Positions 1 through 64,000 of a stretch of 64,000 nucleotides of DNA are shown here, in pieces; position 1 is the first letter of the stretch, and each line of letters begins with the position of its first letter. The DNA comes from Chryseobacterium binzhouense. GTDB taxonomy: Bacteria; Bacteroidota; Bacteroidia; Flavobacteriales; Weeksellaceae. The translations under genes were made by a program, and so were the position numbers. The notes under the pieces are model-generated. The model saw only the letters and a list, made by a program, of their open reading frames with translations. It had not been told where the DNA came from and did not search any database. The stretch lies in contig NZ_VKOG01000001.1 in assembly GCF_007474545.1 (NCBI RefSeq), positions 496,001 through 560,000 on the forward strand. Reading direction: 5' to 3'.

Positions 1-661
1 TTCGGATAATCGACAGCAGATTTAATAAAGTATTTTGCTTACTTGTGAAAATCTCAGATTTTGTATGTTTCTTTAATTCTTTTGAGGTGGTTTCTCCAAT
101 AGAAAAAAGGATGGCACCTTCTAAAGAATTATTTTTTGCAAAACTACGAACTCCGCTTGGGCTAAAAAAAACTATTGCGTGATATTTCTCATTTATTACA
201 GGATAAAGTGGTTCTGTTTCATAAACAGTAATTTTTTTATACTCAATATTCTGCAGCGGGAGTTCTCGGTCTAGTACATCTAACGCTAAATTTCCGCAAA
301 AATGAATAAACTTTTCATGCGCGCAGTTTTCGATAATAAAATGAGAGAGTGTTTCTGCATTTTTTAAAACCTTAAAGGTTCCGAAACCGTTTTTACGAAG
401 TTCTTTTTTCGTTTTTTCTCCTACACAGTAGATTTTATTGTAGTTTTTGGCTGTGAAATCTTCGTTTGGCTGAAATTTGTTTTCAAAAAATGCCTTTACC
501 CCGTTTGAACTGGTGAAGATTAAAGATTTATCTTTTAAATCGAAACTTTTTACGGAAAGTGATTTTGTTTTTATTACCTCAATGCATTCAGCCGTAATAT
601 CATCTCCCAATTTTTCGGAGATGTATTTTAGGTCTAAATTTTTGGTAAATAAAATGTTCAT
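1..661 (-). CDS. hemD: Uroporphyrinogen-III synthase, 3' end outside window
   Basis: An open frame runs leftwards from the ATG at 659-661 to the window edge without a stop, giving about 220 residues. It begins MNILFTKNLDLKYISEKLGD and contains SLIFTSSNGVKAF and AIVFFSPSGVRSFA, the paired SSNGV/SPSGV segments typical of the two HemD domains, plus IYCVGEKTKKEL and LFSIGETTSKEL. The family closes and rearranges the D ring of hydroxymethylbilane to uroporphyrinogen III in the cytoplasm. The visible length is close to a full-length HemD (about 240-250 aa), so only the last residues are missing. hemC and hemA lie upstream on the same strand, which supports the assignment. Two intervening cell-envelope genes and a 117-bp gap with small repeats separate it from hemC. 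Confidence 0.88.
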   Translation of the reverse strand, partial: MNILFTKNLDLKYISEKLGDDITAECIEVIKTKSLSVKSFDLKDKSLIFTSSNGVKAFFENKFQPNEDFTAKNYNKIYCVGEKTKKELRKNGFGTFKVLKNAETLSHFIIENCAHEKFIHFCGNLALDVLDRELPLQNIEYKKITVYETEPLYPVINEKYHAIVFFSPSGVRSFAKNNSLEGAILFSIGETTSKELKKHTKSEIFTSKQNTLLNLLSIIR

Positions 662-680
662 TATTTAAATTGTATAATTT

Positions 681-770
681 TTACGTAAAGGTCGCAAAGA
701 TTACTTTTAAGTTATTGAGGATATTTTCGTTCATAAATGCGTTACACTCAGCAAAGAGCGTAAAGTTTTT
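681..770. repeat. AAAGGTCGCAAAG-type intergenic repeat, copy 1
   Basis: The gap between hemD and the amidase gene holds TTACGTAAAGGTCGCAAAGA at 681-700 and a related GCAAAGAGCGTAAAG unit near 751-765. The core AAAGGTCGCAAAGATT recurs at 2112-2127 in the next gap. Short GCAAAG/GTAAAG intergenic elements of this kind are scattered in many flavobacterial genomes; their function is unknown. No gene is visible here. Confidence 0.45.
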
Positions 771-778
771 AATATTAA

Positions 779-1435
779 TTATGGTTTGTCTTTTAATTTT
801 AGATCAATGACCTGAAGTCTTACTTTATTCATAAAATCTTTTCCCGGATCTTCTTTGCCGGTGAAATAGTTCGGGTCTGATTCTTTCCACAGTTTAGAAT
901 TTCTGAAAACGCCATATTCCGAATGACCGATGAGGTATTCTATTTTATATTTTTGAGCTAAATATCTTACTAACTGTGCGTTTGCAGTAACTTGTTTCTC
1001 TGTAAGAGGCTGCTTTTTGCTTCCTATATTTTCAACTCCGATGGCACAGTAGTTTAAGCCTATTGTGTGTCTCGCAAACATATTCGGTTCCATCAGCTGA
1101 TAAATCGTTCCGTCTCTGTCTATGATAAATTGCGATGAAACATTCAGTGTACTTTGCTTTTTTAAAGTATTTCTGGTGTTTTCCAGATGTGTTTTATTGA
1201 AATATTTAAAGTTGCTTTCAACTGTTCCGCCTGCAGTGTAATGCAAAACAATCATTTTAGGAATAATGACCGGATTTTTTTGTACTAAGCCATGATGATC
1301 CTTCAGATATTCCAGGCTTAACCGCACTCTTTCCTCGTTGTAGCTGATTGGTTTACTGATGATTTTAATTTCACTTTTCTGTGCTGTTGAAAAGCTGCCA
1401 ATCAACAAAAACAGAAAATAGATCAAGTTTTTCAT
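779..1435 (-). CDS. N-acetylmuramoyl-L-alanine amidase (Amidase_2/PGRP fold), secreted
   Basis: The 218-aa protein has an N-terminal signal peptide (residues 1-18, MKNLIYFLFLLIGSFSTAQ) and then an amidase-2 domain. Visible family marks are the zinc-ligand region MIVLHYTAGGT (H near 66), QFIIDRDGTIYQL, RHTIGLNYCAIGVENIG and the later IGHSEYG histidine. Such enzymes cut the amide bond between muramic acid and L-alanine in peptidoglycan and would act in the periplasm. The start is the ATG at 1433-1435, 6 bp after the stop of the upstream DUF1287-like gene, so the two are probably co-transcribed. Both look like cell-wall or murein-related exported proteins placed between hemC and hemD. The substrate details are inferred. 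Confidence 0.85.
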   Translation of the reverse strand: MKNLIYFLFLLIGSFSTAQKSEIKIISKPISYNEERVRLSLEYLKDHHGLVQKNPVIIPKMIVLHYTAGGTVESNFKYFNKTHLENTRNTLKKQSTLNVSSQFIIDRDGTIYQLMEPNMFARHTIGLNYCAIGVENIGSKKQPLTEKQVTANAQLVRYLAQKYKIEYLIGHSEYGVFRNSKLWKESDPNYFTGKEDPGKDFMNKVRLQVIDLKLKDKP

Positions 1436-1441
1436 ATCCTT

Positions 1442-2023
1442 TTATTTCTGATATTGATAATGTCCAGTAATGGTAAAATTGAACAGGCAATCTTCAATTA
1501 CTTGTCCGCCACCAATATTATGAACAATTAAATATCTTTTTCCGTCTGCAGATTTTTTGTTGACCACAATTCCGATATGCGTTAAATTTCCAGGAAGAAG
1601 CCATATCACAATATCTCCGGGAACATATAATGCAGGATTTTTTTCAATAGGTTTAGATTTACCGAACTTGGCAAAGAATACCTGCAGATTGGGCACTCTT
1701 CTGTGATCAATATTCGTATCTGGTTTTTTCAGACCATATTTTTTAGGATATTTAGAAAAATTTTTCTTCATATCTTCATGTACTTCTTTCTGAAGATCTA
1801 TTCCGAGCTTTCTGTAGGCACGGATGACAACATCTGTACAAACACCCTTGTCTGCAGCTATATCTCCATTAGGATATTTAATTGAGTAATAAGCAGGATC
1901 GTAAGTGACTTTATCTTTAGTTAAGCTTAAAGCAGCATCAGACAGTTTTTGTGCAAACGTATTTTGAGCATTTACAGTAAAAACAAAAAACAAGAAAATA
2001 AATACGGAAAAATACTTTTTCAT
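1442..2023 (-). CDS. DUF1287-family exported protein (NlpC/P60-like fold)
   Basis: The protein starts MKKYFSVFIFLFFVFTVNAQ, a clear signal peptide, so the ATG at 2021-2023 is preferred over an in-frame start 36 bp upstream. About 193 aa remain. The body contains DPAYYSIKYPNGDIAADKGVCTDVVIRAYRKLGIDLQ, which includes the family Cys (GVCTD), then FPNLQVFF-like and WLLPGN-LTHIGIVV segments with a His (THIGIV) and YLIVHNIGGG. That Cys-His-His arrangement fits DUF1287, thought to be cysteine-peptidase-like proteins of the periplasm. The amidase gene follows 6 bp later, suggesting a two-gene murein-related unit. Function beyond the family label is unproven. Confidence 0.8.
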   Translation of the reverse strand: MKKYFSVFIFLFFVFTVNAQNTFAQKLSDAALSLTKDKVTYDPAYYSIKYPNGDIAADKGVCTDVVIRAYRKLGIDLQKEVHEDMKKNFSKYPKKYGLKKPDTNIDHRRVPNLQVFFAKFGKSKPIEKNPALYVPGDIVIWLLPGNLTHIGIVVNKKSADGKRYLIVHNIGGGQVIEDCLFNFTITGHYQYQK

Positions 2024-2104
2024 TGGCTTAATTTTGATCGAAAGAATTGGAAAGCTCAAAAGTCTTTAATCTTTATTGATCCATTATTAATCGTAATCTT
2101 TTTT

Positions 2105-2130
2105 AACGCAAAAGGTCGCAAAGATTCTTT
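2105..2130. repeat. AAAGGTCGCAAAG-type intergenic repeat, copy 2
   Basis: The 240-bp gap between hemC and the DUF1287 gene contains AACGCAAAAGGTCGCAAAGA followed by TTCTTT. It shares the AAAGGTCGCAAAGATT core with the copy at 687-702. The rest of the gap is AT-rich and shows no gene. Confidence 0.45.
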
Positions 2131-2263
2131 TATATAACAACTGTTTTTAAGTTTCAAAGGCGTTTGACTCAATAAAGAACTCAAAGGGTTTTCAATTATG
2201 ACAAATTACGGATAACCTTAAATCTTTATAAAAAACTTTTTATAAACAATAAATCTTGAAATA

Positions 2264-3172
2264 TCAGATCTGGTTTTTAATTTCAGCCATTAATTCCTTT
2301 CCTCCGTTTTCCAAAACTATATTGGCAAATTTTTCACCAAAATTTTCTTCTTCGTTATATTCAAAACTTTCGTCTGTGGCGATGTAATTTTTTCCGTCTA
2401 ATGAGCAAAGTGCTGCTTTAAAGCGAATCTGGTTCTCTATAATTTCTGCAAAAGCACCAATAGGCGCAGTACAGCCACCTTCGAGTGTACTAAGGAAATT
2501 TCTTTCGATCTCTACACAGATTTGTGTTTCTTTATGAGAAATTTGCTTCAGAATATCGTTAATCTCCTTTTTGTCAGAATGTCCGGCAACAGCAATTACA
2601 CCTTGTGAAGGTGCAGGAATCATCAAAGGGAGCATTTCGTAATCAATATCCATATTCATTCTTTTGATTCCTGCCAATGATAAAAGCGTTGCATCAAAAT
2701 CCTGTTCTTCAAGTTTTTGGAGACGGGTCTGTATGTTTCCTCTGATGTCTGAAAATTCAGCATCCGGATAATGTTTAAGCCAGAAAGCTCTTCTTCTTAA
2801 ACTGCTGGTTGCTAATTTAAGCTCGTGAAAGTCTTTATTTTCGGCAGATTTCCTTCTGATGAGAACATCCTGCGGATAATCTCTTTCAAGATAGGCGATC
2901 AGCTCGATATTTTCCGGAAGTTTAGTCGGAACATCTTTCAGTGAATGAACTGCAATGTCTATTTCGTCATTCAGCAAAGCCGTATCCAGATCTCTTGTAA
3001 AAACACCTGTAATTCCTAAAGAATATAAAGGCTGATTGAGATTTTTGTCTCCGGAAGAAACAATCGGGATGATTTCTGTGAGATAATTGAGGTTTTGTAG
3101 ATGTCTTGCCACTTCTCTTGCCTGCCAAAGTGCAAGTGCCGAATTTCGGGTTCCTATTCTAATGCTTTTCAT
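2264..3172 (-). CDS. hemC: Hydroxymethylbilane synthase (porphobilinogen deaminase)
   Basis: The protein begins MKSIRIGTRNSALALWQA, the classical start of HemC. The ATG at 3170-3172 is therefore chosen over a TTG 24 bp upstream, giving 302 aa, a normal length. Further marks are LKDVPT (AVHSLKDVPTKLP), the substrate-binding SSLRRRA and GNIQTRL segments, and EGGCTAPIGAFAE, whose Cys carries the dipyrromethane cofactor. The enzyme polymerises four porphobilinogens to hydroxymethylbilane in the cytoplasm. The start lies 14 bp inside the 3' end of hemA, so the two genes are translationally coupled. The product is the substrate of HemD, encoded further downstream at the window edge. Confidence 0.97.
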   Translation of the reverse strand: MKSIRIGTRNSALALWQAREVARHLQNLNYLTEIIPIVSSGDKNLNQPLYSLGITGVFTRDLDTALLNDEIDIAVHSLKDVPTKLPENIELIAYLERDYPQDVLIRRKSAENKDFHELKLATSSLRRRAFWLKHYPDAEFSDIRGNIQTRLQKLEEQDFDATLLSLAGIKRMNMDIDYEMLPLMIPAPSQGVIAVAGHSDKKEINDILKQISHKETQICVEIERNFLSTLEGGCTAPIGAFAEIIENQIRFKAALCSLDGKNYIATDESFEYNEEENFGEKFANIVLENGGKELMAEIKNQI

Positions 3173-4433
3173 TGAATTCTTTATTGGGTTGTTCAACTAA
3201 AATTTCGTGCATTAATTTACTAATTTCTTCGGCTTTTAAAGGATTATCAATAATATATTTTGCAAATCGGCTAGTAATTTTCTGAATCATCTTGTCAGAA
3301 AGCTCCATATCGTTGATATTGACGTATTTATTTTTTCGGTAGAAGTTGTGCATTTCGTTGCGCTCCATATTTTTCAGCACCGCTTTGAAGTGATGAATGT
3401 TCGGTGCAAGTTTTCTCTTTTTTTCCCATTCCAGAAAGTCTTTTGCCATTTCTTTAATGATTTTTTCGGCTTTCGGGATTTCTTTTTCTCTTTGCTGAAT
3501 GGTTTCCTGAATCTGCTTGGAAAGTTCGTCCACATCAATCAATGTGACATTCTCAAGTTCCGAAACGGCTTTGTCAACATTATTCGGAATCGAAAGATCA
3601 ATGACCAGAATTTCCTTCCCGTTTCTAAGGTGAGTCTGGTTGATGATTGGTGTTTTTGCTCCGGTTGCCACGATAAGGATATCTGTGTCTTGGAGTTCTT
3701 TCTCAAAATTTCCGTAATCAATATTCGGGATGTTGTATTTTTCGGAAATTTTTGCTGCTTTCTCCTGAGTCCGGTTGGCAATTTTGATTTTTGGCTGATA
3801 GACATGTTTTACCAGATTTTCCACTGTGTTCTGCCCGATCTCACCAACTCCGAGGAGAAGAATATTTTTTTCGGTAATTCTTTTCTGATTATTTAAAATA
3901 TAGTGCACCGCGGCATAAGATACAGAAGCGGCACCGTTGGAAATTCCGGTTTCGTTTTTTATTTTTTTGGAAATCTGAATGGCAGAATTGATAGATCTCT
4001 CTAAAAACGGATTGGAGTTTTTCCTTTCTTTTTTGAATCGGGCATAGGCTTTTTTGATCTGTCCGATGATTTCAAAATCTCCAATAATCTGACTTTCTAA
4101 TCCGGCTGCAACCCTGAAAAGATGATTCAGTGCTTCTTCTTTCGTTAAAATATTGGCAAACTGGAGAAAATCTGAAAGATTGACACCAATGGTTTTGCAG
4201 TATTCTTCTGCCACGAAAAGATAATTGGAAGTAGTGGTATAAATCTCGGTTCTGTTGCATGTGGAAACTACAAATGCATCTCCCAGATTTTCCTGATGGA
4301 TTCTTTCAACAAAATTTTTAATATTATCATCAAAAAAAGCAAATTTTCCCCGTGTTTCCACATCTGCCTTTTCGTAGCTGATGGATAAAACAGCAAAATT
4401 TGATGTCTGATGAATATTATTATACTGTGTCAT
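3159..4433 (-). CDS. hemA: Glutamyl-tRNA reductase
   Basis: The enzyme reduces glutamyl-tRNA to glutamate-1-semialdehyde with NADPH, the first step of C5 tetrapyrrole synthesis. The sequence shows the catalytic cysteine in VVSTCNRTEIYT (about residue 60), GLESQIIGDFEIIGQIKKAY, the NADPH-binding GVGEIGQNTVENL and IANRTQEKA, and a C-terminal helical dimerisation region. The length is 424 aa when started at the ATG at 4431-4433; a TTG 12 bp upstream is the alternative. A TAAATTTG -7 element on the minus strand (4443-4450) sits only about 10 bp before the ATG, implying a very short leader. hemC overlaps the 3' end by 14 bp. Confidence 0.97.
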   Translation of the reverse strand: MTQYNNIHQTSNFAVLSISYEKADVETRGKFAFFDDNIKNFVERIHQENLGDAFVVSTCNRTEIYTTTSNYLFVAEEYCKTIGVNLSDFLQFANILTKEEALNHLFRVAAGLESQIIGDFEIIGQIKKAYARFKKERKNSNPFLERSINSAIQISKKIKNETGISNGAASVSYAAVHYILNNQKRITEKNILLLGVGEIGQNTVENLVKHVYQPKIKIANRTQEKAAKISEKYNIPNIDYGNFEKELQDTDILIVATGAKTPIINQTHLRNGKEILVIDLSIPNNVDKAVSELENVTLIDVDELSKQIQETIQQREKEIPKAEKIIKEMAKDFLEWEKKRKLAPNIHHFKAVLKNMERNEMHNFYRKNKYVNINDMELSDKMIQKITSRFAKYIIDNPLKAEEISKLMHEILVEQPNKEFNEKH

Positions 4434-4442
4434 AATCAGGGG

Positions 4443-4450
4443 CAAATTTA
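4443..4450 (-). promoter_or_regulatory. Candidate -7 element of hemA
   Basis: The plus strand reads CAAATTTA, i.e. TAAATTTG on the minus strand, matching the Bacteroidota -7 consensus TAnnTTTG. It ends 9 bp before the hemA ATG, so the transcript would have almost no leader. I see no convincing -33 TTG at the usual distance. Confidence 0.4.
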
Positions 4451-4588
4451 CATAATTTTTGGGGAATTGTCCTCTGATTGTCTGTATGATAATTATCGTA
4501 AAAACCTATGAATTTGAAAATGATTTTTATGGAAGTGTATTAATATTATACTAATGGAAATTGTTATTAAAAGAGCCATGTTATTGTA

Positions 4589-4692
4589 GAATTTGTAATT
4601 TCTGCTCATCTTTATGTTTTAATAAAGATAGAAAATTTTAGAAAGTTTGTAAAATAAAAAGCCACACGAAGGGATTCGTGCGGCAGCGGAGG
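4589..4692. repeat. 104-bp direct repeat, left copy
   Basis: Positions 4589-4692 are identical to 6111-6214. Each copy ends in an imperfect palindrome (GCCACACGAA, 4-nt loop, TTCGTGCGGC; here 4661-4684) preceded by an A-rich stretch. Read on the minus strand this is a stem followed by TTTTTATTTT, i.e. a plausible intrinsic terminator for the minus-strand genes. Read on the plus strand it translates as ATRRDSCGSGGG followed by a stop. The two copies bracket the toxin-like pair at 4831-5901. Confidence 0.85.
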
Positions 4693-4777
4693 GGGATAAG
4701 TTAATTTTTTGAAATGTAATTTTGACTCATTATTATTTTTTATAAGATAAAAATAATACAATTGTGAGAATTATGTT

Positions 4778-4808
4778 TAAAAAAAGCCACACGATAGAAT
4801 CGTGCGGC
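4778..4808 (-). terminator. Intrinsic terminator after the 103-aa gene
   Basis: The stem GCCACACGA / TCGTGCGGC (4786-4808, one mismatch) is preceded on the plus strand by eight A residues, giving a T-tract on the minus strand. It lies 23 bp past the stop of the minus-strand gene at 4831-5142. It is a shorter relative of the hairpin at the end of the 104-bp repeats. Confidence 0.7.
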
Positions 4809-4830
4809 AGTGTGCTAATATATTTTTTTA

Positions 4831-5142
4831 TTATCTATTTGTCAAAGCATAATTTCCATTTTTATCTAAATTAATCTTAAGCTCTTCGAAAGAAATCAAT
4901 AAAGATATAGGTGTTTTATCCTTATCACTTATTGTGATTATGTAATTTTCATATATTTCATTAGGCAGAAAACCTTTTGAATAGTCGTACCATCCAGCCC
5001 AATAATCCATATTAAATCTATTATCCTTATCCTCTTTCTTCCAAAAAATTAGTCTTATAGGGTATTGATCATTATGATCCAATTTTAAATCTTTATAAAC
5101 CTTTGCTATGATTTTTTTTATCTGATCTTCTGTATGTTTCAT
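4831..5142 (-). CDS. Candidate immunity protein for the adjacent zincin-like toxin
   Basis: I do not recognise the family. The 103-aa soluble protein has no signal peptide or membrane segment. It is rich in charged and aromatic residues (FWKKEDKD, DYWAGWYDYSKG) and ends in a short beta-rich half (YIITISDKDKTPISLLISF). It starts 6 bp after the toxin-like gene at 5149-5901 and the pair is followed by a terminator, a layout typical of toxin-immunity modules in which the small gene follows the toxin. The immunity role is inferred from order, size and solubility only. It could also be a substrate-specific chaperone. Confidence 0.55.
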   Translation of the reverse strand: MKHTEDQIKKIIAKVYKDLKLDHNDQYPIRLIFWKKEDKDNRFNMDYWAGWYDYSKGFLPNEIYENYIITISDKDKTPISLLISFEELKINLDKNGNYALTNR

Positions 5143-5148
5143 AATTAT

Positions 5149-5901
5149 TTAATCTGAATATTTTAAAATTAACTTTTCCATTTCTTGATTTTCCAAAAAG
5201 GGTTGCTTATTCTCTTTGAAAAAATATTTAACATATTTGTAAGCACTGACTAATTCTTCTTCTCGGTATTTATTTTTGGTTTTGTAAATTTCTTCCCAAA
5301 CATTCCATTCCAACTCCCAAGGTTTTTCAGCAACCATTTTTCTATAGTTTTTTCTACCTAATTTTAATAAGTCATCGATATGAACATTTTCATGAAACCA
5401 TGCCATTTTAGGACAGTTTTTTCTTATCAGAAGTTTAATAGGACCACTCTCATATACCATAACTCTACCTTTTAATCCCGTAAGATACATGTTATGTGTT
5501 TCATCTATCCAAACTATTTCAAGTTTTAAGTTATGTTTTAACATTTTCAAATCAAGCTCACGAATGTATTTTTTTAACAGATTTGAAGATAAGACTTCAA
5601 ACTGACTTCCTCCAGGAAATAAATCAACTTGCCTCATGTCAAGTTCTGCAGCTTTAGTTAATTCGTCAATAGCTTCATCGGCTTGTCTGCGAGAAAGCTG
5701 TCCGTTTTCAACTAAATCATCAAGTTGTTTTTCCAGCTCGGCTGCATCTTCCGGTTTTTCTACCAGTTTTTTAGCACTTTTCCTCAACCCATTGTGAATT
5801 GCGACTGTAAGTTCACCCGATAAAGATAATAATTCCAGCCAAAATAGATATTCAGATAATGCTTTACCCCCGCTACCGCACGAATCCTTTCGTGTGGTCA
5901 T
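5149..5901 (-). CDS. Orphan polymorphic-toxin tail with zincin-like HExxH domain
   Basis: The 250-aa protein begins MTTRKDSCGSGGK, then has a helical charged linker (about 30-90) and a C-terminal domain. That domain holds MAWFHENVHIDDLL: HENVH at 170-174 is an HExxH zinc-peptidase motif, and Glu residues at 196-204 could supply the third ligand. This resembles the zincin-like metallopeptidase toxin (Tox-MPTase) group of polymorphic toxins. There is no signal peptide or delivery domain, so it looks like a displaced C-terminal cassette. The first codons form an imperfect palindrome (5875-5898) nearly identical to the hairpin in the flanking 104-bp repeats. An in-frame TAG lies 11 codons upstream. 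A candidate immunity gene follows 6 bp later. Confidence 0.6.
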   Translation of the reverse strand: MTTRKDSCGSGGKALSEYLFWLELLSLSGELTVAIHNGLRKSAKKLVEKPEDAAELEKQLDDLVENGQLSRRQADEAIDELTKAAELDMRQVDLFPGGSQFEVLSSNLLKKYIRELDLKMLKHNLKLEIVWIDETHNMYLTGLKGRVMVYESGPIKLLIRKNCPKMAWFHENVHIDDLLKLGRKNYRKMVAEKPWELEWNVWEEIYKTKNKYREEELVSAYKYVKYFFKENKQPFLENQEMEKLILKYSD

Positions 5902-6110
5902 CTTTAAATCTCCAATAAGGTTTTTGACCCTCTATGCTTCGAAAAACTAAATGTCTATGACTTGACATGATACACCATGTATTTCTAATCCTTTATTCTT
6001 TTGGCAAAATCTTAAACTTTCAAGAAAAATATCTTTGTATTCATTCTAACAAATACATCCAACCAGCCTACAACTGCAAAACTTATAAAATATAATCCTT
6101 CGGGATTGTG
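5902..6110. other. AT-rich gap without a supported gene
   Basis: About 210 bp lie between the toxin-like gene and the right 104-bp repeat. Only short frames are open. One plus-strand frame ends KYNPSGLWNL at the repeat boundary, but it is only about 35 codons with no good start. Together with the repeat and the transposase remnant it makes up the gene-poor stretch 5902-6453. Confidence 0.4.
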
Positions 6111-6214
6111 GAATTTGTAATTTCTGCTCATCTTTATGTTTTAATAAAGATAGAAAATTTTAGAAAGTTTGTAAAATAAAAAGCCACACGAAGGGATTCG
6201 TGCGGCAGCGGAGG
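6111..6214. repeat. 104-bp direct repeat, right copy
   Basis: This stretch is identical over 104 bp to 4589-4692, with the hairpin at 6183-6206. Read on the plus strand the hairpin translates as ATRRDSCGSGG and then a stop. Immediately after the repeat the sequence switches to the 3' end of a transposase gene, so the repeat edge coincides with a recombination junction. Confidence 0.85.
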
Positions 6215-6215
6215 A

Positions 6216-6402
6216 TAAATATGATCTTGAAACTCCACTAAGAAGAAAAATAGTGGAGGAATCGATAGAAATTTACAACGAATTGCGTCCTCATTTTTCA
6301 AACCATTATCTTACTCCCAACCAAATGCATAACCAGTCAGAATTGAAAATGAAAACCGATAAAACAAAAAACACTCGCAAAAACGTTTTTGCAAGTGTTT
6401 AA
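6216..6402 (+). pseudogene. IS3-family transposase (OrfB) C-terminal remnant
   Basis: Reading from 6214 gives DKYDLETPLRRKIVEESIEI, then YNELRPHFSNHYLTPNQMH and a basic tail, ending at TAA 6400-6402. The YNELRPH...LTPNQMH pattern is the C-terminal end of the integrase-type catalytic domain of IS3-group transposases. About 62 codons survive; the DDE core and OrfA are absent, so it cannot be functional. The remnant abuts the right 104-bp repeat and is followed by a strong hairpin, suggesting that most of the insertion sequence was lost in the event that shaped this island. Confidence 0.75.
6368..6400 (+). terminator. Hairpin at the end of the transposase remnant
   Basis: AACACTCGCAAAAAC and GTTTTTGCAAGTGTT form a 15-bp stem with one mismatch and essentially no loop, overlapping the last transposase codons. 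A weak T-rich region (TTTTTGTCTAAT) follows within 20 bp. It could act in both directions. Confidence 0.55.
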
Positions 6403-6453
6403 TTAATTATTTTTGTCTAATAAATCTGTATCGGATTTTCAGGACTCGTCAAT

Positions 6454-6753
6454 CTATTTAACAGGCCATCGTCCTGCTTCGTATTCTCCCATATAATATT
6501 CTTCAGACCTGTTTGTACCAAAGTCTATTATATTTCCTTTTTCATATTCTATTAAAAAAGGGGCATTACCAACTAAAGTATTGTCTTTATCATCTCTTGA
6601 TTCATAATATTTCTTTGTATTATAAAAGAAAACAATCCCGTATGGTTTTTTTATAGATAAATCGTGTAAAATAGCTAATTCTATTTTTTCTTCACCTACT
6701 AATTTTTTTAAATAGTCATTAGCAATTTCTAAAATTAATTCTTCTGTTAACAT
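6454..6753 (-). CDS. Imm35-like (YrhB-domain) immunity protein
   Basis: This 99-aa soluble protein contains FFYNTKKYYESRDDKD, LVGNAPFLIEYEKGNI and a C-terminal EEYYMGEYE. Those fit the Imm35/YrhB-domain pattern (an aromatic YNSKKY strand, then GNAP followed by a hydrophobic strand and a terminal YI..YE). In polymorphic toxin loci this family is a predicted immunity component. It begins one base after the stop of the 723-aa toxin-like gene upstream, which strongly suggests co-expression as the cognate antidote. The family assignment is from pattern recognition; the partner assignment is inferred from adjacency. Confidence 0.7.
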   Translation of the reverse strand: MLTEELILEIANDYLKKLVGEEKIELAILHDLSIKKPYGIVFFYNTKKYYESRDDKDNTLVGNAPFLIEYEKGNIIDFGTNRSEEYYMGEYEAGRWPVK

Positions 6754-6754
6754 A

Positions 6755-8926
6755 TTAATTTGTTTTTAAATATTTAAATGATTTGTATTCTGATAAAAGA
6801 TTCATTTCTTGCGAATGAGATTGCCCATCTTTAAACAGCAATTTTCCATCTTTTTTAATAATGTTTAAAACGTGAGAAAGTTTTCCTTGACCTCTCTGAC
6901 ATAATAATATTCCTCTTTCTCCTTCTTTCATTACTTTGGACAATGTTGAAAAATTATATGAAAGAAAAGATTTAGCATATACTTTTTCTAAAACAAAATA
7001 ATTTTGTGCTTTAGAAACAGGAGCTTTACTAATTTTTCCCGTTTTCAAAAATTCATCTAAAACTTTTACCACTTCAACACAATTTCTATCAGAAATTTGA
7101 ACAATTTTTCCATTAACAATATGATGGTTAAAATATATCATTGTCTTATCTAGATACTTCATTGCATTTTTAGCAGTAATATTAGCTTTTTGTAGTGCTT
7201 TATAACCTTCTTCAAATTCTTCCAGAGTCATTTTAATTCCCGTAGAAATATCTTCAGCCATTCCAGCTTTCTTATTCTTCAAAAACCAATCTGCAATTTT
7301 TTTCCAAACATCATCTACAAAATCTTGTAGCTTTTGTCCGCCTTTGGTAAGCATTTCCAGCAGTTCTTGTAAGGCTTTGCTTACGGTTTGGTAGGCTTCT
7401 GCAGATTTTATCCTGACAAATTTAGCACTTTGAAAAATTGTTTTGCCCACTTCTTTATTTATTTTGGCTAAAATCTCGCCTACTTTTCCTACTTCGCCTA
7501 TTTTGGCAAGATCTGCAATGGGGATAAAGAATGTCCCAATGAAAGAAATGGTAAACCCACCAACGTAGTGGATTCGCACCCAATTTATATCATCTGCGTT
7601 TTTGCTTTTCAGGTATTTTACCATTTTTGTCATTCCTGCAGAGATGGCATTTTCAAGGTTTTCCCAAAGCGTACCTTCGGTATACATTTGCCTAAAGTTG
7701 TCAATCATTTCCAAAACCTGTTGGAAATCTTTAGTAATGTAAAAGGGAGCTTCCAGCAGCATCCCAAGAAACTTGAAAATAGAAGAGACAAAATCTACCA
7801 AGCCGTTCCAGATTCCGCAGATGAGAGCGACTTTTTCGGCAATATTTTCTATTTGTTTTTGCATTTGAGGATCTTCCAGTGTGATAAAGATTTCTTCAAA
7901 TTTATGTTTTACATAGTTGTTGTATTGTCCTACAAAAGATTCTATTACAGTTATCTGGTTCAAAATAATGTCATCCAACATCTGTGGCGTGAAATCAGCA
8001 AGGTTAAAACCTTTTTTATCGGTGAAAAGATCTTTTAGAAGTTTGGTTTTTTCCGTAGAAATGCTCAGATTTTCTATCAGATTTTCTTTTTTGAACAGAT
8101 AGTTTTCATTTTCGGTATCCCAAAATTCATCGGATATTTTTAGAAAATCTATGCCACTTCCAAGTTTATTCATCACCCATCCTAATGCTTTTGAAGGAGC
8201 AGATGTGGCGAGAAGTACATATTTTAATCCTGTAAAAAAACTAGTTGAAATACTTTTATCTTCAATATAACCTTGGAGTAAAAGCTCTTCAATTATGTCT
8301 TTGTTTGCCGGTTCTAAATATTTTTGAATGGTCTCTATGATATCTCCCTCAAAGAAAGTGCTGTATAATCTTCCTGTAGTGGTATCTACATAAGTTTGTC
8401 TTACTTTTTCAGAGATTCTGCCATAAAGCTTTTGTTTACTTAGTGTGTCTTCATCAGCTTCTAAAAAAAGGATGATTTCGTCATGAGCGGGCTTTATTAC
8501 CTCATAGCATTCTTTTACTTTATTTCCGTCTGTAGACACAAAAATCAAAAGTTTAAAGATAATCTGTTCATCTGCATCTTTAATTCCGTTTTCGTTTTTG
8601 TCAAAATAGAAATCGTGTACATTAAACTTGAAACCTTTCCGTATGACAAGATCAACATCTTCTATTATTGTTATATTTCCTTTTGAGGTATCGTTGCCGT
8701 CAATAAAATATTTATTAAAAATCTCATCAGAAGTCTGATTATGAAACTTAAAAGCTGCTAAAGGACTTACGTTTTTCATGCCTCTAATATTTCTACCTAT
8801 CTGAAAAGATTTACTAGCAATTTCCTGCAACGGATTTTTATTTCCTTCAAAGCCTTTGTTTACTTCCTCAAAAGACAATATTTTATATCCGGATAAATCT
8901 CCGAATTCGTAATCAAATTTTTCCAT
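6755..8926 (-). CDS. Large protein with papain-fold (Tox-PL-like) C-terminal toxin domain
   Basis: The 723-aa protein has no signal peptide. Residues 1-250 are an unrecognised alpha/beta region that includes a calcium-binding-like DKNENGIKDADEQ segment. The middle (about 340-560) is amphipathic and helical, with hydrophobic stretches (FTISFIGTFFIPIADLAKIG near 455) that could enter a membrane. The last 110 residues carry DRNCVEVVKVL (Cys616), GKLSHVLNII (His685) and LLFKDGQSH (Asp700), the Cys-His-Asp pattern of papain-fold toxins (Tox-PL group, deamidase or protease). The Imm35-like gene follows directly. The start at 8924-8926 lies 14 bp inside the 3' end of the nucleotidyltransferase gene. 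The toxin call rests on the C-terminus and the immunity neighbour; the delivery route is unknown. Confidence 0.65.
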   Translation of the reverse strand: MEKFDYEFGDLSGYKILSFEEVNKGFEGNKNPLQEIASKSFQIGRNIRGMKNVSPLAAFKFHNQTSDEIFNKYFIDGNDTSKGNITIIEDVDLVIRKGFKFNVHDFYFDKNENGIKDADEQIIFKLLIFVSTDGNKVKECYEVIKPAHDEIILFLEADEDTLSKQKLYGRISEKVRQTYVDTTTGRLYSTFFEGDIIETIQKYLEPANKDIIEELLLQGYIEDKSISTSFFTGLKYVLLATSAPSKALGWVMNKLGSGIDFLKISDEFWDTENENYLFKKENLIENLSISTEKTKLLKDLFTDKKGFNLADFTPQMLDDIILNQITVIESFVGQYNNYVKHKFEEIFITLEDPQMQKQIENIAEKVALICGIWNGLVDFVSSIFKFLGMLLEAPFYITKDFQQVLEMIDNFRQMYTEGTLWENLENAISAGMTKMVKYLKSKNADDINWVRIHYVGGFTISFIGTFFIPIADLAKIGEVGKVGEILAKINKEVGKTIFQSAKFVRIKSAEAYQTVSKALQELLEMLTKGGQKLQDFVDDVWKKIADWFLKNKKAGMAEDISTGIKMTLEEFEEGYKALQKANITAKNAMKYLDKTMIYFNHHIVNGKIVQISDRNCVEVVKVLDEFLKTGKISKAPVSKAQNYFVLEKVYAKSFLSYNFSTLSKVMKEGERGILLCQRGQGKLSHVLNIIKKDGKLLFKDGQSHSQEMNLLSEYKSFKYLKTN

Positions 8927-9281
8927 TTTCTTTGTTTTTATTCATTAAACATTCTAATTCATTCAAAGGAAAAAGTTGCTTAGTAGTCATATTTTCGGTG
9001 AATTTTTCGGTTTGGCTTTCGTCCAACACCAAAAGATCCAAATGATATTCTTCATCTAACAGAACTCTTGCATTTTTCAGTTTACACATGGCTTGTACCA
9101 AAACATCCCAGTCTTTCCCTTCCAGTTCGTTCCAGCTTTCCAAAGGAAGCCTTCCTCTGCTCCCGAAAAGAAGAATCTTTTCTACAGCAGTAATCTCATT
9201 AATCTTGTCTTTCAGACGCGTGAGGATATAAGGCAGCACACTTTCGTGCTGCCAAATAGCCTCGGGTTTTATCCGGCTCAT
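8913..9281 (-). CDS. Small nucleotidyltransferase-fold protein
   Basis: Starting at MSRIKPEAIW (ATG 9279-9281; an in-frame upstream start would add 16 unlikely residues) the protein is 122 aa. It shows a Pol-beta-type nucleotidyltransferase signature: KILLFGSRGR followed by LEGKDWDVLVQ, i.e. the GSxxR loop and a DxD metal motif, and a later DLLVLDES. Such minimal MNT-type domains transfer nucleotides to proteins, RNA or small molecules. It overlaps the start of the 723-aa toxin-like gene by 14 bp, so it is translationally coupled to it and may modify or prime the toxin, but this is inference. It is much too small to be a CBASS cyclase. Confidence 0.7.
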   Translation of the reverse strand: MSRIKPEAIWQHESVLPYILTRLKDKINEITAVEKILLFGSRGRLPLESWNELEGKDWDVLVQAMCKLKNARVLLDEEYHLDLLVLDESQTEKFTENMTTKQLFPLNELECLMNKNKENGKI

Positions 9282-9289
9282 TGATTGTA

Positions 9290-9352
9290 GATTTTGGCTT
9301 TTGGCTCGTGGCTGCCAGCAATTGCCCACCGCCAGTTGCCAAAGGCAGATGA
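9290..9352. other. GC-rich spacer with repeated TGCC/GGCA units
   Basis: The spacer between the 1361-aa gene and the nucleotidyltransferase gene is markedly more GC-rich than its surroundings. It contains CTGCCAGCAATTGCC and GCCAGTTGCCAAAGGCAG, with short complementary CTGCC/GGCAG ends. It resembles a small intergenic repeat rather than a gene. Confidence 0.35.
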
Positions 9353-12300
9353 TTAAATTAAGAATTTGCTCAACGGAACTTTATCCAAGTATTCTGCGGG
9401 TGGAATTACTTGTCCGTTTTTGTCTAGAATCCTCTCGCCTCCGTAATTGCCGTATTCTGGAGAATGTATTTTTAGAGTTGAAGTATCAAAATCTACAGAG
9501 AATTTGAAGACATCGTGTCCGCCTAATGAATCGTGTCCACCTGGTTTTGTGAATGTAAAGTTCTTTATTTTGCTTATATTAATTTTAAAAGCAATACCTC
9601 TTTTCATTGAAAAGGTTTCCAATCCTTCAATCTGAGAAAGCTCGTCTGATAATGCTTTATATATTACAGCTAAAGAATCCGATGGTTGCCATGTCGCATC
9701 TCTGTCAACAGTGATTTCGTTTCCTAAGCATCTATATTTTCTTGGGAAAGCGTTTACTGCATCTACTTCTTCTATAGTAGTAAAATTATCCATCTCATCA
9801 AAACTAATCTCAATCCACTTATCTCCAGACTGCCCAATTTGATTATTATTCAATTCAAAATTAGTTGTGCACATTTCACCCAACTGATCGTCAAATTTCA
9901 CTCCTGGTTCGCAATGGCAAGGCAAAGCCTTTTCTACTTTTAAGCCGATAGAATCTGCCTGAAGAATGGTAAGCGAAGTCGGGATTTTCTCTCTCCATGG
10001 TTCACCCTGTTTTTTGCCTACTGCAGCACGCATTTCGTCTACAATAGATAAGAATAACGGATCGTCGATCACCGGTACTTCACCGCCGCTCCAGATTTGT
10101 CCGGTTGCCATAAAGTGTCTTACGGCTTCTTCAAAACCAGGTCTTACGGTAACTATTACTCTCGCCATACCAGATTGCATAAACGCTCTGAAGGTAGGAT
10201 CGTTATCATCAAACTGATACATATCTGACCATTTGTTTCTGTCTCCCCAATAAAAAGGGTAGAAGTAATAGCTCATAATGTCCCATTCAAAAGCCTGTTC
10301 CATGAATTTCACGAACGCTGCGTACTGATCTAAGGAAGAATCTACTTTTATATCGGTGTTTAGGAAGGTTTCAGCTCCGGAAGTAAACCCGTTATTGTGA
10401 TATTTTCTTTTACCGAAAGTAAGTTCTGTAAAAGGGTTCTGACTGATCATATAAGAAATACAATTCTTTCTTAAAATGGTATTCTCAATCTTTCTGTAGA
10501 AGCCTGGGTTTGAACCTTTAATCTGTACACCTAAAGCTTTTGCTTCTGCTAAAGCTTGGTTGTATTTGTCTAATTCAATCTCGTAGGCTTCAATGATTTT
10601 ATTGAAGGTTTTTTGATACCAAGTATCTTTCGCATCTTGAGTTAGCTGGCATTGAATACTTATATTTACACTTGATACTAAAAGACCTAATTGCGAATAT
10701 GAAATAGGTATTTTTCCTATAAATGAATTGATTGGGGTGTATACATTCCCAACTAAGGTATTTCCAACTAAAACTTTAGCATCAGACCAAATAGGATTAT
10801 GAGAATCAAAACGATCATCTGAATCTCCGGTAACCGCAAGTGCAGAAACGGTCTTATACCCCATAGGAATTTCTATATCTGTAGATTCTGCAGCGAGTTC
10901 CCAAGGATTACCTTTCGGCTCTGGTGCTTTGTAACTAAAGCTTTTTCCAACATAAATTATATCTTCTGGCTTTTTGTCTATCTCAACATTATATTTACTG
11001 ATCCAGTATTTCAAAACGGTATCACCTAATAAACTGTCTGATATTGATATAAAATTTTCCATTTTATTAATCAATGATTCTCTCGGATCTACGGGTTTAA
11101 CCAATTTTTCCGATTCATCAATCATTTTGATTCCTAAATTGTGAAGCTTGGCAGGTTCAGGAATCATAAACTCAAACATCATGCGTTTACCATAATTGTA
11201 GATTTGGTTTTTTACCACCTTATCTACCCATCGGTAAACTCCGACAACGTGATTGCTTCCTTTCGTATTGTCGAAACCATGTTTATTGTTTTCTTCGTAT
11301 TCTTCAAGAATTTTATCAATACGTTCTTCTTTTACTTTGGTAACGATTCTGTCTAAAGCTCTTGCTGTAATGTCTTTGGCTTCTGTTACCGCCTGTCGGT
11401 TACTTTCTTCTTTTGAATTGTGAGTAGCGTAACTTGCGTTGGCGGTAATTCCAAATTTGTTATCTCCCATTCCCCAATTTGCATAAGCTCCGGCTTGCGC
11501 AGAAAAGTCTTTCGATTCCTGTAAAATTTTAGAAATCTCGCTTTGCATTTCATGCCTTTCGGTCGTGGTGGTGTCTGTCAGTTTTTCTTTTTCAGACTCT
11601 GAAGATTTTGTGGTTTGAGATTCGCTTCTTTTTAATCTTCTGGTTGCACGTTCTTTGTATTCGCGCGCCATGATATTTTCAATATGAGCAACGTCTCCTT
11701 CTACATAGCAATAGGTGCTTTGCTCAACCTTTAGATAGTCTGCAACCCCGATATTTTTCATTCCGAATCCGGAAGGGATAAAAGTTTCAATAGTCGGATC
11801 TACAGGCGGGTTTTCTGTTTCACCCGGATTTCCTTTTGGCGGATTTTCGGGAGGGAGGCATCCGTCTGCGCCACGGAAATGATACTGTTTGGTCATTCTG
11901 TCTAAATCATTAGGATCAACAAACAGAGTAACATTAAAATCGTACACAGTGCCATTGGCTGATGTAAACTTCCCTTCTACAACAAACTGCTCAACTACTG
12001 TAGTTTGAGAAACTAAAATTTTAGGTATATCAAATAAAAGATATGATCCTCCGCCTAAAGAAGAAAAACTTGTTGAGGAAATTTCGGTATTGTTTACTGT
12101 TGCTTTATATTGTGCGGAAATCAAATCTATATGATCGTTAAATGCCAATATAAGACTCCATTCTGTTGCGCTTCTGGCAAATGTTTTAATACTGAAAGGA
12201 ATATATCCTGATGAGGATGAATTGGCAGTAACCGGAATTACAACACCTCCTACTTTGGCAGAAACCTGGTGATTGATCACCGTATTGTTCAGTATAGTCT

Positions 12301-13438
12301 GCTGTAAAACCTGATTATTCTGATGGATGTTATCATGAAGCTCCTGAAATGTACTAATTCCTGATAAAGCTTGCGCAACTGTAGAAGTTCCGAATACTCT
12401 GCATAAAGCATTTTGCTCTTGCTGACCGAGCGCTCTTCCTATTTCAGAGGGATCAATTTGCGGAGTTTCATAATTAAATTCAAATTCAGGGATTTCAGTA
12501 TCAGACACGGTAATTTCCATGATTTCTTCCTTGATGCGGTGAAGTTCCATTTCAAGCTCGCTGTTGGCATAGAACTTTTCCGGATCTGCTACGCTCAGCT
12601 GTGTAAGATAATTGATTCTGTTTTCCAGAATCTGTTTTCTTCTGTCGGCTTCAGTCGCTTCCTTTTGTATTTCTCTCAAAAGAGGTTTTATGTTCCGCTG
12701 ATAATCGTTATAGGCTGACTTTTGAGCTTCATCATATTGTGTTCTGTATTTTTTTTCCAGCTTAGATATAGAATCGGCGAGTTTTTGAGTTTCCTTCAGT
12801 TGCTGTGTAGCTTCAGCAAATTTCATTGCAGTGCTGTTGAAGGTGGTTCTCTGAGAGTAATTTGTGGAAATTCCTGTAGAATTTGTGGAAGGAATTGTAA
12901 ATAATTCTTTTGGTAAAACAACTTTTGCTTTCCTTAGGTCTTCAAATGCTTCTTCTGTGCCGTCATAATTTTCAAGAATATGATTCACATGAAGAAACTG
13001 CATCAATGTTTCTTTTGCATAAAAATCTTTTTGTGTAACTACCTGATAAATTAAATTATCCCAAATCAGTTTCATATCGGCAATATAAGGGAACGTATTT
13101 GAAGCTTTGTAATCATTGATTTTAGTATCAAATTCAGTTTTTGATACTGTTGATTTATTTCTTGCAACCCATACAGCCAGATCGTGAAAAGCGGGATTGA
13201 TTGATATTAAATTATCTTCTGAATACATCGTGATAAGCTGCTGCTCATCTATTCTTCTGCAGACAGCCTGTAATGTTTTGTCTGTTGAGATGTGCTCATC
13301 GAAAACTCCTTTATGAATTTCTTTTCTGAATACAAATCTTCTTTTTTTGTTTTTAGGATCGGATAATTCCGGGTTTCTCATCGCTGCAAACCTGAAAAGA
13401 GTTTGTGAAGAATTGTTTGTGTTTAAATCTGTTGACAT
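9353..13438 (-). CDS. Unrecognised 1361-aa island protein with coiled coil
   Basis: I do not recognise the family with certainty. There is no signal peptide. Visible parts in order are: an N-terminal globular region (1-200); a long charged coiled coil (about 210-320); a beta-rich segment (about 390-525); a Pro/Gly-rich hinge near 545-570; a Ser/Thr/Glu-rich helical stretch (about 600-700, ATRRLKRSESQ); a conserved-looking helix containing YNYGKRMMFEFMIPEPA; and a C-terminal region with YYFYPFYWGDRNKWSDMY and ARVIVTVRPGFEEAVRHF. It lies between the fibre-like gene and the nucleotidyltransferase-toxin-immunity genes and has its own promoter with the 15-bp island box. A structural or carrier role in toxin delivery is an inference. 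Confidence 0.6.
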   Translation of the reverse strand: MSTDLNTNNSSQTLFRFAAMRNPELSDPKNKKRRFVFRKEIHKGVFDEHISTDKTLQAVCRRIDEQQLITMYSEDNLISINPAFHDLAVWVARNKSTVSKTEFDTKINDYKASNTFPYIADMKLIWDNLIYQVVTQKDFYAKETLMQFLHVNHILENYDGTEEAFEDLRKAKVVLPKELFTIPSTNSTGISTNYSQRTTFNSTAMKFAEATQQLKETQKLADSISKLEKKYRTQYDEAQKSAYNDYQRNIKPLLREIQKEATEADRRKQILENRINYLTQLSVADPEKFYANSELEMELHRIKEEIMEITVSDTEIPEFEFNYETPQIDPSEIGRALGQQEQNALCRVFGTSTVAQALSGISTFQELHDNIHQNNQVLQQTILNNTVINHQVSAKVGGVVIPVTANSSSSGYIPFSIKTFARSATEWSLILAFNDHIDLISAQYKATVNNTEISSTSFSSLGGGSYLLFDIPKILVSQTTVVEQFVVEGKFTSANGTVYDFNVTLFVDPNDLDRMTKQYHFRGADGCLPPENPPKGNPGETENPPVDPTIETFIPSGFGMKNIGVADYLKVEQSTYCYVEGDVAHIENIMAREYKERATRRLKRSESQTTKSSESEKEKLTDTTTTERHEMQSEISKILQESKDFSAQAGAYANWGMGDNKFGITANASYATHNSKEESNRQAVTEAKDITARALDRIVTKVKEERIDKILEEYEENNKHGFDNTKGSNHVVGVYRWVDKVVKNQIYNYGKRMMFEFMIPEPAKLHNLGIKMIDESEKLVKPVDPRESLINKMENFISISDSLLGDTVLKYWISKYNVEIDKKPEDIIYVGKSFSYKAPEPKGNPWELAAESTDIEIPMGYKTVSALAVTGDSDDRFDSHNPIWSDAKVLVGNTLVGNVYTPINSFIGKIPISYSQLGLLVSSVNISIQCQLTQDAKDTWYQKTFNKIIEAYEIELDKYNQALAEAKALGVQIKGSNPGFYRKIENTILRKNCISYMISQNPFTELTFGKRKYHNNGFTSGAETFLNTDIKVDSSLDQYAAFVKFMEQAFEWDIMSYYFYPFYWGDRNKWSDMYQFDDNDPTFRAFMQSGMARVIVTVRPGFEEAVRHFMATGQIWSGGEVPVIDDPLFLSIVDEMRAAVGKKQGEPWREKIPTSLTILQADSIGLKVEKALPCHCEPGVKFDDQLGEMCTTNFELNNNQIGQSGDKWIEISFDEMDNFTTIEEVDAVNAFPRKYRCLGNEITVDRDATWQPSDSLAVIYKALSDELSQIEGLETFSMKRGIAFKINISKIKNFTFTKPGGHDSLGGHDVFKFSVDFDTSTLKIHSPEYGNYGGERILDKNGQVIPPAEYLDKVPLSKFLI

Positions 13439-13440
13439 TT

Positions 13441-13552
13441 TAAAATTGTTTTGGTTTTTAAGATTAAAATTTTTTGGAAAGTTCTTTTTAGCAGAAAATT
13501 TCCGGGCATAGCTTTATTTTTTAAAGTGGTTTCAGGCTAGATGATGTCCACT
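13441..13552 (-). repeat. Paralogous 5' leader with hairpin, upstream of the 1361-aa gene
   Basis: This leader aligns with 16940-17040 upstream of the fibre-like gene: GGTTTTTAAGATTAAAA, TTCTTTTTAG, TTTATTTTTTAA and GTGG...CCAC blocks occur in the same order. Both carry a small hairpin around GTGG/CCAC. The next base pair is A-T here but G-C in the other copy, a compensatory change that argues for a conserved RNA structure. Confidence 0.55.
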
Positions 13553-13586
13553 GATTTTCTTATTCATCTGTAAAGTTTTATTATTG

Positions 13587-13620
13587 CAATAGTAGGGGTG
13601 CGAAGCGACAAAACTTGACG
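13587..13620 (-). promoter_or_regulatory. Island promoter: -7 TACTATTG plus 15-bp box (1361-aa gene)
   Basis: On the minus strand CGTCAAGTTTTGTCG (13606-13620) is followed after 11 bp by TACTATTG (13587-13594). The same box with the same 11-bp spacing to TACTTTTG occurs at 17419-17452 and 18595-18628. The promoter would give a leader of about 145 nt before the ATG at 13438. The box may be a regulator site or an extended -33 region. Confidence 0.7.
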
Positions 13621-13646
13621 CATTATAACTCCGAATTAAATTTTTT

Positions 13647-16600
13647 TTAATTTAAAAAAGCTGCAGAATGATAAGAGCCTTTTTTAATTAATCTCCTTTC
13701 AGCAGTAATGTAATATTCTGTGGTTTCTCCTGTACGTATTGTATTAATAGAATGATCTTCTCTTCTTACATTAATCTCAAAAGGAGCGAGATTGGTTACA
13801 GTTATCTGTCTTTCAGGGATGAGTTCGGCTTCAAGTTCCAGATATTCTTTTGTATATTCTTCTGTAATAATTACAGTGTTTATTTTACACGAAGCACTTA
13901 TAGGATAGTCGGGATTGATGAATTCTGCGGTGATTTGTGCCATGCTTTCATTTACGAAATCAGAAGTTGCATAACCTGCTGCAGCGTGATTGCCCCATCC
14001 GAAAGCAGAGTTCCAGTTGTTGATTTGGGCAGTATTAACTCCGTTGACAGGATGGCTTATTGGTATTGCATCAGTTATCCCATAACCGGATAAAGTTGTA
14101 GGTTTAGAAGTTATTGACGAAAAAGTGTGGGTGTGGCTTGCTAATGAATAATTTAAAGGATTAAAATTACCACTATGATAAATCTCATTCCAGCTTCCAA
14201 ATGTTGAATTTTCCTCAGTTACAAAATATAACTTATTATTTCTAGCACCTAAAGAAAAACCATAAGTTTGATTAGATGCATTATATGGTGTGAAATTAAC
14301 TACTGCACTATTAAGATTATTAGGTCTGTTTGATGCAGTTGCCCAAGCAGAAGCATTTCTAACACCAAAGGCATCTGTTCCAATTAAATTCTGTGTTGGT
14401 AACCCATTTCCTTTAATTTTAAAAATACTTTCAGTATCAAAATTACCGGTATGTAATATTTCTCTCCATGGATTTCTTATACCTGAATTATTATAACTTC
14501 CTAAAAACCATTTTTCTTGAGCTGCATTATGAAATAATGAAAAGTCTCTATTATAGGAAGAGTTGTTATTACCTAAACCTGATGAAAATTCAATAGCAAA
14601 ACCTGATGTATTTGGGAAATTAGTAAATGTTCCTGATGTTAATCTACCTATACCCCATTGAGAACCAAAGTTCTTACTTGCATCAACATTAAGATTATTA
14701 ATATCAGCAATTGCACCTATTTCATCTAATGACCATGATGCATTTCCTGAACCATTTACAGATTTGGACGTATTACCAATAGTAATATTTCTTGAAGTAC
14801 CCCAGTTAGCTGTAGTAATATTTCCAGTACCATCAAATAAAGTACCATTAATAAGTCTTTGATTTGTTAATTTTATGGCACTATTAGCACTTTCCGTTCC
14901 AGTTAAATTATTTAAGTATGTACCATGAAGGTTTAAAGGACTTCCCTCAGATGTGATTAGATTAATTATAGGTGGATTAGTTTTAATTGCTTCTCTATTT
15001 ACATTAAGTAATCCTCTTATGCTTATTTCAGTCCAGTTACCCCAATTAGTTGCTAAGTCACCTATATAAATATGTCTTTCAGCATTATTATCAGTTCCAA
15101 TTGAAACATATCTTACTCCAACATTGTTTGGATTTTTTCCAATAAAAGTTACTGAATTACTTCCAGCAAAATTTATTGATGATCCATAAAATGTATAAAA
15201 CTGACAAACAAATGTACCAACCAATGCACCATAAGTGAAAACATCAATATAAAATACACCCATCACATTAATATTTGGTAATGTAATATCAATAATTCCT
15301 GTACCTTGTATTGTTCTTGATGCTAAATTATGTATAAGATTTCCTGTAGTTAATCTACCAGCAGTTTCAAAATTTCTTGTATTTAGATTTACATTTGATG
15401 TTGCACCTGTATAAGGAATAAATTTAGTATCTGATTCAGTTTTAGTATAATAATTAGTAGCTATACCATACGATGCTATTTTACTATTAAACCATTCTTT
15501 CGTAATTAATGTTTTATTGGTTGTATCTGCATCAATAGTATTGACTGTAGATTGTGGCATTAAAAATTCACCACCTGATATAATATTTTGAAATGATTTA
15601 GTTGGTTCAAAACCACTTCCAAATATGTTGATAGTAGAGTAAACTAATTGAGCATTAAACTTATGTCCAGTACCTGTACCTACATTAGTTATACTATGTG
15701 TATGTCTAAAATAACCGTTAGGTAAAGTTTCAGAAAATCTTATTGTATTTCCGTCAACTATTTTAACTTGAATAATATCTCCATCATTAATACCAGTAAT
15801 AGGTGAACTACCTTGTGTGAATTTTAAATTTACATAAGCATTAGTTGCACCAAATCCATGTGCAGGTAAATTAATTGTTTTATTGATTAAATCTATATCA
15901 GTTGAATCAAAATTCTTAAAATGATTAAGATTTTCTTTAAATGTATAATTTGAACTTTGTCCAAATACATTTACATTATTAGCTTGGTTATATCTATTTA
16001 CACCACCACCAAATGAATTTACAAATAGACCAGTATTTAAGTGACCTGCATTTGCACCTAAATGATTTACATAACCACTAGCATTAAATGCACCTGCATT
16101 ATAACCTAAATTATTTGAGTAAACTCCTAAATTAGTTCTTCCTGCAAGAAATCCTAAATTATTTGAATTAGCACCCGTATTAAATTGTCCGGCATATAAT
16201 CCTAAATTATTAACCCAATTTGCAGAATTATACATTCCTGAAAATTGTCCTAAATTAAGGACTGATAATCCTGAATTAAATTGTCCGGCAGACCTTCCAA
16301 TGTTAATTGTTTCTACACCTGTTGAAGAAGTTCCTGCAAGAAAACCAATATTTATATTTGGGTACGTTGTCGATTGAAATGAACTACCATTCCAATAGTG
16401 GGTTTGGTATGAAAATATAGTTTCGTTTGAATTATTTTTTATATAATTTAAAAATCTACCTACATTAGCTACCTCAATAGTATCAGGATTTAATCTTAAA
16501 CCTTTTGAGATTGTAGTATCTGTTCCATTATCAATAATATTAGAATTACCTATTACGTTTGATCCTGTAAATTTTGGAATTGTGTTTATTGTACCTGATA

Positions 16601-16922
16601 TACTACTAATCAAAATATACTCAGAACCGCTCCATCTGTATTGAGAATTATCGTTGGTGGTGATATAAATTTTGCTTTTTTCTCCGGGATTGGGTAAACT
16701 TTCCAAAGAATTAAATTCTAAAACATCATCCACATAACTTGGGAGTTGAGAAGACGGGATTTTACCATCAATGAGATCTGCTTTCTTACTTAGCTTTTGG
16801 TCTGTACCTTGAGGAAACTGCCTGTTTGCGTTCCAGTAAGCGTCCAGTCCGTTCCAGAACGTATTCGTGTCCGGAATGTTGTCTGGATCGAAATCGAAAT
16901 TAAGTTCTTCATTTTCTGCCAT
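13647..16922 (-). CDS. Phage-tail-fibre-like protein with 16-residue repeats
   Basis: The 1091-aa protein has no signal peptide. The N-terminal 100 residues (FWNGLDAYWNANRQFPQGTD, KADLIDGKIPSSQLPSYVDD) resemble the virion-attachment part of Bacteroidota phage tail fibres. Residues 190-325 are about nine 16-residue repeats with consensus NNLGxxAGxxNxGxxx. Later come YYTKTESDTKFIPYTGATSN, a long Asn/Thr/Gly-rich shaft with several HTGNF/YHSGNFN segments typical of fibres, and TTLSGYGITDAIP and WGNHAAAGYAT motifs near the end. This suggests a trimeric beta-structured receptor-binding fibre. No capsid, sheath or baseplate gene is nearby, so the fibre probably belongs to a non-phage device or adhesin. 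The leader resembles that of the 1361-aa gene. Confidence 0.65.
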   Translation of the reverse strand: MAENEELNFDFDPDNIPDTNTFWNGLDAYWNANRQFPQGTDQKLSKKADLIDGKIPSSQLPSYVDDVLEFNSLESLPNPGEKSKIYITTNDNSQYRWSGSEYILISSISGTINTIPKFTGSNVIGNSNIIDNGTDTTISKGLRLNPDTIEVANVGRFLNYIKNNSNETIFSYQTHYWNGSSFQSTTYPNINIGFLAGTSSTGVETINIGRSAGQFNSGLSVLNLGQFSGMYNSANWVNNLGLYAGQFNTGANSNNLGFLAGRTNLGVYSNNLGYNAGAFNASGYVNHLGANAGHLNTGLFVNSFGGGVNRYNQANNVNVFGQSSNYTFKENLNHFKNFDSTDIDLINKTINLPAHGFGATNAYVNLKFTQGSSPITGINDGDIIQVKIVDGNTIRFSETLPNGYFRHTHSITNVGTGTGHKFNAQLVYSTINIFGSGFEPTKSFQNIISGGEFLMPQSTVNTIDADTTNKTLITKEWFNSKIASYGIATNYYTKTESDTKFIPYTGATSNVNLNTRNFETAGRLTTGNLIHNLASRTIQGTGIIDITLPNINVMGVFYIDVFTYGALVGTFVCQFYTFYGSSINFAGSNSVTFIGKNPNNVGVRYVSIGTDNNAERHIYIGDLATNWGNWTEISIRGLLNVNREAIKTNPPIINLITSEGSPLNLHGTYLNNLTGTESANSAIKLTNQRLINGTLFDGTGNITTANWGTSRNITIGNTSKSVNGSGNASWSLDEIGAIADINNLNVDASKNFGSQWGIGRLTSGTFTNFPNTSGFAIEFSSGLGNNNSSYNRDFSLFHNAAQEKWFLGSYNNSGIRNPWREILHTGNFDTESIFKIKGNGLPTQNLIGTDAFGVRNASAWATASNRPNNLNSAVVNFTPYNASNQTYGFSLGARNNKLYFVTEENSTFGSWNEIYHSGNFNPLNYSLASHTHTFSSITSKPTTLSGYGITDAIPISHPVNGVNTAQINNWNSAFGWGNHAAAGYATSDFVNESMAQITAEFINPDYPISASCKINTVIITEEYTKEYLELEAELIPERQITVTNLAPFEINVRREDHSINTIRTGETTEYYITAERRLIKKGSYHSAAFLN
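15948..16355 (-). repeat. In-gene tandem 48-bp / 16-residue repeats of the fibre
   Basis: Residues 190-325 of the fibre-like protein consist of about nine consecutive units of exactly 16 residues, e.g. NNLGLYAGQFNTGANS, NNLGFLAGRTNLGVYS and NNLGYNAGAFNASGYV. The regular period and the Asn-Leu-Gly / Ala-Gly positions predict a repetitive beta-roll or beta-helix shaft, similar in principle to trimeric adhesin head repeats. Confidence 0.8.
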
Positions 16923-16939
16923 TTTTTATTATTTTTGTT

Positions 16940-17040
16940 AAGGTTTTTAAGATTAAAATTTTTGAAGTTTCTTTTTAGTAGAAAGCTTCATATTTTAGCC
17001 TTTATTTTTTAAGGTGGTGTCCGGCAAAGGATATCCACCT
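16940..17040 (-). repeat. Paralogous 5' leader with hairpin, upstream of the fibre gene
   Basis: This is the second copy of the leader described for 13441-13552, with the stem AAGGTGG/CCACCTT near 17010-17042. Unlike the other copy it has no exact 15-bp island box upstream; only a weak TAGACG-like remnant is seen near 17082-17087. Confidence 0.5.
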
Positions 17041-17180
17041 TTATTTTTAATGAGCAAAATCATTGTAAAATCGTTTAGGATTAGACGTATTTATTTCTGC
17101 CCGGCATTTATAAGGATGCTGAGTTTTAATAAATATTCGAAAAATTTAGCTGTAATTATTTAATTATGAATCAGGCTGGA

Positions 17181-17348
17181 TTAATCGTCATCTTCAAGAA
17201 TATCATTTTCAAAATCCTCTTTGAAAAAACTTTCAATCTCGCTCAGATAATTTTCATAATCCGGTTCTTCATTTTCAATCTCGTTCCAGGTAATAGTATA
17301 GGTAGTATCTTGTATCGACACTTCAGAATTGTAATTATTGTTTTCCAT
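17181..17348 (-). CDS. Small acidic protein, 55 aa
   Basis: An open frame from ATG 17346-17348 to TAA 17181-17183 encodes 55 residues starting MENNNYNSEVSIQDTTYTIT and ending FENDILEDDD. It is strongly acidic (many Glu/Asp, ending in three Asp), with aromatic residues in the first half (YTITWNEIE), and has no signal peptide. I do not recognise it. It is supported as a real gene by its own promoter at 17419-17452 carrying the shared 15-bp island box, about 70 bp upstream, and by its position between the patatin gene and the fibre-like gene. It might be a small chaperone, regulator or anti-toxin; this is speculation. Confidence 0.6.
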   Translation of the reverse strand: MENNNYNSEVSIQDTTYTITWNEIENEEPDYENYLSEIESFFKEDFENDILEDDD

Positions 17349-17418
17349 ATTTGATAAGTTTTTTTGAAAATATTTTTTCGTCAGTTTAATAGATTGTTTG
17401 TGTTTAAACTGTTGGTTT

Positions 17419-17452
17419 CAAAAGTAAAATGGCAATACGACAAAACTTGACG
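17419..17452 (-). promoter_or_regulatory. Island promoter: -7 TACTTTTG plus 15-bp box (55-aa gene)
   Basis: On the minus strand CGTCAAGTTTTGTCG (17438-17452) is followed after exactly 11 bp by TACTTTTG (17419-17426), matching TAnnTTTG. It lies about 70 bp upstream of the 55-aa gene and downstream of the patatin stop. Read-through would also reach the fibre gene. Confidence 0.75.
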
Positions 17453-17535
17453 TGTTATAATTTATTTGTAGAAAAATTTTAGATTCTCATGTATAAGTCT
17501 TTTGCCTTATTTAAGTGTATTATAAGCAAAAAAGA

Positions 17536-18573
17536 TTATATTTTGTTTTTAATCAGTTTTTGTACAATTTGATTTAAGGTTTCTTTATGATCATCTATAT
17601 AGCTCAATCCTGCCTGTACAAGACTTTCTATATTTGATCTCCTTACATTATCCATAGCAGGTGAAGCGTTCTTCAACGAAGGATTTAGTCGGTAATAATT
17701 TTTTTGGTTTCTTAATCCTAATGTCTGAAACATTTGTGTAAGCTGATAATCTACCGTTTCAGCGTTCGCAGACATCAGAATGTCAATGATAGGGTTTACC
17801 CAGCCAATTTTTCCGGCTTTCTCTAGTTTTTTAAATGAATAGGATTTTGCTTCAATTCCAGTTCCTATTGAAACAATAATCATGTCTTTTACGGTCGGAT
17901 AATTAGCCTTTTGATGATTTTTCAGAAATTCTGCAAAAGGAATTTTTCTTGCTTCAGCATAAGCACACAAAGCAGGATTATTGGCAAACATTCCGCCGTC
18001 AATGAGACTGAAAATTTGTCCGTACATTGATTTGATCTGTACTGGCGTGAAGTAAGTAGGAGCTGCTGAAGTAGCCCTGCAAACATCTTTTACATAAAAA
18101 TTATCAGTATTTACCCTTGCTTTCCAGGAATTGAAAAGTTTGGCTCTCCGGTTTTCAATATCGTAACTTGTAATTAAGCAGGGCTTTATTAATTCCTTTA
18201 GTTCCAGATTTCCAAAAAAATCATTAAGGTTTTTTTCTAAAGCTTCCTGAGAAATTTTTTCGTTTAAAAGACCAAAAGGATTTACCAGTTTTTCCCAAAA
18301 GGAAACCTGAAATATGTCGCCGCCTTTTTCGGAGTAAAGTTCCAATCCTTTCTGGATGGAATATTTCGCTTTTCTATGTTCATCAGGACAAAGAATAATG
18401 GAGGCAATCAGTGCTCCGGTACTGCTTCCTGCAACAAGATCAAAGTAATCACCGAGTTTTGCGTCTGGTTTGTCGTATATCTGAAGCTGCTCTTCGATAT
18501 AACGCAGAATGATGCACGTTATAATTCCCCGAATGCCGCCGCCGTCTAATGAAAGTAATGTTGTCTTTTTCAT
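17536..18573 (-). CDS. Patatin-like phospholipase
   Basis: The 345-aa protein starts MKKTTLLSLDGGGIRGIITC, so the ATG at 18571-18573 is preferred over a TTG 24 bp upstream. The oxyanion-hole loop is DGGGIRG, the nucleophile elbow is LVAGSSTGALIA (GxSxG), and the catalytic Asp is in SLIDGGMFANNP, giving a complete Ser-Asp dyad. The family hydrolyses acyl chains from membrane lipids. There is no signal peptide, so it would act in the cytosol, on the inner membrane face, or after delivery. Its promoter has the same 15-bp box as two island genes downstream, linking it to the toxin/fibre island. A defence effector role is possible, but no cyclic-nucleotide synthase is present. Confidence 0.88.
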   Translation of the reverse strand: MKKTTLLSLDGGGIRGIITCIILRYIEEQLQIYDKPDAKLGDYFDLVAGSSTGALIASIILCPDEHRKAKYSIQKGLELYSEKGGDIFQVSFWEKLVNPFGLLNEKISQEALEKNLNDFFGNLELKELIKPCLITSYDIENRRAKLFNSWKARVNTDNFYVKDVCRATSAAPTYFTPVQIKSMYGQIFSLIDGGMFANNPALCAYAEARKIPFAEFLKNHQKANYPTVKDMIIVSIGTGIEAKSYSFKKLEKAGKIGWVNPIIDILMSANAETVDYQLTQMFQTLGLRNQKNYYRLNPSLKNASPAMDNVRRSNIESLVQAGLSYIDDHKETLNQIVQKLIKNKI

Positions 18574-18594
18574 TTTTTCTACTTTTTGGTAAAG

Positions 18595-18628
18595 CAAAAG
18601 TAGGAGCGTGAAGCGACAAAACTTGACG
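18595..18628 (-). promoter_or_regulatory. Island promoter: -7 TACTTTTG plus 15-bp box (patatin gene)
   Basis: CGTCAAGTTTTGTCG at 18614-18628 (minus) is followed after 11 bp by TACTTTTG at 18595-18602. The -7 element ends 21 bp before the patatin ATG, so the leader is short. Box and spacing are the same as at 13587-13620 and 17419-17452. Confidence 0.75.
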
Positions 18629-18658
18629 TGTTTAAAATAATTTTGAAAAATAAAAAGA

Positions 18659-18697
18659 AACCCTCTTAAGGATCAATTATTTGTCTGTGAGAGGGTT
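18659..18697 (-). terminator. Terminator after fabF
   Basis: AACCCTCT (18659-18666) pairs with AGAGGGTT (18690-18697). On the minus strand the stem is followed by TCTTTTTATTTTT. It lies about 12 bp past the fabF stop. Confidence 0.7.
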
Positions 18698-18708
18698 GTG
18701 TGGAGGTT

Positions 18709-19950
18709 TTAAGAAAATTTCTTAAAGATGAGTGTTGCATTATGTCCGCCAAATCCAAAGGCATTACTTAAGGCATAATTGATGTTTTTTTCTTTCGCTT
18801 CACCAAAAACAATATGAATATCTTTAGGAATATTTTCGTCTATCGTATGAAGATTTATGGTTGGCGGAATTATTCCGTTTTCAATAGCTTTAATAGAAAG
18901 AATAGCTTCAGCTGCTCCGGCTGCTCCTAATAAATGTCCGGTCATAGATTTCGTAGCACTGATGTCAAGATTTTTACTTCCTTTGAATAATTTATTTATT
19001 CCATTCAGCTCAACCAGATCTCCTAATGGAGTAGATGTAGCATGAGGGTTTATATAGTCAATATCTTCAGTATTAATTTGCGCTTCTTTCAGGGCTAGCT
19101 GCATTGCTTTGATGGCTCCGGTTCCTTCAGGATGAGGTGCTGTCATGTGATACGCATCGGCGGTCATCGCCGCACCCGCCAATTCTGCATAAATTTTTGC
19201 GCCTCTTGCTTTTGCGTGTTCGTATTCTTCCAAAATTAATGCTCCTGCGCCTTCTCCCATTACAAAACCGTCTCTGTCTTTATCATAAGGCCGGCTTGCT
19301 GTGGCAAAATCATCATTTCTTACAGACATCGCCTTCATTACTGAAAAACCACCTATAGAAGCTGGAGTAATCGCTGCTTCAGATCCTCCGCTTACAATCA
19401 CTTTAGCTTTTCCTAATCTGATGTAATTGAAGGCATCCATCAGAGAAGTATTTCCCGTTGCGCAGGCTGAAATGGTTGTATAATTGATTCCCTGAAGCCC
19501 GAATTTCATAGAAATCATTCCCGAAGCCATATTGGCAATAAACTTAGGGACAAAAAAAGGATTAAACCTTGGGGTTCCGTCTCCTTTAGTGAATTCCATT
19601 ACCTCGCTTTCAAAAGTCCACATTCCTCCCTGTCCGGTTCCCCAGATAACTCCAATATCAAAAGGATCCATCTTTTCAACTTCAAGACCGGAATCTTTCA
19701 AAGCTTCAGCAGTAGAGTACATAGCGTATTGTGAAAAAAGATCACTTCTTTTGATCTCTTGATGAGTTAAATGAACTTTCGGATCAAATTTTTTAACTTC
19801 ACAGGCAAATTTTACTTTAAATTTTTCGGTATCGAAATGGGTTATTGTATTGGCACCGCTTACCCCGTTAATACTGTTTTGCCAAAATTCTTCTACATTG
19901 TTTCCTAAAGGCGTTACTGCACCCAAACCTGTAATGACAACTCTTTTCAT
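18709..19950 (-). CDS. fabF: Beta-ketoacyl-ACP synthase II (FabF-type)
   Basis: The 413-aa protein begins MKRVVITGLGAVTPLGNNVE and has the full thiolase-fold ketosynthase triad: Cys in TISACATGNTSL, His in INPHATSTPLGD and His in KSMTGHLLGAAGA. It condenses malonyl-ACP with acyl-ACP in fatty-acid elongation, in the cytoplasm. It is the last gene of a three-gene minus-strand unit: TetR regulator, hotdog thioesterase, FabF, with a 1-bp overlap to the thioesterase. A second, different ketosynthase pair lies at 47-49 kb, so this copy may serve a regulated lipid-remodelling function rather than being the sole housekeeping enzyme. Confidence 0.93.
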   Translation of the reverse strand: MKRVVITGLGAVTPLGNNVEEFWQNSINGVSGANTITHFDTEKFKVKFACEVKKFDPKVHLTHQEIKRSDLFSQYAMYSTAEALKDSGLEVEKMDPFDIGVIWGTGQGGMWTFESEVMEFTKGDGTPRFNPFFVPKFIANMASGMISMKFGLQGINYTTISACATGNTSLMDAFNYIRLGKAKVIVSGGSEAAITPASIGGFSVMKAMSVRNDDFATASRPYDKDRDGFVMGEGAGALILEEYEHAKARGAKIYAELAGAAMTADAYHMTAPHPEGTGAIKAMQLALKEAQINTEDIDYINPHATSTPLGDLVELNGINKLFKGSKNLDISATKSMTGHLLGAAGAAEAILSIKAIENGIIPPTINLHTIDENIPKDIHIVFGEAKEKNINYALSNAFGFGGHNATLIFKKFS

Positions 19951-20375
19951 TAATTATTGATTTTAAATAAATTTGAGGTTCCTCTTGCAATGATGCGTGT
20001 TTTATCTGCATTCCAGATTTCACATTCGGCATTTACAAACTGTTTGCCTCTTTTGATGATTTTTGTTTCTGCTATAATATGATCATGTTCTTTGGCTGTT
20101 GAGAAGTAATCTATATTGTTGTTGATGGTTACAATAAAGTTTTTTTCGTTAAGTGAAAACATAGTGGCTCCGATAACATCGTCAAAAATTGCCGCTGTAA
20201 CTCCGCCGTGAAGATTTCCCATCGGATTTAGCCATTCATGTCTTACGGTATAGCGAAATTCCAGATGCCCTTCTTCAGCCAAAATCACAATAGGATTCAG
20301 CCATTTCATAAATGGGGAAGGAGATTCGGTAAACTCTTTTCCGACAGATTTCTGTAATATTTTTAATTTATCCAT
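19950..20375 (-). CDS. PaaI-type hotdog-fold acyl-CoA thioesterase
   Basis: The 141-aa protein carries the hotdog-family signature WLNPMGNLHGGVTAAIFDDVIGATMF, with the Asn/His-Gly-Gly and a catalytic-type Asp. It then has FIVTINNNIDYFSTA and a beta-rich C-terminus (AETKIIKRGKQFVNAECEIWN). Such proteins hydrolyse acyl- or phenylacetyl-type CoA thioesters. It sits between the TetR gene (6-bp gap) and fabF (1-bp overlap), so it is almost certainly in the same operon. The substrate is not deducible. Confidence 0.85.
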   Translation of the reverse strand: MDKLKILQKSVGKEFTESPSPFMKWLNPIVILAEEGHLEFRYTVRHEWLNPMGNLHGGVTAAIFDDVIGATMFSLNEKNFIVTINNNIDYFSTAKEHDHIIAETKIIKRGKQFVNAECEIWNADKTRIIARGTSNLFKINN

Positions 20376-20381
20376 AGTATT

Positions 20382-20984
20382 TTATGAATGTATTTTAAGT
20401 TCTTGCTCTATAATTTTTGAAACTTTATCTAAAGTAAAATGAAGATATTTTTCATTTTCCATTGTTTTGGCTAAAAGAATACCGCCTTCAATCATCATAA
20501 TAAATAGAGAAGCATATTCTTCGGCAACGATTTCAGAATTAAATTCATGGATGTTCTGCCCTTTTTTGATGATCTCTGAAATGGTTCTTATCCAGTCGCT
20601 AAATGAAATCTGTACCTGCTTTTTCAATTCTGGAAAGGTGTCGTCACATTCCGTAGCAGCATTCAGTAAAGGACAGCCACCATTTTGAAAAACTGTTGTC
20701 CAGTTGTTTCGGTAAAAGGATAGAAAAGCGTTAAGTTTTTCCGTCATGTTCAGAAATTCTTTATCCAGAGACTGAGCTACATTTTTTTTAAGATTAGAAG
20801 CATTATAATGATAGACTTCAAGGGCAACCTGATCTTTGTTTTTAAAATTACCGTAGATACTTCCCTTGGTTAGACCGGTCGCAGTACTAATGTCTGAAAG
20901 GGATGTAGAAGCATACCCTTTGATATTAAACAAAGTGGATGTTTTTTCAATGATGAACTGTTTGGTCTTTTCTGCTTTTGACAT
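20382..20984 (-). CDS. TetR/AcrR-family transcriptional regulator
   Basis: The protein starts MSKAEKTKQFIIEKTSTLFN (ATG 20982-20984, preferred to an upstream in-frame start), about 200 aa. The N-terminal helix-turn-helix is typical: GYASTSLSDISTATGLTKGSIYGNFKNKDQVALEVY. The C-terminal ligand-binding half (LNAFLSFYRNNW, GGCPLLNAATE) resembles the YxaF/AcrR-like group. A palindrome ATACC-4-GGTAT lies 32 bp upstream, overlapping the likely promoter, so autoregulation of this TetR-thioesterase-FabF operon is likely. The inducer is unknown; a fatty acyl compound would fit the operon. Confidence 0.9.
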   Translation of the reverse strand: MSKAEKTKQFIIEKTSTLFNIKGYASTSLSDISTATGLTKGSIYGNFKNKDQVALEVYHYNASNLKKNVAQSLDKEFLNMTEKLNAFLSFYRNNWTTVFQNGGCPLLNAATECDDTFPELKKQVQISFSDWIRTISEIIKKGQNIHEFNSEIVAEEYASLFIMMIEGGILLAKTMENEKYLHFTLDKVSKIIEQELKIHS

Positions 20985-21000
20985 TTTTGCTGAACTGATG

Positions 21001-21029
21001 CAAAGATACAAAAATATACCAATCGGTAT
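21001..21029 (-). promoter_or_regulatory. TetR promoter and palindromic operator
   Basis: On the minus strand TATCTTTG (21001-21008) matches the -7 consensus. The inverted repeat ATACC-AATC-GGTAT (21016-21029) lies just upstream of it, between the -7 and -33 positions, where a bound TetR dimer would block transcription. Confidence 0.6.
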
Positions 21030-21103
21030 TTTTTTATTTTAAATATATCTGAAAGATAGAATTCGGATCATTTTATAGAAAAATGATGATGAATAGGATA
21101 AAA

Positions 21104-21129
21104 AATCCCACTCCGGATGAAGTGGGATT
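21104..21129 (-). terminator. Terminator after the OsmC gene
   Basis: AATCCCACT and AGTGGGATT form a 9-bp perfect stem with an 8-nt loop. On the minus strand it is followed by a run of T residues. It lies about 50 bp past the OsmC-family stop. Confidence 0.75.
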
Positions 21130-21179
21130 TGTCTGGAATAATAATTTGAAAAAGAACTCCGAAAGAGTTCAATTAATAT

Positions 21180-21596
21180 TTAAGCTAAAGCAGCATTCAA
21201 AGTAATTTCAAAATTAAAAGCAGCACTCACAGGGCAGCCTTCTTCTGCAATTTTCGCATATTTTTGAAACTCTTCCTCTGTAATTCCCGGAACTTTTGCG
21301 GTTAAAGTCAGTTCAGATTTTGTAATTTTCCCAACACTCGGATCTAAAGTAATAACGGACTTTGTAGTTAGTTCTTTCGGAGTAAAACCTGCCTGAGAAA
21401 GTTCTGCACTCAGTTTCATAGTAAAACATCCGGCGTGGGCTGCTGCAAGAAGTTCTTCAGGATTGGTTCCTACACCTTCCTCAAATCTGCTGCTGAATGA
21501 ATACTGTGTCTGATTCAAAGTTGTGCTTTGAGTAGTTAAATGGCCTTTTCCTTCTTTTACGGTACCGTTCCAAACGGCTGTTGCATTGCGTTTCAT
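21180..21596 (-). CDS. OsmC-family peroxiredoxin (organic hydroperoxide / osmotic stress)
   Basis: The 138-aa protein has both redox cysteines of the OsmC/Ohr family, in [13 protein letters not shown] (about residue 57) and in [11 protein letters not shown] (about 121). It also has the N-terminal [21 protein letters not shown] context specific to OsmC rather than Ohr. These enzymes reduce organic hydroperoxides with thiol donors in the cytoplasm. It is a single gene with its own terminator, lying between the TetR operon and the metal-receptor gene. Confidence 0.9.
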
Positions 21597-21739
21597 ATAT
21601 AATATTAGGTTTAAAATTAAACTAAGATACGAAAAAGCATGATTTCATTATTATTAAATTATTGAAACCATGCCTTTTTAATTTGAAAAGTAATTTGAAA
21701 ATTTATATAAAATTTCAAGATTAAATCTTAGTCTCAACC

Positions 21740-24433
21740 TTAAAATGTTACATCAAAGCCGACATAAAAATTAGCTTTCATAATCGGTGCATATACCATT
21801 CCGCCATCAAAATAATTCCCAAAAGGATTTCTGAAATCAACAATCGCATTTTTCTGTGAATAAGATGTTAAATTTTCTCCTCCCAAATAAGCTCTGATTT
21901 TTTTGTTGAAATTTCTCGAAATCTGTGCATTGAGTACAGCGTAAGATTCTGAATAAGCAGGAATTTGAAATTCAGCAGGATTGGTTGAGGTGATAGGTAA
22001 TCGCTGTTTTCCAACCAGATTTAATGTTGTATCAAAACTCCAGAAACCTTCTTTAGTATTTTTATTGGTTGAATACGCTAAATTTACAAACCCACGATGT
22101 TTCGCCATAAACGGAACTTGTCTTCTTCCCTCCATATAATCTGCCTGAACATCATAATATTTATATGCTAATCTTACATCAAAATTCTTCAGCGGAGTGA
22201 AATCCCACTGTGTCTGAAATGAGTTAGCGAAAGATTTTCCGTCCAGATTATAGAATGTCAGCTGCTGAGGCGAACGATCCAGATCTACCACTACCTGATC
22301 CTGAAAATCTGTTCTGAAAAAATCTGCAACGACTGTAGATTTCCTTCCGAAAATTTTGAACTCCTGTTGTAAGCTTGCGCCGTAGTTCCATGCAATTTCG
22401 GGTTTTAAGCCATAAATACTTCCATTGTTCTGCAGAACCTGAATGTTTCTGTTTGAGGCGAAATACTGTTGGTTTTCTGCAAATATATTGGCTGTTCGGA
22501 AACCTCTGCCGGCGGAAAGTCTTACAATAGTCTGTGGAGTAAAATCATATTTGAAATTTAATCTCGGTGTAAACTGAGTTCCTGCTAAATTATGGAAATC
22601 TGCTCTGGCTCCAGCAACCAATGTATATTTTAAACCAGTTAAAGTATATTCAGCAAAAATTCCGGGAACAGTTTCTGTTCTTTTAAAACGATTCATCAGA
22701 TAAGTTTCGTCATATCCGTCATACAGGAAACTTGCTCCTGTTTTATATTTATGATTGGTGTTGCCGATAATGCTTTCAAAAATTAAGTTAGAATAATACG
22801 TATGCTGATTTCCCGAATAATTTCTCAATCCGAAAAAGCTGTCCTGCTGATGATAAGTGTATTGATTCATCCAGCCTAAACTCTGATAAGGTTTCCCTTT
22901 AAAAACATAGCCGGTTTTGTTCCAGACCTGAAATCTGGAAATATCTATTCCAACACCATAAAGATTTTGTTGACTTTGCGGTATTTTTTTGTCAAAGCCG
23001 ATTTGTCCCGCAGTTCTTTCATCCTTAATAAAGTTGATTCCGAAATGTGAGCCAAAACCTGAGTGTTCTAAATCATTGAAATTTAATAAATAAGCAGCAT
23101 TGATCTGAGTTCCTTTGGGTCTGTCCAGAAAACTGTCGTTATTCATATCGGTATCTCCGAAAGTTCCGTTTCCATGAAGAAGGAAAGTCTGAGTCCAGTG
23201 ATCGTTAATGGGTTCCACATGGGTAATGTTGGCTTCTGCTCTTCCGTTGAAATCCGCAAAAAGGTTGAGCGAAGTTTCCGATTTTTCCGAATGTTTGATT
23301 AATTCGGTATTGATCTGACCTGTAATGCTTTCATAGCCGTTGGTAACGGTGCTTCCGCCTTTGGTAAGCTGAATGTTTTCAATCCATCTTCCGGGTATAA
23401 AATTCAGTCCGTATGCAGAAGCCAGTCCTCTGATTTCCGGAAGCAACTCTTTAGTCAGGCTTGTGTATTTTTGGTCTAAACCCAACATTTTGAGCTGTTT
23501 CGTTCCGGTTACTGCGTTGCTGAAAGATACATCAACCGTTGCGTTGGTCTCAAAGCTTTCAGACAAATTGCAGCAGGCTGCTTTCAGCAGTTCTTTTTTA
23601 TCAATATTAAAAACCAGTCCGGCGTCGTTTTTATTAATTGAAGTGGCAGCTTTTGAGCCTGTAATATTCACTTGCTCAATTTTTTTTTCTGAACCGGAAT
23701 GTGAAGTGTGATCTTCTGAATCATTATGATTGATGTGATTTTGTTTTTGGGATTCTTCTTCAAAATGAACTTTAGGATTGGTCTCCCCAAAAGCAATATT
23801 GCGGTCATAAAGACAGCAGCCGGGGAGTTTTTTATACACTTCATCTGTGGTTTTGTACATCTCGTTATCATGACCAACATCAGCAATTTTCTTTAGAATT
23901 TTGTCTGCTGAAGTTTTTGATGAATCAAAATGTAAGATAACGCTTTGTTTTTCAGCATTCCATTCGGCTGAATCGGCTCCGGCATCCTGAGCGGCTTTTT
24001 CAATTCTTGCTTTACAAGAACCGCAGTTCCCTTTTACGAAAAATTCGTTCTCACTTTTTTTATGTTCAGAATGCGGCATTTCCAAAACGGAAGATTGTGT
24101 AGATCTCTCATAATGACAACATGCAGGAAGATTTTTGTAAACGTTATCATCAGCCTTATATTTTTCGTTGTCGTGACCGGCTTCTGCTACTTTTGACAGA
24201 ATCTGGTCTGCTGAAATATTTTCTTTGGTTTCAAAACTCAACGTTTGCGAATCTATTGAGTATACAGCCGATTTGGCGCCAGCTTTTTTTGCAGTACTTT
24301 CAATTCTTTCTTTACACATTCCACAGTTTCCTTTCACCATAAACTGATGTTTGGTAAGATTTTGTGCAGAAATAGATATGGATAAAAATAACAGGAATGT
24401 TCCCAGAAATGTCCGGGTAATATATGATTTCAT
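21740..24433 (-). CDS. TonB-dependent receptor with two N-terminal HMA domains
   Basis: The 897-aa protein has a signal peptide (1-23), then two heavy-metal-associated domains: one with VKGNCGMCKERIE (CxxC at 37/40) and one with VKGNCGSCKARIE (CxxC at 137/140). Each ends in a CC pair (LPACCHY, LPGCCLY). A His-rich linker (about 215-245) follows, then a plug with GLASAYGLNFIPGRWIENIQ and a beta-barrel ending in aromatic residues (FYVGFDVTF). HMA domains bind copper or similar soft metals, so this is likely an outer-membrane metal or metallophore transporter or sensor. The Cys/His-rich gene upstream (24502-24861) fits a metal theme. Receptors normally have a carboxypeptidase-like extension here, so the HMA pair is unusual. 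Confidence 0.88.
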   Translation of the reverse strand: MKSYITRTFLGTFLLFLSISISAQNLTKHQFMVKGNCGMCKERIESTAKKAGAKSAVYSIDSQTLSFETKENISADQILSKVAEAGHDNEKYKADDNVYKNLPACCHYERSTQSSVLEMPHSEHKKSENEFFVKGNCGSCKARIEKAAQDAGADSAEWNAEKQSVILHFDSSKTSADKILKKIADVGHDNEMYKTTDEVYKKLPGCCLYDRNIAFGETNPKVHFEEESQKQNHINHNDSEDHTSHSGSEKKIEQVNITGSKAATSINKNDAGLVFNIDKKELLKAACCNLSESFETNATVDVSFSNAVTGTKQLKMLGLDQKYTSLTKELLPEIRGLASAYGLNFIPGRWIENIQLTKGGSTVTNGYESITGQINTELIKHSEKSETSLNLFADFNGRAEANITHVEPINDHWTQTFLLHGNGTFGDTDMNNDSFLDRPKGTQINAAYLLNFNDLEHSGFGSHFGINFIKDERTAGQIGFDKKIPQSQQNLYGVGIDISRFQVWNKTGYVFKGKPYQSLGWMNQYTYHQQDSFFGLRNYSGNQHTYYSNLIFESIIGNTNHKYKTGASFLYDGYDETYLMNRFKRTETVPGIFAEYTLTGLKYTLVAGARADFHNLAGTQFTPRLNFKYDFTPQTIVRLSAGRGFRTANIFAENQQYFASNRNIQVLQNNGSIYGLKPEIAWNYGASLQQEFKIFGRKSTVVADFFRTDFQDQVVVDLDRSPQQLTFYNLDGKSFANSFQTQWDFTPLKNFDVRLAYKYYDVQADYMEGRRQVPFMAKHRGFVNLAYSTNKNTKEGFWSFDTTLNLVGKQRLPITSTNPAEFQIPAYSESYAVLNAQISRNFNKKIRAYLGGENLTSYSQKNAIVDFRNPFGNYFDGGMVYAPIMKANFYVGFDVTF

Positions 24434-24501
24434 AAGTTTTCTAAATTAAATTAAATAAAATAGCTGTTCATTACATGCGTAATAAACCTGTGAATTGTTA
24501 T

Positions 24502-24861
24502 TTAAGCTAATTTAGGCGGCTGCCAGATTTCCTTTAAACTGTCTGAAATAAAAGGGTCAATATACTGAACCTGTATTTTGGTAATGGTAGGAAAAGAAGT
24601 AAATTCTCCGAAGTTGTCTTTTGTGAAATTATTTTCCAGAAATGTATGACAGGTCATACAGAAAGAACAGCAGTCATCATTGCAGGATTGATGTTCTTTT
24701 TTTGATTCCTTAGAATGGTCACCTTCTGTATCGCAGCATGATTTTGTCTTCGATTCTGTTTTACAGCAATTTTCCTGCGAAACCTGCGCGTAGAAATTAT
24801 CTTTAGGAATCAGAAAAATTCCTAAACATAAGATAATGAATAAAAAGCGGATGGGTTTCAC
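24502..24861 (-). CDS. Cys/His-rich exported protein (metal-related)
   Basis: The 119-aa protein starts at a GTG (24859-24861), with the signal-like N-terminus MKPIRFLFIILCLGIFLIPK. The middle is packed with metal-type ligands: ENCCKTESKTKSCCDTEGDH, then CNDDCCSFCMTCH, and a conserved-looking C-terminal QYIDPFISDSLKEIWQPPK. Flavobacterial genes of this type often precede TonB receptors in copper loci, as here with a 68-bp gap. A TAAATTTG -7 element ends only a few bases before the GTG, suggesting an almost leaderless transcript. A periplasmic metal-binding role is inferred. Confidence 0.7.
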   Translation of the reverse strand: MKPIRFLFIILCLGIFLIPKDNFYAQVSQENCCKTESKTKSCCDTEGDHSKESKKEHQSCNDDCCSFCMTCHTFLENNFTKDNFGEFTSFPTITKIQVQYIDPFISDSLKEIWQPPKLA

Positions 24862-24865
24862 AGTG

Positions 24866-24873
24866 CAAATTTA
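24866..24873 (-). promoter_or_regulatory. Candidate -7 element TAAATTTG of the Cys/His-rich gene
   Basis: The plus strand reads CAAATTTA, i.e. TAAATTTG on the minus strand, and ends 4 bp before the GTG start. A TTG lies 25 bp further upstream (24899-24901), slightly farther than usual. It implies a leaderless or near-leaderless mRNA. Confidence 0.35.
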
Positions 24874-24884
24874 AGAAAAATTGT

Positions 24885-25550
24885 TTAAAGTGCTTCACCA
24901 ACTTTTTTAGCACAGTCATGCCAAGGCTCACCGTGTGCAGGATTGAGTTTTGGTTTTGGTCCTGTATTGGCAACAGCAGGTTGCGGAGCAGGAACGGGAA
25001 CTACTTGCGGAGCATTTTGTACAGGCGTGTTGCTTGGTGCAGGTTGAGCAGCAGGCTTGCTGTTTAAAGGCTGACCGACAGGAATATCACATCGGTGTCC
25101 CGGTTGTCCGTGAGGCGGATTCATTCCCGGCGCTGTTTTTACCTGTTTTCCATTATTGTCTATGGCAATTTTCCCCGGACTTACGGCATTGGGATCTATT
25201 TGTACCGAACCATTAGGGGAAACATTAATATTTTGTGCTGAAGAATTTGCAGGCTGAGCTGCGCTTCCATTGAGTGGCTGTCCTACAGGAATGTCACATC
25301 GGTGACCAGGTTCTCCGTGTGGAGGATTCATTCCGGGAGCTGTAACCATGGTTGATCCGGCTTGAGTATTAGATTTTATACCTGCCTGATCCATCAACGT
25401 TGTCTGAGGCTTGCTGAACGCTACATTAGGCTGTTGTGCAACTCCCTCTTCTTTTATATAAGTTGGCTTTTCGTCTTTTTTACATGAAACAGCAACAAAC
25501 GAAGCTGCAAAAATTCCTAAAAGTAAATTTCTCATATCAAATCTCTTCAT
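24885..25550 (-). CDS. Lipoprotein with three HG.PxHxC repeats
   Basis: The 221-aa protein has a lipoprotein signal with lipobox FVAVSC (Cys23); the start could be the ATG at 25548-25550 or the in-frame ATG 15 bp inside. It then has low-complexity Pro/Ala/Asn regions separating three repeats: APGMNPPHGEPGHRCDIPVG (71-90), APGMNPPHGQPGHRCDIPVG (140-159) and a diverged KLNPAHGEPWHDCAKKVGEA at the C-terminus. Conserved His-x3-His-x-Cys spacing suggests metal binding. I know the motif as a common Bacteroidota outer-membrane lipoprotein feature, function unknown. It is preceded by the two-component operon terminator and followed by the metal-related genes. Confidence 0.75.
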   Translation of the reverse strand: MKRFDMRNLLLGIFAASFVAVSCKKDEKPTYIKEEGVAQQPNVAFSKPQTTLMDQAGIKSNTQAGSTMVTAPGMNPPHGEPGHRCDIPVGQPLNGSAAQPANSSAQNINVSPNGSVQIDPNAVSPGKIAIDNNGKQVKTAPGMNPPHGQPGHRCDIPVGQPLNSKPAAQPAPSNTPVQNAPQVVPVPAPQPAVANTGPKPKLNPAHGEPWHDCAKKVGEAL

Positions 25551-25557
25551 AAAAACA

Positions 25558-25593
25558 AAATTAGCAAAACATTTTGAATTGTTTTGCTAATTT
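25558..25593 (-). terminator. Strong hairpin after the response-regulator gene
   Basis: AAATTAGCAAAAC and GTTTTGCTAATTT are perfect 13-bp arms around a 10-nt loop, 20 bp past the regulator stop and just upstream of the lipoprotein gene. The T-tract is weak, but the stem is clear. Confidence 0.65.
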
Positions 25594-25614
25594 AGAATTT
25601 ATATAGTTTTTACT

Positions 25615-26301
25615 TTAATTTTTCACCAAAAGTCTAAAACCTTCTCCGTGGACGTTGATGATTTCCAACCCTTCATCATCTTTCAGAAGCTTACGCAGTT
25701 TGGCAATGTAAACATCCATACTTCTTGCGGTAAAATAATTTTCTTTTTTCCAGATTTTTCTTAATGCGAGATCTCTTGGCATAAAGTCATTTCTGTGGAG
25801 ACACAGCAATTTTAAAAGCTCATTTTCTTTCGGAGAAAGTTTGTATTCTTTATCACCTACTCTTAGCTGTCTCAGCATAGAGTCAAAGAAAATATTGCTG
25901 ATTTTAAACTGCTCCTGCTCTTCATTTTCAAGAGTGGAACTTCTTTGAAGGATTGCCTTTATTTTATACAAAAGCAGCTCAGTATCAAACGGTTTTGTGA
26001 TGTAATCATCTGCTCCGAGCTGATAACCTTTCAGTATATCTTCCCTCATATTTCTTGCAGTAAGGAAAATGATGGGTGTATTTTTATCAATTTTTTTTAC
26101 GTCTTCTGCTAAAGAAAATCCATCTTTTTTAGGCATCATCACATCGAAAATGCAGATGTCGAACTCATTTTCAGTAAATTCTTTCAACCCCTGTTCTCCG
26201 TCTACGGCAAGGGTAACTTCAAAATTATTGATGGTGAGATAATCTTTCAGTACTGCACCGAAACTCTGATCGTCTTCTACTAATAATATTCTGTTGCTCA
26301 T
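25615..26301 (-). CDS. rprY: Two-component response regulator, OmpR/RprY type
   Basis: The 228-aa protein has an N-terminal receiver (MSNRILLVEDD acidic pocket, phospho-acceptor Asp in ICIFDVMMPKKDG, Thr in IFLTAR, Lys in YITKPFD). Its C-terminal winged-helix DNA-binding domain holds YKLSPKENELLKLLCLHRND and SMDVYIAKLRKLLKDD. It is 29 bp downstream of the histidine kinase gene on the same strand. Length and sequence style match RprY-like regulators of Bacteroidota. Target genes are not indicated by the sequence. Confidence 0.93.
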   Translation of the reverse strand: MSNRILLVEDDQSFGAVLKDYLTINNFEVTLAVDGEQGLKEFTENEFDICIFDVMMPKKDGFSLAEDVKKIDKNTPIIFLTARNMREDILKGYQLGADDYITKPFDTELLLYKIKAILQRSSTLENEEQEQFKISNIFFDSMLRQLRVGDKEYKLSPKENELLKLLCLHRNDFMPRDLALRKIWKKENYFTARSMDVYIAKLRKLLKDDEGLEIINVHGEGFRLLVKN

Positions 26302-26330
26302 ATTTATATTTTTTAATTTATTATTTGATT

Positions 26331-27878
26331 TTAAGCCATTGGAAGTTTTATGATAAACTTGCTTCCTTTATCTTTCTGAGATTCTACAATAATCTGACCT
26401 TTATGAAGTTCTACGATTTTTTTCACGTAAGACAACCCTAATCCCTGACCTTTTACATTGTGGATGTTTCCTGTTTCTTCACGGAAAAATTTTTCAAAAA
26501 TCTTGGTTTTATTTTGGGTTTCCATTCCCATTCCTTTGTCTGAAACTTCAAGAACGTAGAAGTTGCCTTCATTTCTCGTTTCTATTTTTATTTCCGGTGT
26601 GTTGGGTGAATATTTGTTGGCATTATCCAAAAGATTGACCAGCATATTGGAGATATGAAATTCATCAATTTTAAACTGATATTTTTCAGCATGGAAGTTC
26701 TGGGTAAGAATTCCATTCCGTTGCGCGACAATCAGTCCGAAAGATTCTGTTGTTTTCTTTATTAATTCCCGTACGTTGGTTTCTTTTAAAAATAATTTCA
26801 CCTCATTTCGTTCAAGCTTAGACATGTTAAGAACATTTTCAACCTGTTTTTTCATTCTTAGGTTTTCCTGTTTGATGAGGTTTGAATAGTACTTTACCTT
26901 ATCAGGGTTGGTTGCGATTTTATCATTAGCAAGAGAGTCTGTAGCTACAGAAATTGTTGCCAGAGGAGTTTTGAACTCGTGAGACATATTGTTGATAAAA
27001 TCTGTTTTTACCTCTGCCAGTTTTTTCTGTCTCATCATGTAATTGATGGAAATGATATAAATTCCCAAAATGGTAAGAAGCGATAAAAAAGTTCCCAAAA
27101 GCATCGGCCAGTTATTCATTGCAAGAGAGTACTCTTTTTTAGGAAAGACCAAAGCCAGTGTATAAAGTGTTCTGTCTTTTGTATCGGTAAAAAGTGGATA
27201 GGAATACGAGTTGCTGTCCTTTTTTTCTTTAAATATTTTATTGGCAATATTCGTTAGTTTGTTGTTTCGGTCAGACACTCCATATCCAAAATCGGAGTTA
27301 ATTCCTTTCATTCGAAGTTCTTTGGTGATGACAGAATCAAGAGTTTTCAAATCTACCCTTTTGCTGATGGGACGATTGGTGCCGGCTACTCTTACGAATT
27401 CTTTAAGCTCGTAGTCGCCACTTTCAATATCACTGTTGATTTCCGAAGTAAGAATCTCTCTTTTGGTTGTGTCTTTTTTTACTTTGTAAGCGGCGTCATC
27501 CGAATACATTGTGGTAAGACGTATAGAGTCTCCCAAAGAAGAAAGAGGGAGCTGTTTGGTTTCGATGATGTTTCTGTAATAAATGATTGATTTTTGTGTA
27601 CCCGAATCCTGAGTCTGCTGAATGGTAGTAAGCGAAGGTTTATCTGAATTGGCTTTGATATTATCACGAAAATTAGAATAATATTCATTCAACAATTTAT
27701 CAGCTTCTATTTTTGCAACATTATCTGACGTATTTTCCAAAGCGGAATACACTTTGTTGGAAAATTCCTGCTCTAAAGCTACATAGTAACCTTTAAGCCA
27801 ATAAAACTGCAGAGTGACAAAGACAATTAATGAAATTGTCATAAAAACAGAGATTATAGGAATGAATTTGTTATTCAT
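26331..27878 (-). CDS. rprX: Sensor histidine kinase, RprX type
   Basis: The 515-aa protein has a membrane segment at about 8-27 and a second near 255-278, enclosing a periplasmic sensing domain of roughly 225 residues. The H-box is FINNMSHEFKTPLATIS, the N-box LVNLLDNANKYSPN, and the G-boxes VSDKGMGME and GQGLGLSYVKKIVELHKG, so it is a complete HisKA-HATPase kinase. It is co-transcribed with the response regulator that follows 29 bp later. The signal it senses is unknown. Confidence 0.93.
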   Translation of the reverse strand: MNNKFIPIISVFMTISLIVFVTLQFYWLKGYYVALEQEFSNKVYSALENTSDNVAKIEADKLLNEYYSNFRDNIKANSDKPSLTTIQQTQDSGTQKSIIYYRNIIETKQLPLSSLGDSIRLTTMYSDDAAYKVKKDTTKREILTSEINSDIESGDYELKEFVRVAGTNRPISKRVDLKTLDSVITKELRMKGINSDFGYGVSDRNNKLTNIANKIFKEKKDSNSYSYPLFTDTKDRTLYTLALVFPKKEYSLAMNNWPMLLGTFLSLLTILGIYIISINYMMRQKKLAEVKTDFINNMSHEFKTPLATISVATDSLANDKIATNPDKVKYYSNLIKQENLRMKKQVENVLNMSKLERNEVKLFLKETNVRELIKKTTESFGLIVAQRNGILTQNFHAEKYQFKIDEFHISNMLVNLLDNANKYSPNTPEIKIETRNEGNFYVLEVSDKGMGMETQNKTKIFEKFFREETGNIHNVKGQGLGLSYVKKIVELHKGQIIVESQKDKGSKFIIKLPMA

Positions 27879-28079
27879 TGCATATTTTAATTAAAATTAT
27901 AAATGTTAAAATTAAGCATTTTAAGATTTAGTAAACAAAATATAAGCCAAATTATTGTATTATTTTTCTTAAAAATATGGTTTTTAACATTTAATTATAA
28001 ATATTGTTCGTTAACCTTAACGTATATTGTGAATTACTTATCTTAAAGATCTCAAAAATTTAATTTAAAATAAATCAAT

Positions 28080-28568
28080 ATGAATTCAGAAATTACTTTT
28101 ACTCCAGATTTTGATTCTTCAAGCGTTTATGTGATGAAAGTTTATCAGCAGAATGTCACCACCATCTGGAGTCACTTCACCCAATCAGATTTACTTGCTT
28201 TGTGGTGGGCGCCAAAACCCTGGAAATGCGAAACCGTAAAACAGGAATTTTCTGAAAACGGAACATGGTTATACATAATGCTCGGTCCAAATGGGGAAAA
28301 ACATTTTGCTAAAGCTCAGTATGGAGAGATCAAACCCAATAGAAGCTTTGACTGGACTGATGCTTTTTGCGATGAAAACGGTGTCATCAATGAAGAACTT
28401 CCTAAAGCAAAATGGTTGTTTGGTTTTACCGGTGTTGAAGAAGGAACTAAGGTTACCATCAATATTCATTTTGATTCGGAGGAAGAAATGAGATCAGTTT
28501 TGGATATGGGCTTTGAAGAAGGTTTCAAAATGGGACTTTTACAATTGGAAGAAGTTCTTCAGAAGTAA
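28080..28568 (+). CDS. SRPBCC / AHSA1-like domain protein
   Basis: The 162-aa soluble protein has the Aha1-C/START-like pattern of SRPBCC proteins: VTTIWSHFTQSDLLALWWAPKPWKC at the front, GPNGEKHFAKAQYGEIKPN in the middle, and LFGFTGVEEGTKVTINIHF with a C-terminal helix FEEGFKMGLLQLEEVL. The fold binds hydrophobic ligands; in this single-domain group the physiological ligand is unknown. It is divergent from the kinase gene, with about 200 bp of AT-rich promoter DNA between them. Confidence 0.85.
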   Translation: MNSEITFTPDFDSSSVYVMKVYQQNVTTIWSHFTQSDLLALWWAPKPWKCETVKQEFSENGTWLYIMLGPNGEKHFAKAQYGEIKPNRSFDWTDAFCDENGVINEELPKAKWLFGFTGVEEGTKVTINIHFDSEEEMRSVLDMGFEEGFKMGLLQLEEVLQK

Positions 28569-28577
28569 TTATCTTTG
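28545..28577 (+). promoter_or_regulatory. Candidate promoter for the pseudouridine synthase gene
   Basis: TTG (28545-28547), 22 bp, then TATCTTTG (28570-28577) matches the Bacteroidota -33/-7 arrangement. It overlaps the end of the SRPBCC gene and lies 32 bp before the next ATG. Confidence 0.5.
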
Positions 28578-28609
28578 CACTGGAAGAAGCAAAATTTTCT
28601 TCATTAAAA

Positions 28610-29290
28610 ATGATTGGAGAGCAGATTGTATACGAAGACAACCACCTTTTGGTAATCAATAAAAAAGTAGGACAGCTTGTACAGGGTGACAAAACAGGCG
28701 ATGAATCTTTATTGGAAGCCATCAAAAATTTCATCAAAAAAAGAGATAATAAGCCAGGAAATGTGTTTCTTGGTCTGGTTCATCGTATCGACAGACCCAC
28801 TTCTGGTTTGGTCATTTATGCTAAAACATCCAAAGCTCTGTCACGCCTCACTCAAATGGTTAAAAATCGTGAAATCAAAAAAACATATTGGGCAGTTGTG
28901 GCAAAAGAGATGATTCCAAGAACGCAAAAACTGGTGCATTATCTGAAAAAAAATGAAAAAAATAATAAAGCCATAGTTTTCCCAAAAGCAACTGATGGCG
29001 CAAAAGAAGCTATTCTAACTTACAATGTGATCAAAAATTTAGATAATTATCTTCTTTTGGAAATTGATCTTGAAACAGGAAGACATCATCAGATTCGCGC
29101 TCAGTTATCAAAAACAGGAGTTCCTATTAAAGGAGACTTGAAATATGGTTCGCCACGCTCCAATCCAGATGGCGGAATTAATCTGCATGCCAGAAAACTT
29201 GAATTCATACACCCAGTTACTAAAGAAAAAATTGAAATCACAGCTCCGGTACCTCATAATGATGCGGTTTGGAGAGCTTGTGAAGAGTAG
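28610..29290 (+). CDS. RluA-family pseudouridine synthase
   Basis: The 226-aa protein contains the RluA-group catalytic motif GLVHRIDRPTSGLVIYAKTSKA (catalytic Asp in HRID). It also has IKKTYWAVV, ETGRHHQIRAQLS and a C-terminal LHARKLEFIHPVT. It isomerises uridine to pseudouridine in rRNA or tRNA. The N-terminal S4-type domain is absent, as in short RluA-like members. The start is the ATG at 28610; 41 bp separate it from the SRPBCC stop. Confidence 0.93.
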   Translation: MIGEQIVYEDNHLLVINKKVGQLVQGDKTGDESLLEAIKNFIKKRDNKPGNVFLGLVHRIDRPTSGLVIYAKTSKALSRLTQMVKNREIKKTYWAVVAKEMIPRTQKLVHYLKKNEKNNKAIVFPKATDGAKEAILTYNVIKNLDNYLLLEIDLETGRHHQIRAQLSKTGVPIKGDLKYGSPRSNPDGGINLHARKLEFIHPVTKEKIEITAPVPHNDAVWRACEE

Positions 29291-29522
29291 TAATCAGTCT
29301 TCTATTAAATCAATAAATAATACGAAACCGACACTTTTAATTAAAAGTTTTGGAAGAGAGATAGTAAATGTTAAAATTTTATATATTGCAAATAGTTAGC
29401 ATTAATTGTGATTAATTTTATTAATGTCTCATTTTTTAATTGGTTAAATTGTGATATTGTTAATTTTAATATTGTGTGTTAAATAATAAATTCATACATT
29501 TATCAAAATTTAATCCATATTT
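29291..29522. other. AT-rich intergenic stretch, no feature seen
   Basis: Between the pseudouridine synthase gene and the first T9SS-cargo gene I see only AT-rich DNA with no convincing gene, hairpin or repeat. The promoter of the following gene is presumably here. Confidence 0.5.
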
Positions 29523-31973
29523 ATGAAACATTATTACAATTTCTTTACTTATCGGAAAAAAATAAAGAGTATTCATAGCTCTTTCATTTTGTTTGTTTTT
29601 TTCTTAATTGCATCGGTTCAGTTTTTTTCTGCACAATTGTATCAGGTTGCCGGTACATGTGCCAGTTTAGGAACAACCACTTATGCACTTAACAGCTCTA
29701 CCAATGCTTCTGCTACTAATAGAATTGCGGTAATTTACCCTGCAAGTCAGCTTACCGGGATAGCTAATCAGCAGCTTACTGCTTTGTATCTGAAGAAATA
29801 CACTTCTACAGATCTTGGCGGAACACCTAATTTGAAAATTTACCTTAAAGAAACATCAAATTTGGATTTTGGCACAGGTGCAATAGACTGGTCTTCTACA
29901 ATAACTGGAGCAACTTTACTGTATGATTCAAATCCTGCAAGTGCAACAGCAGGAGCTGCGGGATATAAACCGTTACAGTTTTCTAATAGTTTTATGTATT
30001 CTGGAACCAGCAATCTTATGCTTCTAATGGAATACGTGAATACCGGAAATAGCACCAGTGTAACCTGGCAATATGAATACAGTACTGGTTGCGTGGATAC
30101 AGGTAATGATAACACAACGAAATATATAAATACTACCAATGGAACATTGGGAGCGTCTTTGTCTTCAAGTAATTACAGAAGACCGGTCATAGGCTTTGAT
30201 TATACAGTGACTTGTCCTGCAACAAGTGTTCCCACAATTTCAAACATAACAACTAATAGTGCTACTGGTACATGGGTTGCGGGTGGCTCTGAAAGTAATT
30301 GGGATTATGCGGTTTTGCCATCTTCAGCAGGTCTGCCTACTACATGGACCAATACAACAGCTACAACAGTTAACCTTTCCTTAAATCCTCAAACAGAGTA
30401 TATATTTTACGTGAGAGCAAATTGCGGAGGAACAAACGGAGAAAGTGTGTGGAAAGCTAGTTTACCTTTTTATACTTTATGTGTACCTGTGGCTACGATG
30501 TTTGAGAATTTTGATTCTTACGCTACAGGAAGTATTGTACCTGTTTGCTGGGATAGAATTATTACCACTAATGGAAGTCAGACTATTAGTTCTACTACTC
30601 CGGCATCGGGAACCAGAAATATTTACCAATACAGTACTACTGCTCAAAACCCGACAGCGGTTGTTTTGCCTGAATTCAGTAATGTGAATGCCGGAACTCA
30701 TTGGTTGAGATTTAAAGCCAGAGTAAGCTCCGCTACAGGAACATTGAATGTAGGTTATGTTACAGATCCTACAAATGCGAGTACATTTACTCTTATTCAG
30801 GCATTAACGATTGCCAATACGGCTTACGATTCTACATCAGAATATACGGTTATAATACCATCAACAATTCCGGCTAATGCAAGATTGGCAATAATGAATA
30901 CGCCAGACGGCAAATCTTATTATTGGGATGATGTTTACTGGGAGGCTGTGCCAAGCTGTTTTGCCCCTTCTTCAGTCACGGTTTCTGGTATTACTCAAAA
31001 CGATGCCTTGGTAAGCTGGGTTGCGCCTGCTACAGCGCCTGCTAATGGTTATGAAATTTATTATTCAAGTTCCAGTACGCCGCCTACATCCTCTACAGTG
31101 CCTAGCTTAACAGGAATTACAAGTCTTTCAGCTAATATAGCACCATTACAGCCGTCAACCAATTATTATGTTTGGGTAAGATCTGTGTGTTCTTCATCAG
31201 ATAAAAGTAACTGGTCTGCTGAAGTAAGTTTTGCAACACTTTGTGGAGCTATTACAGGTGCTTATTTTGAAGATTTTGAAGGTTATCCGGGCGTTACTAA
31301 TGGTAATACAGGTGGAGTACTGCCAAATTGCTGGACTAACCTTGGAACAGCTAACGGAGGTCATATCTCTAACAGTACTACAATTAGTGGAAACAATACT
31401 TTGTATTTATGGACTTCGGGAGCTCGTATTGCTTTTGTTGCATTGCCGGTAATGAGTACGCTGCAATCTGGCGATTATAGACTAAAATTTGATGCAAAAG
31501 CTTCTGTAACTGCAGGAGGTATTCTTGAAATTGGATATTTAGATACAGCTAATGCTTTCGTAACATTAACAACATTCAGTGTTAGTGCAGTTAATACTAC
31601 TTTTCCTTTTTCTTTTGATATTCCTGTTCTTCCTGCCGGAGTTACGCAATTGGCGATTAAGAATCCTGGAACTCCTGCTAATAGTTTATCAATTGACAAT
31701 GTTTCTTATGAACTTAAAACATTATCTACTTCTGAAACCGTAGTGAAAAATACTGTTAAGATTTATCCTAATCCTTTCACAGATATTATAAATATTGATA
31801 AGCCGGAATTGGTAAACTCAATTAAAATAATTGATTTATCTGGTAAACTGGTAAGAAATAATCTAAAGGCAGAATCTGTTTTAAGATTAAATGATCTTTC
31901 TCAAGGAATGTACATTCTAATTCTTGAAATGAAAGACGGGTCACGACAATCAATAAAAGTAATTAAAAAATAG
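29523..31973 (+). CDS. Secreted T9SS cargo protein with fibronectin-III and anchor-J-like domains
   Basis: The 816-aa protein has an N-terminal signal region (30-38, FFLIASVQFFSAQ). Two fibronectin type III modules (about 238-320 and 482-570; e.g. PSTNYYVWVRSVC) alternate with two choice-of-anchor-J/MAM-like modules (FENFDSYATGSIVPVCWDR and FEDFEGYPG...LPNCW). It ends in a type A T9SS sorting domain (VKIYPNPFTDIINID, LNDLSQGMYILILEMKDG, VIKK). It would be exported through the type IX system and attached to, or released from, the cell surface; the binding target is unknown. The last 56 bp of its coding region that match the next gene are identical. Confidence 0.9.
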   Translation: MKHYYNFFTYRKKIKSIHSSFILFVFFLIASVQFFSAQLYQVAGTCASLGTTTYALNSSTNASATNRIAVIYPASQLTGIANQQLTALYLKKYTSTDLGGTPNLKIYLKETSNLDFGTGAIDWSSTITGATLLYDSNPASATAGAAGYKPLQFSNSFMYSGTSNLMLLMEYVNTGNSTSVTWQYEYSTGCVDTGNDNTTKYINTTNGTLGASLSSSNYRRPVIGFDYTVTCPATSVPTISNITTNSATGTWVAGGSESNWDYAVLPSSAGLPTTWTNTTATTVNLSLNPQTEYIFYVRANCGGTNGESVWKASLPFYTLCVPVATMFENFDSYATGSIVPVCWDRIITTNGSQTISSTTPASGTRNIYQYSTTAQNPTAVVLPEFSNVNAGTHWLRFKARVSSATGTLNVGYVTDPTNASTFTLIQALTIANTAYDSTSEYTVIIPSTIPANARLAIMNTPDGKSYYWDDVYWEAVPSCFAPSSVTVSGITQNDALVSWVAPATAPANGYEIYYSSSSTPPTSSTVPSLTGITSLSANIAPLQPSTNYYVWVRSVCSSSDKSNWSAEVSFATLCGAITGAYFEDFEGYPGVTNGNTGGVLPNCWTNLGTANGGHISNSTTISGNNTLYLWTSGARIAFVALPVMSTLQSGDYRLKFDAKASVTAGGILEIGYLDTANAFVTLTTFSVSAVNTTFPFSFDIPVLPAGVTQLAIKNPGTPANSLSIDNVSYELKTLSTSETVVKNTVKIYPNPFTDIINIDKPELVNSIKIIDLSGKLVRNNLKAESVLRLNDLSQGMYILILEMKDGSRQSIKVIKK

Positions 31974-31995
31974 AGTTTTAAATTTGATATTTTAT

Positions 31996-32023
31996 AAAAG
32001 GCTTCAGAAATGAAGTCTTTTTT
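31996..32023 (+). terminator. Terminator after the first T9SS cargo gene
   Basis: AAAGGCTTCA and TGAAGTCTTTTTT form a stem with a 4-nt loop and a T-tract, 23 bp past the stop. It separates this gene from its paralogue. Confidence 0.7.
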
Positions 32024-32124
32024 ATTTATAATATAATTAAGTTCGTTATTTATAATAAATTTCTCAACATATAGTATATATGGATATTAAATGTTATATT
32101 TAATAATTATTTAATCTATATTCT

Positions 32125-34227
32125 ATGAAAAAAATCTATCAGTTTTTCTTTTGTGAAAGAAAAAGAAAATTAAACCTCCTGACAGCTCTTATACTGTCAT
32201 TTATATTGAGTTGTGAAAGTCTAAATGCACAAGTAAGTGCATATAGTTTTAGTCAGTCTTCCGGAACCTTTACTGCAATATCTGGTGGCACCGTTTTAGG
32301 GGCAGCAACTGGTAATACTGCTTCTACTAATCTTGGAAGTGGTATTTTCCCTGTTACTCTGCCATTTAATTTTAATTTCAACGGTATTTCTCACAATTCT
32401 ATCAACGTTTCTGCTAATGGTTTTATATCATTTGGATCAGTTGTGCCAACTACAGGTTACTCTTCTCCTATTTCTGGAACCACAGCTTATGATGGTGCTG
32501 TAGCTGCATGGGGAAGAAGTATAAGCAGTTTTTTTGATGTAAATGGAAGAACAGGAAGTATTTCTTGGGCAACAGAAGGAACTGCTCCTAATCGGGAAGT
32601 TGTTATTCAGTGGTCTAATTTTAGGACTAATTCTGCGACGGCAGTTACAAGTGTTTATTCATTCTCATTTCAAATACGTCTCCAAGAAACATCCAATACT
32701 GTAAAGGTGGTATACGATTCAGGAAGTTTCCTAGTAGGAAGCACTGCTGTCTCAGGATCTGCACAGGTGGGTTTAAGGGGTAGTTCTAATTCTGATTTTA
32801 ATAACAGATTAAACAGTACAACAACAGAGTTTTTTAATTCTGTAACAGGAACGGCGAACAATAGTGGTCAGGCTTTCAATACTTCCAATTCTGTTCCTGG
32901 GATGCCACCTGCGGGACTTACCTATACCTGGATTCCGCCTACCTGCTATATTCCTTTAGGATTTTCGGTGGTTTCTACTTCTACAAACACAGCTGATCTG
33001 GCATGGTCTGTTTCACCGTCATCACCTAATACATATGATATTTATTACAGTACAAGTAATACACCTCCAACATCCTCTACATCACCAACGATCCCAAATA
33101 TATCGGGAACAAGTTATCAGATAACAGGATTAACTCCTTTAACGACTTATTATGTTTGGATAAGATCTAATTGTGGATCTGGAAATACAAGTGTATGGTA
33201 TCCCGAAACTGTATTTTTTACAACAACATGTCTTCCTCCAAATGTACAGAGTTCTACGGGAGCAACAGTTTGTCCCAATCAGACAGCAACACTTTCTGCA
33301 ACAGCTAATGCCGGAATTAATTTAAATTGGTATGATGCTCAGACCGGCGGAAATTTGCTTACCACCGGGAATACTTTTACCACGCCGGTGTTGACTAATA
33401 CGACCAATTATTATGTAAGCGCATCATCTGGAAGCAGTGGTATCCAGACGGGAAAAGCAACTTATAACCCCTCTCCTTCAAGTGGTGCAGGAACTACAAA
33501 TTTTGGTCTTGTATTTGATGCTTTAGGATTTTTTATTCTTGAAAGTGTTACAGTTTATCCGGTGAGTGCAAGTGGAGGCTCTGGTACACTTACAATTGAT
33601 GTAATCAATTCAAATGGGGTAGTTGTGAATACAAAGACAGTAAATGTTACGGGTGCGCCAACAAGTGCCCCTGTTGCCCAGGTAATTACTCTTGATTTTC
33701 CGATATTTCCGGGTTCAAATTATAAAATACGTCCGGGTAGTTACACTGGTATTTCAGGTTTATTGTTTGATCCTTCTGCAAATGCACCGGCAGGAAATTA
33801 TGGTTACCCATATACTGTGCAAAATTTAGTAACAATTCAAACCAGTACATTAACAGCAGCACCTACAAACACTGCAAGAAATGATTTGTACTATTATTTT
33901 TACGACTGGAAAATAGGAACTAAATGTGAATCTCCAAGAACAATGGTTACAGCAACTGTAGATTCTGCAGGCTGTCTTTCAACATCAGAAACGGCTAAGA
34001 AAGATGTTATTGCTGTATATCCTAATCCTTTTACGGATGTTGTAAATATAGATGGACCGGAGGTGATAAATTCAATACAAATAACTGATTTGTCTGGTAA
34101 ACTTATAAAAAACAATTTGAAAGCCGAATCTGTTCTAAGTTTAAATGATCTTTCTCAAGGAATGTACATTCTAATTCTTGAAATGAAAGACGGGTCGCGA
34201 CAATCCATAAAAATAATTAAAAAATAA
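32125..34227 (+). CDS. Secreted T9SS cargo protein with fibronectin-III domain
   Basis: The 700-aa protein has a signal region ending near ESLNAQ. An N-terminal beta-sandwich follows (about 37-275; LPFNFNFNGISHNSINVSANGFISFG), then a fibronectin type III module (about 278-370, YYVWIRSNCGSG), an Ig-like segment with NLNWYDAQTGG, a beta region, and the T9SS type A sorting tail (YPNPFTDVVNID, LNDLSQGMYILILEMKDG, KIIKK). It is a tandem paralogue, by its tail, of the upstream gene. It is predicted to be a surface adhesion or structural protein; no enzyme motif is seen. Confidence 0.88.
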   Translation: MKKIYQFFFCERKRKLNLLTALILSFILSCESLNAQVSAYSFSQSSGTFTAISGGTVLGAATGNTASTNLGSGIFPVTLPFNFNFNGISHNSINVSANGFISFGSVVPTTGYSSPISGTTAYDGAVAAWGRSISSFFDVNGRTGSISWATEGTAPNREVVIQWSNFRTNSATAVTSVYSFSFQIRLQETSNTVKVVYDSGSFLVGSTAVSGSAQVGLRGSSNSDFNNRLNSTTTEFFNSVTGTANNSGQAFNTSNSVPGMPPAGLTYTWIPPTCYIPLGFSVVSTSTNTADLAWSVSPSSPNTYDIYYSTSNTPPTSSTSPTIPNISGTSYQITGLTPLTTYYVWIRSNCGSGNTSVWYPETVFFTTTCLPPNVQSSTGATVCPNQTATLSATANAGINLNWYDAQTGGNLLTTGNTFTTPVLTNTTNYYVSASSGSSGIQTGKATYNPSPSSGAGTTNFGLVFDALGFFILESVTVYPVSASGGSGTLTIDVINSNGVVVNTKTVNVTGAPTSAPVAQVITLDFPIFPGSNYKIRPGSYTGISGLLFDPSANAPAGNYGYPYTVQNLVTIQTSTLTAAPTNTARNDLYYYFYDWKIGTKCESPRTMVTATVDSAGCLSTSETAKKDVIAVYPNPFTDVVNIDGPEVINSIQITDLSGKLIKNNLKAESVLSLNDLSQGMYILILEMKDGSRQSIKIIKK

Positions 34228-34243
34228 AATTTGACAAACAAAT

Positions 34244-34276
34244 AAACAGGCTCTCAATTCATGAGAGCCTGTTTTT
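34244..34276. terminator. Bidirectional terminator between convergent genes
   Basis: AAACAGGCTCTC and GAGAGCCTGTTTTT form a perfect stem around AATTCAT, with A and T tracts on both sides. It serves the plus-strand T9SS gene and the minus-strand outer-membrane gene. Confidence 0.8.
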
Positions 34277-34293
34277 ATATCTATACTAAGGAC

Positions 34294-36525
34294 CTATTGT
34301 CCGGTCTGTAATATCTCATTGCTTTCCTCTTTTTTACTGTTTAGAATATTAGAATCTTCTCTGGCAAGCTTATTTTTTGTAGGAATTTTATAATTGAGCG
34401 ACAATCCAAAATTCCGGGTGTCATATTTTGTTCTTAGAAAAACATTATTTCCTCCGTCCGGATTATTGGTTCTGATCTGCATAACCTGACCGTTCAGAAT
34501 ATCATTACCAAATACAGAAACCGTTAAGCGGTTATCCATAAATTTTTTTGATAAGGTAATATCTAAAGAATTATTGAAAGGTTTTTCTGCCGTGAAATAA
34601 AAATATCCTGCTCTCGGTGTAAGATAGCTGTAATTAGCAGTCATTTTGATGTCTTTTGGCAAAAGAATCTGAGTCATTACGTTGAAAATCCAGAAGCCGT
34701 TATTCTTAAGATTATTTATGTCATGTTTCTGGTAACCTGCATACAAATACATAAAGTTGATTTTATCAGGATTAAAATCAAACTTCATGATTTCGCTAAG
34801 CGGCTTGGTGAAAATCATAAACGGAATAGGTAATCCAACATTAAAGTTGTGGATTTTCATTTCAGAAATATTCACCTGCTCGTTAAAAATGTTTTTACCT
34901 TCTCTACGGATAATCTGCGCAACTTGATTTTTGGCATTGCTTACGCTGTAACCAATAAAAGCATAATCAAAAGCTGAAATTTTCAGTTCAAAATTATCGA
35001 AAATGGTAGGCTGAAGGAAAGGGTTTCCGTTTACCTGCGTGTTTGGTCCCTGAAACGTATTATTGTTCGGGTTTAATGCAGAAATACTCGGCAGATTGAT
35101 TTTCTTATTGTAATTAGCAAGCGCATATACCTGATTCATCACATTATACTGCACACTTGCGTTAGGAAAAAGCTTGAATTTGTTAAACGGAATTAAATCG
35201 TCTTCGATAATACTATTTCCCTTTTCAATTCTGGTAATCCCGGAAATGTCATAATTCTCTGCTCTTGCACCGGCAATAAAATCAAATTTCTTGTATTTTG
35301 CCTGAAATTCCAGATATGTTGAAGCTGTTTGTCTTTGATATTCCAGATTGGTTAAACCCTTACTTTCCGTATCAAAATTTTGTTTTTCATACAAACCGCC
35401 CAAACTTACTTTTCCTTCATCAAGTATTTTTAAAGGTTGGGAATAGTCTATTCTGAAATTGGCAATTCTCATGTCTGAACTGTTCTCCAGAACATTTCCG
35501 GCAGTAAAGTTGAAAGGTTCTCCGATAGGTGAATCTGTAAAGATTCCTTTTCTGAAAATATTATTCTGACCAAACTTACTGTCTGCTCTAGTATACCCAA
35601 ACTGAAAGTCTAGTTTTTTATTTTTATCATCCGAAAAGCGTTTCTGGTAAGTTGCTACAGCTTCCTGTCTCAGATTATTGGTGTTTGCGGCATCAAAAGC
35701 ATCAAAAGTAATTTCTCTGAAAAAATTCGGATTCTGTGATACTAAAATATCTGCTAAACCATTACTGGAAGTGTAATTACTGTTTTTGTTGTGATAAATA
35801 TCGTAGTTGAGCAATAATCTGTCTTCGCCCAAATCAAAAGTCACTCCGGATTTTGCAAAATATCCTCTCCCGATTCTGTCGGTATTGGCAAACATTAGGT
35901 TGTCCTGATTAGAATTGAGCATACTTTCGCGGTAGTTTTGCCCAACACTCAGCTGCCACCCGAAAAGTTTATTTCTTGCATTCAGATTCAGTGAGTTACT
36001 GGTTCTGCTTCTGAATTTATCATAATTTGAAAAATTGTAGTTTCCGGAATAAGTTGCAGAAAGATATTTATTAGCATTTTTATTAGTAATAATATTCATA
36101 ATTGCACCGCCTGACGTTGCGGGAAATTCTGCTCCTGGCTGCGTAATGACTTCAATTTTTTCAACAGAATTTGCAGGCATTCCTTCCAGAAAAGAATTGA
36201 GTTCGTTGCTGGAAATGTTTAATGGTCTTCCGTTAAGGTAAACATCCAATATCTTTCCTTGATACATCATTCCGGCAATATCTGTAGAAACCAGACCGGG
36301 AAGTTTTTTTATTCCTTCCAAAACATTTCCGTTGTTGAGGTGCGGCTGTTCGGAAAAGTCAAAAATCGTACGATCTGCTTTTTGTTCAACGGCTTTTTTA
36401 GTTTTTGTGATAACAACGCCTTCGATATCCTTTTCTTTTACTTTGAAATTTGTACTGTCTTTGGTGTTCTGTGCAAAATAAACTACAGAACTTAAAATAG
36501 AAACAGCAAATATGGTTTTCTTCAT
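34294..36525 (-). CDS. Outer-membrane beta-barrel family protein (TonB-receptor-like)
   Basis: The 743-aa protein has a signal peptide (1-19). It has a plug-like region with KDIEGVVITKTKKAVEQKAD and NSVEKIEVITQPGAEFPATSGGAIMNIITNK, then a long beta-barrel rich in Asn/Tyr/Phe. This fits the OMP_b-brl_3 group of TonB-receptor-related barrels. It lacks the N-terminal carboxypeptidase-like domain seen in many relatives. The substrate is unknown. A terminator lies downstream. The 221-bp upstream gap separates it from acnA, which runs the same way and has its own terminator. Confidence 0.88.
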   Translation of the reverse strand: MKKTIFAVSILSSVVYFAQNTKDSTNFKVKEKDIEGVVITKTKKAVEQKADRTIFDFSEQPHLNNGNVLEGIKKLPGLVSTDIAGMMYQGKILDVYLNGRPLNISSNELNSFLEGMPANSVEKIEVITQPGAEFPATSGGAIMNIITNKNANKYLSATYSGNYNFSNYDKFRSRTSNSLNLNARNKLFGWQLSVGQNYRESMLNSNQDNLMFANTDRIGRGYFAKSGVTFDLGEDRLLLNYDIYHNKNSNYTSSNGLADILVSQNPNFFREITFDAFDAANTNNLRQEAVATYQKRFSDDKNKKLDFQFGYTRADSKFGQNNIFRKGIFTDSPIGEPFNFTAGNVLENSSDMRIANFRIDYSQPLKILDEGKVSLGGLYEKQNFDTESKGLTNLEYQRQTASTYLEFQAKYKKFDFIAGARAENYDISGITRIEKGNSIIEDDLIPFNKFKLFPNASVQYNVMNQVYALANYNKKINLPSISALNPNNNTFQGPNTQVNGNPFLQPTIFDNFELKISAFDYAFIGYSVSNAKNQVAQIIRREGKNIFNEQVNISEMKIHNFNVGLPIPFMIFTKPLSEIMKFDFNPDKINFMYLYAGYQKHDINNLKNNGFWIFNVMTQILLPKDIKMTANYSYLTPRAGYFYFTAEKPFNNSLDITLSKKFMDNRLTVSVFGNDILNGQVMQIRTNNPDGGNNVFLRTKYDTRNFGLSLNYKIPTKNKLAREDSNILNSKKEESNEILQTGQ

Positions 36526-36695
36526 TACGTGAGTAAGTATACTTTGTTAGACGACGAAAAATCTTTTTTGTTACAGAATAAAATCTGAATCAGCTTAAAA
36601 CATTACGTGTAAGAAAAGTCACCCTAACATCCGAACATGAAATTCCGATAGGTGAGAGTTACAGAATTAATTTTTTTAATAAAATAAAATAAAAT

Positions 36696-36719
36696 AAGCA
36701 GCCTCCGAAGAAGCTGCTT
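36696..36719 (-). terminator. Terminator after acnA
   Basis: AAGCAGC and GCTGCTT form a stem, about 28 bp past the aconitase stop, with a T-rich flank on the minus strand (from AAAATAAAAT on the plus strand). Confidence 0.65.
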
Positions 36720-36746
36720 TATTATATTCATTAATCTAACAATATA

Positions 36747-39014
36747 TTAGTTTTCCTGTTGTTTGATTAAGTTTAGCGCAGACCCTGCTTTGAACCACTC
36801 AATCTGCTGATTGTTATATGTATGATTGGCGATAACGATATCTTTGGTTCCGTCTGTATGGATAAACTCCAAAGTCAATTGTTTTCCCGGAGCAAAGTCT
36901 TCTAGATCAAGGAAATTTACAATATCATCTTCCTGAATCTTATCATAATCTGATTCATTAGCAAATGTTAGCCCGAGCATACCTTGTTTTTTAAGGTTGG
37001 TTTCGTGAATTCTTGCAAATGATTTTACCAAAACAGCTTTTACTCCCAAATGTCTCGGCTCCATTGCAGCGTGTTCTCTGGAAGAGCCCTCACCGTAGTT
37101 TTGGTCTCCAACCACAATAGACGGAATTCCTGCAGCCTTATAAGCTCTTTGCACGGCAGGAACTTCACCGTAAGAACCATCCAGCTGATTTTTAACCTTA
37201 TTGGTCTCCATATTGTAAGCATTCACAGCTCCAATCAGCATATTGTTTGAAATATTATCTAAGTGACCTCTGTATTTCAGCCACGGTCCAGCCATAGAAA
37301 TATGGTCGGTTGTACATTTACCAAAAGCTTTAATTAAAACTCTTGCACCGTTAATATTTTTACCATCCCAAGCCGGAAATTCTTCCAGCAGCTGAAGTCT
37401 GTCAGAATTAGGATCTACCGCAACCTGAACTTTAGAGCCGTCTTCTGATGGAGCCTGATAACCGTTGTCTTCTACAGCAAATCCTTTTGCAGGTAGTTCA
37501 GAACCTTTTGGTTCGTCTAATTTTATCTGTTCACCCGCTTCGTTGGTTAAAGTATCTGTGATAGGATTAAAATCAAGCCTTCCTGAAATTGCTACAGCAG
37601 CTACCATTTCCGGTGAAGCTACAAAAGCGTGTGTATTTGGATTTCCGTCTGCTCTTTTGGCAAAGTTTCTGTTGAAAGAGTGGATGATTGAATTTTTTTC
37701 ACCTTTCTCAGCACCCTCTCTGTCCCATTGCCCGATGCAAGGTCCGCAAGCGTTGGTGAAAATTCTCGCATTTTCAAATTTTCTGAATGAATCTAAAAAT
37801 CCGTCTCTTTCTGCGGTAAACTTTACCTGTTCAGAACCAGGATTGATCCCTAAGATTGCTTTAGGTTTTACTCCTTTTGCAACGGCATCTTCTACAATAG
37901 ATGCAGCTCTTGATAAATCTTCGTAAGAGGAGTTGGTACAAGACCCTATTAATGCCCATTCCACTTCAATAGGCCATCCGTTTGCTTCGGCTTTCGCTCT
38001 GAATTCAGCTACCGGAGTAGCCAGATCCGGTGTAAAAGGACCATTAAGATGAGGAGTGAGTTCAGAAAGATTAATTTCAATCAGCTGATCAAAATATTGT
38101 TCAGGATTTGCATACACTTCAGGATCGCCTGTCAAATGTTCTGCAATCTGATCTGCCGCATCTACAACATCCTGTCTTCCTGTAGCAGTTAAATATCTTC
38201 TCATAGAATCATCATACCCGAAAGTAGAGGTAGTGGCTCCAATTTCAGCTCCCATATTACAGATCGTTCCTTTTCCGGTAGCGGAAAGAGACTCTGCACC
38301 TTCGCCGAAATATTCTACAATGCAGCCTGTTCCTCCTTTTACGGTAAGAATTCCTGCAACTTTCAGGATAACATCTTTTGCGGAAGTCCATCCGTTCATT
38401 TTGCCCGTTAGTTTGATCCCGATTAATTTAGGCATTTTCAGTTCCCAGGGCATTCCTGCCATTACATCAACCGCATCTGCACCTCCAACTCCGATGGCAA
38501 CCATTCCGAGACCTCCGGCATTTACGGTATGAGAGTCGGTCCCGATCATCATTCCGCCCGGAAATGCATAATTTTCGAGAACAACCTGATGGATGATTCC
38601 GGCTCCCGGTTTCCAGAAGCCTATTCCGTATTTGTCACAGACTGAACTTAAAAAATTGAAAACTTCTGAATTTTTGTTGATACCTTCCTGCAAATCTGCT
38701 TCTGCACCTACTCTTGCCTGAATAAGGTGGTCTGCATGAGCGGTAGAAGGAACTGCAACTTTGGCTTTACCAGCCTGCATAAACTGTAAAAGTGCCATTT
38801 GTGCAGTAGCATCCTGCATAGCAACCCTGTCCGGAGCAAAATCCACATAAGAATTTCCTCTTTCGTGTTCCTGTGTTGCATTGCCTTCCCATAAATGGGT
38901 GTAAAGAATTTTTTCTGAAAGTGTCAACGGCTTTCCTGTAATTTGTCTTGCAGCTGCAATTCTTTCAGGATAGCGTTCGTACACTTTTTTGATCATGTCA
39001 ATGTCGAAAGTCAT
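36747..39014 (-). CDS. acnA: Aconitate hydratase A
   Basis: The 755-aa protein isomerises citrate to isocitrate in the TCA cycle, using a [4Fe-4S] cluster. Cluster cysteines are visible in [19 protein letters not shown] and [14 protein letters not shown]. Other family marks are [18 protein letters not shown] near the front and [17 protein letters not shown] in the swivel domain. The length fits the short, mitochondrial-type AcnA. The gene is in tandem with acnB on the same strand but separated by 311 bp with a terminator, so the two are probably separately controlled. Confidence 0.96.
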
Positions 39015-39325
39015 ATCTGTTGTTATTTTTTCTTTTTGATTAATAACTGCTGTAGATTTATTTCAATAAAAGCAGAAATTCTCGTCAATATGCATCAAAT
39101 TTCGTTCCTCAGAATCGACTTGATGATAAATATAATATATGACAGAGATTATTTATAATGATGAAGTTAAGGAAAAATAAATTTTTAGTGATTGATTTAC
39201 ATCAAAATAATTAAGATAGACCTAAAATAGAAATATTCTAAACAAGAAAAACAAAAGATTCTAATCCTGAGACTAAAATCTTTTGTTTTATACTGAAAAA
39301 GTCTTTCGACTGATGTTATGCTTTA
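39015..39325. other. Gap between the aconitase genes
   Basis: This 311-bp AT-rich gap holds the acnB terminator at 39250-39287 and presumably the acnA promoter. No gene is supported. Confidence 0.5.
39250..39287 (-). terminator. Terminator after acnB
   Basis: AACAAAAGATT (39250-39260) and AATCTTTTGTT (39277-39287) are perfect 11-bp arms around a 16-nt loop, about 40 bp past the acnB stop. Confidence 0.6.
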
Positions 39326-42109
39326 TTAGTGAGCACTTGTACTTGTTAACTCTTTGATTGGAGGTACAAATGTAGTCAGGTTAATTCCTTCTACAGCAGC
39401 TTTGTATTCTTCAATGTTTGGAATTCTTCCCATGATGGCTGATAATACTACTACCGGAGTTGATGCCAGCAAAGATTCACCTTTTTTACGTTCAGAATCT
39501 TCCACAACTCTTCCCTGGAAAAGACGGGTAGAAGTTGCTAAAACAGTATCTCCTTTTGCTGCTTTTTCCTGATTCCCCATACAAAGGTTACATCCCGGTC
39601 TTTCAAGGTACATCATGTTTTTATATTCAACACGTGCTTCACCTTTTGGAGCGTTGTCGTCAAACTCAAAACCTGAATATTTTTCTAAAAATTCCCAGTC
39701 GCCTTCCGCTTTAAGTTCATCAATGATGTTGTAAGTTGGAGCGGCAACAACAAGAGGTGCTTTAAATTCAACCGTTCCGTTTTGTCTTTCGATATTTTTA
39801 AGCATTTGAGAAACAATTTTCAAGTCTCCTTTGTGAACCATGCAAGATCCTACGAAGCCAAGATCAACTTTTTTCTCACCTCCGTAATACGTTAAATCTC
39901 TGATGGTATCGTGCGTATATCTTTTAGAAACATCTTCATTGTTTACATCCGGATCTGCGATCATTGGTTCTACAATCGCATCAAGATCAACAACTACTTC
40001 AGCGTAATATTTAGCATTAGCATCCGGAGTCAGAGCAGGTTTTTCACCTGATTTAATCTCAGTAATTCTCTTATTTGCTTTGTTGATTAATCCTTGAAGA
40101 ACCTGATTGTGATTGTCCATTCCTTTGTCGATCATGATCTGGATTCTGGATTTTGCAATCTCTAAAGACTCTATCAAAGTATCATCCTGAGAAATACAGA
40201 TAGATGCTTTAGCTTTCATCTCGGCAGTCCAGTCTGTAAATGTAAATGCCTGATCTGCAGGAAGAGTTCCAATGTGAACCTCAATAATTCTGCCTTGAAA
40301 GACATTTTCTCCACCAAACTGTTTCAGCATTTGAGCCTGAGTTGCATGTACAACATCACGGAAATCCATGTGCTCTTTCATATCGCCTTTGAAGGTCACT
40401 TTTACAGATTCAGGAATAGGCATTGAAGCTTCACCTGTTGCCAAAGCCAGAGCAACTGTCCCGGAATCAGCTCCGAAAGCAACACCTTTAGACATTCTTG
40501 TATGAGAATCTCCGCCAATAATAATTGCCCATTCGTCTATGGTAATATCATTCAGAACTTTATGAATAACATCCGTCATTGCGTGGTATTCTCCTTTAGG
40601 ATCACGCGCGGTAATCAAACCGAAATCATTCATAAATTTCATCAGCTTAGGAATATTTGCCTGAGCTTTTTTGTCCCAAACGGAAGCGGTATGACAACCC
40701 GACTGGTAAGCACCATCAACAATTGGAGAAATGACGGTTGCTGCCATTGATTCTAATTCCTGAGCGGTCATCAAACCTGTAGTGTCCTGAGAACCAACAA
40801 TGTTAACTTCTACACGTACATCAGAACCAGCGTGTAGAACTTTTCCTGGAGCCAAGCCAACTGCATTTCTGTTGAAGATTTTTTCAACTGCAGTAAGACC
40901 CTGTCCTTCGATAGAAACTTCTTTTGAAGGAGCGAAAACAGTTGGGATTTCAACCCCTAAAATCTGTGCCGCAATAGTTTGTATTTTTTTACCAAAAACG
41001 ATGGCGTAAGAACCTCCCGCTTTGATAAATTCCATTTTTTGAGGAGTGAATGATCTACTAAGATCAATCAGTTCTGTATCTCCGTTATATAATTTTTTCT
41101 TTTTTGTATTGATGGTCAATACAGTTCCTGTTGCTACTGAGTAAGCCTGCTCAAGAACAACCTCGCCGTTTTCGTTACGTATAGGATCTCCGTATTCGTC
41201 AACTTTTTTCACCCAGTTTTTAAGGTCAATACCTATTCCTCCTGTCACATCCACTGTTGTAAGGAAGATAGGAGAAATGCCGTTTGTTCCGCCAACAATA
41301 GGAGCAATATTAACAAATGGAATATATGGGCTTGCTGGTTTTCCTGTCCAGAGAGCTACATTGTTTACTCCCGACATTCTGGATGAACCTACACCCATCG
41401 TTCCTTTTTCTGCAATCAGCATTACACTTGCATCAGGATGCTGAACCTGCAAAGCTTTGATTTCTGCCTGAGCTTCAGGAGTGATCATGCATTTTCCATG
41501 TAACTCCCGGTCTGATCTTGAGTGTGCCTGATTTCCAGGAGATAACAAATCTGTTGAAATGTCTCCTTCCCCGGCAATAAAAGTAACTACTTTAATTTCT
41601 TCAGGAACTTCAGGTAATTTGGTGAAGAATTCTGCTTTTACGTAGCTTTCCAGAATATCTCTGGCGATTGGATTGTTATTTTTAAAAGCTTCTCTTAAAC
41701 GGTCTGTGTCTGCATCATAAAGAAAAACCTGTGTTTTAAGAACTTCGGCTGCCTGTTTTGCAGTATCTTCATTATTTCCTAATGCTAAATCAAGCAGAAC
41801 TTCAATAGAAGGACCGCCTTTCATGTGAGATAAAAGCTCAAAAGCAAAAGTAGGACTGATCTCCTCTACAGAAGATTCTCCAAGAATAATTTCTTTTAAA
41901 AATTTTGCTTTAGCACCGGCAGCACTTGTAGTTCCGGGCAGAGTGTTGTAAATAAAAAAATTAAGCGAATCAGCTCTGTTTTCGTTAGCATGATCTTTAA
42001 TTTGTGTAATAATTTCGCTTAATAGTTCAGCACTGTCAATTGGTTTTGGGTGCAGACCCTGAATTTTTCTTTCTTCAATCTCCTGGAGATAATCCTGATA
42101 AATACTCAT
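39326..42109 (-). CDS. acnB: Bifunctional aconitate hydratase 2 / 2-methylisocitrate dehydratase
   Basis: The 927-aa protein has the AcnB layout: an N-terminal HEAT-like helical domain (1-160; YLQEIEERKIQGLHPKPID), the swivel domain second (GKCMITPEAQAEI, GTMGVGSSRMSGVNNVALW), and the catalytic cluster domains last, with cysteines in VGSCMVHKGDLK and PGCNLCMGNQEKA. It catalyses citrate/isocitrate interconversion and can dehydrate 2-methylcitrate intermediates. Having both AcnB and AcnA side by side is a known arrangement in some Bacteroidota. It ends in a clear terminator. Confidence 0.96.
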   Translation of the reverse strand: MSIYQDYLQEIEERKIQGLHPKPIDSAELLSEIITQIKDHANENRADSLNFFIYNTLPGTTSAAGAKAKFLKEIILGESSVEEISPTFAFELLSHMKGGPSIEVLLDLALGNNEDTAKQAAEVLKTQVFLYDADTDRLREAFKNNNPIARDILESYVKAEFFTKLPEVPEEIKVVTFIAGEGDISTDLLSPGNQAHSRSDRELHGKCMITPEAQAEIKALQVQHPDASVMLIAEKGTMGVGSSRMSGVNNVALWTGKPASPYIPFVNIAPIVGGTNGISPIFLTTVDVTGGIGIDLKNWVKKVDEYGDPIRNENGEVVLEQAYSVATGTVLTINTKKKKLYNGDTELIDLSRSFTPQKMEFIKAGGSYAIVFGKKIQTIAAQILGVEIPTVFAPSKEVSIEGQGLTAVEKIFNRNAVGLAPGKVLHAGSDVRVEVNIVGSQDTTGLMTAQELESMAATVISPIVDGAYQSGCHTASVWDKKAQANIPKLMKFMNDFGLITARDPKGEYHAMTDVIHKVLNDITIDEWAIIIGGDSHTRMSKGVAFGADSGTVALALATGEASMPIPESVKVTFKGDMKEHMDFRDVVHATQAQMLKQFGGENVFQGRIIEVHIGTLPADQAFTFTDWTAEMKAKASICISQDDTLIESLEIAKSRIQIMIDKGMDNHNQVLQGLINKANKRITEIKSGEKPALTPDANAKYYAEVVVDLDAIVEPMIADPDVNNEDVSKRYTHDTIRDLTYYGGEKKVDLGFVGSCMVHKGDLKIVSQMLKNIERQNGTVEFKAPLVVAAPTYNIIDELKAEGDWEFLEKYSGFEFDDNAPKGEARVEYKNMMYLERPGCNLCMGNQEKAAKGDTVLATSTRLFQGRVVEDSERKKGESLLASTPVVVLSAIMGRIPNIEEYKAAVEGINLTTFVPPIKELTSTSAH

Positions 42110-42412
42110 ATACTCTTTTCTTTTTTATACATTAGATTATACTTAATAATTTGATAAAACCGCATAATCTACATTTTCAATATCTGGAACTGCTTTTCGC
42201 TGATAAAATTTTGCTTAAAAAAAATCTTCAGCTTGCGTTTAGAATGGTTATTGATAATTTGAAATCAATAGTTTATCCTTACAGGCATTACATTACCAGA
42301 CATTTAAAAATGATCCCAAAATTACAAAAAATTAGAATTTTGTAAGAATTAAATTATTTAGATTGTTTATAAATATGAATTTTTTATTTTATATTTTTGG
42401 CAAAAAATAATA
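42110..42412. other. Divergent promoter region, no gene
   Basis: About 300 bp lie between acnB (minus) and the WG-repeat gene (plus). A 64-codon plus-strand frame at 42151-42345 has no homologue I recognise and no good start context. A TATTTTTG (42392-42399) is a candidate -7 element for the plus-strand gene, ending 14 bp before its ATG. Confidence 0.45.
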
Positions 42413-43183
42413 ATGAAGCTGGTGAAAAAAATTAAAATTTTAGTTATCGTGCTGTTTTCGGCAACAGCTTTTTGCCAGAACAGGCAAACTACCAAAAAGA
42501 TAGTGAAAAAAGCAAGCGGACAGAATAATACAGCCACTTTACAAACAAAAAATACCGGTCTTCCTGTTGTTAACGAAAATATCCCATTATTAATTCCTAA
42601 AAAACTAAACGGAAAATCGGGTTTTGTCAATCAGAAGGGGAAATTTGTAATTGCGCCTGAGTATGATCTTGCCATGTTTTTTGGTGAAGATTGTAACCTT
42701 TTAAATTCACCAAATGAAAAGATAAAGCATTTTGGCAGCGAACTTTATGCAACTGTAGAGAAAAACGGTATAGCTTTCAGGATCAATAAAGCCGGAAAAC
42801 GTGTTTATCAGTATAAAAATGATGATTTGGGAAGATGCAAATCTGACCTGAAAAAAGCTTTGTTTCATGCTTATATTCTGAATGGTAAATATGGCATCAT
42901 TGAAGATGCTAAGTTTAAAAATCCTTCGGATCATTCTCAGTTTAAGATTTATCCGAAATATCAATATTTATATGTTCTGGAAGGAGATGATACCGCCAAT
43001 CCTATGATTATTGCAACTCACAATGATAAATTTGGAGTGATTGATGTGGATAATAAAATTGTGATCCCGTTTGAGTATTCAGATATAAAAAGAAATTATA
43101 GCTGGAAACTGGGCAAAATGTTTGAAGTAACCAAAGACGATAAAAATTATTACTTCATCGATTCTTACAACCGGTCATACTGA
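42413..43183 (+). CDS. WG-repeat exported protein
   Basis: The 256-aa protein has a signal peptide (KILVIVLFSATAFCQ). It then has WG-type repeats: KLNGKSGFVNQKGKFVIAPEYD at about 62-84, a central NGKYGIIEDAK, and a C-terminal HNDKFGVIDVDNKIVIPFEYSD. WG repeats form small beta modules in exported proteins and usually bind proteins or peptides. No enzymatic motif is present. It lies upstream of, and in the same direction as, the TPP-regulated receptor, but the riboswitch and its promoter intervene, so it is not part of that unit. Confidence 0.75.
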   Translation: MKLVKKIKILVIVLFSATAFCQNRQTTKKIVKKASGQNNTATLQTKNTGLPVVNENIPLLIPKKLNGKSGFVNQKGKFVIAPEYDLAMFFGEDCNLLNSPNEKIKHFGSELYATVEKNGIAFRINKAGKRVYQYKNDDLGRCKSDLKKALFHAYILNGKYGIIEDAKFKNPSDHSQFKIYPKYQYLYVLEGDDTANPMIIATHNDKFGVIDVDNKIVIPFEYSDIKRNYSWKLGKMFEVTKDDKNYYFIDSYNRSY

Positions 43184-43218
43184 TAAAAATTTTATTTTAA
43201 TTTAATTGTAAAAAGTTG

Positions 43219-43226
43219 TACTTTTG
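43219..43226 (+). promoter_or_regulatory. -7 element of the TPP-controlled transcript
   Basis: TACTTTTG matches TAnnTTTG and lies 13 bp before the riboswitch aptamer. The aptamer would therefore start close to the transcript's 5' end. Confidence 0.55.
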
Positions 43227-43238
43227 CCGCTGAAATAA

Positions 43239-43305
43239 AGGGGTGCTCCTGTCGGGGCTGAGATTATACCCAATGAACCTGGAACAGGTAATGCTGTTTA
43301 GGGAA
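43239..43305 (+). ncRNA. TPP (thiamine pyrophosphate) riboswitch
   Basis: The sequence contains the THI-box core GGCTGAGATTATACCC (P2/P3 side) followed by AACCTGGAACAGGTAATGCT and TAGGGAA, all in the correct order and spacing for the TPP aptamer. It lies about 125 bp upstream of a TonB-dependent receptor. Between them are inverted GTATCAG/AATGTT-type segments that could form an expression platform. High TPP should reduce receptor expression. Confidence 0.93.
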
Positions 43306-43429
43306 TTTTGTAAGTGTACCAATGTATCAGTTTATCAATGTTTTGGCATTGCTGCATTGTTAAATTTTCAAATTGTTACATTTTTTTAATCGCCCCTTTT
43401 ATTCCATTAAATTTTAAAAATTTATAAGA

Positions 43430-45532
43430 ATGAAAGGATTATTTTTTTTAGGGCTTACCGCAGGCTCGCTGAGTTTTTTACAAGCTCAGAATTCAGACTC
43501 TCTTAAGATAAGAGAAATTGAAACCGTCAGTTTTACCAAAAGGCTACCGGTTGCAAAAGAGATTATCAGCGTTCAGAAAGATCTAGACAGTAGAAATCTG
43601 GGGCAGGATCTGCCGATTCTTCTCAAAAATCAGACTTCAATTATTTCAACATCAGATGCAGGAAATGGAGTAGGGTACACCGGCTTCAGGATTCGTGGTG
43701 TTGCAGGAAGAGGGATTAATGTCATGATGAATGGTGTTCCGTTTAATGATTCCGAAAGCCAGGGAACTTTTTTCGTGAATGTTCCGGATTTAACGAGTTC
43801 CGCATCACAAATTGTCATTCAGAGAGGAGTCGGAACTTCCAATAATGGTGTTTCCGCATTCGGAGCAAGCATCAATGTAATTTCAAAAGAACCGGAAGAA
43901 AAATTTTATTTCAAAACTGATGACAGTTACGGATCTTTTAATACCTACAAATATTCAGCAGAAATAGGCTCCGGAAAATTCTGGAAAGACCGATTGTCGG
44001 TTATGGGAAGATATTCTCATATTCACTCTGACGGATATATCGACAGGGCGTTTTCAGATCTTAATTCGTACAACTTTACCGCTTTATTTGAAGAAGGGAA
44101 AACCAAGCTTCGTCTGATGGCATTCGGAGGGAAAGAAAAAACATATCAGGCTTGGAACGGAGTCGACAGAAAGACATGGGAAACCAATCCCAGGTATAAT
44201 TTTTCAGGAGCAATTTACGATGCCAGCTGGGAAAATATTGTAGGGTTTTACGATAATGAAACGGATAATTACAGACAAAACCATTATCAGCTTTTGTGGG
44301 AACAGGGGCTGAATGAACGATGGAATCTTGAAACAACACTTCATTATACCAAAGGAAGAGGATATTATGAAAATTACAAACAGGGAGATCCTTATGCAAG
44401 ATACAATCTGCCTGATTTTAACGGTGAAGAATATTCGGACTTTATCAGAAAAAAATGGCTCAACAATGATTTTTACGGGATAGTCTCTACTTTGTACGGA
44501 AAATTTGATAACATAGATCTGAATTTTGGTCTTGTCGGAAATCAGTATTTTGGCAGACATTACGGGAACGTGAAAGATGTTTTTGTTCCTCAGATACCGC
44601 AGCATGAGTATTACCGAAACCGATCTGTAAAAAATGAAGTTGCCGGATTTGCTAAAGCTTTGGTGAAAATTAATGACTTTGAACTTTTTGGAGATCTACA
44701 GCTTAGAAATATTGATTATGATACCAAAATTCTTTTGCAGGGTGACGATGAAGGCGCAGATTTGAAAAGAAACTGGCTTTTCTTTAATCCAAAAGCAGGA
44801 GTAAATTACAGATTAAACAACGGAAAAGTATTCCTTTCGTATGCTCATGCACAGCGCGAGCCCAATCGTGACGACCTCATCTCCAATAATAACGTGAAGG
44901 CAGAGAAGCTTCATGATTTTGAAGCCGGAATTGAAAAGCGTTTTGGTGCGGTTGAGTTTACTGCCAATCTTTATTATATGTATTATATCAATCAGTTGGT
45001 TTTAAACGGACAGATCAGTAATATCGGAGAATTTATCAGAACTAACTCAGGGAAAAGCTACCGAAGAGGAATTGAGGTTGGAGCTTTGACAAAATTAGGA
45101 AAACAATGGGAAGTTTCCGGTAATGTAAGTTTAAGTCAGAACAGAAATTTGGACTTCCGCATTGAAAACCAAAACGGCATCAACAATTTAGGAAACACGG
45201 AGATTTCTTTCTCTCCTAATGTTATTACCAATCTAAGCCTGAAATATAATCCGACTAAGAATTTTCAGTTTGCGCTGATCAATCAATATGTTGGCAAGCA
45301 ATATCTTGATAATACAGAAACTCCGGATTTACAGTTGAAAGACTATTTTCTTACTGATTTTAATGCACAATATCAGTTTAAGATCAATAAGCATGATGTT
45401 GCACTGAAGCTTCTGGTTAATAATATTTTTGATCAGAAATATGTAAACAATGGTTACGTGTATGACGGACCAATTTACTTTGCTCAGGCAGGAATCAATT
45501 TTATGTTTGGAATCAGCTGGAAAATTCAATAA
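43430..45532 (+). CDS. TonB-dependent receptor under TPP riboswitch control (likely thiamine uptake)
   Basis: The 700-aa protein has a signal peptide (1-19). Its plug has IREIETVSFTKRLPVAKEI, the TonB-receptor element GVGYTGFRIRGVAGRGINVMMNGVPFND, and the typical SSASQIVIQRGVGTSNNGVSAFGASINV. A 22-strand-like barrel follows, ending YFAQAGINFMFGISWKIQ. The TPP riboswitch directly upstream implies that it imports thiamine or a thiamine precursor across the outer membrane. No carboxypeptidase-like N-terminal domain is present. A terminator follows at 45584. Confidence 0.92.
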   Translation: MKGLFFLGLTAGSLSFLQAQNSDSLKIREIETVSFTKRLPVAKEIISVQKDLDSRNLGQDLPILLKNQTSIISTSDAGNGVGYTGFRIRGVAGRGINVMMNGVPFNDSESQGTFFVNVPDLTSSASQIVIQRGVGTSNNGVSAFGASINVISKEPEEKFYFKTDDSYGSFNTYKYSAEIGSGKFWKDRLSVMGRYSHIHSDGYIDRAFSDLNSYNFTALFEEGKTKLRLMAFGGKEKTYQAWNGVDRKTWETNPRYNFSGAIYDASWENIVGFYDNETDNYRQNHYQLLWEQGLNERWNLETTLHYTKGRGYYENYKQGDPYARYNLPDFNGEEYSDFIRKKWLNNDFYGIVSTLYGKFDNIDLNFGLVGNQYFGRHYGNVKDVFVPQIPQHEYYRNRSVKNEVAGFAKALVKINDFELFGDLQLRNIDYDTKILLQGDDEGADLKRNWLFFNPKAGVNYRLNNGKVFLSYAHAQREPNRDDLISNNNVKAEKLHDFEAGIEKRFGAVEFTANLYYMYYINQLVLNGQISNIGEFIRTNSGKSYRRGIEVGALTKLGKQWEVSGNVSLSQNRNLDFRIENQNGINNLGNTEISFSPNVITNLSLKYNPTKNFQFALINQYVGKQYLDNTETPDLQLKDYFLTDFNAQYQFKINKHDVALKLLVNNIFDQKYVNNGYVYDGPIYFAQAGINFMFGISWKIQ

Positions 45533-45583
45533 TCATAAGAACACTGCTTCACACTTATATCATAGTTACATTAATTTTTTTTA

Positions 45584-45609
45584 AAGACTGTTGAGGCAGT
45601 CTTTTTTTA
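45584..45609 (+). terminator. Terminator after the thiamine receptor gene
   Basis: AAGACTG and CAGTCTTTTTTT form a stem with a short loop (TTGAGG) and a seven-T tract, about 50 bp past the stop. Confidence 0.8.
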
Positions 45610-45716
45610 TTTTAATAACTCAAAGCATTGATAAATTAAATATTTTCAGATCATTTTTACCAATAATTAAGAAACCAACTTACAGAGAAACATTTAAAAA
45701 AGTCATGAAAAAATCA

Positions 45717-45724
45717 TAAATTTG
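45717..45724 (+). promoter_or_regulatory. Candidate -7 element just before the HU-CCDC81 gene
   Basis: TAAATTTG ends 7 bp before the ATG at 45732, again implying an almost leaderless transcript. I see no clear -33 TTG. Confidence 0.35.
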
Positions 45725-45731
45725 CTGCCAA

Positions 45732-46496
45732 ATGAATATTTCAGCATACATTTTAGAATATCTGAAGCAATTCGGAACCGTTATTGTTCCGCAGTTTGGT
45801 GTATTCACTCTGGAAAACTCCAAAGCAGTTATCAATTCTGAAAACGGAAGTATTCTTCCGCCTTCCAGCAAAATCGCTTTTCAGCCGGATTATCAGATTC
45901 AGCATGATGATTTTATCAGCTTTTTGAGCCGTCAGAAAGACATTTCAAAAGCTTCAGCAGAAAGAGAACTGGAGCTGCAGGTGGATTTCTGGAAGAAAAG
46001 AATGCAGTCTGACAAAACTTTAGAAATTTCCGGTCTTGGAACCGCTTTTATAGAAGACGGAAAAATTTTATTCAAAGGAAATCGCTTAGAATCAGATTAT
46101 CCGGATTTTTATGGTTTGGAAGAAATCCGCTTTTCAGATATTAATGATAAGCCCGCTGAAGTTTCAGAAAATAAATCTGAGAAAGATTACAGGTTCAATA
46201 AATCAGTGTTATGGATATTTTTATTCATCATTCCGGTTTTAGGAATACTATATTTTGCTTACACTCAGCAGGAATTGCTTTTTGGCAAAAAATCTTTTGA
46301 TGATCTTTCTGTACAGACAAAAACACAGAGAATTGAGAAAAAAGCTCCTGTAAAAATAGATTCTGCCCAGATGAGACGGCAGGATTCTATAAAAGCTTTT
46401 AAAGCAGATTCATTAAAGCAGGACTCTGTAAAAAAGCAGGCTGCAAAAAACTGGAAAGCAACTTCATATAAAAGAAAGTCACGATGGCAAAAATAA
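45732..46496 (+). CDS. HU-CCDC81-like / SPOR-type cell-envelope protein
   Basis: The 254-aa protein begins MNISAYILEYLKQFGTVIVP and continues with QFGVFTLENSK and LPPSSKIAFQPDYQIQHDDF. This is the bacterial CCDC81-type HU-like domain found in Bacteroidota envelope proteins, followed by a second domain (about 75-120). There is a single membrane segment at about 158-178 (LWIFLFIIPVLGILYFAYT) and a Lys-rich, Gln/Asp-rich tail. The protein is cytoplasmic at its N-terminus with a periplasmic tail; the C-terminal SPOR domain seen in longer relatives is missing. It overlaps the next gene by 13 bp. A cell-division or peptidoglycan role is inferred from the family. Confidence 0.75.
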   Translation: MNISAYILEYLKQFGTVIVPQFGVFTLENSKAVINSENGSILPPSSKIAFQPDYQIQHDDFISFLSRQKDISKASAERELELQVDFWKKRMQSDKTLEISGLGTAFIEDGKILFKGNRLESDYPDFYGLEEIRFSDINDKPAEVSENKSEKDYRFNKSVLWIFLFIIPVLGILYFAYTQQELLFGKKSFDDLSVQTKTQRIEKKAPVKIDSAQMRRQDSIKAFKADSLKQDSVKKQAAKNWKATSYKRKSRWQK

Positions 46497-47011
46497 AAAA
46501 AGCGTCAGAATCTCTTACGGTAATGACTAATATTGTTCTTCCGAACGATACCAATCAGCTCAGAAATCTTTTCGGAGGAGAGCTTTTGGCAAGAATGGAC
46601 AGATGTGCTTCTATTTCTGCAACAAGACATTGTGAAAGAAGAGTCGTTACAGCATCTGTAAATCATGTTTCGTTTGATCATCCTATTCCGGAAGGCGGAA
46701 TTGTGGTGATGGAATCTAAAGTATCCCGCGCATTTTCAACATCCATGGAAATCTATGTGGATGTCTGGCTGGATGATCCTATCAACCGCAAAAAAATTCA
46801 GACCAATAAAGGAATCTATACTTTTGTGGCTGTAGACGAATTCAACAGACCTATACCGATTCCTGAGATGGAACCTGAAACGGATCTTGAAAAAGAAAGA
46901 TATGCAGCTGCACTAAGAAGAAAAGAACTCTCTCTGATTCTTTCCGGAAGAATGAAGCCGGTAGACTCTGTGGAACTGAAAAAGCTTTTTCAGGAGTCGC
47001 AGGAAAAATAA
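46484..47011 (+). CDS. Acyl-CoA thioesterase, YciA/hotdog type
   Basis: The 175-aa protein has the YciA/BFIT-type hotdog signature: MTNIVLPNDTNQLRNLFGGELLARMDRCA (with the Asp and Asn-Gly-Gly), CERRVVTASVNHVSFDHPI, and a basic helical C-terminus. It hydrolyses acyl-CoA in the cytoplasm. It overlaps the HU-CCDC81 gene by 13 bp and is followed after 22 bp by the ketosynthase operon, so it may link to that pathway, though this type of thioesterase is also common alone. Confidence 0.88.
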   Translation: MAKIKKASESLTVMTNIVLPNDTNQLRNLFGGELLARMDRCASISATRHCERRVVTASVNHVSFDHPIPEGGIVVMESKVSRAFSTSMEIYVDVWLDDPINRKKIQTNKGIYTFVAVDEFNRPIPIPEMEPETDLEKERYAAALRRKELSLILSGRMKPVDSVELKKLFQESQEK

Positions 47012-47033
47012 TTCTGAAAAATCCCCAAAGTAC

Positions 47034-48233
47034 ATGAGTCATAAAATTGCCATTACAGGAATGGGCATCATTTCCGCTATTGGAAACAATGTGGAAGAAA
47101 ATCTGAATTCTTTAAAAGCCGGACAACACGGAATTTCCGACATCACTCTGTTTGAAACACGCCATAAAGGAAATATTAAAACGGGCGAAATCAAATTATC
47201 TAATGACGAACTTGCAGAAAAACTTCACCTGAATGAAGATCATCATGCTACGAGAACCGCTCTGTTGGGAATGGTGGCTGCAAAAGAAGCGATAGAAAGT
47301 TCCGGAATTTCGGATATTAACGAATATAAAACAGGACTGATTTCTTCAACCAGTGTTGGAGGAATGGATGTTACCGAAAAATATTTCTACACTTACGAAG
47401 ACTTTCCTGAAAAACAACAATATATTCATTCTCATGATGCAGGAAATTCATCCTTGCTGATTGCTGATTATCTGGGACTAAAAGGCATGGTTTCCACCAT
47501 CAGTACCGCCTGTTCATCGGCTGCCAATGCAATAATGATGGGCGCAAAATTAATCAGAAGTGGAGTTTTAGACCGTGTAATTGTGGGCGGAACAGATTCT
47601 CTTTCAAAATTTACATTGAATGGTTTCAATACACTGATGATTTTAACGGATTCTTACAACACCCCTTTCGATAACGACAGAAAAGGTCTGAATCTGGGTG
47701 AAGCAGCCGCTTTCATTGTTCTGGAATCTGATGAAATTGTAAAAAAGGAAAATAAAAAAGTTCTGGGTTATCTTTCCGGATACGGAAATGCCAATGATGC
47801 GCATCATCAGACTGCTTCTTCAGAAAATGGACAAGGTGCGTTTTTAGCCATGGAAAAAGCTTTAAAAGTTTCGGGCTTAAATAAAGAAAATATCGATTAT
47901 ATCAATGTTCACGGAACAGCAACCCCAAATAACGATTTGTCTGAAGGAATTGCGATGATCCGGATTTTCGGGGAAGGCAATGTTCCGGAATTCAGTTCTA
48001 CAAAAGCTTTTACTGGTCACACACTGGCTGCAGCGGCAGGAATTGAAGCGGTGTATTCTCTTTTGGCAATTCAGCACAATCTTATTTTCCCGAATCTGAA
48101 TTTTAAAAGTAAAATGGCAGAATTTGATTTAACTCCTGTAACGGAACTTAAAGAGAAAAATATCAACCACGTTCTATCCAATTCGTTTGGTTTTGGAGGA
48201 AATTGTTCAACTTTAATTTTCTCAAAATCATGA
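47034..48233 (+). CDS. Beta-ketoacyl synthase (catalytic, KSalpha-like)
   Basis: The 399-aa protein begins MSHKIAITGMGIISAIGNNV and has the full triad: Cys in ISTACSSAANAIMMG, His in NVHGTATPNND and His in KAFTGHTLAAAAGIEA. It is closer to KASI/II-type enzymes of polyene and aromatic pathways than to the housekeeping FabF at 18.7 kb. Its stop overlaps the start of the next, degenerate ketosynthase by 4 bp (ATGA), a layout seen for KS and chain-length-factor pairs. It probably extends acyl chains for a flexirubin/aryl-polyene-type product. Confidence 0.88.
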   Translation: MSHKIAITGMGIISAIGNNVEENLNSLKAGQHGISDITLFETRHKGNIKTGEIKLSNDELAEKLHLNEDHHATRTALLGMVAAKEAIESSGISDINEYKTGLISSTSVGGMDVTEKYFYTYEDFPEKQQYIHSHDAGNSSLLIADYLGLKGMVSTISTACSSAANAIMMGAKLIRSGVLDRVIVGGTDSLSKFTLNGFNTLMILTDSYNTPFDNDRKGLNLGEAAAFIVLESDEIVKKENKKVLGYLSGYGNANDAHHQTASSENGQGAFLAMEKALKVSGLNKENIDYINVHGTATPNNDLSEGIAMIRIFGEGNVPEFSSTKAFTGHTLAAAAGIEAVYSLLAIQHNLIFPNLNFKSKMAEFDLTPVTELKEKNINHVLSNSFGFGGNCSTLIFSKS

Positions 48234-49291
48234 GTGCCGTTTACATCAACAGTGCAGCTTGTATTTCGGCTCAGGACACTTTAAACGAAAATTTTTTCTA
48301 TCATTTAAAGCCGGAAAATTCATCTCAGGTTTTAAAAGCGATTGAACCCAATTATAAAGAATTCATTCCGCCTGCGGCGAGCAGAAGAATGTCTAAAACA
48401 GTTAAAATGAGTTCCGTAGCTTCACAATACGCTTTGAAAGAAGCCGGAATTGAAAATCCTGATGCCATTATTGTCGGAACAGGAATGGGATGTTCCCAGG
48501 ATTCTGAAAAATTTCTGAAAAATGTATTGGATAACCATGAAGAGTTTCTGACTCCAACTTTTTTTATTCAGTCGACACATAATACCGTTGCGGGACAAAT
48601 TGCTCTGGGATTACAATGTCATGCGTACAATTTTACGTATGTTAATACCTCTTCTTCATTAGAGTTTTCTTTTTTGGATGCAAAATTACAGATCAATGAT
48701 GGTGAAGCAAAAAATGTTTTGGTTGGTTCCACAGACGAACAGACCGAAAGAGTGATGGAACTTTACAAACTGAATAAAACCATTAAAAAAGAAAAAAACC
48801 TTCCTATTGATTATCTGAATTCTGAAACAGAAGGGGTAATTTGGGGAGAAGGAGCAAGTTTTTTTGTTTTAGGAAAAGAGAAAACAGAGCATTCTTACGC
48901 TCAATTAAAAGATATTCAAATCAGCAGCCGATTGGATTTGGAAGAAACTCAACAGTTTATTGAAGATTTTTTAGCTAAAAATGATTTAACGAATAAGAAT
49001 ATTGATGCCGTAATTTTAGGATTCAGCGGAGATGCAAAATCGGATATTTATTACAAAAATGCAATGGGTTTGTTTGAAAATTCGGTTTTACTCTATTACA
49101 AACATTTAAGCGGCGAATTCAATACGGCAAGTGGATTTTCAACATTTATGGCTTGTCATATTCTTAAAAATCAGGAGATTCCGGAAGCAATGATGATTAA
49201 TTCAGTGAAGAAGGACGAAGTGAAAAATGTTTTGCTTTATAATCATTTAAGAGGAAACGATCACAGTCTGGTTTTGCTGGAGAAGGCTTGA
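48230..49291 (+). CDS. Degenerate ketosynthase, chain-length-factor-like
   Basis: This 353-aa protein starts at the ATG overlapping the upstream stop (48230; an in-frame start 27 bp upstream is less likely). It keeps the thiolase fold (AASRRMSKTVKMSSVASQYAL, GTGMGCSQDSEKF), but all three catalytic positions are changed. The nucleophile region reads VNTSSSLEFS without Cys, the first His region reads LGFSGDAKSD, and the second reads HLSGEFNTASG with Glu in place of the His of TGH. It therefore cannot condense by itself. It probably forms a heterodimer with the preceding active enzyme, as KSbeta/CLF subunits do. The partner inference rests on the 4-bp overlap. Confidence 0.8.
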   Translation: MSAVYINSAACISAQDTLNENFFYHLKPENSSQVLKAIEPNYKEFIPPAASRRMSKTVKMSSVASQYALKEAGIENPDAIIVGTGMGCSQDSEKFLKNVLDNHEEFLTPTFFIQSTHNTVAGQIALGLQCHAYNFTYVNTSSSLEFSFLDAKLQINDGEAKNVLVGSTDEQTERVMELYKLNKTIKKEKNLPIDYLNSETEGVIWGEGASFFVLGKEKTEHSYAQLKDIQISSRLDLEETQQFIEDFLAKNDLTNKNIDAVILGFSGDAKSDIYYKNAMGLFENSVLLYYKHLSGEFNTASGFSTFMACHILKNQEIPEAMMINSVKKDEVKNVLLYNHLRGNDHSLVLLEKA

Positions 49292-49382
49292 TTATTAAGC
49301 TAAATGTAAATTGCTTTGTCATTCTGGAAGAATCTAAACAATATTTTCCTTTTAACCATTGAGATTCCTCCGGAATGACAAA
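49291..49382. repeat. Imperfect inverted repeat (GTCATTC type) after the KS pair
   Basis: TTTGTCATTCTGGAAGAATC (from 49315) pairs with GATTCCTCCGGAATGACAAA (to 49382): 21-nt arms with two mismatches around a 26-nt loop. The island begins with ATTATTAAGCTAA (49291-49303), which also starts the repeat at 53465. It is probably a small intergenic mobile or REP-like element. Confidence 0.6.
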
Positions 49383-49414
49383 CATACTTTCAGAAATCAG
49401 TTAACAGCTTAAGG

Positions 49415-49422
49415 TAAATTTG
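49415..49422 (+). promoter_or_regulatory. Candidate -7 element for the deacetylase-to-GT2 genes
   Basis: TAAATTTG ends 12 bp before the deacetylase ATG. It could provide a second start point after the repeat-filled gap, so the downstream genes need not depend on read-through from the ketosynthase genes. Confidence 0.35.
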
Positions 49423-49434
49423 AAATACTAAAAT

Positions 49435-50184
49435 ATGAAACATTATCAGTTTATCATTTTTTATATTTTCCTGAACCTTATTATTTATGTATTTCAAGGT
49501 ACGATTTGGGTGTATGTTTTCTGTTTTATCCTATTTTCGGGAGTGGTTATTTGGGGTTCTTTTGATATTACTTTAAGATATTTTGTCAATTCACTTACAC
49601 ACAAAAGAACCAAAATAAAAGAAGTCGCTCTGACTTTTGATGATGGTCCGACGGAATTCACGCCGAAATTTTTAGATCTGTTAAAAGAAAACAGTGTAAA
49701 AGCAACGTTTTTCTGCATTGGAAAACAGATTCAAAAATATCCGGAAATCTTTCAAAGAATTATTTCTGAAGGTCACACCATTGGAAATCACACTTATTCT
49801 CATTCTAAAAATACAGGGTTTTTATCAACTTCAAAAATGATTGAGGAAATTGAAAAATGTGATGAAGTAATGCTAAAAATCGGAAATATAAAAACAAATT
49901 TATATCGACCACCTTTCGGAGTTACCAATCCGAATATTGCAAAAGCCATCAAAAAAACAAAGAAAAATAGCATTGGTTGGAATGTTCGATCTTTGGATAC
50001 TGTAATTATTGATGAGAAAAAAATATTGAGAAGAGTAACGAAAGACTTAAAAAGAGGAAGTATTATTCTGCTTCACGATACTTCGGAAAAGACGTACCAG
50101 GTTTTGTTAGAATTATTGTTATTTTTGGAACGTGAAAAATATTCAACTTTTACAGTTGATTCTTTGATTAAATTAAAAAAATAA
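49435..50184 (+). CDS. Polysaccharide deacetylase (NodB domain), membrane-anchored
   Basis: The 249-aa protein has one or two N-terminal membrane segments (6-45). It then has a NodB homology domain with ALTFDDGPTEFTPKFLDLL (catalytic Asp-Asp), IGNHTYSHSKNTG (metal His-x3-His), YRPPFGVTNPNI and a C-terminal LLHDTS. All core catalytic motifs are present, so it should remove N- or O-acyl groups, likely at the inner membrane. In flexirubin-type clusters a deacetylase of this kind accompanies the lipid enzymes. It shares its last base with the next start (TAATG). Confidence 0.88.
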   Translation: MKHYQFIIFYIFLNLIIYVFQGTIWVYVFCFILFSGVVIWGSFDITLRYFVNSLTHKRTKIKEVALTFDDGPTEFTPKFLDLLKENSVKATFFCIGKQIQKYPEIFQRIISEGHTIGNHTYSHSKNTGFLSTSKMIEEIEKCDEVMLKIGNIKTNLYRPPFGVTNPNIAKAIKKTKKNSIGWNVRSLDTVIIDEKKILRRVTKDLKRGSIILLHDTSEKTYQVLLELLLFLEREKYSTFTVDSLIKLKK

Positions 50185-50810
50185 TGTTAAAAAATATAAC
50201 TTTTGTAGCATTTCTGTTGATTTCAAGCTTAGTTTTTGCTCAGAATACAGCAATGACGAGCAACGAATCTAAAGCATTCGTTACAAAAATATCATCCGAA
50301 AGTCAGCAGATCAAAACCCTGCAAAGTGATTTTGTTCAAACAAAAAAAATGGATTTTCTGGATAAAAATATTGTTACACAGGGTAAAATGTCATTGAAGT
50401 CTCCCAATACTTTAAGCTGGAAGTACACTAAACCTTATCAGTACAGCATTATTTTTAAGGATAATAAGATTTTCATCAACGATCAGGGCAAAAAGTCTTC
50501 TGTGGATGCAAAAAGCAAAACATTTGAAAAAATCAATAAACTGATTGTCGGAAGCTCAAACGGGCAGATGTTTGGTGATCCTGAATTTATTGTGCGGTAT
50601 TTCAAAAATGAAAATTACAACATCGCCAGATTTATTCCCAAATCTTCCCAGCTGCTGAAATACATTAAGGAAATAGAACTTTATTTTCCTAAAAATCAGT
50701 CAACGGTTTCTCAGGTCAATATGACAGAAGCTTCGGGAGATACGACGAATATTGTTTTTAAAAATACCAAGATCAATGCGCCGATTGCTGCTTCGGAATT
50801 TAGTTTATAG
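50184..50810 (+). CDS. LolA-like outer-membrane lipoprotein carrier
   Basis: The 208-aa protein has a signal peptide (MLKNITFVAFLLISSLVFAQ). A half-barrel pattern typical of LolA follows: ISSESQQIKTLQSDFVQTKKM, then MSLKSPNTLSWKYTKPYQYSIIFKDNKIFIND and a later YFPKNQSTVSQVNMTEASGD. It is periplasmic and would carry a hydrophobic acyl product or lipoprotein. In a pigment-type cluster it more likely moves the polyene lipid or its carrier than general lipoproteins. It overlaps the next gene by 35 bp. Confidence 0.85.
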   Translation: MLKNITFVAFLLISSLVFAQNTAMTSNESKAFVTKISSESQQIKTLQSDFVQTKKMDFLDKNIVTQGKMSLKSPNTLSWKYTKPYQYSIIFKDNKIFINDQGKKSSVDAKSKTFEKINKLIVGSSNGQMFGDPEFIVRYFKNENYNIARFIPKSSQLLKYIKEIELYFPKNQSTVSQVNMTEASGDTTNIVFKNTKINAPIAASEFSL

Positions 50811-51420
50811 CCTGATTTTCATATTGTTTGTTTCGTGTAGAACATACAAACTGAAAGATGTACAACCATTGCCACTTCACAAAAGTTTCAAAACCGAAAA
50901 TCTTTTTTTCACCTCACCTCAAGATTACATTTATAAATGCCAAATGGAGGTTTATGGAAATAATATCAGCGGAATCATAATCATTAAAAAAATAAACAAA
51001 AATACACACAGAGTTGTTCTTACAACAGATTTCGGGAATAAGATGATTGATTTTGAAATTTCGGATAATGATTTTAAACTCAATTATGTTCTGCCAGATT
51101 TAGATAAAAAAATGGTGATTAATTTTCTTAAAAATGATTTTCAGGAATTGTTAAGACAAAAATACATTCTGACCGAGAGATTTGAAAACAATGAGTCTAT
51201 TATTGACATTTCAAAAGACGAAAACAAAACGTATTATTTATTTTACGGAAAAAAAACTGAAATGTTGACACAAATTGTTTACACTAAAAAAAATAAGGAA
51301 AAGATCAATTTTACATTTGAGGCAAAATCACCTACTTTTGCTGACAAGATTGAGATTCAGCACAAAGATTTTAAAATCAATATTCAATTATTACAAATTA
51401 CAGAAAACGAAACTGAATAA
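50776..51420 (+). CDS. Cluster lipoprotein of unknown function
   Basis: Beginning at the ATG within the end of the LolA gene (50776; an in-frame alternative lies 24 bp upstream), the 214-aa protein has a short hydrophobic N-terminus ending in the lipobox LFVSC (Cys about 21). A mostly beta, Lys-rich body follows: NNISGIIIIKKINKNTHRVV and KKTEMLTQIVYTKKNKEKI. It resembles DUF4292-like or LolB-like outer-membrane lipoproteins in layout, and its place immediately after a LolA-like carrier suggests an acceptor at the outer membrane. That is inference; the family is not certain. Confidence 0.65.
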   Translation: MRRLLLRNLVYSLIFILFVSCRTYKLKDVQPLPLHKSFKTENLFFTSPQDYIYKCQMEVYGNNISGIIIIKKINKNTHRVVLTTDFGNKMIDFEISDNDFKLNYVLPDLDKKMVINFLKNDFQELLRQKYILTERFENNESIIDISKDENKTYYLFYGKKTEMLTQIVYTKKNKEKINFTFEAKSPTFADKIEIQHKDFKINIQLLQITENETE

Positions 51421-51421
51421 A

Positions 51422-51796
51422 ATGCAGACCATACTTACAGATTTTTATACTTTAGACAGCTATGAAATGGCAGGAAACGGCAGTTATACTGCGAAAATCA
51501 GACTAAATAAAGACCATGATATTTTCAAAGGACATTTTCCTGGGAATCCTGTTACACCGGGAGTTTGTATGATGCAGATCGTAAAAGAACTGACCGAAGA
51601 ATTTACGGGTAAAAAATTGTTTTTGAAATCTGCGTCTAATGTAAAGTTTATGGCAATTATCAATCCTTTTGAAACTCCGGAACTCACCATGAGTCTGGAT
51701 ATCAGTGAAAACGAAAATGATATTAAAGTAAAAAACACGACAGTTTTTGGCGAGACTATTGCATTGAAAATGTCTGTAAATTATACCAATATATGA
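51422..51796 (+). CDS. FabZ/FabA-like hydroxyacyl-ACP dehydratase
   Basis: The start is the ATG at 51422, 2 bp after the preceding stop; an upstream frame is also open but would cut into the lipoprotein gene. The 124-aa hotdog protein has IFKGHFPGNPVTPGVCMMQIV, the FabZ-type active-site segment with catalytic His, but the usual Glu after it (in FabZ, about 14 residues on) appears as Gln. A substitution of this kind may mean altered activity, as in polyene-cluster dehydratases. It overlaps the next gene by 4 bp. Confidence 0.8.
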   Translation: MQTILTDFYTLDSYEMAGNGSYTAKIRLNKDHDIFKGHFPGNPVTPGVCMMQIVKELTEEFTGKKLFLKSASNVKFMAIINPFETPELTMSLDISENENDIKVKNTTVFGETIALKMSVNYTNI

Positions 51797-52278
51797 AGCT
51801 TTTAATTTCTTTATTTTCAATAGTATTTTTGTTTTTTCAAAATGGTGATCTTGAAGCGTTGAGAAACGCCTATTCAAAGGCAAATTCTTCTAATGAAGGA
51901 GCAAAAAACTTTATTGAGCTTGCTGATAAGAAAAATTCTTCAGATCCTATAACTTCTGCATACAAAGCAGCAGCGCAAATTCTTGAAGCCAAAATAACAA
52001 CAGATAAGAATAAAAGAAAATCTTTTGTAAAAACAGGGGCAACTTCATTAGAATCTGTGATTAAAAATAATCCTAACAATATCGAACTGAGAGTTATCAG
52101 AATGAGTGTACAGGAAAATATCCCGAAAATTGTTGGTTATTCTAAAAATCTACAGGATGATAAAGCGTTCATTATCAGTAATTATTCTACTCAAAATAAA
52201 GCTTTGAAAACATACATCCGCAAATTTGCTATGCAGTCTAAAACGATGACTGCAGCTGAAAAAAATTCATTAAGATAA
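51793..52278 (+). CDS. Small secreted helical protein of the lipid cluster
   Basis: The 161-aa protein has a signal peptide (MKLLISLFSIVFLFFQNG). An almost entirely alpha-helical body follows (LEALRNAYSKANSSNEGAKN, ITSAYKAAAQILEAKITTD, KNPNNIELRVIRMSVQENIPK), reminiscent of short TPR-like folds. I do not recognise a family. It overlaps its neighbours on both sides (4 bp and 1 bp), so it is certainly in the operon. Role unknown. Confidence 0.65.
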   Translation: MKLLISLFSIVFLFFQNGDLEALRNAYSKANSSNEGAKNFIELADKKNSSDPITSAYKAAAQILEAKITTDKNKRKSFVKTGATSLESVIKNNPNNIELRVIRMSVQENIPKIVGYSKNLQDDKAFIISNYSTQNKALKTYIRKFAMQSKTMTAAEKNSLR

Positions 52279-53450
52279 TGACACTTTCTGAAATCAGGAA
52301 TGCAATTTCGGATAAGAAAATCTGCGTTCTTGTACCTACTTACAACAATCATAAAACTTTAAGAAGAGTACTTGACGGGGTCTTAGATTATACAGAAAAC
52401 ATTATTGTTATCAATGACGGTTCTACAGATTCTACTTTAGAAATTTTAGAAAGCTATTCTAAGATTTTAACCATTAATCTTCCTGAAAATAAAGGTAAAG
52501 GAAATGCACTAAAGACAGGTTTCAGAAAAGCAAAAGAAAACGGGTTTGATTTTGCCATTACAATTGATTCTGACGGACAGCATTATCCAAATGATATTCC
52601 TGTATTTGTAGATGCCTTACTTGCTGAGAAACAAGATGTTTTGCTGATTGGAAACCGAAATATGTCTCAGGATGGAATTCCTAAAAAGAGCAGCTTCGGG
52701 AACAGGTTTTCCAATTTCTGGTTTTGGTTTGAGACAGGGATTAAGCTGGAAGATACACAGTCCGGCTACAGATTGTATCCGTTGCATAAAATTCCTAAGA
52801 AATATTATACTCCAAAGTTTGAATTTGAAATTGAAATTATCGTAAGAACAGCTTGGAGGCATATTCCGGTAAAGAATGTTCCGGTAAAGGTATTATATGA
52901 TCCGGCTGAGAGAGTTTCACATTTCAGACCTTTCAAAGATTTTACGAGAATCAGTATTCTGAATACGATTTTGGTTGTCATTACCTTAGTTTATATCATT
53001 CCGAGGAATTTTATTAATAATTTCAAAAAAAAAAGCTTTAAAAAATTCATCCAGGAAGATGTATTGGAAAGCGAGGGCAGCAACAGAATAAAATCATTTT
53101 CAATTGCTTTAGGCGTGTTCATTGGTCTGACTCCGCTTTGGGGATTTCATACATTATTGGTCATATCGCTTTCAGTTTTGTTTAAACTCAATAAGGTTTT
53201 AGCATTTATCGCTTCCAATGTGAGCTTGCCGCCGTTTATTCCGTTTATTATTATTGCTTCTCTTATACTGGGATCTCCTTTTGTAAGCGGTGAAAGTGAT
53301 CTTATACATCAGGAATGGAATTTTGATCTTGTAAAAAACAATATTCTCCAATATGCAATCGGAAGTTTTATTCTCGCATGCATGATGTCGGTTATTTCAG
53401 GAGTTGCAGTTTTTTTATTTTTAAACAAAGTAAGTCCTGATAATAAATAA
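52278..53450 (+). CDS. Glycosyltransferase family 2 fused to DUF2062
   Basis: The 390-aa protein has an N-terminal GT2 domain (1-225) with VLVPTYNNHKTLRRVLDGVL, NDGSTDSTLEIL (DxD-type nucleotide-sugar site) and TIDSDGQHYPND. Its C-terminal DUF2062 has several membrane segments (FSIALGVFIGLTPLWGFHTLLV and following). GT2-DUF2062 fusions occur in flexirubin and aryl-polyene type clusters. It would glycosylate a lipid acceptor at the inner membrane. It is the last gene of the operon. Confidence 0.85.
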   Translation: MTLSEIRNAISDKKICVLVPTYNNHKTLRRVLDGVLDYTENIIVINDGSTDSTLEILESYSKILTINLPENKGKGNALKTGFRKAKENGFDFAITIDSDGQHYPNDIPVFVDALLAEKQDVLLIGNRNMSQDGIPKKSSFGNRFSNFWFWFETGIKLEDTQSGYRLYPLHKIPKKYYTPKFEFEIEIIVRTAWRHIPVKNVPVKVLYDPAERVSHFRPFKDFTRISILNTILVVITLVYIIPRNFINNFKKKSFKKFIQEDVLESEGSNRIKSFSIALGVFIGLTPLWGFHTLLVISLSVLFKLNKVLAFIASNVSLPPFIPFIIIASLILGSPFVSGESDLIHQEWNFDLVKNNILQYAIGSFILACMMSVISGVAVFLFLNKVSPDNK

Positions 53451-53464
53451 AATTTGATAGTTCT

Positions 53465-53554
53465 ATTATTAAGCTAAGGCTCCTACAAACTCTGCCTGAC
53501 ATAGCTAAATCAAGCGTTTAGTAGTAGAGTTGTCACACTGAGCTTGTCTAAGTA
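53465..53554. repeat. Second ATTATTAAGCTAA-linked intergenic repeat
   Basis: ATTATTAAGCTAA at 53465-53477 matches 49291-49303. It is followed by a GTCACACTGAGCTTGTC segment (53531-53547), another short repeat type common in Bacteroidota intergenic DNA. It lies between the GT2 gene and the convergent terminator. Confidence 0.45.
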
Positions 53555-53640
53555 TCTATTATAATCTCTGATTTTTCAGACTATAAAATAGTGTCAGTTT
53601 ATTTTCGGGCAATTAGTAAATAAAGAAATTATATAAAAAA

Positions 53641-53662
53641 AACACTCTGTAAAGAGTGCTTT
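53641..53662. terminator. Bidirectional terminator between GT2 and the endonuclease gene
   Basis: AACACTCT and AGAGTGCT form a stem around a short GTAA-type loop, with A and T tracts on both flanks. It lies just before the convergent minus-strand gene. Confidence 0.7.
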
Positions 53663-53667
53663 TTGTT

Positions 53668-54867
53668 TTATTTTTTGATGTATTCTTTCTGAACAATCGA
53701 AACAGCAGGGAAATGGTCGCTGTATCCTCCGGTAAATCTGTCACCGTCCCAGGATCTGAAAGGGTAGCCTTTCCATTGTCCTTCTTTATTGATCAAATAA
53801 GACGGAGCAAAAACCTCAGCCTTGAAAATGGTATAAGTAGGAGTGATTTTTTCGTCTGAATATAGGTTTTTAGAAACAATAATCTGATCAAATAAATTTG
53901 GAGAATCTCTGTAAGCTAATGAAGCAACTCCGGCTTTGAACAGTTTATACATCAGATTATAATATGGTGTTTTTTCTGATAATTCTGACGGGCTTGCTAC
54001 TGCTCCCAGATGTTTTTTGAGACTCGGACTCACCGGATCATCATTGAAATCTCCCATTGCAAACATTTTAATGCCAGGATTTTCTGCTGCAATTTTATCC
54101 ATTTCATTTTTCAAAACTGTAGCAGCAGCATTTCTTTTGGGTTGAGATACTGCTTCACCACCTCTTCTCGAAGGCCAGTGATTCATAAAAACTGCAGTTT
54201 TTTCGCCATCCAGATAGCCAATTGCAACCAAAACATCTCTTGTGTATTCTCTTCTTCCTTCTTCATTGTAGTTTTTAATTTCTTTGGTATAAGATTCTTC
54301 AAGTACAAATCTATTTTTCTGATAGATCATGGCAATGTCTATTCCTCGGGCATCATAAGAATTATAATGTACAATTCCGTAATTGCTTTTTGCCAGTACA
54401 GGCTGTTTGATAAGATCTTCAATTACCTGACGGTTTTCAACTTCAATCAGTCCGCAGATTACAGGGTTATCATTGGTATATTGCCTCCCAAGTTCAGAAA
54501 TTACCTTGGCTTCGTTTGCCAGTTTTTGGTTGTAGTACTTGGAACCCCATCTTTTGGGGCTGTTTGGTGTAAAATCATCTGCAAGTACCTGTTTTCTTAT
54601 TACTTTTTTGCCTACAAGAAGCTCGTTGCTCCATTCTCCTTTGTAATCTTCAGTTGTTTCAAGGTACTTCAGAGAATCTACAGGTACACTTCTGTGAAAT
54701 TTTGGATTAGAAAAAGGCAGAGTACCGTCTATGTAATCTGCAGAAATGATGGTATCCCATAAGTTTTCAACATTCAGGAAACCAACTGCAGCTCTTTTCA
54801 CTTGTTTCTGCTGGGAAAATCCTACAGTAAAACATAATATTGCGAAAATTGATAAGAATTTTTTCAT
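53668..54867 (-). CDS. Secreted endonuclease/exonuclease/phosphatase-family protein
   Basis: The start is the ATG at 54865-54867 (MKKFLSIFAILCFTVGFSQQ, signal peptide); an in-frame codon 18 bp upstream is less likely. About 399 aa. EEP motifs visible: GFLNVENLWDT at the front, VICGLIEVENRQVIEDL (catalytic Glu), MNHWPSRRGGE, AMGDFNDDPVSPSL (Asn/Asp) and the C-terminal GYSDHFPAVSIV (catalytic His). It is predicted to be an exported phosphoesterase or nuclease. It is divergent from a TonB receptor and a DUF5689 lipoprotein, a recurrent trio in Bacteroidota. Confidence 0.88.
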   Translation of the reverse strand: MKKFLSIFAILCFTVGFSQQKQVKRAAVGFLNVENLWDTIISADYIDGTLPFSNPKFHRSVPVDSLKYLETTEDYKGEWSNELLVGKKVIRKQVLADDFTPNSPKRWGSKYYNQKLANEAKVISELGRQYTNDNPVICGLIEVENRQVIEDLIKQPVLAKSNYGIVHYNSYDARGIDIAMIYQKNRFVLEESYTKEIKNYNEEGRREYTRDVLVAIGYLDGEKTAVFMNHWPSRRGGEAVSQPKRNAAATVLKNEMDKIAAENPGIKMFAMGDFNDDPVSPSLKKHLGAVASPSELSEKTPYYNLMYKLFKAGVASLAYRDSPNLFDQIIVSKNLYSDEKITPTYTIFKAEVFAPSYLINKEGQWKGYPFRSWDGDRFTGGYSDHFPAVSIVQKEYIKK

Positions 54868-55038
54868 GATATTTATTAAATTCAAAAAATTGAGGCGCTA
54901 AAATTACACATTTTTAAAATAACTGAAGATTAAATTATCCTTAATAAACCTTTTTTTGATTTCAATCATAAAAAGGCGTGTTTATTAAGATAATTATTAA
55001 GTGTTAAGATTATTTAATAGAATAAAGCATTAAAAATG

Positions 55039-55068
55039 TTTGAGTTAATGAAAATAATACTAAATTTG
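55039..55068 (+). promoter_or_regulatory. Promoter of the TonB receptor / DUF5689 operon
   Basis: TTTG (55039-55042), 18 bp, then TAAATTTG (55061-55068) is an excellent match to the Bacteroidota -33/-7 pattern. The leader to the ATG at 55108 is about 35 nt. Confidence 0.7.
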
Positions 55069-55107
55069 TTGCCCCTTAAATAAAGAAGGTGCTAAAATAA
55101 GTTTATT

Positions 55108-57888
55108 ATGATTAAAAAACTATCCCTAATCTCTTTGTTTACTTTGCTTCCTGCATCGTATTACTATGCGCAAACTACTGTTTATGCGTATGTTAAAGGT
55201 CAGGACGGTAAACCTGTGGAGAGAGCAGAGGTTGATCTTGAACAATCTGTAAATGACGTTACCGCAGACAAAATTGGTTATTTTCAGTTTGTAGATTTAA
55301 TGCCCGGACATTATCTTATTACGATTTCAAAACCAAACTTCGAATCTAAAACATTAGAATTTGATGTTACGGCTAACGAAAAAAGAAAAGATTTAGGTGT
55401 AATTGTATTAAACAACAGCGTTGGAAATGATGCCGGTGTTGTTGTGATTGATGATTCTCAGGGAGATTCAGAAGACGGAGGCTCTGCGATGCAGCCTACA
55501 GTTGGTCTTTTGAGTTCGGGTAGAGATGCATTTCAGAATGTTTCTGCGTTTGAACTGGGTGCTTACTGGTTCAGACCCAGAGGTGTTGATAACCGTTTTG
55601 AAGATGTTGTTTTCAATGGAGTTTCTATGTCTAAAAATGATGACGGGAGAATTGATTTCAGCAACTGGGGTGGCTTGAATGATGTAACGAGATATCCTTA
55701 CGAAAACGTAGATAATCTTACGCCTTCAGAATATACTTTCGGTAATCTTGGAGGGGTTGTTTATTATAATACCAGAGCATCATCTTACAGAAAGCAGACT
55801 TCTCTTGCTTACTCATTTACCAATAGAAGTTACCTGCACAGAGCAATGGCAACTTACTCTACCGGAATGAGCAAAAAAGGTTGGGCATTCACATTCTCAG
55901 GAAGCAGAAGATGGGGAGATCAGGCAATCATAGATGGTGTTTATCAGGATTCTTATGCTTACTTTGCTGCTGTAGAAAAGAAATTCAGTGATAGGCACTC
56001 TATTAACTTTACAGGCTTTGGATCACCAACTTACAGAGCATCTAACTCGCCAAACACACAGGAAGTGTATGATATTATGGGGAAAAACTATAATTCATTC
56101 TGGGGATGGCAAGATGGTGAACAAAGAAACTCAAGAATCAGAAAAGTTTTTGAGCCGATGTTTATGTTGACAGACTATCTTAAAATAGGTAAAAATTCAA
56201 ACTGGATCAATACGGTTTCTTATCAGATAGGCAGCGATGCACGAAGCAGATTAGACTGGTTCAGAGCTAAAGATCCGAATCCTACTTATTACAGAAATCT
56301 TCCAAGTTTTGGTAATTTTACAGTAGATGAGTTTAAACAGAATTCACAGATTAACTGGTTAGATTTATACAGTCAAAACAACAATATTATAGAAGGAACA
56401 TATAATATTGGGTTTGATGCTCAGGGAAATCCTATTCAAGTAAAAGGAAAGAGAGCTGCTTATAGTTTGGTGGAAGATGTGAATCAAGATAAAACATTTA
56501 ATTTCGCCTCACATTTTGATACAAGATTAAAAGATAACTGGAAATTAAATATTAATTTTAATTATCAGAATTTAAAATCTGATAACTTCAGAAGAGTAAA
56601 AGATCTATTGGGTGCCGATTTTGCATTTAACTTAAATCCTTTTAATAATGATTTACAATACAATGCAGATGATCCTAATTATCTTGTAAGAGTTGGAGAC
56701 AGAACGCAATATTCTTATGAGTTTACAAGAAATCATTATTCATTAAATGTTTCTTCGGAAGTAGATTTCAATAAATTTAATGTAGTTGCATCCATTTTCA
56801 GTTCTTACTCAGAATCACAGAGAGACGGACATTATAGAAGCGGAATCACCAGATTTGCGAATAATTCAAAAGGTAAAAGTGCCATTTATGATGCTTTGGA
56901 TGCCGGGATGAAAGCAAAGGTTACTTATAAAATCAACGGTAAAAACTTTATTGTTTATAACGGTGCATTTTTTAGCCTGGCTCCGACCCTTAATGAGATT
57001 TATATCAATCCAAGAATGGTTGATTATGTAACTCCGGGAGTTAAAAATCAGATTATCAATTCTAATGACCTGAGTTACATTACAAGAGGTCAGGTTGTAA
57101 AGTTAAGATTAACCGGTTTTTACACCACGATCAGTAATTCCACAGAAATCGCAAGATATTATGCTGATGTGACGGATGCTATCGGAACTTCTTTAAACAC
57201 TTTAGTAAATGAAGCGATGACAGGTGTGAACAAGAGATATATGGGAGTGGAATTGGGATATGATATTAAAATTACCCCAACTTTGAACGCCATAGGTGCT
57301 GCAAGTATCGGAGAATATAAATTTACTTCTAATGCTGATGTTTCTACCTTTGATGATCTTAATGGTTTCAGGGGAGAAGAATTCTGGAAAGGACAGGCAA
57401 ATATCAAAAATTATAAGGTAGCCGGAACTCCTCAAAAAGCGTTTTCATTCGGGTTGAAGTACAATTCACCTAAATATTGGTGGGTTGGAGCCTCTGCTAA
57501 CTATCTGATGGATCAATATCTGGATTTTTCAGCGTTAAATAAAACTCCATATATGTATATCAATCCGGCAACAAATGATCCTTACGAAGGGGTAACGCCG
57601 GAACTTATTCAGCAGCTTACAGCTCAGAAGAAATTTGATGATCAGTTTATGCTGAATGCCAATGCAGGAAAATCTTTCCTTATCGGAAAATACAGAATGG
57701 GAATCAGCGTATCTGTAAACAACATTCTAAACAACAGAAATTATGTAACAGGAGGATTTGAGCAAGGTAGAAATGTGAGATTTCCTGATGCTCTTGAAGA
57801 CGGACAAAGACAATATCCATATTTTGCACCAAAATTATGGTATGACAGAGGAACAACATTCTTCACAAATGTTTATTTAAGATTCTAA
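55108..57888 (+). CDS. TonB-dependent receptor with carboxypeptidase-like domain
   Basis: The 926-aa protein has a signal peptide (1-21). A carboxypeptidase-regulatory-like domain (about 24-110) follows: YAYVKGQDGKPVERAEVDLE, GYFQFVDLMPGHYLITIS. Then come a plug (SSGRDAFQNVSAFELGAYW, NVDNLTPSEYTFGNLGGVV) and a large Asn/Tyr-rich barrel ending FFTNVYLRF. It imports a substrate across the outer membrane. The following DUF5689 lipoprotein (11-bp gap) and the divergent EEP phosphoesterase suggest a nucleic-acid or phosphate-related substrate; this is inference. Confidence 0.9.
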   Translation: MIKKLSLISLFTLLPASYYYAQTTVYAYVKGQDGKPVERAEVDLEQSVNDVTADKIGYFQFVDLMPGHYLITISKPNFESKTLEFDVTANEKRKDLGVIVLNNSVGNDAGVVVIDDSQGDSEDGGSAMQPTVGLLSSGRDAFQNVSAFELGAYWFRPRGVDNRFEDVVFNGVSMSKNDDGRIDFSNWGGLNDVTRYPYENVDNLTPSEYTFGNLGGVVYYNTRASSYRKQTSLAYSFTNRSYLHRAMATYSTGMSKKGWAFTFSGSRRWGDQAIIDGVYQDSYAYFAAVEKKFSDRHSINFTGFGSPTYRASNSPNTQEVYDIMGKNYNSFWGWQDGEQRNSRIRKVFEPMFMLTDYLKIGKNSNWINTVSYQIGSDARSRLDWFRAKDPNPTYYRNLPSFGNFTVDEFKQNSQINWLDLYSQNNNIIEGTYNIGFDAQGNPIQVKGKRAAYSLVEDVNQDKTFNFASHFDTRLKDNWKLNINFNYQNLKSDNFRRVKDLLGADFAFNLNPFNNDLQYNADDPNYLVRVGDRTQYSYEFTRNHYSLNVSSEVDFNKFNVVASIFSSYSESQRDGHYRSGITRFANNSKGKSAIYDALDAGMKAKVTYKINGKNFIVYNGAFFSLAPTLNEIYINPRMVDYVTPGVKNQIINSNDLSYITRGQVVKLRLTGFYTTISNSTEIARYYADVTDAIGTSLNTLVNEAMTGVNKRYMGVELGYDIKITPTLNAIGAASIGEYKFTSNADVSTFDDLNGFRGEEFWKGQANIKNYKVAGTPQKAFSFGLKYNSPKYWWVGASANYLMDQYLDFSALNKTPYMYINPATNDPYEGVTPELIQQLTAQKKFDDQFMLNANAGKSFLIGKYRMGISVSVNNILNNRNYVTGGFEQGRNVRFPDALEDGQRQYPYFAPKLWYDRGTTFFTNVYLRF

Positions 57889-57899
57889 TATATAGTAAA

Positions 57900-60005
57900 A
57901 TGAAAAAATATCAGTCCATTTTAAAATATTTCTTCGTGATGATTGCAGCTATGATTATTTCTGGTTGTGTACACGATGATAAGTATGATGAGCCAAATCT
58001 TGAAGGCGTACAATGTATTCAGGATTTCACTGCAAATACGACACTAAAGCAGTTAAGAGAAAAATATACATTAAACAACCCTACGGGTGCTGCATATGTT
58101 TTTCCTGCAGATACAACACCCAATGATTCTTCAGACGATCTTTACATACAAGGATACGTAAGTTCAACAGATGAAACGGGGAACATTTATAAAACCATTT
58201 ACATTCAGGATGCTCTTGAAAATCCTACGCATGGTTTTACAATCAGCGTAGACGCAGTAAGCAATTATACTAAATTTCCACAAGGAAGCAAGATTTATGT
58301 AAAACTTAATGGTCTTGCAGTAGGAGTTTATGGAGGTGTGGTACAATTGGGAATGAAAACAGGAGCAGAAACTCAAAATGGTGCTGTATCTCGTATACCA
58401 GAAAAAATGGTACCGTTCAGCATTTTCAGATCTTGTAATATCATTGGAAAAATTGTTCCTAAGATTATGACTTCTGCTCAAATGATTTCTACAAATGATC
58501 AATTTATTGGTTGTTTAATTCAAATGAATAATGCAGAATTTGACAGCAGAATCCTGTGTACTAACTTTGCTCCAAACGGAGTTACTGTAGACAGAACAAT
58601 CAGAGATAACACATCATCAACAGCTAGAGTTGTAAGAAACAGCGGTTACGCATCATTTGCTAGTCAGATTCTTCCTTCAGGAAATGGTAAATTTGTAGGT
58701 ATCTACAGTAAGTTCAACAGTACTTATCAGATGTATATTAATAAGGTTACTGATCTTGAAATGAATAATTTCCCTAGATTAGACGGCATTGCATCAAATC
58801 CTTGTGAGTATAGTGATAATGGTTTAACGCAGAAAACGGTTGCTGAGGTTAAGCAATTGGCAACCAATCCTCTTACATTAATTACCGGAGATTTTGTTTT
58901 AAAAGCGAAAGTAATTGCTAATGACAAAACAGGAAATCTATTCAAATATATTTATGTAGAAGACGCAACCGGAGGTATCAGAGTAAATATTGACAAGAAT
59001 GATATGTTTAATGATTCTAGATTTGTAGTTGGGAAAGAGGTTTATATAAAACTTAAAAATCTTTATGTTGGAGCGGTTTCTGGAGAGATTCAGTTAGGAA
59101 GTCCGTTTAACGGTGCGGTTGGAAGAATTGCCGAAGCAGATGTTTACAAGTACTTCTTTGATTCTAAAAAACCAACAACTGCGGTTATACCTACAGAAAG
59201 AACAATTACTCAAATTAGTATGGCAGATGTTGGTAGATGGGTAAAAATTAGAAATCTTCAGTTTATTGAAGGAGATTTGGAAAAAGTATATGCTGCATCA
59301 GCTGCTACCAACAGAACTCTAGAAGATTGTTCTGGCAATAAAATTTTTCTTAGAACAAGTAATTTTGCTGATTTTGCCGGTCAGGTTATAGAATCAGGAA
59401 AAGGTGATGTGTATGGTGTTCTAAGCGTTTTCAACGGAACTTATCAGCTTTGGATTACAGATCTTTTAGGTGCAGATTTAGATAATCCAAGATGTGATGG
59501 TTCAGTATATGTTCCACTTCCTGTTTTATACAGTGAAAACTTTGCAGCTGGAGGATTTAATGCAGACTGGACAACAGTAAATGTTTCAGGAGCTCAGGTA
59601 TGGACTACTTCTAACCAAGGGAACGGAACAAATTACTATGCAGTAATGAACGGTTTTGCAGGAGGTAACAATGTAAATGAAGACTGGCTGATTTCTAAAT
59701 CTGTAAGTTTGGTTGGGAAGACTAAAGCAGCCGTAAGCTTTACAAGTGATGTAAGATACAACGGTAATCCTTTACAGGTGTATGCAACAGAAAACTATAC
59801 AGGAAACCCTGCTACAACAAACTGGGTGCTTTTACCGGCAACATTAGATACCAACAGCGGTGCATTTGGAGACTGGGTAAGTTCTGGTAATGTAGACTTG
59901 TCAGCATTTTTAGGAAAAAATGTGAGAATTGCATTCAAATATACTTCTACAACCTCAGGAGCTCCAACCTGGGAAATTGATGATTTTAAAATCAAAGGTG
60001 AATAA
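57900..60005 (+). CDS. DUF5689 surface lipoprotein with C-terminal MAM/anchor-J-like module
   Basis: The 701-aa protein has a lipoprotein signal with lipobox (MIISGCVHDDKYDEPN). Two DUF5689 repeats follow (about 45-290 and 305-545; matched segments IYIQGYVSSTDETGNIYKTI and FKYIYVEDATGGIRVNID). A choice-of-anchor-J-like module with LYSENFAAGGFNADWTTVNV ends at WEIDDFKIKGE. It probably sits on the outer membrane beside the TonB receptor encoded 11 bp upstream, as SusD-like partners do. The ligand is unknown. A strong terminator follows. Confidence 0.85.
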   Translation: MKKYQSILKYFFVMIAAMIISGCVHDDKYDEPNLEGVQCIQDFTANTTLKQLREKYTLNNPTGAAYVFPADTTPNDSSDDLYIQGYVSSTDETGNIYKTIYIQDALENPTHGFTISVDAVSNYTKFPQGSKIYVKLNGLAVGVYGGVVQLGMKTGAETQNGAVSRIPEKMVPFSIFRSCNIIGKIVPKIMTSAQMISTNDQFIGCLIQMNNAEFDSRILCTNFAPNGVTVDRTIRDNTSSTARVVRNSGYASFASQILPSGNGKFVGIYSKFNSTYQMYINKVTDLEMNNFPRLDGIASNPCEYSDNGLTQKTVAEVKQLATNPLTLITGDFVLKAKVIANDKTGNLFKYIYVEDATGGIRVNIDKNDMFNDSRFVVGKEVYIKLKNLYVGAVSGEIQLGSPFNGAVGRIAEADVYKYFFDSKKPTTAVIPTERTITQISMADVGRWVKIRNLQFIEGDLEKVYAASAATNRTLEDCSGNKIFLRTSNFADFAGQVIESGKGDVYGVLSVFNGTYQLWITDLLGADLDNPRCDGSVYVPLPVLYSENFAAGGFNADWTTVNVSGAQVWTTSNQGNGTNYYAVMNGFAGGNNVNEDWLISKSVSLVGKTKAAVSFTSDVRYNGNPLQVYATENYTGNPATTNWVLLPATLDTNSGAFGDWVSSGNVDLSAFLGKNVRIAFKYTSTTSGAPTWEIDDFKIKGE

Positions 60006-60029
60006 CCATCAGTAAAAGTTATAAAGAAG

Positions 60030-60066
60030 AGTCCGTCTCACAACTAGTGTAGACGGACTTTTTTTA
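60030..60066 (+). terminator. Terminator after the DUF5689 operon
   Basis: AGTCCGTCT and AGACGGACT are perfect 9-bp arms around a 12-nt loop, followed by TTTTTTT. Confidence 0.85.
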
Positions 60067-60405
60067 TGATTTCTATTGATCTACAGTCTTGTAATGGTTT
60101 TGTATCAAGATTTTCAATTTACATCATCTAGCTGTGAAACCAACTCTTTTTTAATTTAATCTGAGTTTGGAATAAGTTTTCTTAAACATAATGTTAAACA
60201 GAGAGATTCAATTATTAAAAACTTTCAAGAAGTAAAAAATCTTTTGTTTTTCTTTGCTATAAGTTAATATGATGCGATAAATCAATTATTTAAATTTATT
60301 TCTTATCCCGAACTGAGGTTAATGTAAAAGATAAAGTGTTGTGCTTTCACAAAGAATAATTTCAAAACAGCCATTAGAATTGTTATTAAATAACAGCTTA
60401 AGCAT
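60067..60405. other. AT-rich gap without a supported gene
   Basis: About 340 bp between convergent operons hold no convincing gene, hairpin or repeat beyond the terminator at 60030-60066. Confidence 0.5.
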
Positions 60406-61167
60406 TTAATGACAAGTTTCAGGATTATGTTGATGATTGGGATCTGTATTCGTACAGTTTATATCGTGACCGGGAGATATTTTCATTGCTTCCTTTTTTG
60501 GGGAAACGTACGGAATTCCCAGTTCCAGACCTCGTACAATAAAAAGACCGCCTAAAATAATCATCACCACCGGAACTACTTTAAGTACTTTTATCCTAAA
60601 TGTCTGGCTCATCAGATTACCCACCAATACAACCGTAAACATAAAAGGAAGAGTTCCCAATCCGAATAAGCTCATGTAAAAAGCTCCCTGCCAAATGCCG
60701 CCACTTGCCAGACTTGCTGTGAGTGCCATATAAACCATTCCGCATGGCAAAAATCCGTTCAAAATTCCGGTTGTAAATCTTGACCGGTAATCTGCTTTTT
60801 GGAGTAATTTTCCTAGGTTAGATTTTACTTTAAAAAGAAATTTCGAAATAAACGGAATCTTTGATGCGAAATCTTTTCCGCCAAACGAAAATAAAGCCAT
60901 AATGATAAGCAAAACTCCAACACCAATGGTAAGATAGCGTTGGAATCCTGCCATTTCAAATCCTTCGCCTATAATACCCAGAATACCGCCGAGTAGAGTA
61001 TAGGTAAAAATCCTTCCAAACTGATAGGTCAGATTCTGAAGATAATAATTAGTTGCTTGTTTCTTGGTCAAACCCATTGATAGCGCAATAGGGCCGCACA
61101 TTCCGATACAGTGGAATCCTGATGCGAAGCCTAAGCCCACTGCAGATATAATCAATGCTATTTCCAT
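60406..61167 (-). CDS. Sulfite exporter TauE/SafE-like membrane protein (cbb3 accessory)
   Basis: The 253-aa protein has six or so membrane segments and the family motif GFASGFHCIGMCGPIALSMG near the front. A second half has FLPCGMVYMALTASLASGG. It ends in a His/Cys-rich tail (HDINCTNTDPNHQHNPETCH). SafE/UreH-like proteins at the end of cco operons (similar to CcoS-linked genes) are thought to handle copper for the oxidase; the His-rich tail fits metal handling. It overlaps fixH by 10 bp. Confidence 0.8.
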   Translation of the reverse strand: MEIALIISAVGLGFASGFHCIGMCGPIALSMGLTKKQATNYYLQNLTYQFGRIFTYTLLGGILGIIGEGFEMAGFQRYLTIGVGVLLIIMALFSFGGKDFASKIPFISKFLFKVKSNLGKLLQKADYRSRFTTGILNGFLPCGMVYMALTASLASGGIWQGAFYMSLFGLGTLPFMFTVVLVGNLMSQTFRIKVLKVVPVVMIILGGLFIVRGLELGIPYVSPKKEAMKISPGHDINCTNTDPNHQHNPETCH

Positions 61168-61610
61168 ATCACGTCATAGTCCAGTCGATAGTCGGTTTTA
61201 TCTTTTGTCCAGCTCAGTCTCAAAGTGTAGTTTCCTTTAATTAAGACAGCCGCAGGGATCGTGAAAGAATTGTCTGACTCAAGCTGAACAGTTTTTTTTA
61301 TATCTAAATTCTGATCATCTGATCTGTTTAATACAAAACTGACTGTTGAATTGGAGTTATTGATTTCCAAAGGAAATGTAATGGTAATTCCTTTTGTTGA
61401 TTGGGAATACACTGGTTTTTCTTCCAGTTTATCCGCACGGTTTTTTGCATCAATTACCGATTGATACTGAAGCTCTTCTTCATAATAATGCTCAGTAACC
61501 ATTTCCGAATTTTTTTGACCGTTCGGAAAAAGAAACAGCATTGACAAAATAAATATAATAAATGAGGCAAGTGCTAAAACAATACCGTGCCCCCAAGTGA
61601 AATTTTTCAT
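61158..61610 (-). CDS. fixH: FixH-family cytochrome cbb3 accessory protein
   Basis: The 150-aa protein has one N-terminal membrane segment (MKNFTWGHGIVLALASFIIF). A periplasmic beta domain follows: MVTEHYYEEELQYQSVIDAKNRADKLE and a C-terminal KGNYTLRLSWTKDKTDYRL. These match the FixH family. The genes ccoG upstream and the SafE-like gene downstream (10-bp overlap) confirm the cbb3 oxidase context. Its precise biochemical role is unknown; it is needed for oxidase assembly in other bacteria. Confidence 0.85.
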   Translation of the reverse strand: MKNFTWGHGIVLALASFIIFILSMLFLFPNGQKNSEMVTEHYYEEELQYQSVIDAKNRADKLEEKPVYSQSTKGITITFPLEINNSNSTVSFVLNRSDDQNLDIKKTVQLESDNSFTIPAAVLIKGNYTLRLSWTKDKTDYRLDYDVIWK

Positions 61611-61621
61611 AATTTTTTTCT

Positions 61622-63076
61622 TTAAAACTGTAATTTAAAAGGTCCTTCAAAATAAGTCTGGTACGAATCAATGAGCTTGCCGTTCATGTCATACACCCCA
61701 ATGGTAATATTTTGTTTAGATAAATTCATTTCTGCTTCCGGGAAACTGATGCTGATGGTTCCTTTGGCTATTTTATCACGTTCAACCGTAATTTTACTGG
61801 AGCCGCTGAAACCTATTTCTGCATGAGAAGGCTCAATAACTTTTATAGTAACAATTTTTTTATCGTTAGTCTTATTGAGAAATGTATAATTATATGTATT
61901 GGTAATTTTTCCTTCTCTTACGAAGAATGTACTTCCTGCTGGTTTGATGAATTTTGCTTCCATTTCGCCGCGGTTATAAAGTAAGAAACCTAAAAATCCT
62001 ATCAATAACATCAGTACCACAGAAAAGCCTTTCATTCTTCCCGTGAATTTGAAAGGAATCTGTTTTTCTATTTCGTTTTCCGAAGCATATCTTATCAATC
62101 CTTTTGGCAAGCCTACTTTTTCCATCACTTCATCGCATGCATCAATACACGCTGTGCAGTTCACGCATTCCAGCTGTTGACCGTCACGGATATCAATTCC
62201 TGTCGGGCACACTACAACACACTGAAAACAGTCGATACAATCTCCTTTTCCCGCAGCTTTTCTGTCTTCGCCTTTTCTCCATTTAGAACGGTTTTCGCCT
62301 CTTTTAAAATCGTAAAAAACATTGATGGTGTCTTTATCAATCAAAACTCCCTGCAATCTTCCGTACGGACAGACTAAGGTACAAACCTGTTCTCTGAACC
62401 ATGCAAAAACAAAATAAAATGCAGCTGTAAACAGGATCATTACCATGAAATTGGTAGGATTGGCAAAAGGTCCCTGTGAAATAATATTGAAAACTTCCTC
62501 ATATCCCACAATATACATAAACATGAAGTGTGTGATAATTAAGGAAATGATAATGTATATCGACCACTTTAAACTTCTTTTCCAGATTTTTTCACTGTTC
62601 CATTCCTGTCTGTCCAGCTTCATTTGCTTATTACGGTCTCCTTCAATAGCATATTCAATTTTACGAAATATAGACTCTAAAAAAATTGTCTGAGGACATA
62701 TCCACCCGCAGAAAATTCTTCCGAATGCAATTGTAAAAACGATAATGAAAATAAGTGAAGCAATAGCACCCAGCGTAAGAATAAAAAAATCTTGAGGATA
62801 AAAAGGCTGTCCGATAATAAAAAATTCTCTGTCGATGACATTGAACATGAAAAACGGATTACCGTTAATTTTAATAAATGGAATTGAAAAATAAATCAGC
62901 AACAAAATAAAGCTTACTAAATTTCTGTAGTTGGTATACTTTCCTTTAGGTTTTCTGGGGAAAACCCATTTTCTTTTACCAGACTGTTCCATTGTGCCTA
63001 TAGAATCTCTATAGGTTTCAGGATCTAATACCTGACCCTGTCCGCCGCGAACGGCTTCATTCTCTATTTTTGACAT
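61622..63076 (-). CDS. ccoG: Cytochrome c oxidase accessory protein CcoG (RdxA/FixG)
   Basis: The 484-aa membrane protein has about five membrane segments and two ferredoxin-like cluster regions with Cys-x2-Cys-type spacing: CGWICPQT early, then GDCIDCFQCVVVCPTGIDIRDG and CVNCTACIDACDEV. The C-terminal periplasmic domain is beta-rich (about 380-484). CcoG reduces copper or helps mature the cbb3 oxidase. It lies 91 bp downstream of ccoP and 11 bp upstream of fixH on the same strand, so it is part of the cco operon. Confidence 0.93.
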   Translation of the reverse strand: MSKIENEAVRGGQGQVLDPETYRDSIGTMEQSGKRKWVFPRKPKGKYTNYRNLVSFILLLIYFSIPFIKINGNPFFMFNVIDREFFIIGQPFYPQDFFILTLGAIASLIFIIVFTIAFGRIFCGWICPQTIFLESIFRKIEYAIEGDRNKQMKLDRQEWNSEKIWKRSLKWSIYIIISLIITHFMFMYIVGYEEVFNIISQGPFANPTNFMVMILFTAAFYFVFAWFREQVCTLVCPYGRLQGVLIDKDTINVFYDFKRGENRSKWRKGEDRKAAGKGDCIDCFQCVVVCPTGIDIRDGQQLECVNCTACIDACDEVMEKVGLPKGLIRYASENEIEKQIPFKFTGRMKGFSVVLMLLIGFLGFLLYNRGEMEAKFIKPAGSTFFVREGKITNTYNYTFLNKTNDKKIVTIKVIEPSHAEIGFSGSSKITVERDKIAKGTISISFPEAEMNLSKQNITIGVYDMNGKLIDSYQTYFEGPFKLQF

Positions 63077-63167
63077 TTTTGGTATATTTTAAAAACGAAA
63101 AAAACATAATCCGTTACTATTTTTATCTAATAACAAATTATGTTTTTTCATATATTTTTAAATTTAA

Positions 63168-64000
63168 TTACTGTTTTTCCCAATTCGCTTCATCCCCGTA
63201 AGGAGGAGCTCCGCCTTCTGCCGGAGTAATCGGCTTTTTAAGCTGATTGATTGAGTAAACATATGCCGCAACATTCTGAATGTCTGTACCTGTAAGAACT
63301 CCGTTTTTACCCCAAGCCTGCATCGCAGTTCCGGTAACTCCGTTTTCTACGATATGGAAAACATTTTTAAAGAGTTTTTTCTCAGGTTGGTTTTTCCAGA
63401 AGTTATCGGTTAGGTTAGGACCAATTCCACCTCTTCCCCCTTCAGAGTGACAAGACACACAGTTAGTTTTGAATACTTCTTCTCCTGCTGCAATATTATC
63501 TTCAGAAAATTCTGCGCTTTCAAGAGTCACAGGCGGCTGATCTGCTAAATATGCAGCAACGCTTGCTTCCTGTTCCTTATATTCTTTTTCGTATTCCTTA
63601 ATCGGACTTGCAAAATCTGTGAAAGAAAAAGCAAATACATAGACGATACAAAAGGCAGTTCCGAACCAGAATAATCCAACCCACCATTTAGGAAGCTGGT
63701 TGTCTAGCTCCATAATGCCATCAAAGCCGTGGTCAATAAGAATATCTTTTTCTTCAGTTTCAGATTGCTTTTTAAATGCAGCCATATACTGTCTCTTTAG
63801 AAAAGGTATTTTCTTTTCAGCGAGATATGTCGCTTTTTCTTCATCTGATAGTTTCCCAAACTTCTTGTTTTCGATTAAATCTCCGATTGCACTGTGTATG
63901 TACGCCAATATTCCGCCAATGATTACAGTACCCCAGAAATAAAGGGATGAAAAAAACGAATAACTTTGTACAAACAGATAATAAAAAACAATTAAAAGTC
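63168..64000 (-). CDS. ccoP: Cytochrome cbb3 oxidase subunit III (CcoP), 5' end outside window
   Basis: The frame is open to the right edge (last full codon at about 63996-63998). The in-frame sequence upstream of the first internal start reads FFSSLYFWGTVIIGGILAYI, a membrane segment that joins AYIHSAIGDLIENKKFG, so translation starts beyond 64000. The visible 276 residues include a second membrane region (WWVGLFWFGTAFCIVYVFAF) and a single c-type haem site CVSCH in a GGIGPNLTD context. A Met ligand is likely in GTAMQAWGKNG. CcoP passes electrons to the cbb3 terminal oxidase. Bacteroidota CcoP often has one haem domain, unlike the two in proteobacteria. Confidence 0.9.
   Translation of the reverse strand, partial: LLIVFYYLFVQSYSFFSSLYFWGTVIIGGILAYIHSAIGDLIENKKFGKLSDEEKATYLAEKKIPFLKRQYMAAFKKQSETEEKDILIDHGFDGIMELDNQLPKWWVGLFWFGTAFCIVYVFAFSFTDFASPIKEYEKEYKEQEASVAAYLADQPPVTLESAEFSEDNIAAGEEVFKTNCVSCHSEGGRGGIGPNLTDNFWKNQPEKKLFKNVFHIVENGVTGTAMQAWGKNGVLTGTDIQNVAAYVYSINQLKKPITPAEGGAPPYGDEANWEKQ

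Follow-up and report, generated by a model that had tools for sequence, protein, structure and literature searches.

Three promoters in a 64-kb stretch of the Chryseobacterium binzhouense genome (the window, by which we mean the whole stretch analysed) carry the same 15-bp box at the same distance from a second element, which raises the question of what recognises it. The original prediction placed the box in three island promoters, ahead of a 1361-aa gene, a 55-aa gene and a patatin gene, and suggested a dedicated regulator or sigma factor.

A dyad at fixed distance from the -7 element

Within the window the box, CGTCAAGTTTTGTCG, has three exact copies, each on the minus strand (13606-13620, 17438-17452 and 18614-18628), followed after 11 bp by TACTATTG at 13587-13594 and by TACTTTTG at 17419-17426 and 18595-18602. 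With up to three mismatches allowed, the 15-mer matches six places in the window, whereas 100 dinucleotide-preserving shuffles averaged 1.63 matches and never exceeded 5; the dyad described below, together with its spacing and -7 element (at most one mismatch), is found at those three places alone in the 64 kb, against 0.05 per shuffle in 20 mononucleotide shuffles. Exact matching and these counts confirm the triple box, its fixed 11-bp gap and its shared orientation. The three sites are real, but the 15-mer is one variant of a degenerate 17-bp dyad, RCGWCA-N5-TGWCGY, whose set of sites is larger than three.

The dyad ends exactly 10 bp ahead of the -7 element TAnnTTTG. Exact TANNTTTR elements number 346 at 10 bp past the dyad; no other offset between 0 and 29 has more than 11. 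Dyad and -7 element are conserved across sites while the 10-bp spacer is mostly variable. TAnnTTTG is described, in the available text of PMC9723704, as the -7 box of the flavobacterial primary sigma factor, which in F. psychrophilum occupies -12 to -5; given that position, the dyad lies at approximately -39 to -23, over the -33 region. The -33 TTG is missing from box promoters partly by construction, and TTG enrichment in other promoters is weak. A shorter pattern, TTGTCG-N11-TAnnTTTG, was rejected: with two mismatches it matched the window's own genome 526 times forward and 873 times reversed. As it is without signal on its own, the left half-site is needed.

Table 1. Positions of predicted promoter elements and genes in the window
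Feature	Position	Strand	Remarks
Dyad operator (predicted), patatin gene	18613..18629	-	holds the 15-mer at 18614-18628; kept in 80/80 Chryseobacterium loci
-7 element TACTTTTG, patatin promoter	18595..18602	-	
Dyad operator (predicted), 55-aa gene	17437..17453	-	
-7 element TACTTTTG, 55-aa gene promoter	17419..17426	-	
Dyad operator (predicted), 1361-aa gene	13605..13621	-	
-7 element TACTATTG, 1361-aa gene promoter	13587..13594	-	one mismatch from TAnnTTTG
Patatin-like phospholipase gene	17536..18573	-	PF01734, E 3.4e-26
55-aa acidic protein, function unknown	17181..17348	-	boxed relatives in 62/80 loci
1091-aa fibre-like protein, behind 55-aa gene	13647..16922	-	own box: none seen
1361-aa protein, function unknown, heads toxin gene run	9353..13438	-	
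723-aa toxin-like protein, behind 1361-aa gene	6755..8926	-	
Immunity-like protein	6454..6753	-	Imm35, 26.1 bits, slightly under cut-off 27.5
Metallopeptidase toxin	5149..5901	-	Tox-MPTase4, E 1e-08, over cut-off

Genes behind the box

The wider pattern, at up to three mismatches, finds 10 sites in the window's genome and one for the reversed control. Across 40 Chryseobacterium genomes there are 626 sites (4-25 per genome), against two for the reversed pattern. These genome scans returned a restricted, mostly non-housekeeping set of targets, rather than the many housekeeping promoters expected of a general promoter variant. The patatin gene is boxed in 80/80 Chryseobacterium loci and the gene for an endolysin-like M15 peptidase in 79/80; boxes also stand before RHS and polymorphic-toxin operons, before genes for fibre-like proteins and before the gene of a WYL-domain regulator. 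The description as island promoters holds only in part, given the constancy of the patatin box and seven further sites elsewhere in the genome. By eye, one box precedes a purB-like gene. Three places in the window's genome share sequence around the box, and some RHS leaders are duplicates.

Within the window, the patatin protein scores 159.8 bits against the NCBIfam CBASS phospholipase model, below its cut-off of 200. A TTG start for this gene (18597) would overlap the -7 element, making the ATG at 18573 the likelier translation start. We read the 1091-aa protein as fibre-like, partly by eye; its residues 32-113 have PHROG matches named peptidase, head decoration and minor tail protein, and a Pfam search at 0.1 gave no match. 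The 1361-aa protein has relatives at 55/80 patatin loci (tblastn with a 1217-aa relative as query). It matched nothing in Pfam, PHROG or NCBIfam searches, its single phmmer match has an E of 0.4, and a model of residues 1-1200 (mean pLDDT 55.8) had no Foldseek match at E ≤0.001. The C terminus of the 723-aa protein has a weak Gln_amidase match (E 0.049, under cut-off), and its N terminus resembles, by eye, that of a boxed 799-aa relative ending in a C39 peptidase.

Three IMG/VR contigs have a contractile tail operon next to the cassette, with a box on the tail side. The operon holds contractile sheath, tube-like, tape-measure and baseplate genes, with an endolysin gene alongside, and no recognised head genes were found in it (two contigs examined in full, the third from 5160 onward), with the 16 genes called in L335/L339 compared with PHROGs and the remaining ones read by eye. 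The 144-aa tube-like protein has as its top PHROG one named major head protein, and as its second a tail protein. In the genus, only 2/80 patatin loci have tail genes in the 8 kb upstream.

It is plausible that the patatin and the endolysin-like M15 peptidase form a lysis pair, and the regulon as a whole probably serves weapons and lysis. Since the box in Chryseobacterium marks toxin, lysis-like and phage-tail-like genes at their promoters, the whole arsenal may switch on together. This would make the 1361-aa family, a 224-233-aa family and the small acidic protein predicted members of one arsenal, and the operator pattern a means of locating new toxin operons through their promoter.

A WYL-domain regulator that accompanies the dyad

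The regulator gene in the window's genome (G000:C1:358734-359651, 306 aa) has a box in its own promoter, as do 28/29 orthologues; the remaining one (G042) has no box within 200 bp. The protein carries a WYL domain (PF13280, E 2.4e-14) followed by WCX (PF25583, E 4.1e-09), both over cut-off. Its N terminus is a putative HTH region, although Pfam gave no HTH match there; a model built from 21 close sequences places helices there at 5-19, 24-32 and 47-61 and strands at 64-67 and 74-79, with local pLDDT mostly 70-90 and a whole-model mean of 47.2. The recognition-helix motif RTxQRD is present in 22/22 aligned WYL sequences. Matches in the PDB include PafBC and DriD chains, and the WYL and WCX region aligns along its length with DriD chains (8tp8, profile E 2.6e-4). 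The WYL motif is FGLDR or FALDR (FGLER in two), one arginine short of the FRLxR of PafB and DriD, so that the ligand may differ from ssDNA.

Box and regulator co-occur, in counts over genomes that are not independent of one another. At least four boxes are held by 24/29 family genomes with the WYL orthologue, and more than two by 0/91 without it. One genus (g7) has 9, 5, 10 and 12 boxes in genomes with the orthologue, compared with 0 or 1 for ten genomes; in the order sample any box at all is found in 36/36 genomes with it versus 8/210 without. The sole member without the orthologue among 32 of the genus (G314) has zero boxes. RHS-partner promoters are boxed in 7/9 cases with the orthologue and 4/16 without. 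There are exceptions. One genome without the orthologue (G043, best identity 34%) still has boxed M15, patatin and large-protein genes, with 1-2 mismatches, and one outside the family (G219) has three boxes and distant WYL genes only. Another (G150) has the orthologue and no box within one mismatch; its sites carry 1-3, and three cassette sites end in CAY, not CGY, while the site ahead of the WYL gene keeps CGY.

Twelve regions around distant WYL genes were inspected, most in genomes chosen for holding a box, which favours the result. In five a box (at most one mismatch) stands directly ahead of the WYL gene (L284, L285, L290, L294, L302), in two at the apparent operon head (L288, L289) and in one about 6 kb upstream (L301); the remaining four (L292, L299, L300, L303) have no box, and nonetheless share the recognition-helix motif. 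The phylogenetic profile of the patatin gene is close to that of the WYL gene, so co-occurrence alone cannot tell the regulator from the cassette.

A probable WYL activator weighed against other readers

The suggestion of a dedicated regulator is supported by a dyad with fixed spacing, by its restricted, mostly non-housekeeping targets and by its co-occurrence with one WYL-domain regulator. The dyad is very likely the operator of this WYL protein, a homologue of DriD, SiwR and PafBC, and we infer that the protein binds it directly. Activation, rather than repression, is its likely mode of action. Taken as a whole, we hold with good confidence that genes for antibacterial and lysis functions form a regulon controlled through the dyad by a DriD-like WYL activator.

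The same protein might instead sit on the dyad as a repressor, lifted from the -33 region by its signal. BrxR and CapW, WYL repressors of phage defence, bind inverted repeats (PMC9122601, as far as its available text goes) and likewise control conflict genes, and the dyad would indeed sit on the -33 region. Yet the BrxR repeats are described there as just downstream of the predicted promoter, not at one fixed position over -33; a repressor has no need of a spacing kept at exactly 10 bp across hundreds of promoters; and DriD, with the same operator at a constant distance from the -10, is reported to be an activator. We regard repression as unlikely. That the dyad serves a different cassette regulator, the WYL gene being one of its targets, would fit the near-equal profiles of the patatin and WYL genes and the boxes that G043 retains without an orthologue, and boxed genes are identified only in part. 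Against it, of the boxed genes analysed or inspected the WYL gene alone was recognised as encoding a transcription regulator, a WYL gene often carries the box where a distant genome has just one or two, and the operator equals that reported for DriD, a known WYL activator; we consider it very unlikely.

The alternative limb of the original prediction, a dedicated sigma factor reading the box, with its spacing, as a -35 and -10 pair, draws on the promoter-like fixed spacing. It is highly improbable, as the downstream element is the conserved primary-sigma -7 box TAnnTTTG rather than a deviant -10, and upstream of it stands a symmetric dyad; in what is available of PMC9723704, the ECF-type motif of F. 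psychrophilum has CGT at -10 and sigma-54 uses -24/-12 elements. Scarcely credible, finally, is a general promoter variant or duplicated promoter that has no regulator of its own. The duplicated RHS leaders, the sequence shared around the box at three places and the box before the purB-like gene (by eye) could be read that way, but the 40 genomes have only 4-25 sites each, dyad and -7 element are kept while most of the spacer varies, and the box is almost missing from genomes without the WYL orthologue.

For the WYL activator, the mechanism we propose is that a dimer would bind RCGWCA-N5-TGWCGY over the -33 region and allow initiation by the housekeeping polymerase where a promoter has no -33 TTG. 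The regulon so fired would comprise the M15 peptidase, patatin, fibre-like and toxin genes, RHS/T9SS operons and, in some strains, the contractile tail. There is about an even chance that the signal is DNA damage or ssDNA. Tentatively, the system may be, in Chryseobacterium and its relatives, a LexA-independent counterpart of SOS-controlled bacteriocin production, in which the WYL protein senses ssDNA or a related nucleic-acid signal, toxins, fibres, RHS effectors, tailocin and lysis pair are fired, and the damaged cell dies releasing its weapons. These results give a genus-wide regulon an operator and a likely regulator, in a phylum with few known regulons. They also tie antibacterial weapons to WYL sensors, a group known from DNA repair and phage defence.

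Comparison with known systems

In its predicted genes the tail cassette resembles R-type tailocins, a kind of phage-tail-like bacteriocin that includes the pyocins: contractile tail genes, an endolysin neighbour and no recognised head genes. In the open-access papers searched, none was found on Chryseobacterium and the WYL domain, and a search by title found no Bacteroidetes WYL regulon and no such Chryseobacterium tailocin, DNA-damage toxin regulon or RHS/polymorphic-toxin work.

Among WYL activators, SiwR of M. smegmatis is a homodimer that, in the accessible portion of PMC10693628, binds an imperfect palindrome between -35 and -10 and needs the -26 region. That interval is the same as the dyad position here; SiwR regulates two adjacent DinB-like genes, whereas here the regulon is scattered, with up to 25 sites per genome. 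Mycobacterial PafBC has a RecA-independent promoter motif given, in the available text of PMC5656591, as TTGTCR, 11 nt and then the TA of the -10, which is the spacing found here, and both proteins have WYL and WCX domains. PafBC, however, is a heterodimer with a non-palindromic motif and, as described there, DNA repair targets, in contrast to the full dyad, the single gene found and the toxin, fibre and lysis-like targets here.

A third comparison is with DriD, a WYL homodimer of Caulobacter crescentus described in the available text of a preprint (PMC12340889) as an activator whose operator, ATACGAC(X)7GTCGTAT, lies over the -35 at a constant distance from the -10. Our AYACGWC-N7-GWCGY has an equal half-site and 7-bp gap and the same placement. 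DriD is reported to be an SOS-independent DNA-damage activator of DNA-metabolism and division genes, as opposed to toxin, fibre and lysis-like genes here; it belongs to another phylum, the Bacteroidetes sigma consensus differs, and so does one WYL arginine. If the likeness is true, an operator common to Caulobacter DriD and, in half-site and spacing, mycobacterial PafBC would be among the most deeply conserved operators of DNA-damage regulators, and being common to three phyla it makes the mechanism testable directly with purified protein.

Form and spacing of the box

Three copies of a 15-mer, which the original prediction had placed before the patatin gene, a 55-aa gene and a 1361-aa gene, are indeed found there on the minus strand of the window, each with a -7 element (TAnnTTTG, of primary-sigma type) exactly 11 bp further on. 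Alignment of the places in the window's genome (G000), and then of 378 sites in 80 related loci, gave the consensus RCGWCA-N5-TGWCGY, a dyad of which the window's CGTCAAGTTTTGTCG is one variant. Its symmetric positions (C, G, C in the left arm and G, C, G in the right) are 99-100% conserved, figures that are favoured by the scan itself, which admitted at most one mismatch, and the W positions of the two arms mirror each other. When dyad, spacing and -7 element are scored jointly with at most one mismatch, the three sites are the sole matches in 64 kb; in the whole of G000 (3.6 Mb, 16 contigs) a wider pattern fits 10 places, against one for the reversed pattern. The spacing is fixed: among 752 oriented dyads, each dyad being counted in both orientations, 346 have an exact TANNTTTR at 10 bp, versus at most 11 at any other offset from 0 to 29, and the 80 loci had been selected by their patatin gene, not by spacing.

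It had been allowed that the box might be a general promoter variant, present at many unrelated genes. The 40 genomes of the genus that we scanned argue against this, having 4 to 25 sites apiece (626 in total; two for the reversed control). TTG occurs 17-22 bp before the -7 element in none of 135 box promoters, the interval being filled by the dyad by definition. Among 249 other -7 candidates TTG is commonest at 19 and 21 bp (∼6% each) with a further 5% at 34 bp, which makes for a weak -33 signal by this measure. We infer that the dyad stands in for the -33 element.

Genes behind the box

The patatin gene had been taken for an island gene. This does not hold, given that its Chryseobacterium relatives are 89-95% identical (best segment) and that the box lies upstream at the same spacing in all 80 loci kept of 111 (at most three mismatches in the 15-mer). 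These loci contain 369 sites with at most two mismatches, the reversed control none. The genes behind them encode the patatin (80 loci), an M15 peptidase (79), a small acidic protein (62), a fibre-like family (39), a WYL regulator (23) and a family that we take to be DUF2589-like (15), with further, other genes besides. Behind the 10 sites of G000 stand the patatin, 55-aa, 1361-aa, M15 and WYL genes, two RHS operons, a C5-methylase operon and a 224-aa unknown; the remaining site, a decayed copy, has no visible gene following it on the same strand. From five other genomes of the genus we took 60 box places together with up to 4.5 kb of downstream sequence, as far as the contig reached, assigning families by Pfam for ten proteins and by eye for the remainder. 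Here too M15, WYL, RHS partners ending in a T9SS tail and relatives of the large protein (1241-1358 aa) have the box. So do beta-helix spike-like proteins, a toxin-like protein with a C39 peptidase, a family of 230-233 aa, HNH and transglutaminase-like proteins, and one purB-like protein. We read the regulon as made up of antibacterial toxin, fibre and lysis-like genes, and the WYL protein is the sole transcription regulator recognised among those boxed genes that were searched or inspected.

Endolysin families of phages are matched by the M15 peptidase (E 3.5e-30), and by eye neither its N-terminus nor that of the patatin has an obvious signal peptide; together the two would form a lysis pair. 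A umuC-like polymerase gene lies near M15, divergent in 61 of the 61 loci where both could be placed. On three IMG/VR contigs a contractile tail operon adjoins the boxed cassette, with genes for a sheath, a tube-like protein, a tape measure, a baseplate hub and fibre-like proteins; no head genes were recognised in these operons, although the best PHROG of the tube-like protein bears the name major head protein. The tail side opens with the dyad and a -7 element with one mismatch. In one of these contigs umuC follows the fibre genes, placing the tail operon there between M15 and umuC, so G000, where M15 adjoins umuC, may have lost such an operon at that place or never had one. Of the 80 loci of the genus, just 2 have a sheath gene in the 8 kb upstream of the patatin.

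The 110-bp repeat around a toxin gene in the window looks as if the toxin cassette had been swapped through recombination. In phage-like DNA a small gene carries a perfect box, and a phage may thus take the host WYL regulator as its induction signal.

Coordinates of features discussed in the text
Feature	Position	Observation
Patatin gene	window 17536..18573 (-)	
WYL gene (306 aa)	G000:C1:358734-359651	
Genes directly upstream of WYL gene	L137:2834-5647 (G000:C1)	macro-domain, Sir2, ADP-ribosylglycohydrolase, KptA
M15 gene and adjoining umuC	L140:5560-7525 (G000:C1 near 106 kb)	far from patatin cluster
Decayed RHS-leader copy	G000:C11:252653-252689	left half-site broken (CTTTAA); no RHS gene behind on that strand
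Direct repeat, 110 bp	window 4583-4692, 6105-6214	99% identical; on both sides of metallopeptidase toxin gene
Perfect box in phage-like DNA (54-kb IMG/VR contig)	L334:13613-13647, L338:7866-7900	before small gene (78 or 83 aa), tail to tail with 179-aa gene; Rha and KilA-N genes near
Second, diverged cassette	L296:1632-11806 (G145:C25)	own WYL gene (67% identity), patatin (77%), 1353-aa and 725-aa relatives
Cassette of G150	L295 (G150:C1:704500-724000)	right arm ends CAY, not CGY, at three cassette sites; CGT before WYL gene; most diverged WYL orthologue adjoins
Boxed 195-197-aa repeated protein, outside family	L289:7334-7921; L291	three copies in L291, one cut
Boxed 650-669-aa proteins, outside family	L290:408-2360, L292:5206-7215	ATPase-like by eye

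The WYL orthologue as candidate regulator

With orthologues cut at 59% identity or more (our own threshold), 29 of 120 family genomes carry one. At least one box is present in 28 of these 29, and four or more in 24; none of the 91 others reaches three boxes, and 19 of them have one or two. The contrast persists within genera: in g7 the box counts are 9, 5, 10 and 12 for the four genomes with the orthologue, against 0 or 1 for ten without it (exact p 0.001). In an order-wide sample of 246 genomes, which overlaps the family sample, any box is found in 36/36 with and 8/210 without. The one genome among 32 members of the genus that is missing the orthologue is also without box and without patatin.

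Such a profile alone cannot separate the regulator from the cassette, given that the patatin has nearly the same one and that, from coordinates, the two genes lie within 20 kb in 26 of 29 genomes (they do not in G000, and are on different contigs in G042 and G115). Three further comparisons separate them better. The dyad stands in the WYL gene's own promoter for 28 of 29 orthologues (at most three substitutions; the exception is G042). Around diverged WYL genes of distant genomes (32-39% identity), the box lies directly before the gene in 5 of 12 regions, at the apparent operon head in two, 6 kb off in one and nowhere in four. Finally, RHS-partner genes are found both with and without the regulator, and the box (at most two mismatches) is present in the promoters of 7 of 9 that have it and 4 of 16 that lack it (Fisher p 0.017), counting duplicate loci of one gene once, excluding a gene without a locatable start and retaining one with just 488 bp of upstream DNA. 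The genes directly upstream of the WYL gene in G000 are an NAD/ADP-ribose neighbourhood.

Three genomes speak against the WYL protein. G043 lacks an orthologue, although boxes with 1-2 mismatches precede its M15, patatin and large-protein genes. G219, from outside the family, combines three boxes with WYL genes that are all distant; in both genomes the boxes may be served by a distant WYL protein. In G150, which does have the orthologue, no box comes within one mismatch, its cassette sites carrying 1-3; here site and regulator have possibly co-evolved. Outside the family the regulon may differ in nature.

Very probably, then, the box serves as operator for a DriD-like WYL regulator, which in G000 would be the WYL protein itself. 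G043 and G219 slightly lower our estimate of this, as they do for the LexA-independent reading given below.

Likeness to DriD, PafBC and SiwR

The regulator family itself is already known. In the open-access literature searched we found neither a WYL protein put to use in this phylum for a scattered set of weapon genes nor a description of an operator common to DriD and the Chryseobacterium box. The Chryseobacterium protein has WYL and WCX domains, and the solved structures it matches include PafBC and DriD chains. The recognition-helix motif RTxQRD is common to all 22 aligned sequences, with and without box. One arginine of the FRLxR pattern is absent from the WYL motif of the Chryseobacterium protein, which may mean a different ligand.

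As described in a preprint (PMC12340889), DriD is a homodimeric WYL activator answering DNA damage in Caulobacter, whose operator, ATACGAC(X)7GTCGTAT, overlaps the -35 element at a constant distance from -10; the Chryseobacterium dyad can be written AYACGWC-N7-GWCGY. The mycobacterial motif (PMC5656591) is tTGTCRgtg-8 nt-TAnnnT, in which TTGTCR lies 11 nt from TA, as likewise in the Chryseobacterium box. SiwR, also a homodimer, recognises an imperfect palindrome within that interval and requires the -26 region (PMC10693628). The regulon is likely to be activated by the WYL regulator. PafBC is described as activated by ssDNA (PMC11804915) and DriD as binding it (PMC12340889), and DNA damage is a possible signal. 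We suggest, tentatively, a LexA-independent counterpart of SOS-controlled bacteriocin production, in which a DriD-like WYL protein would fire a scattered weapon and lysis regulon on a nucleic-acid signal.
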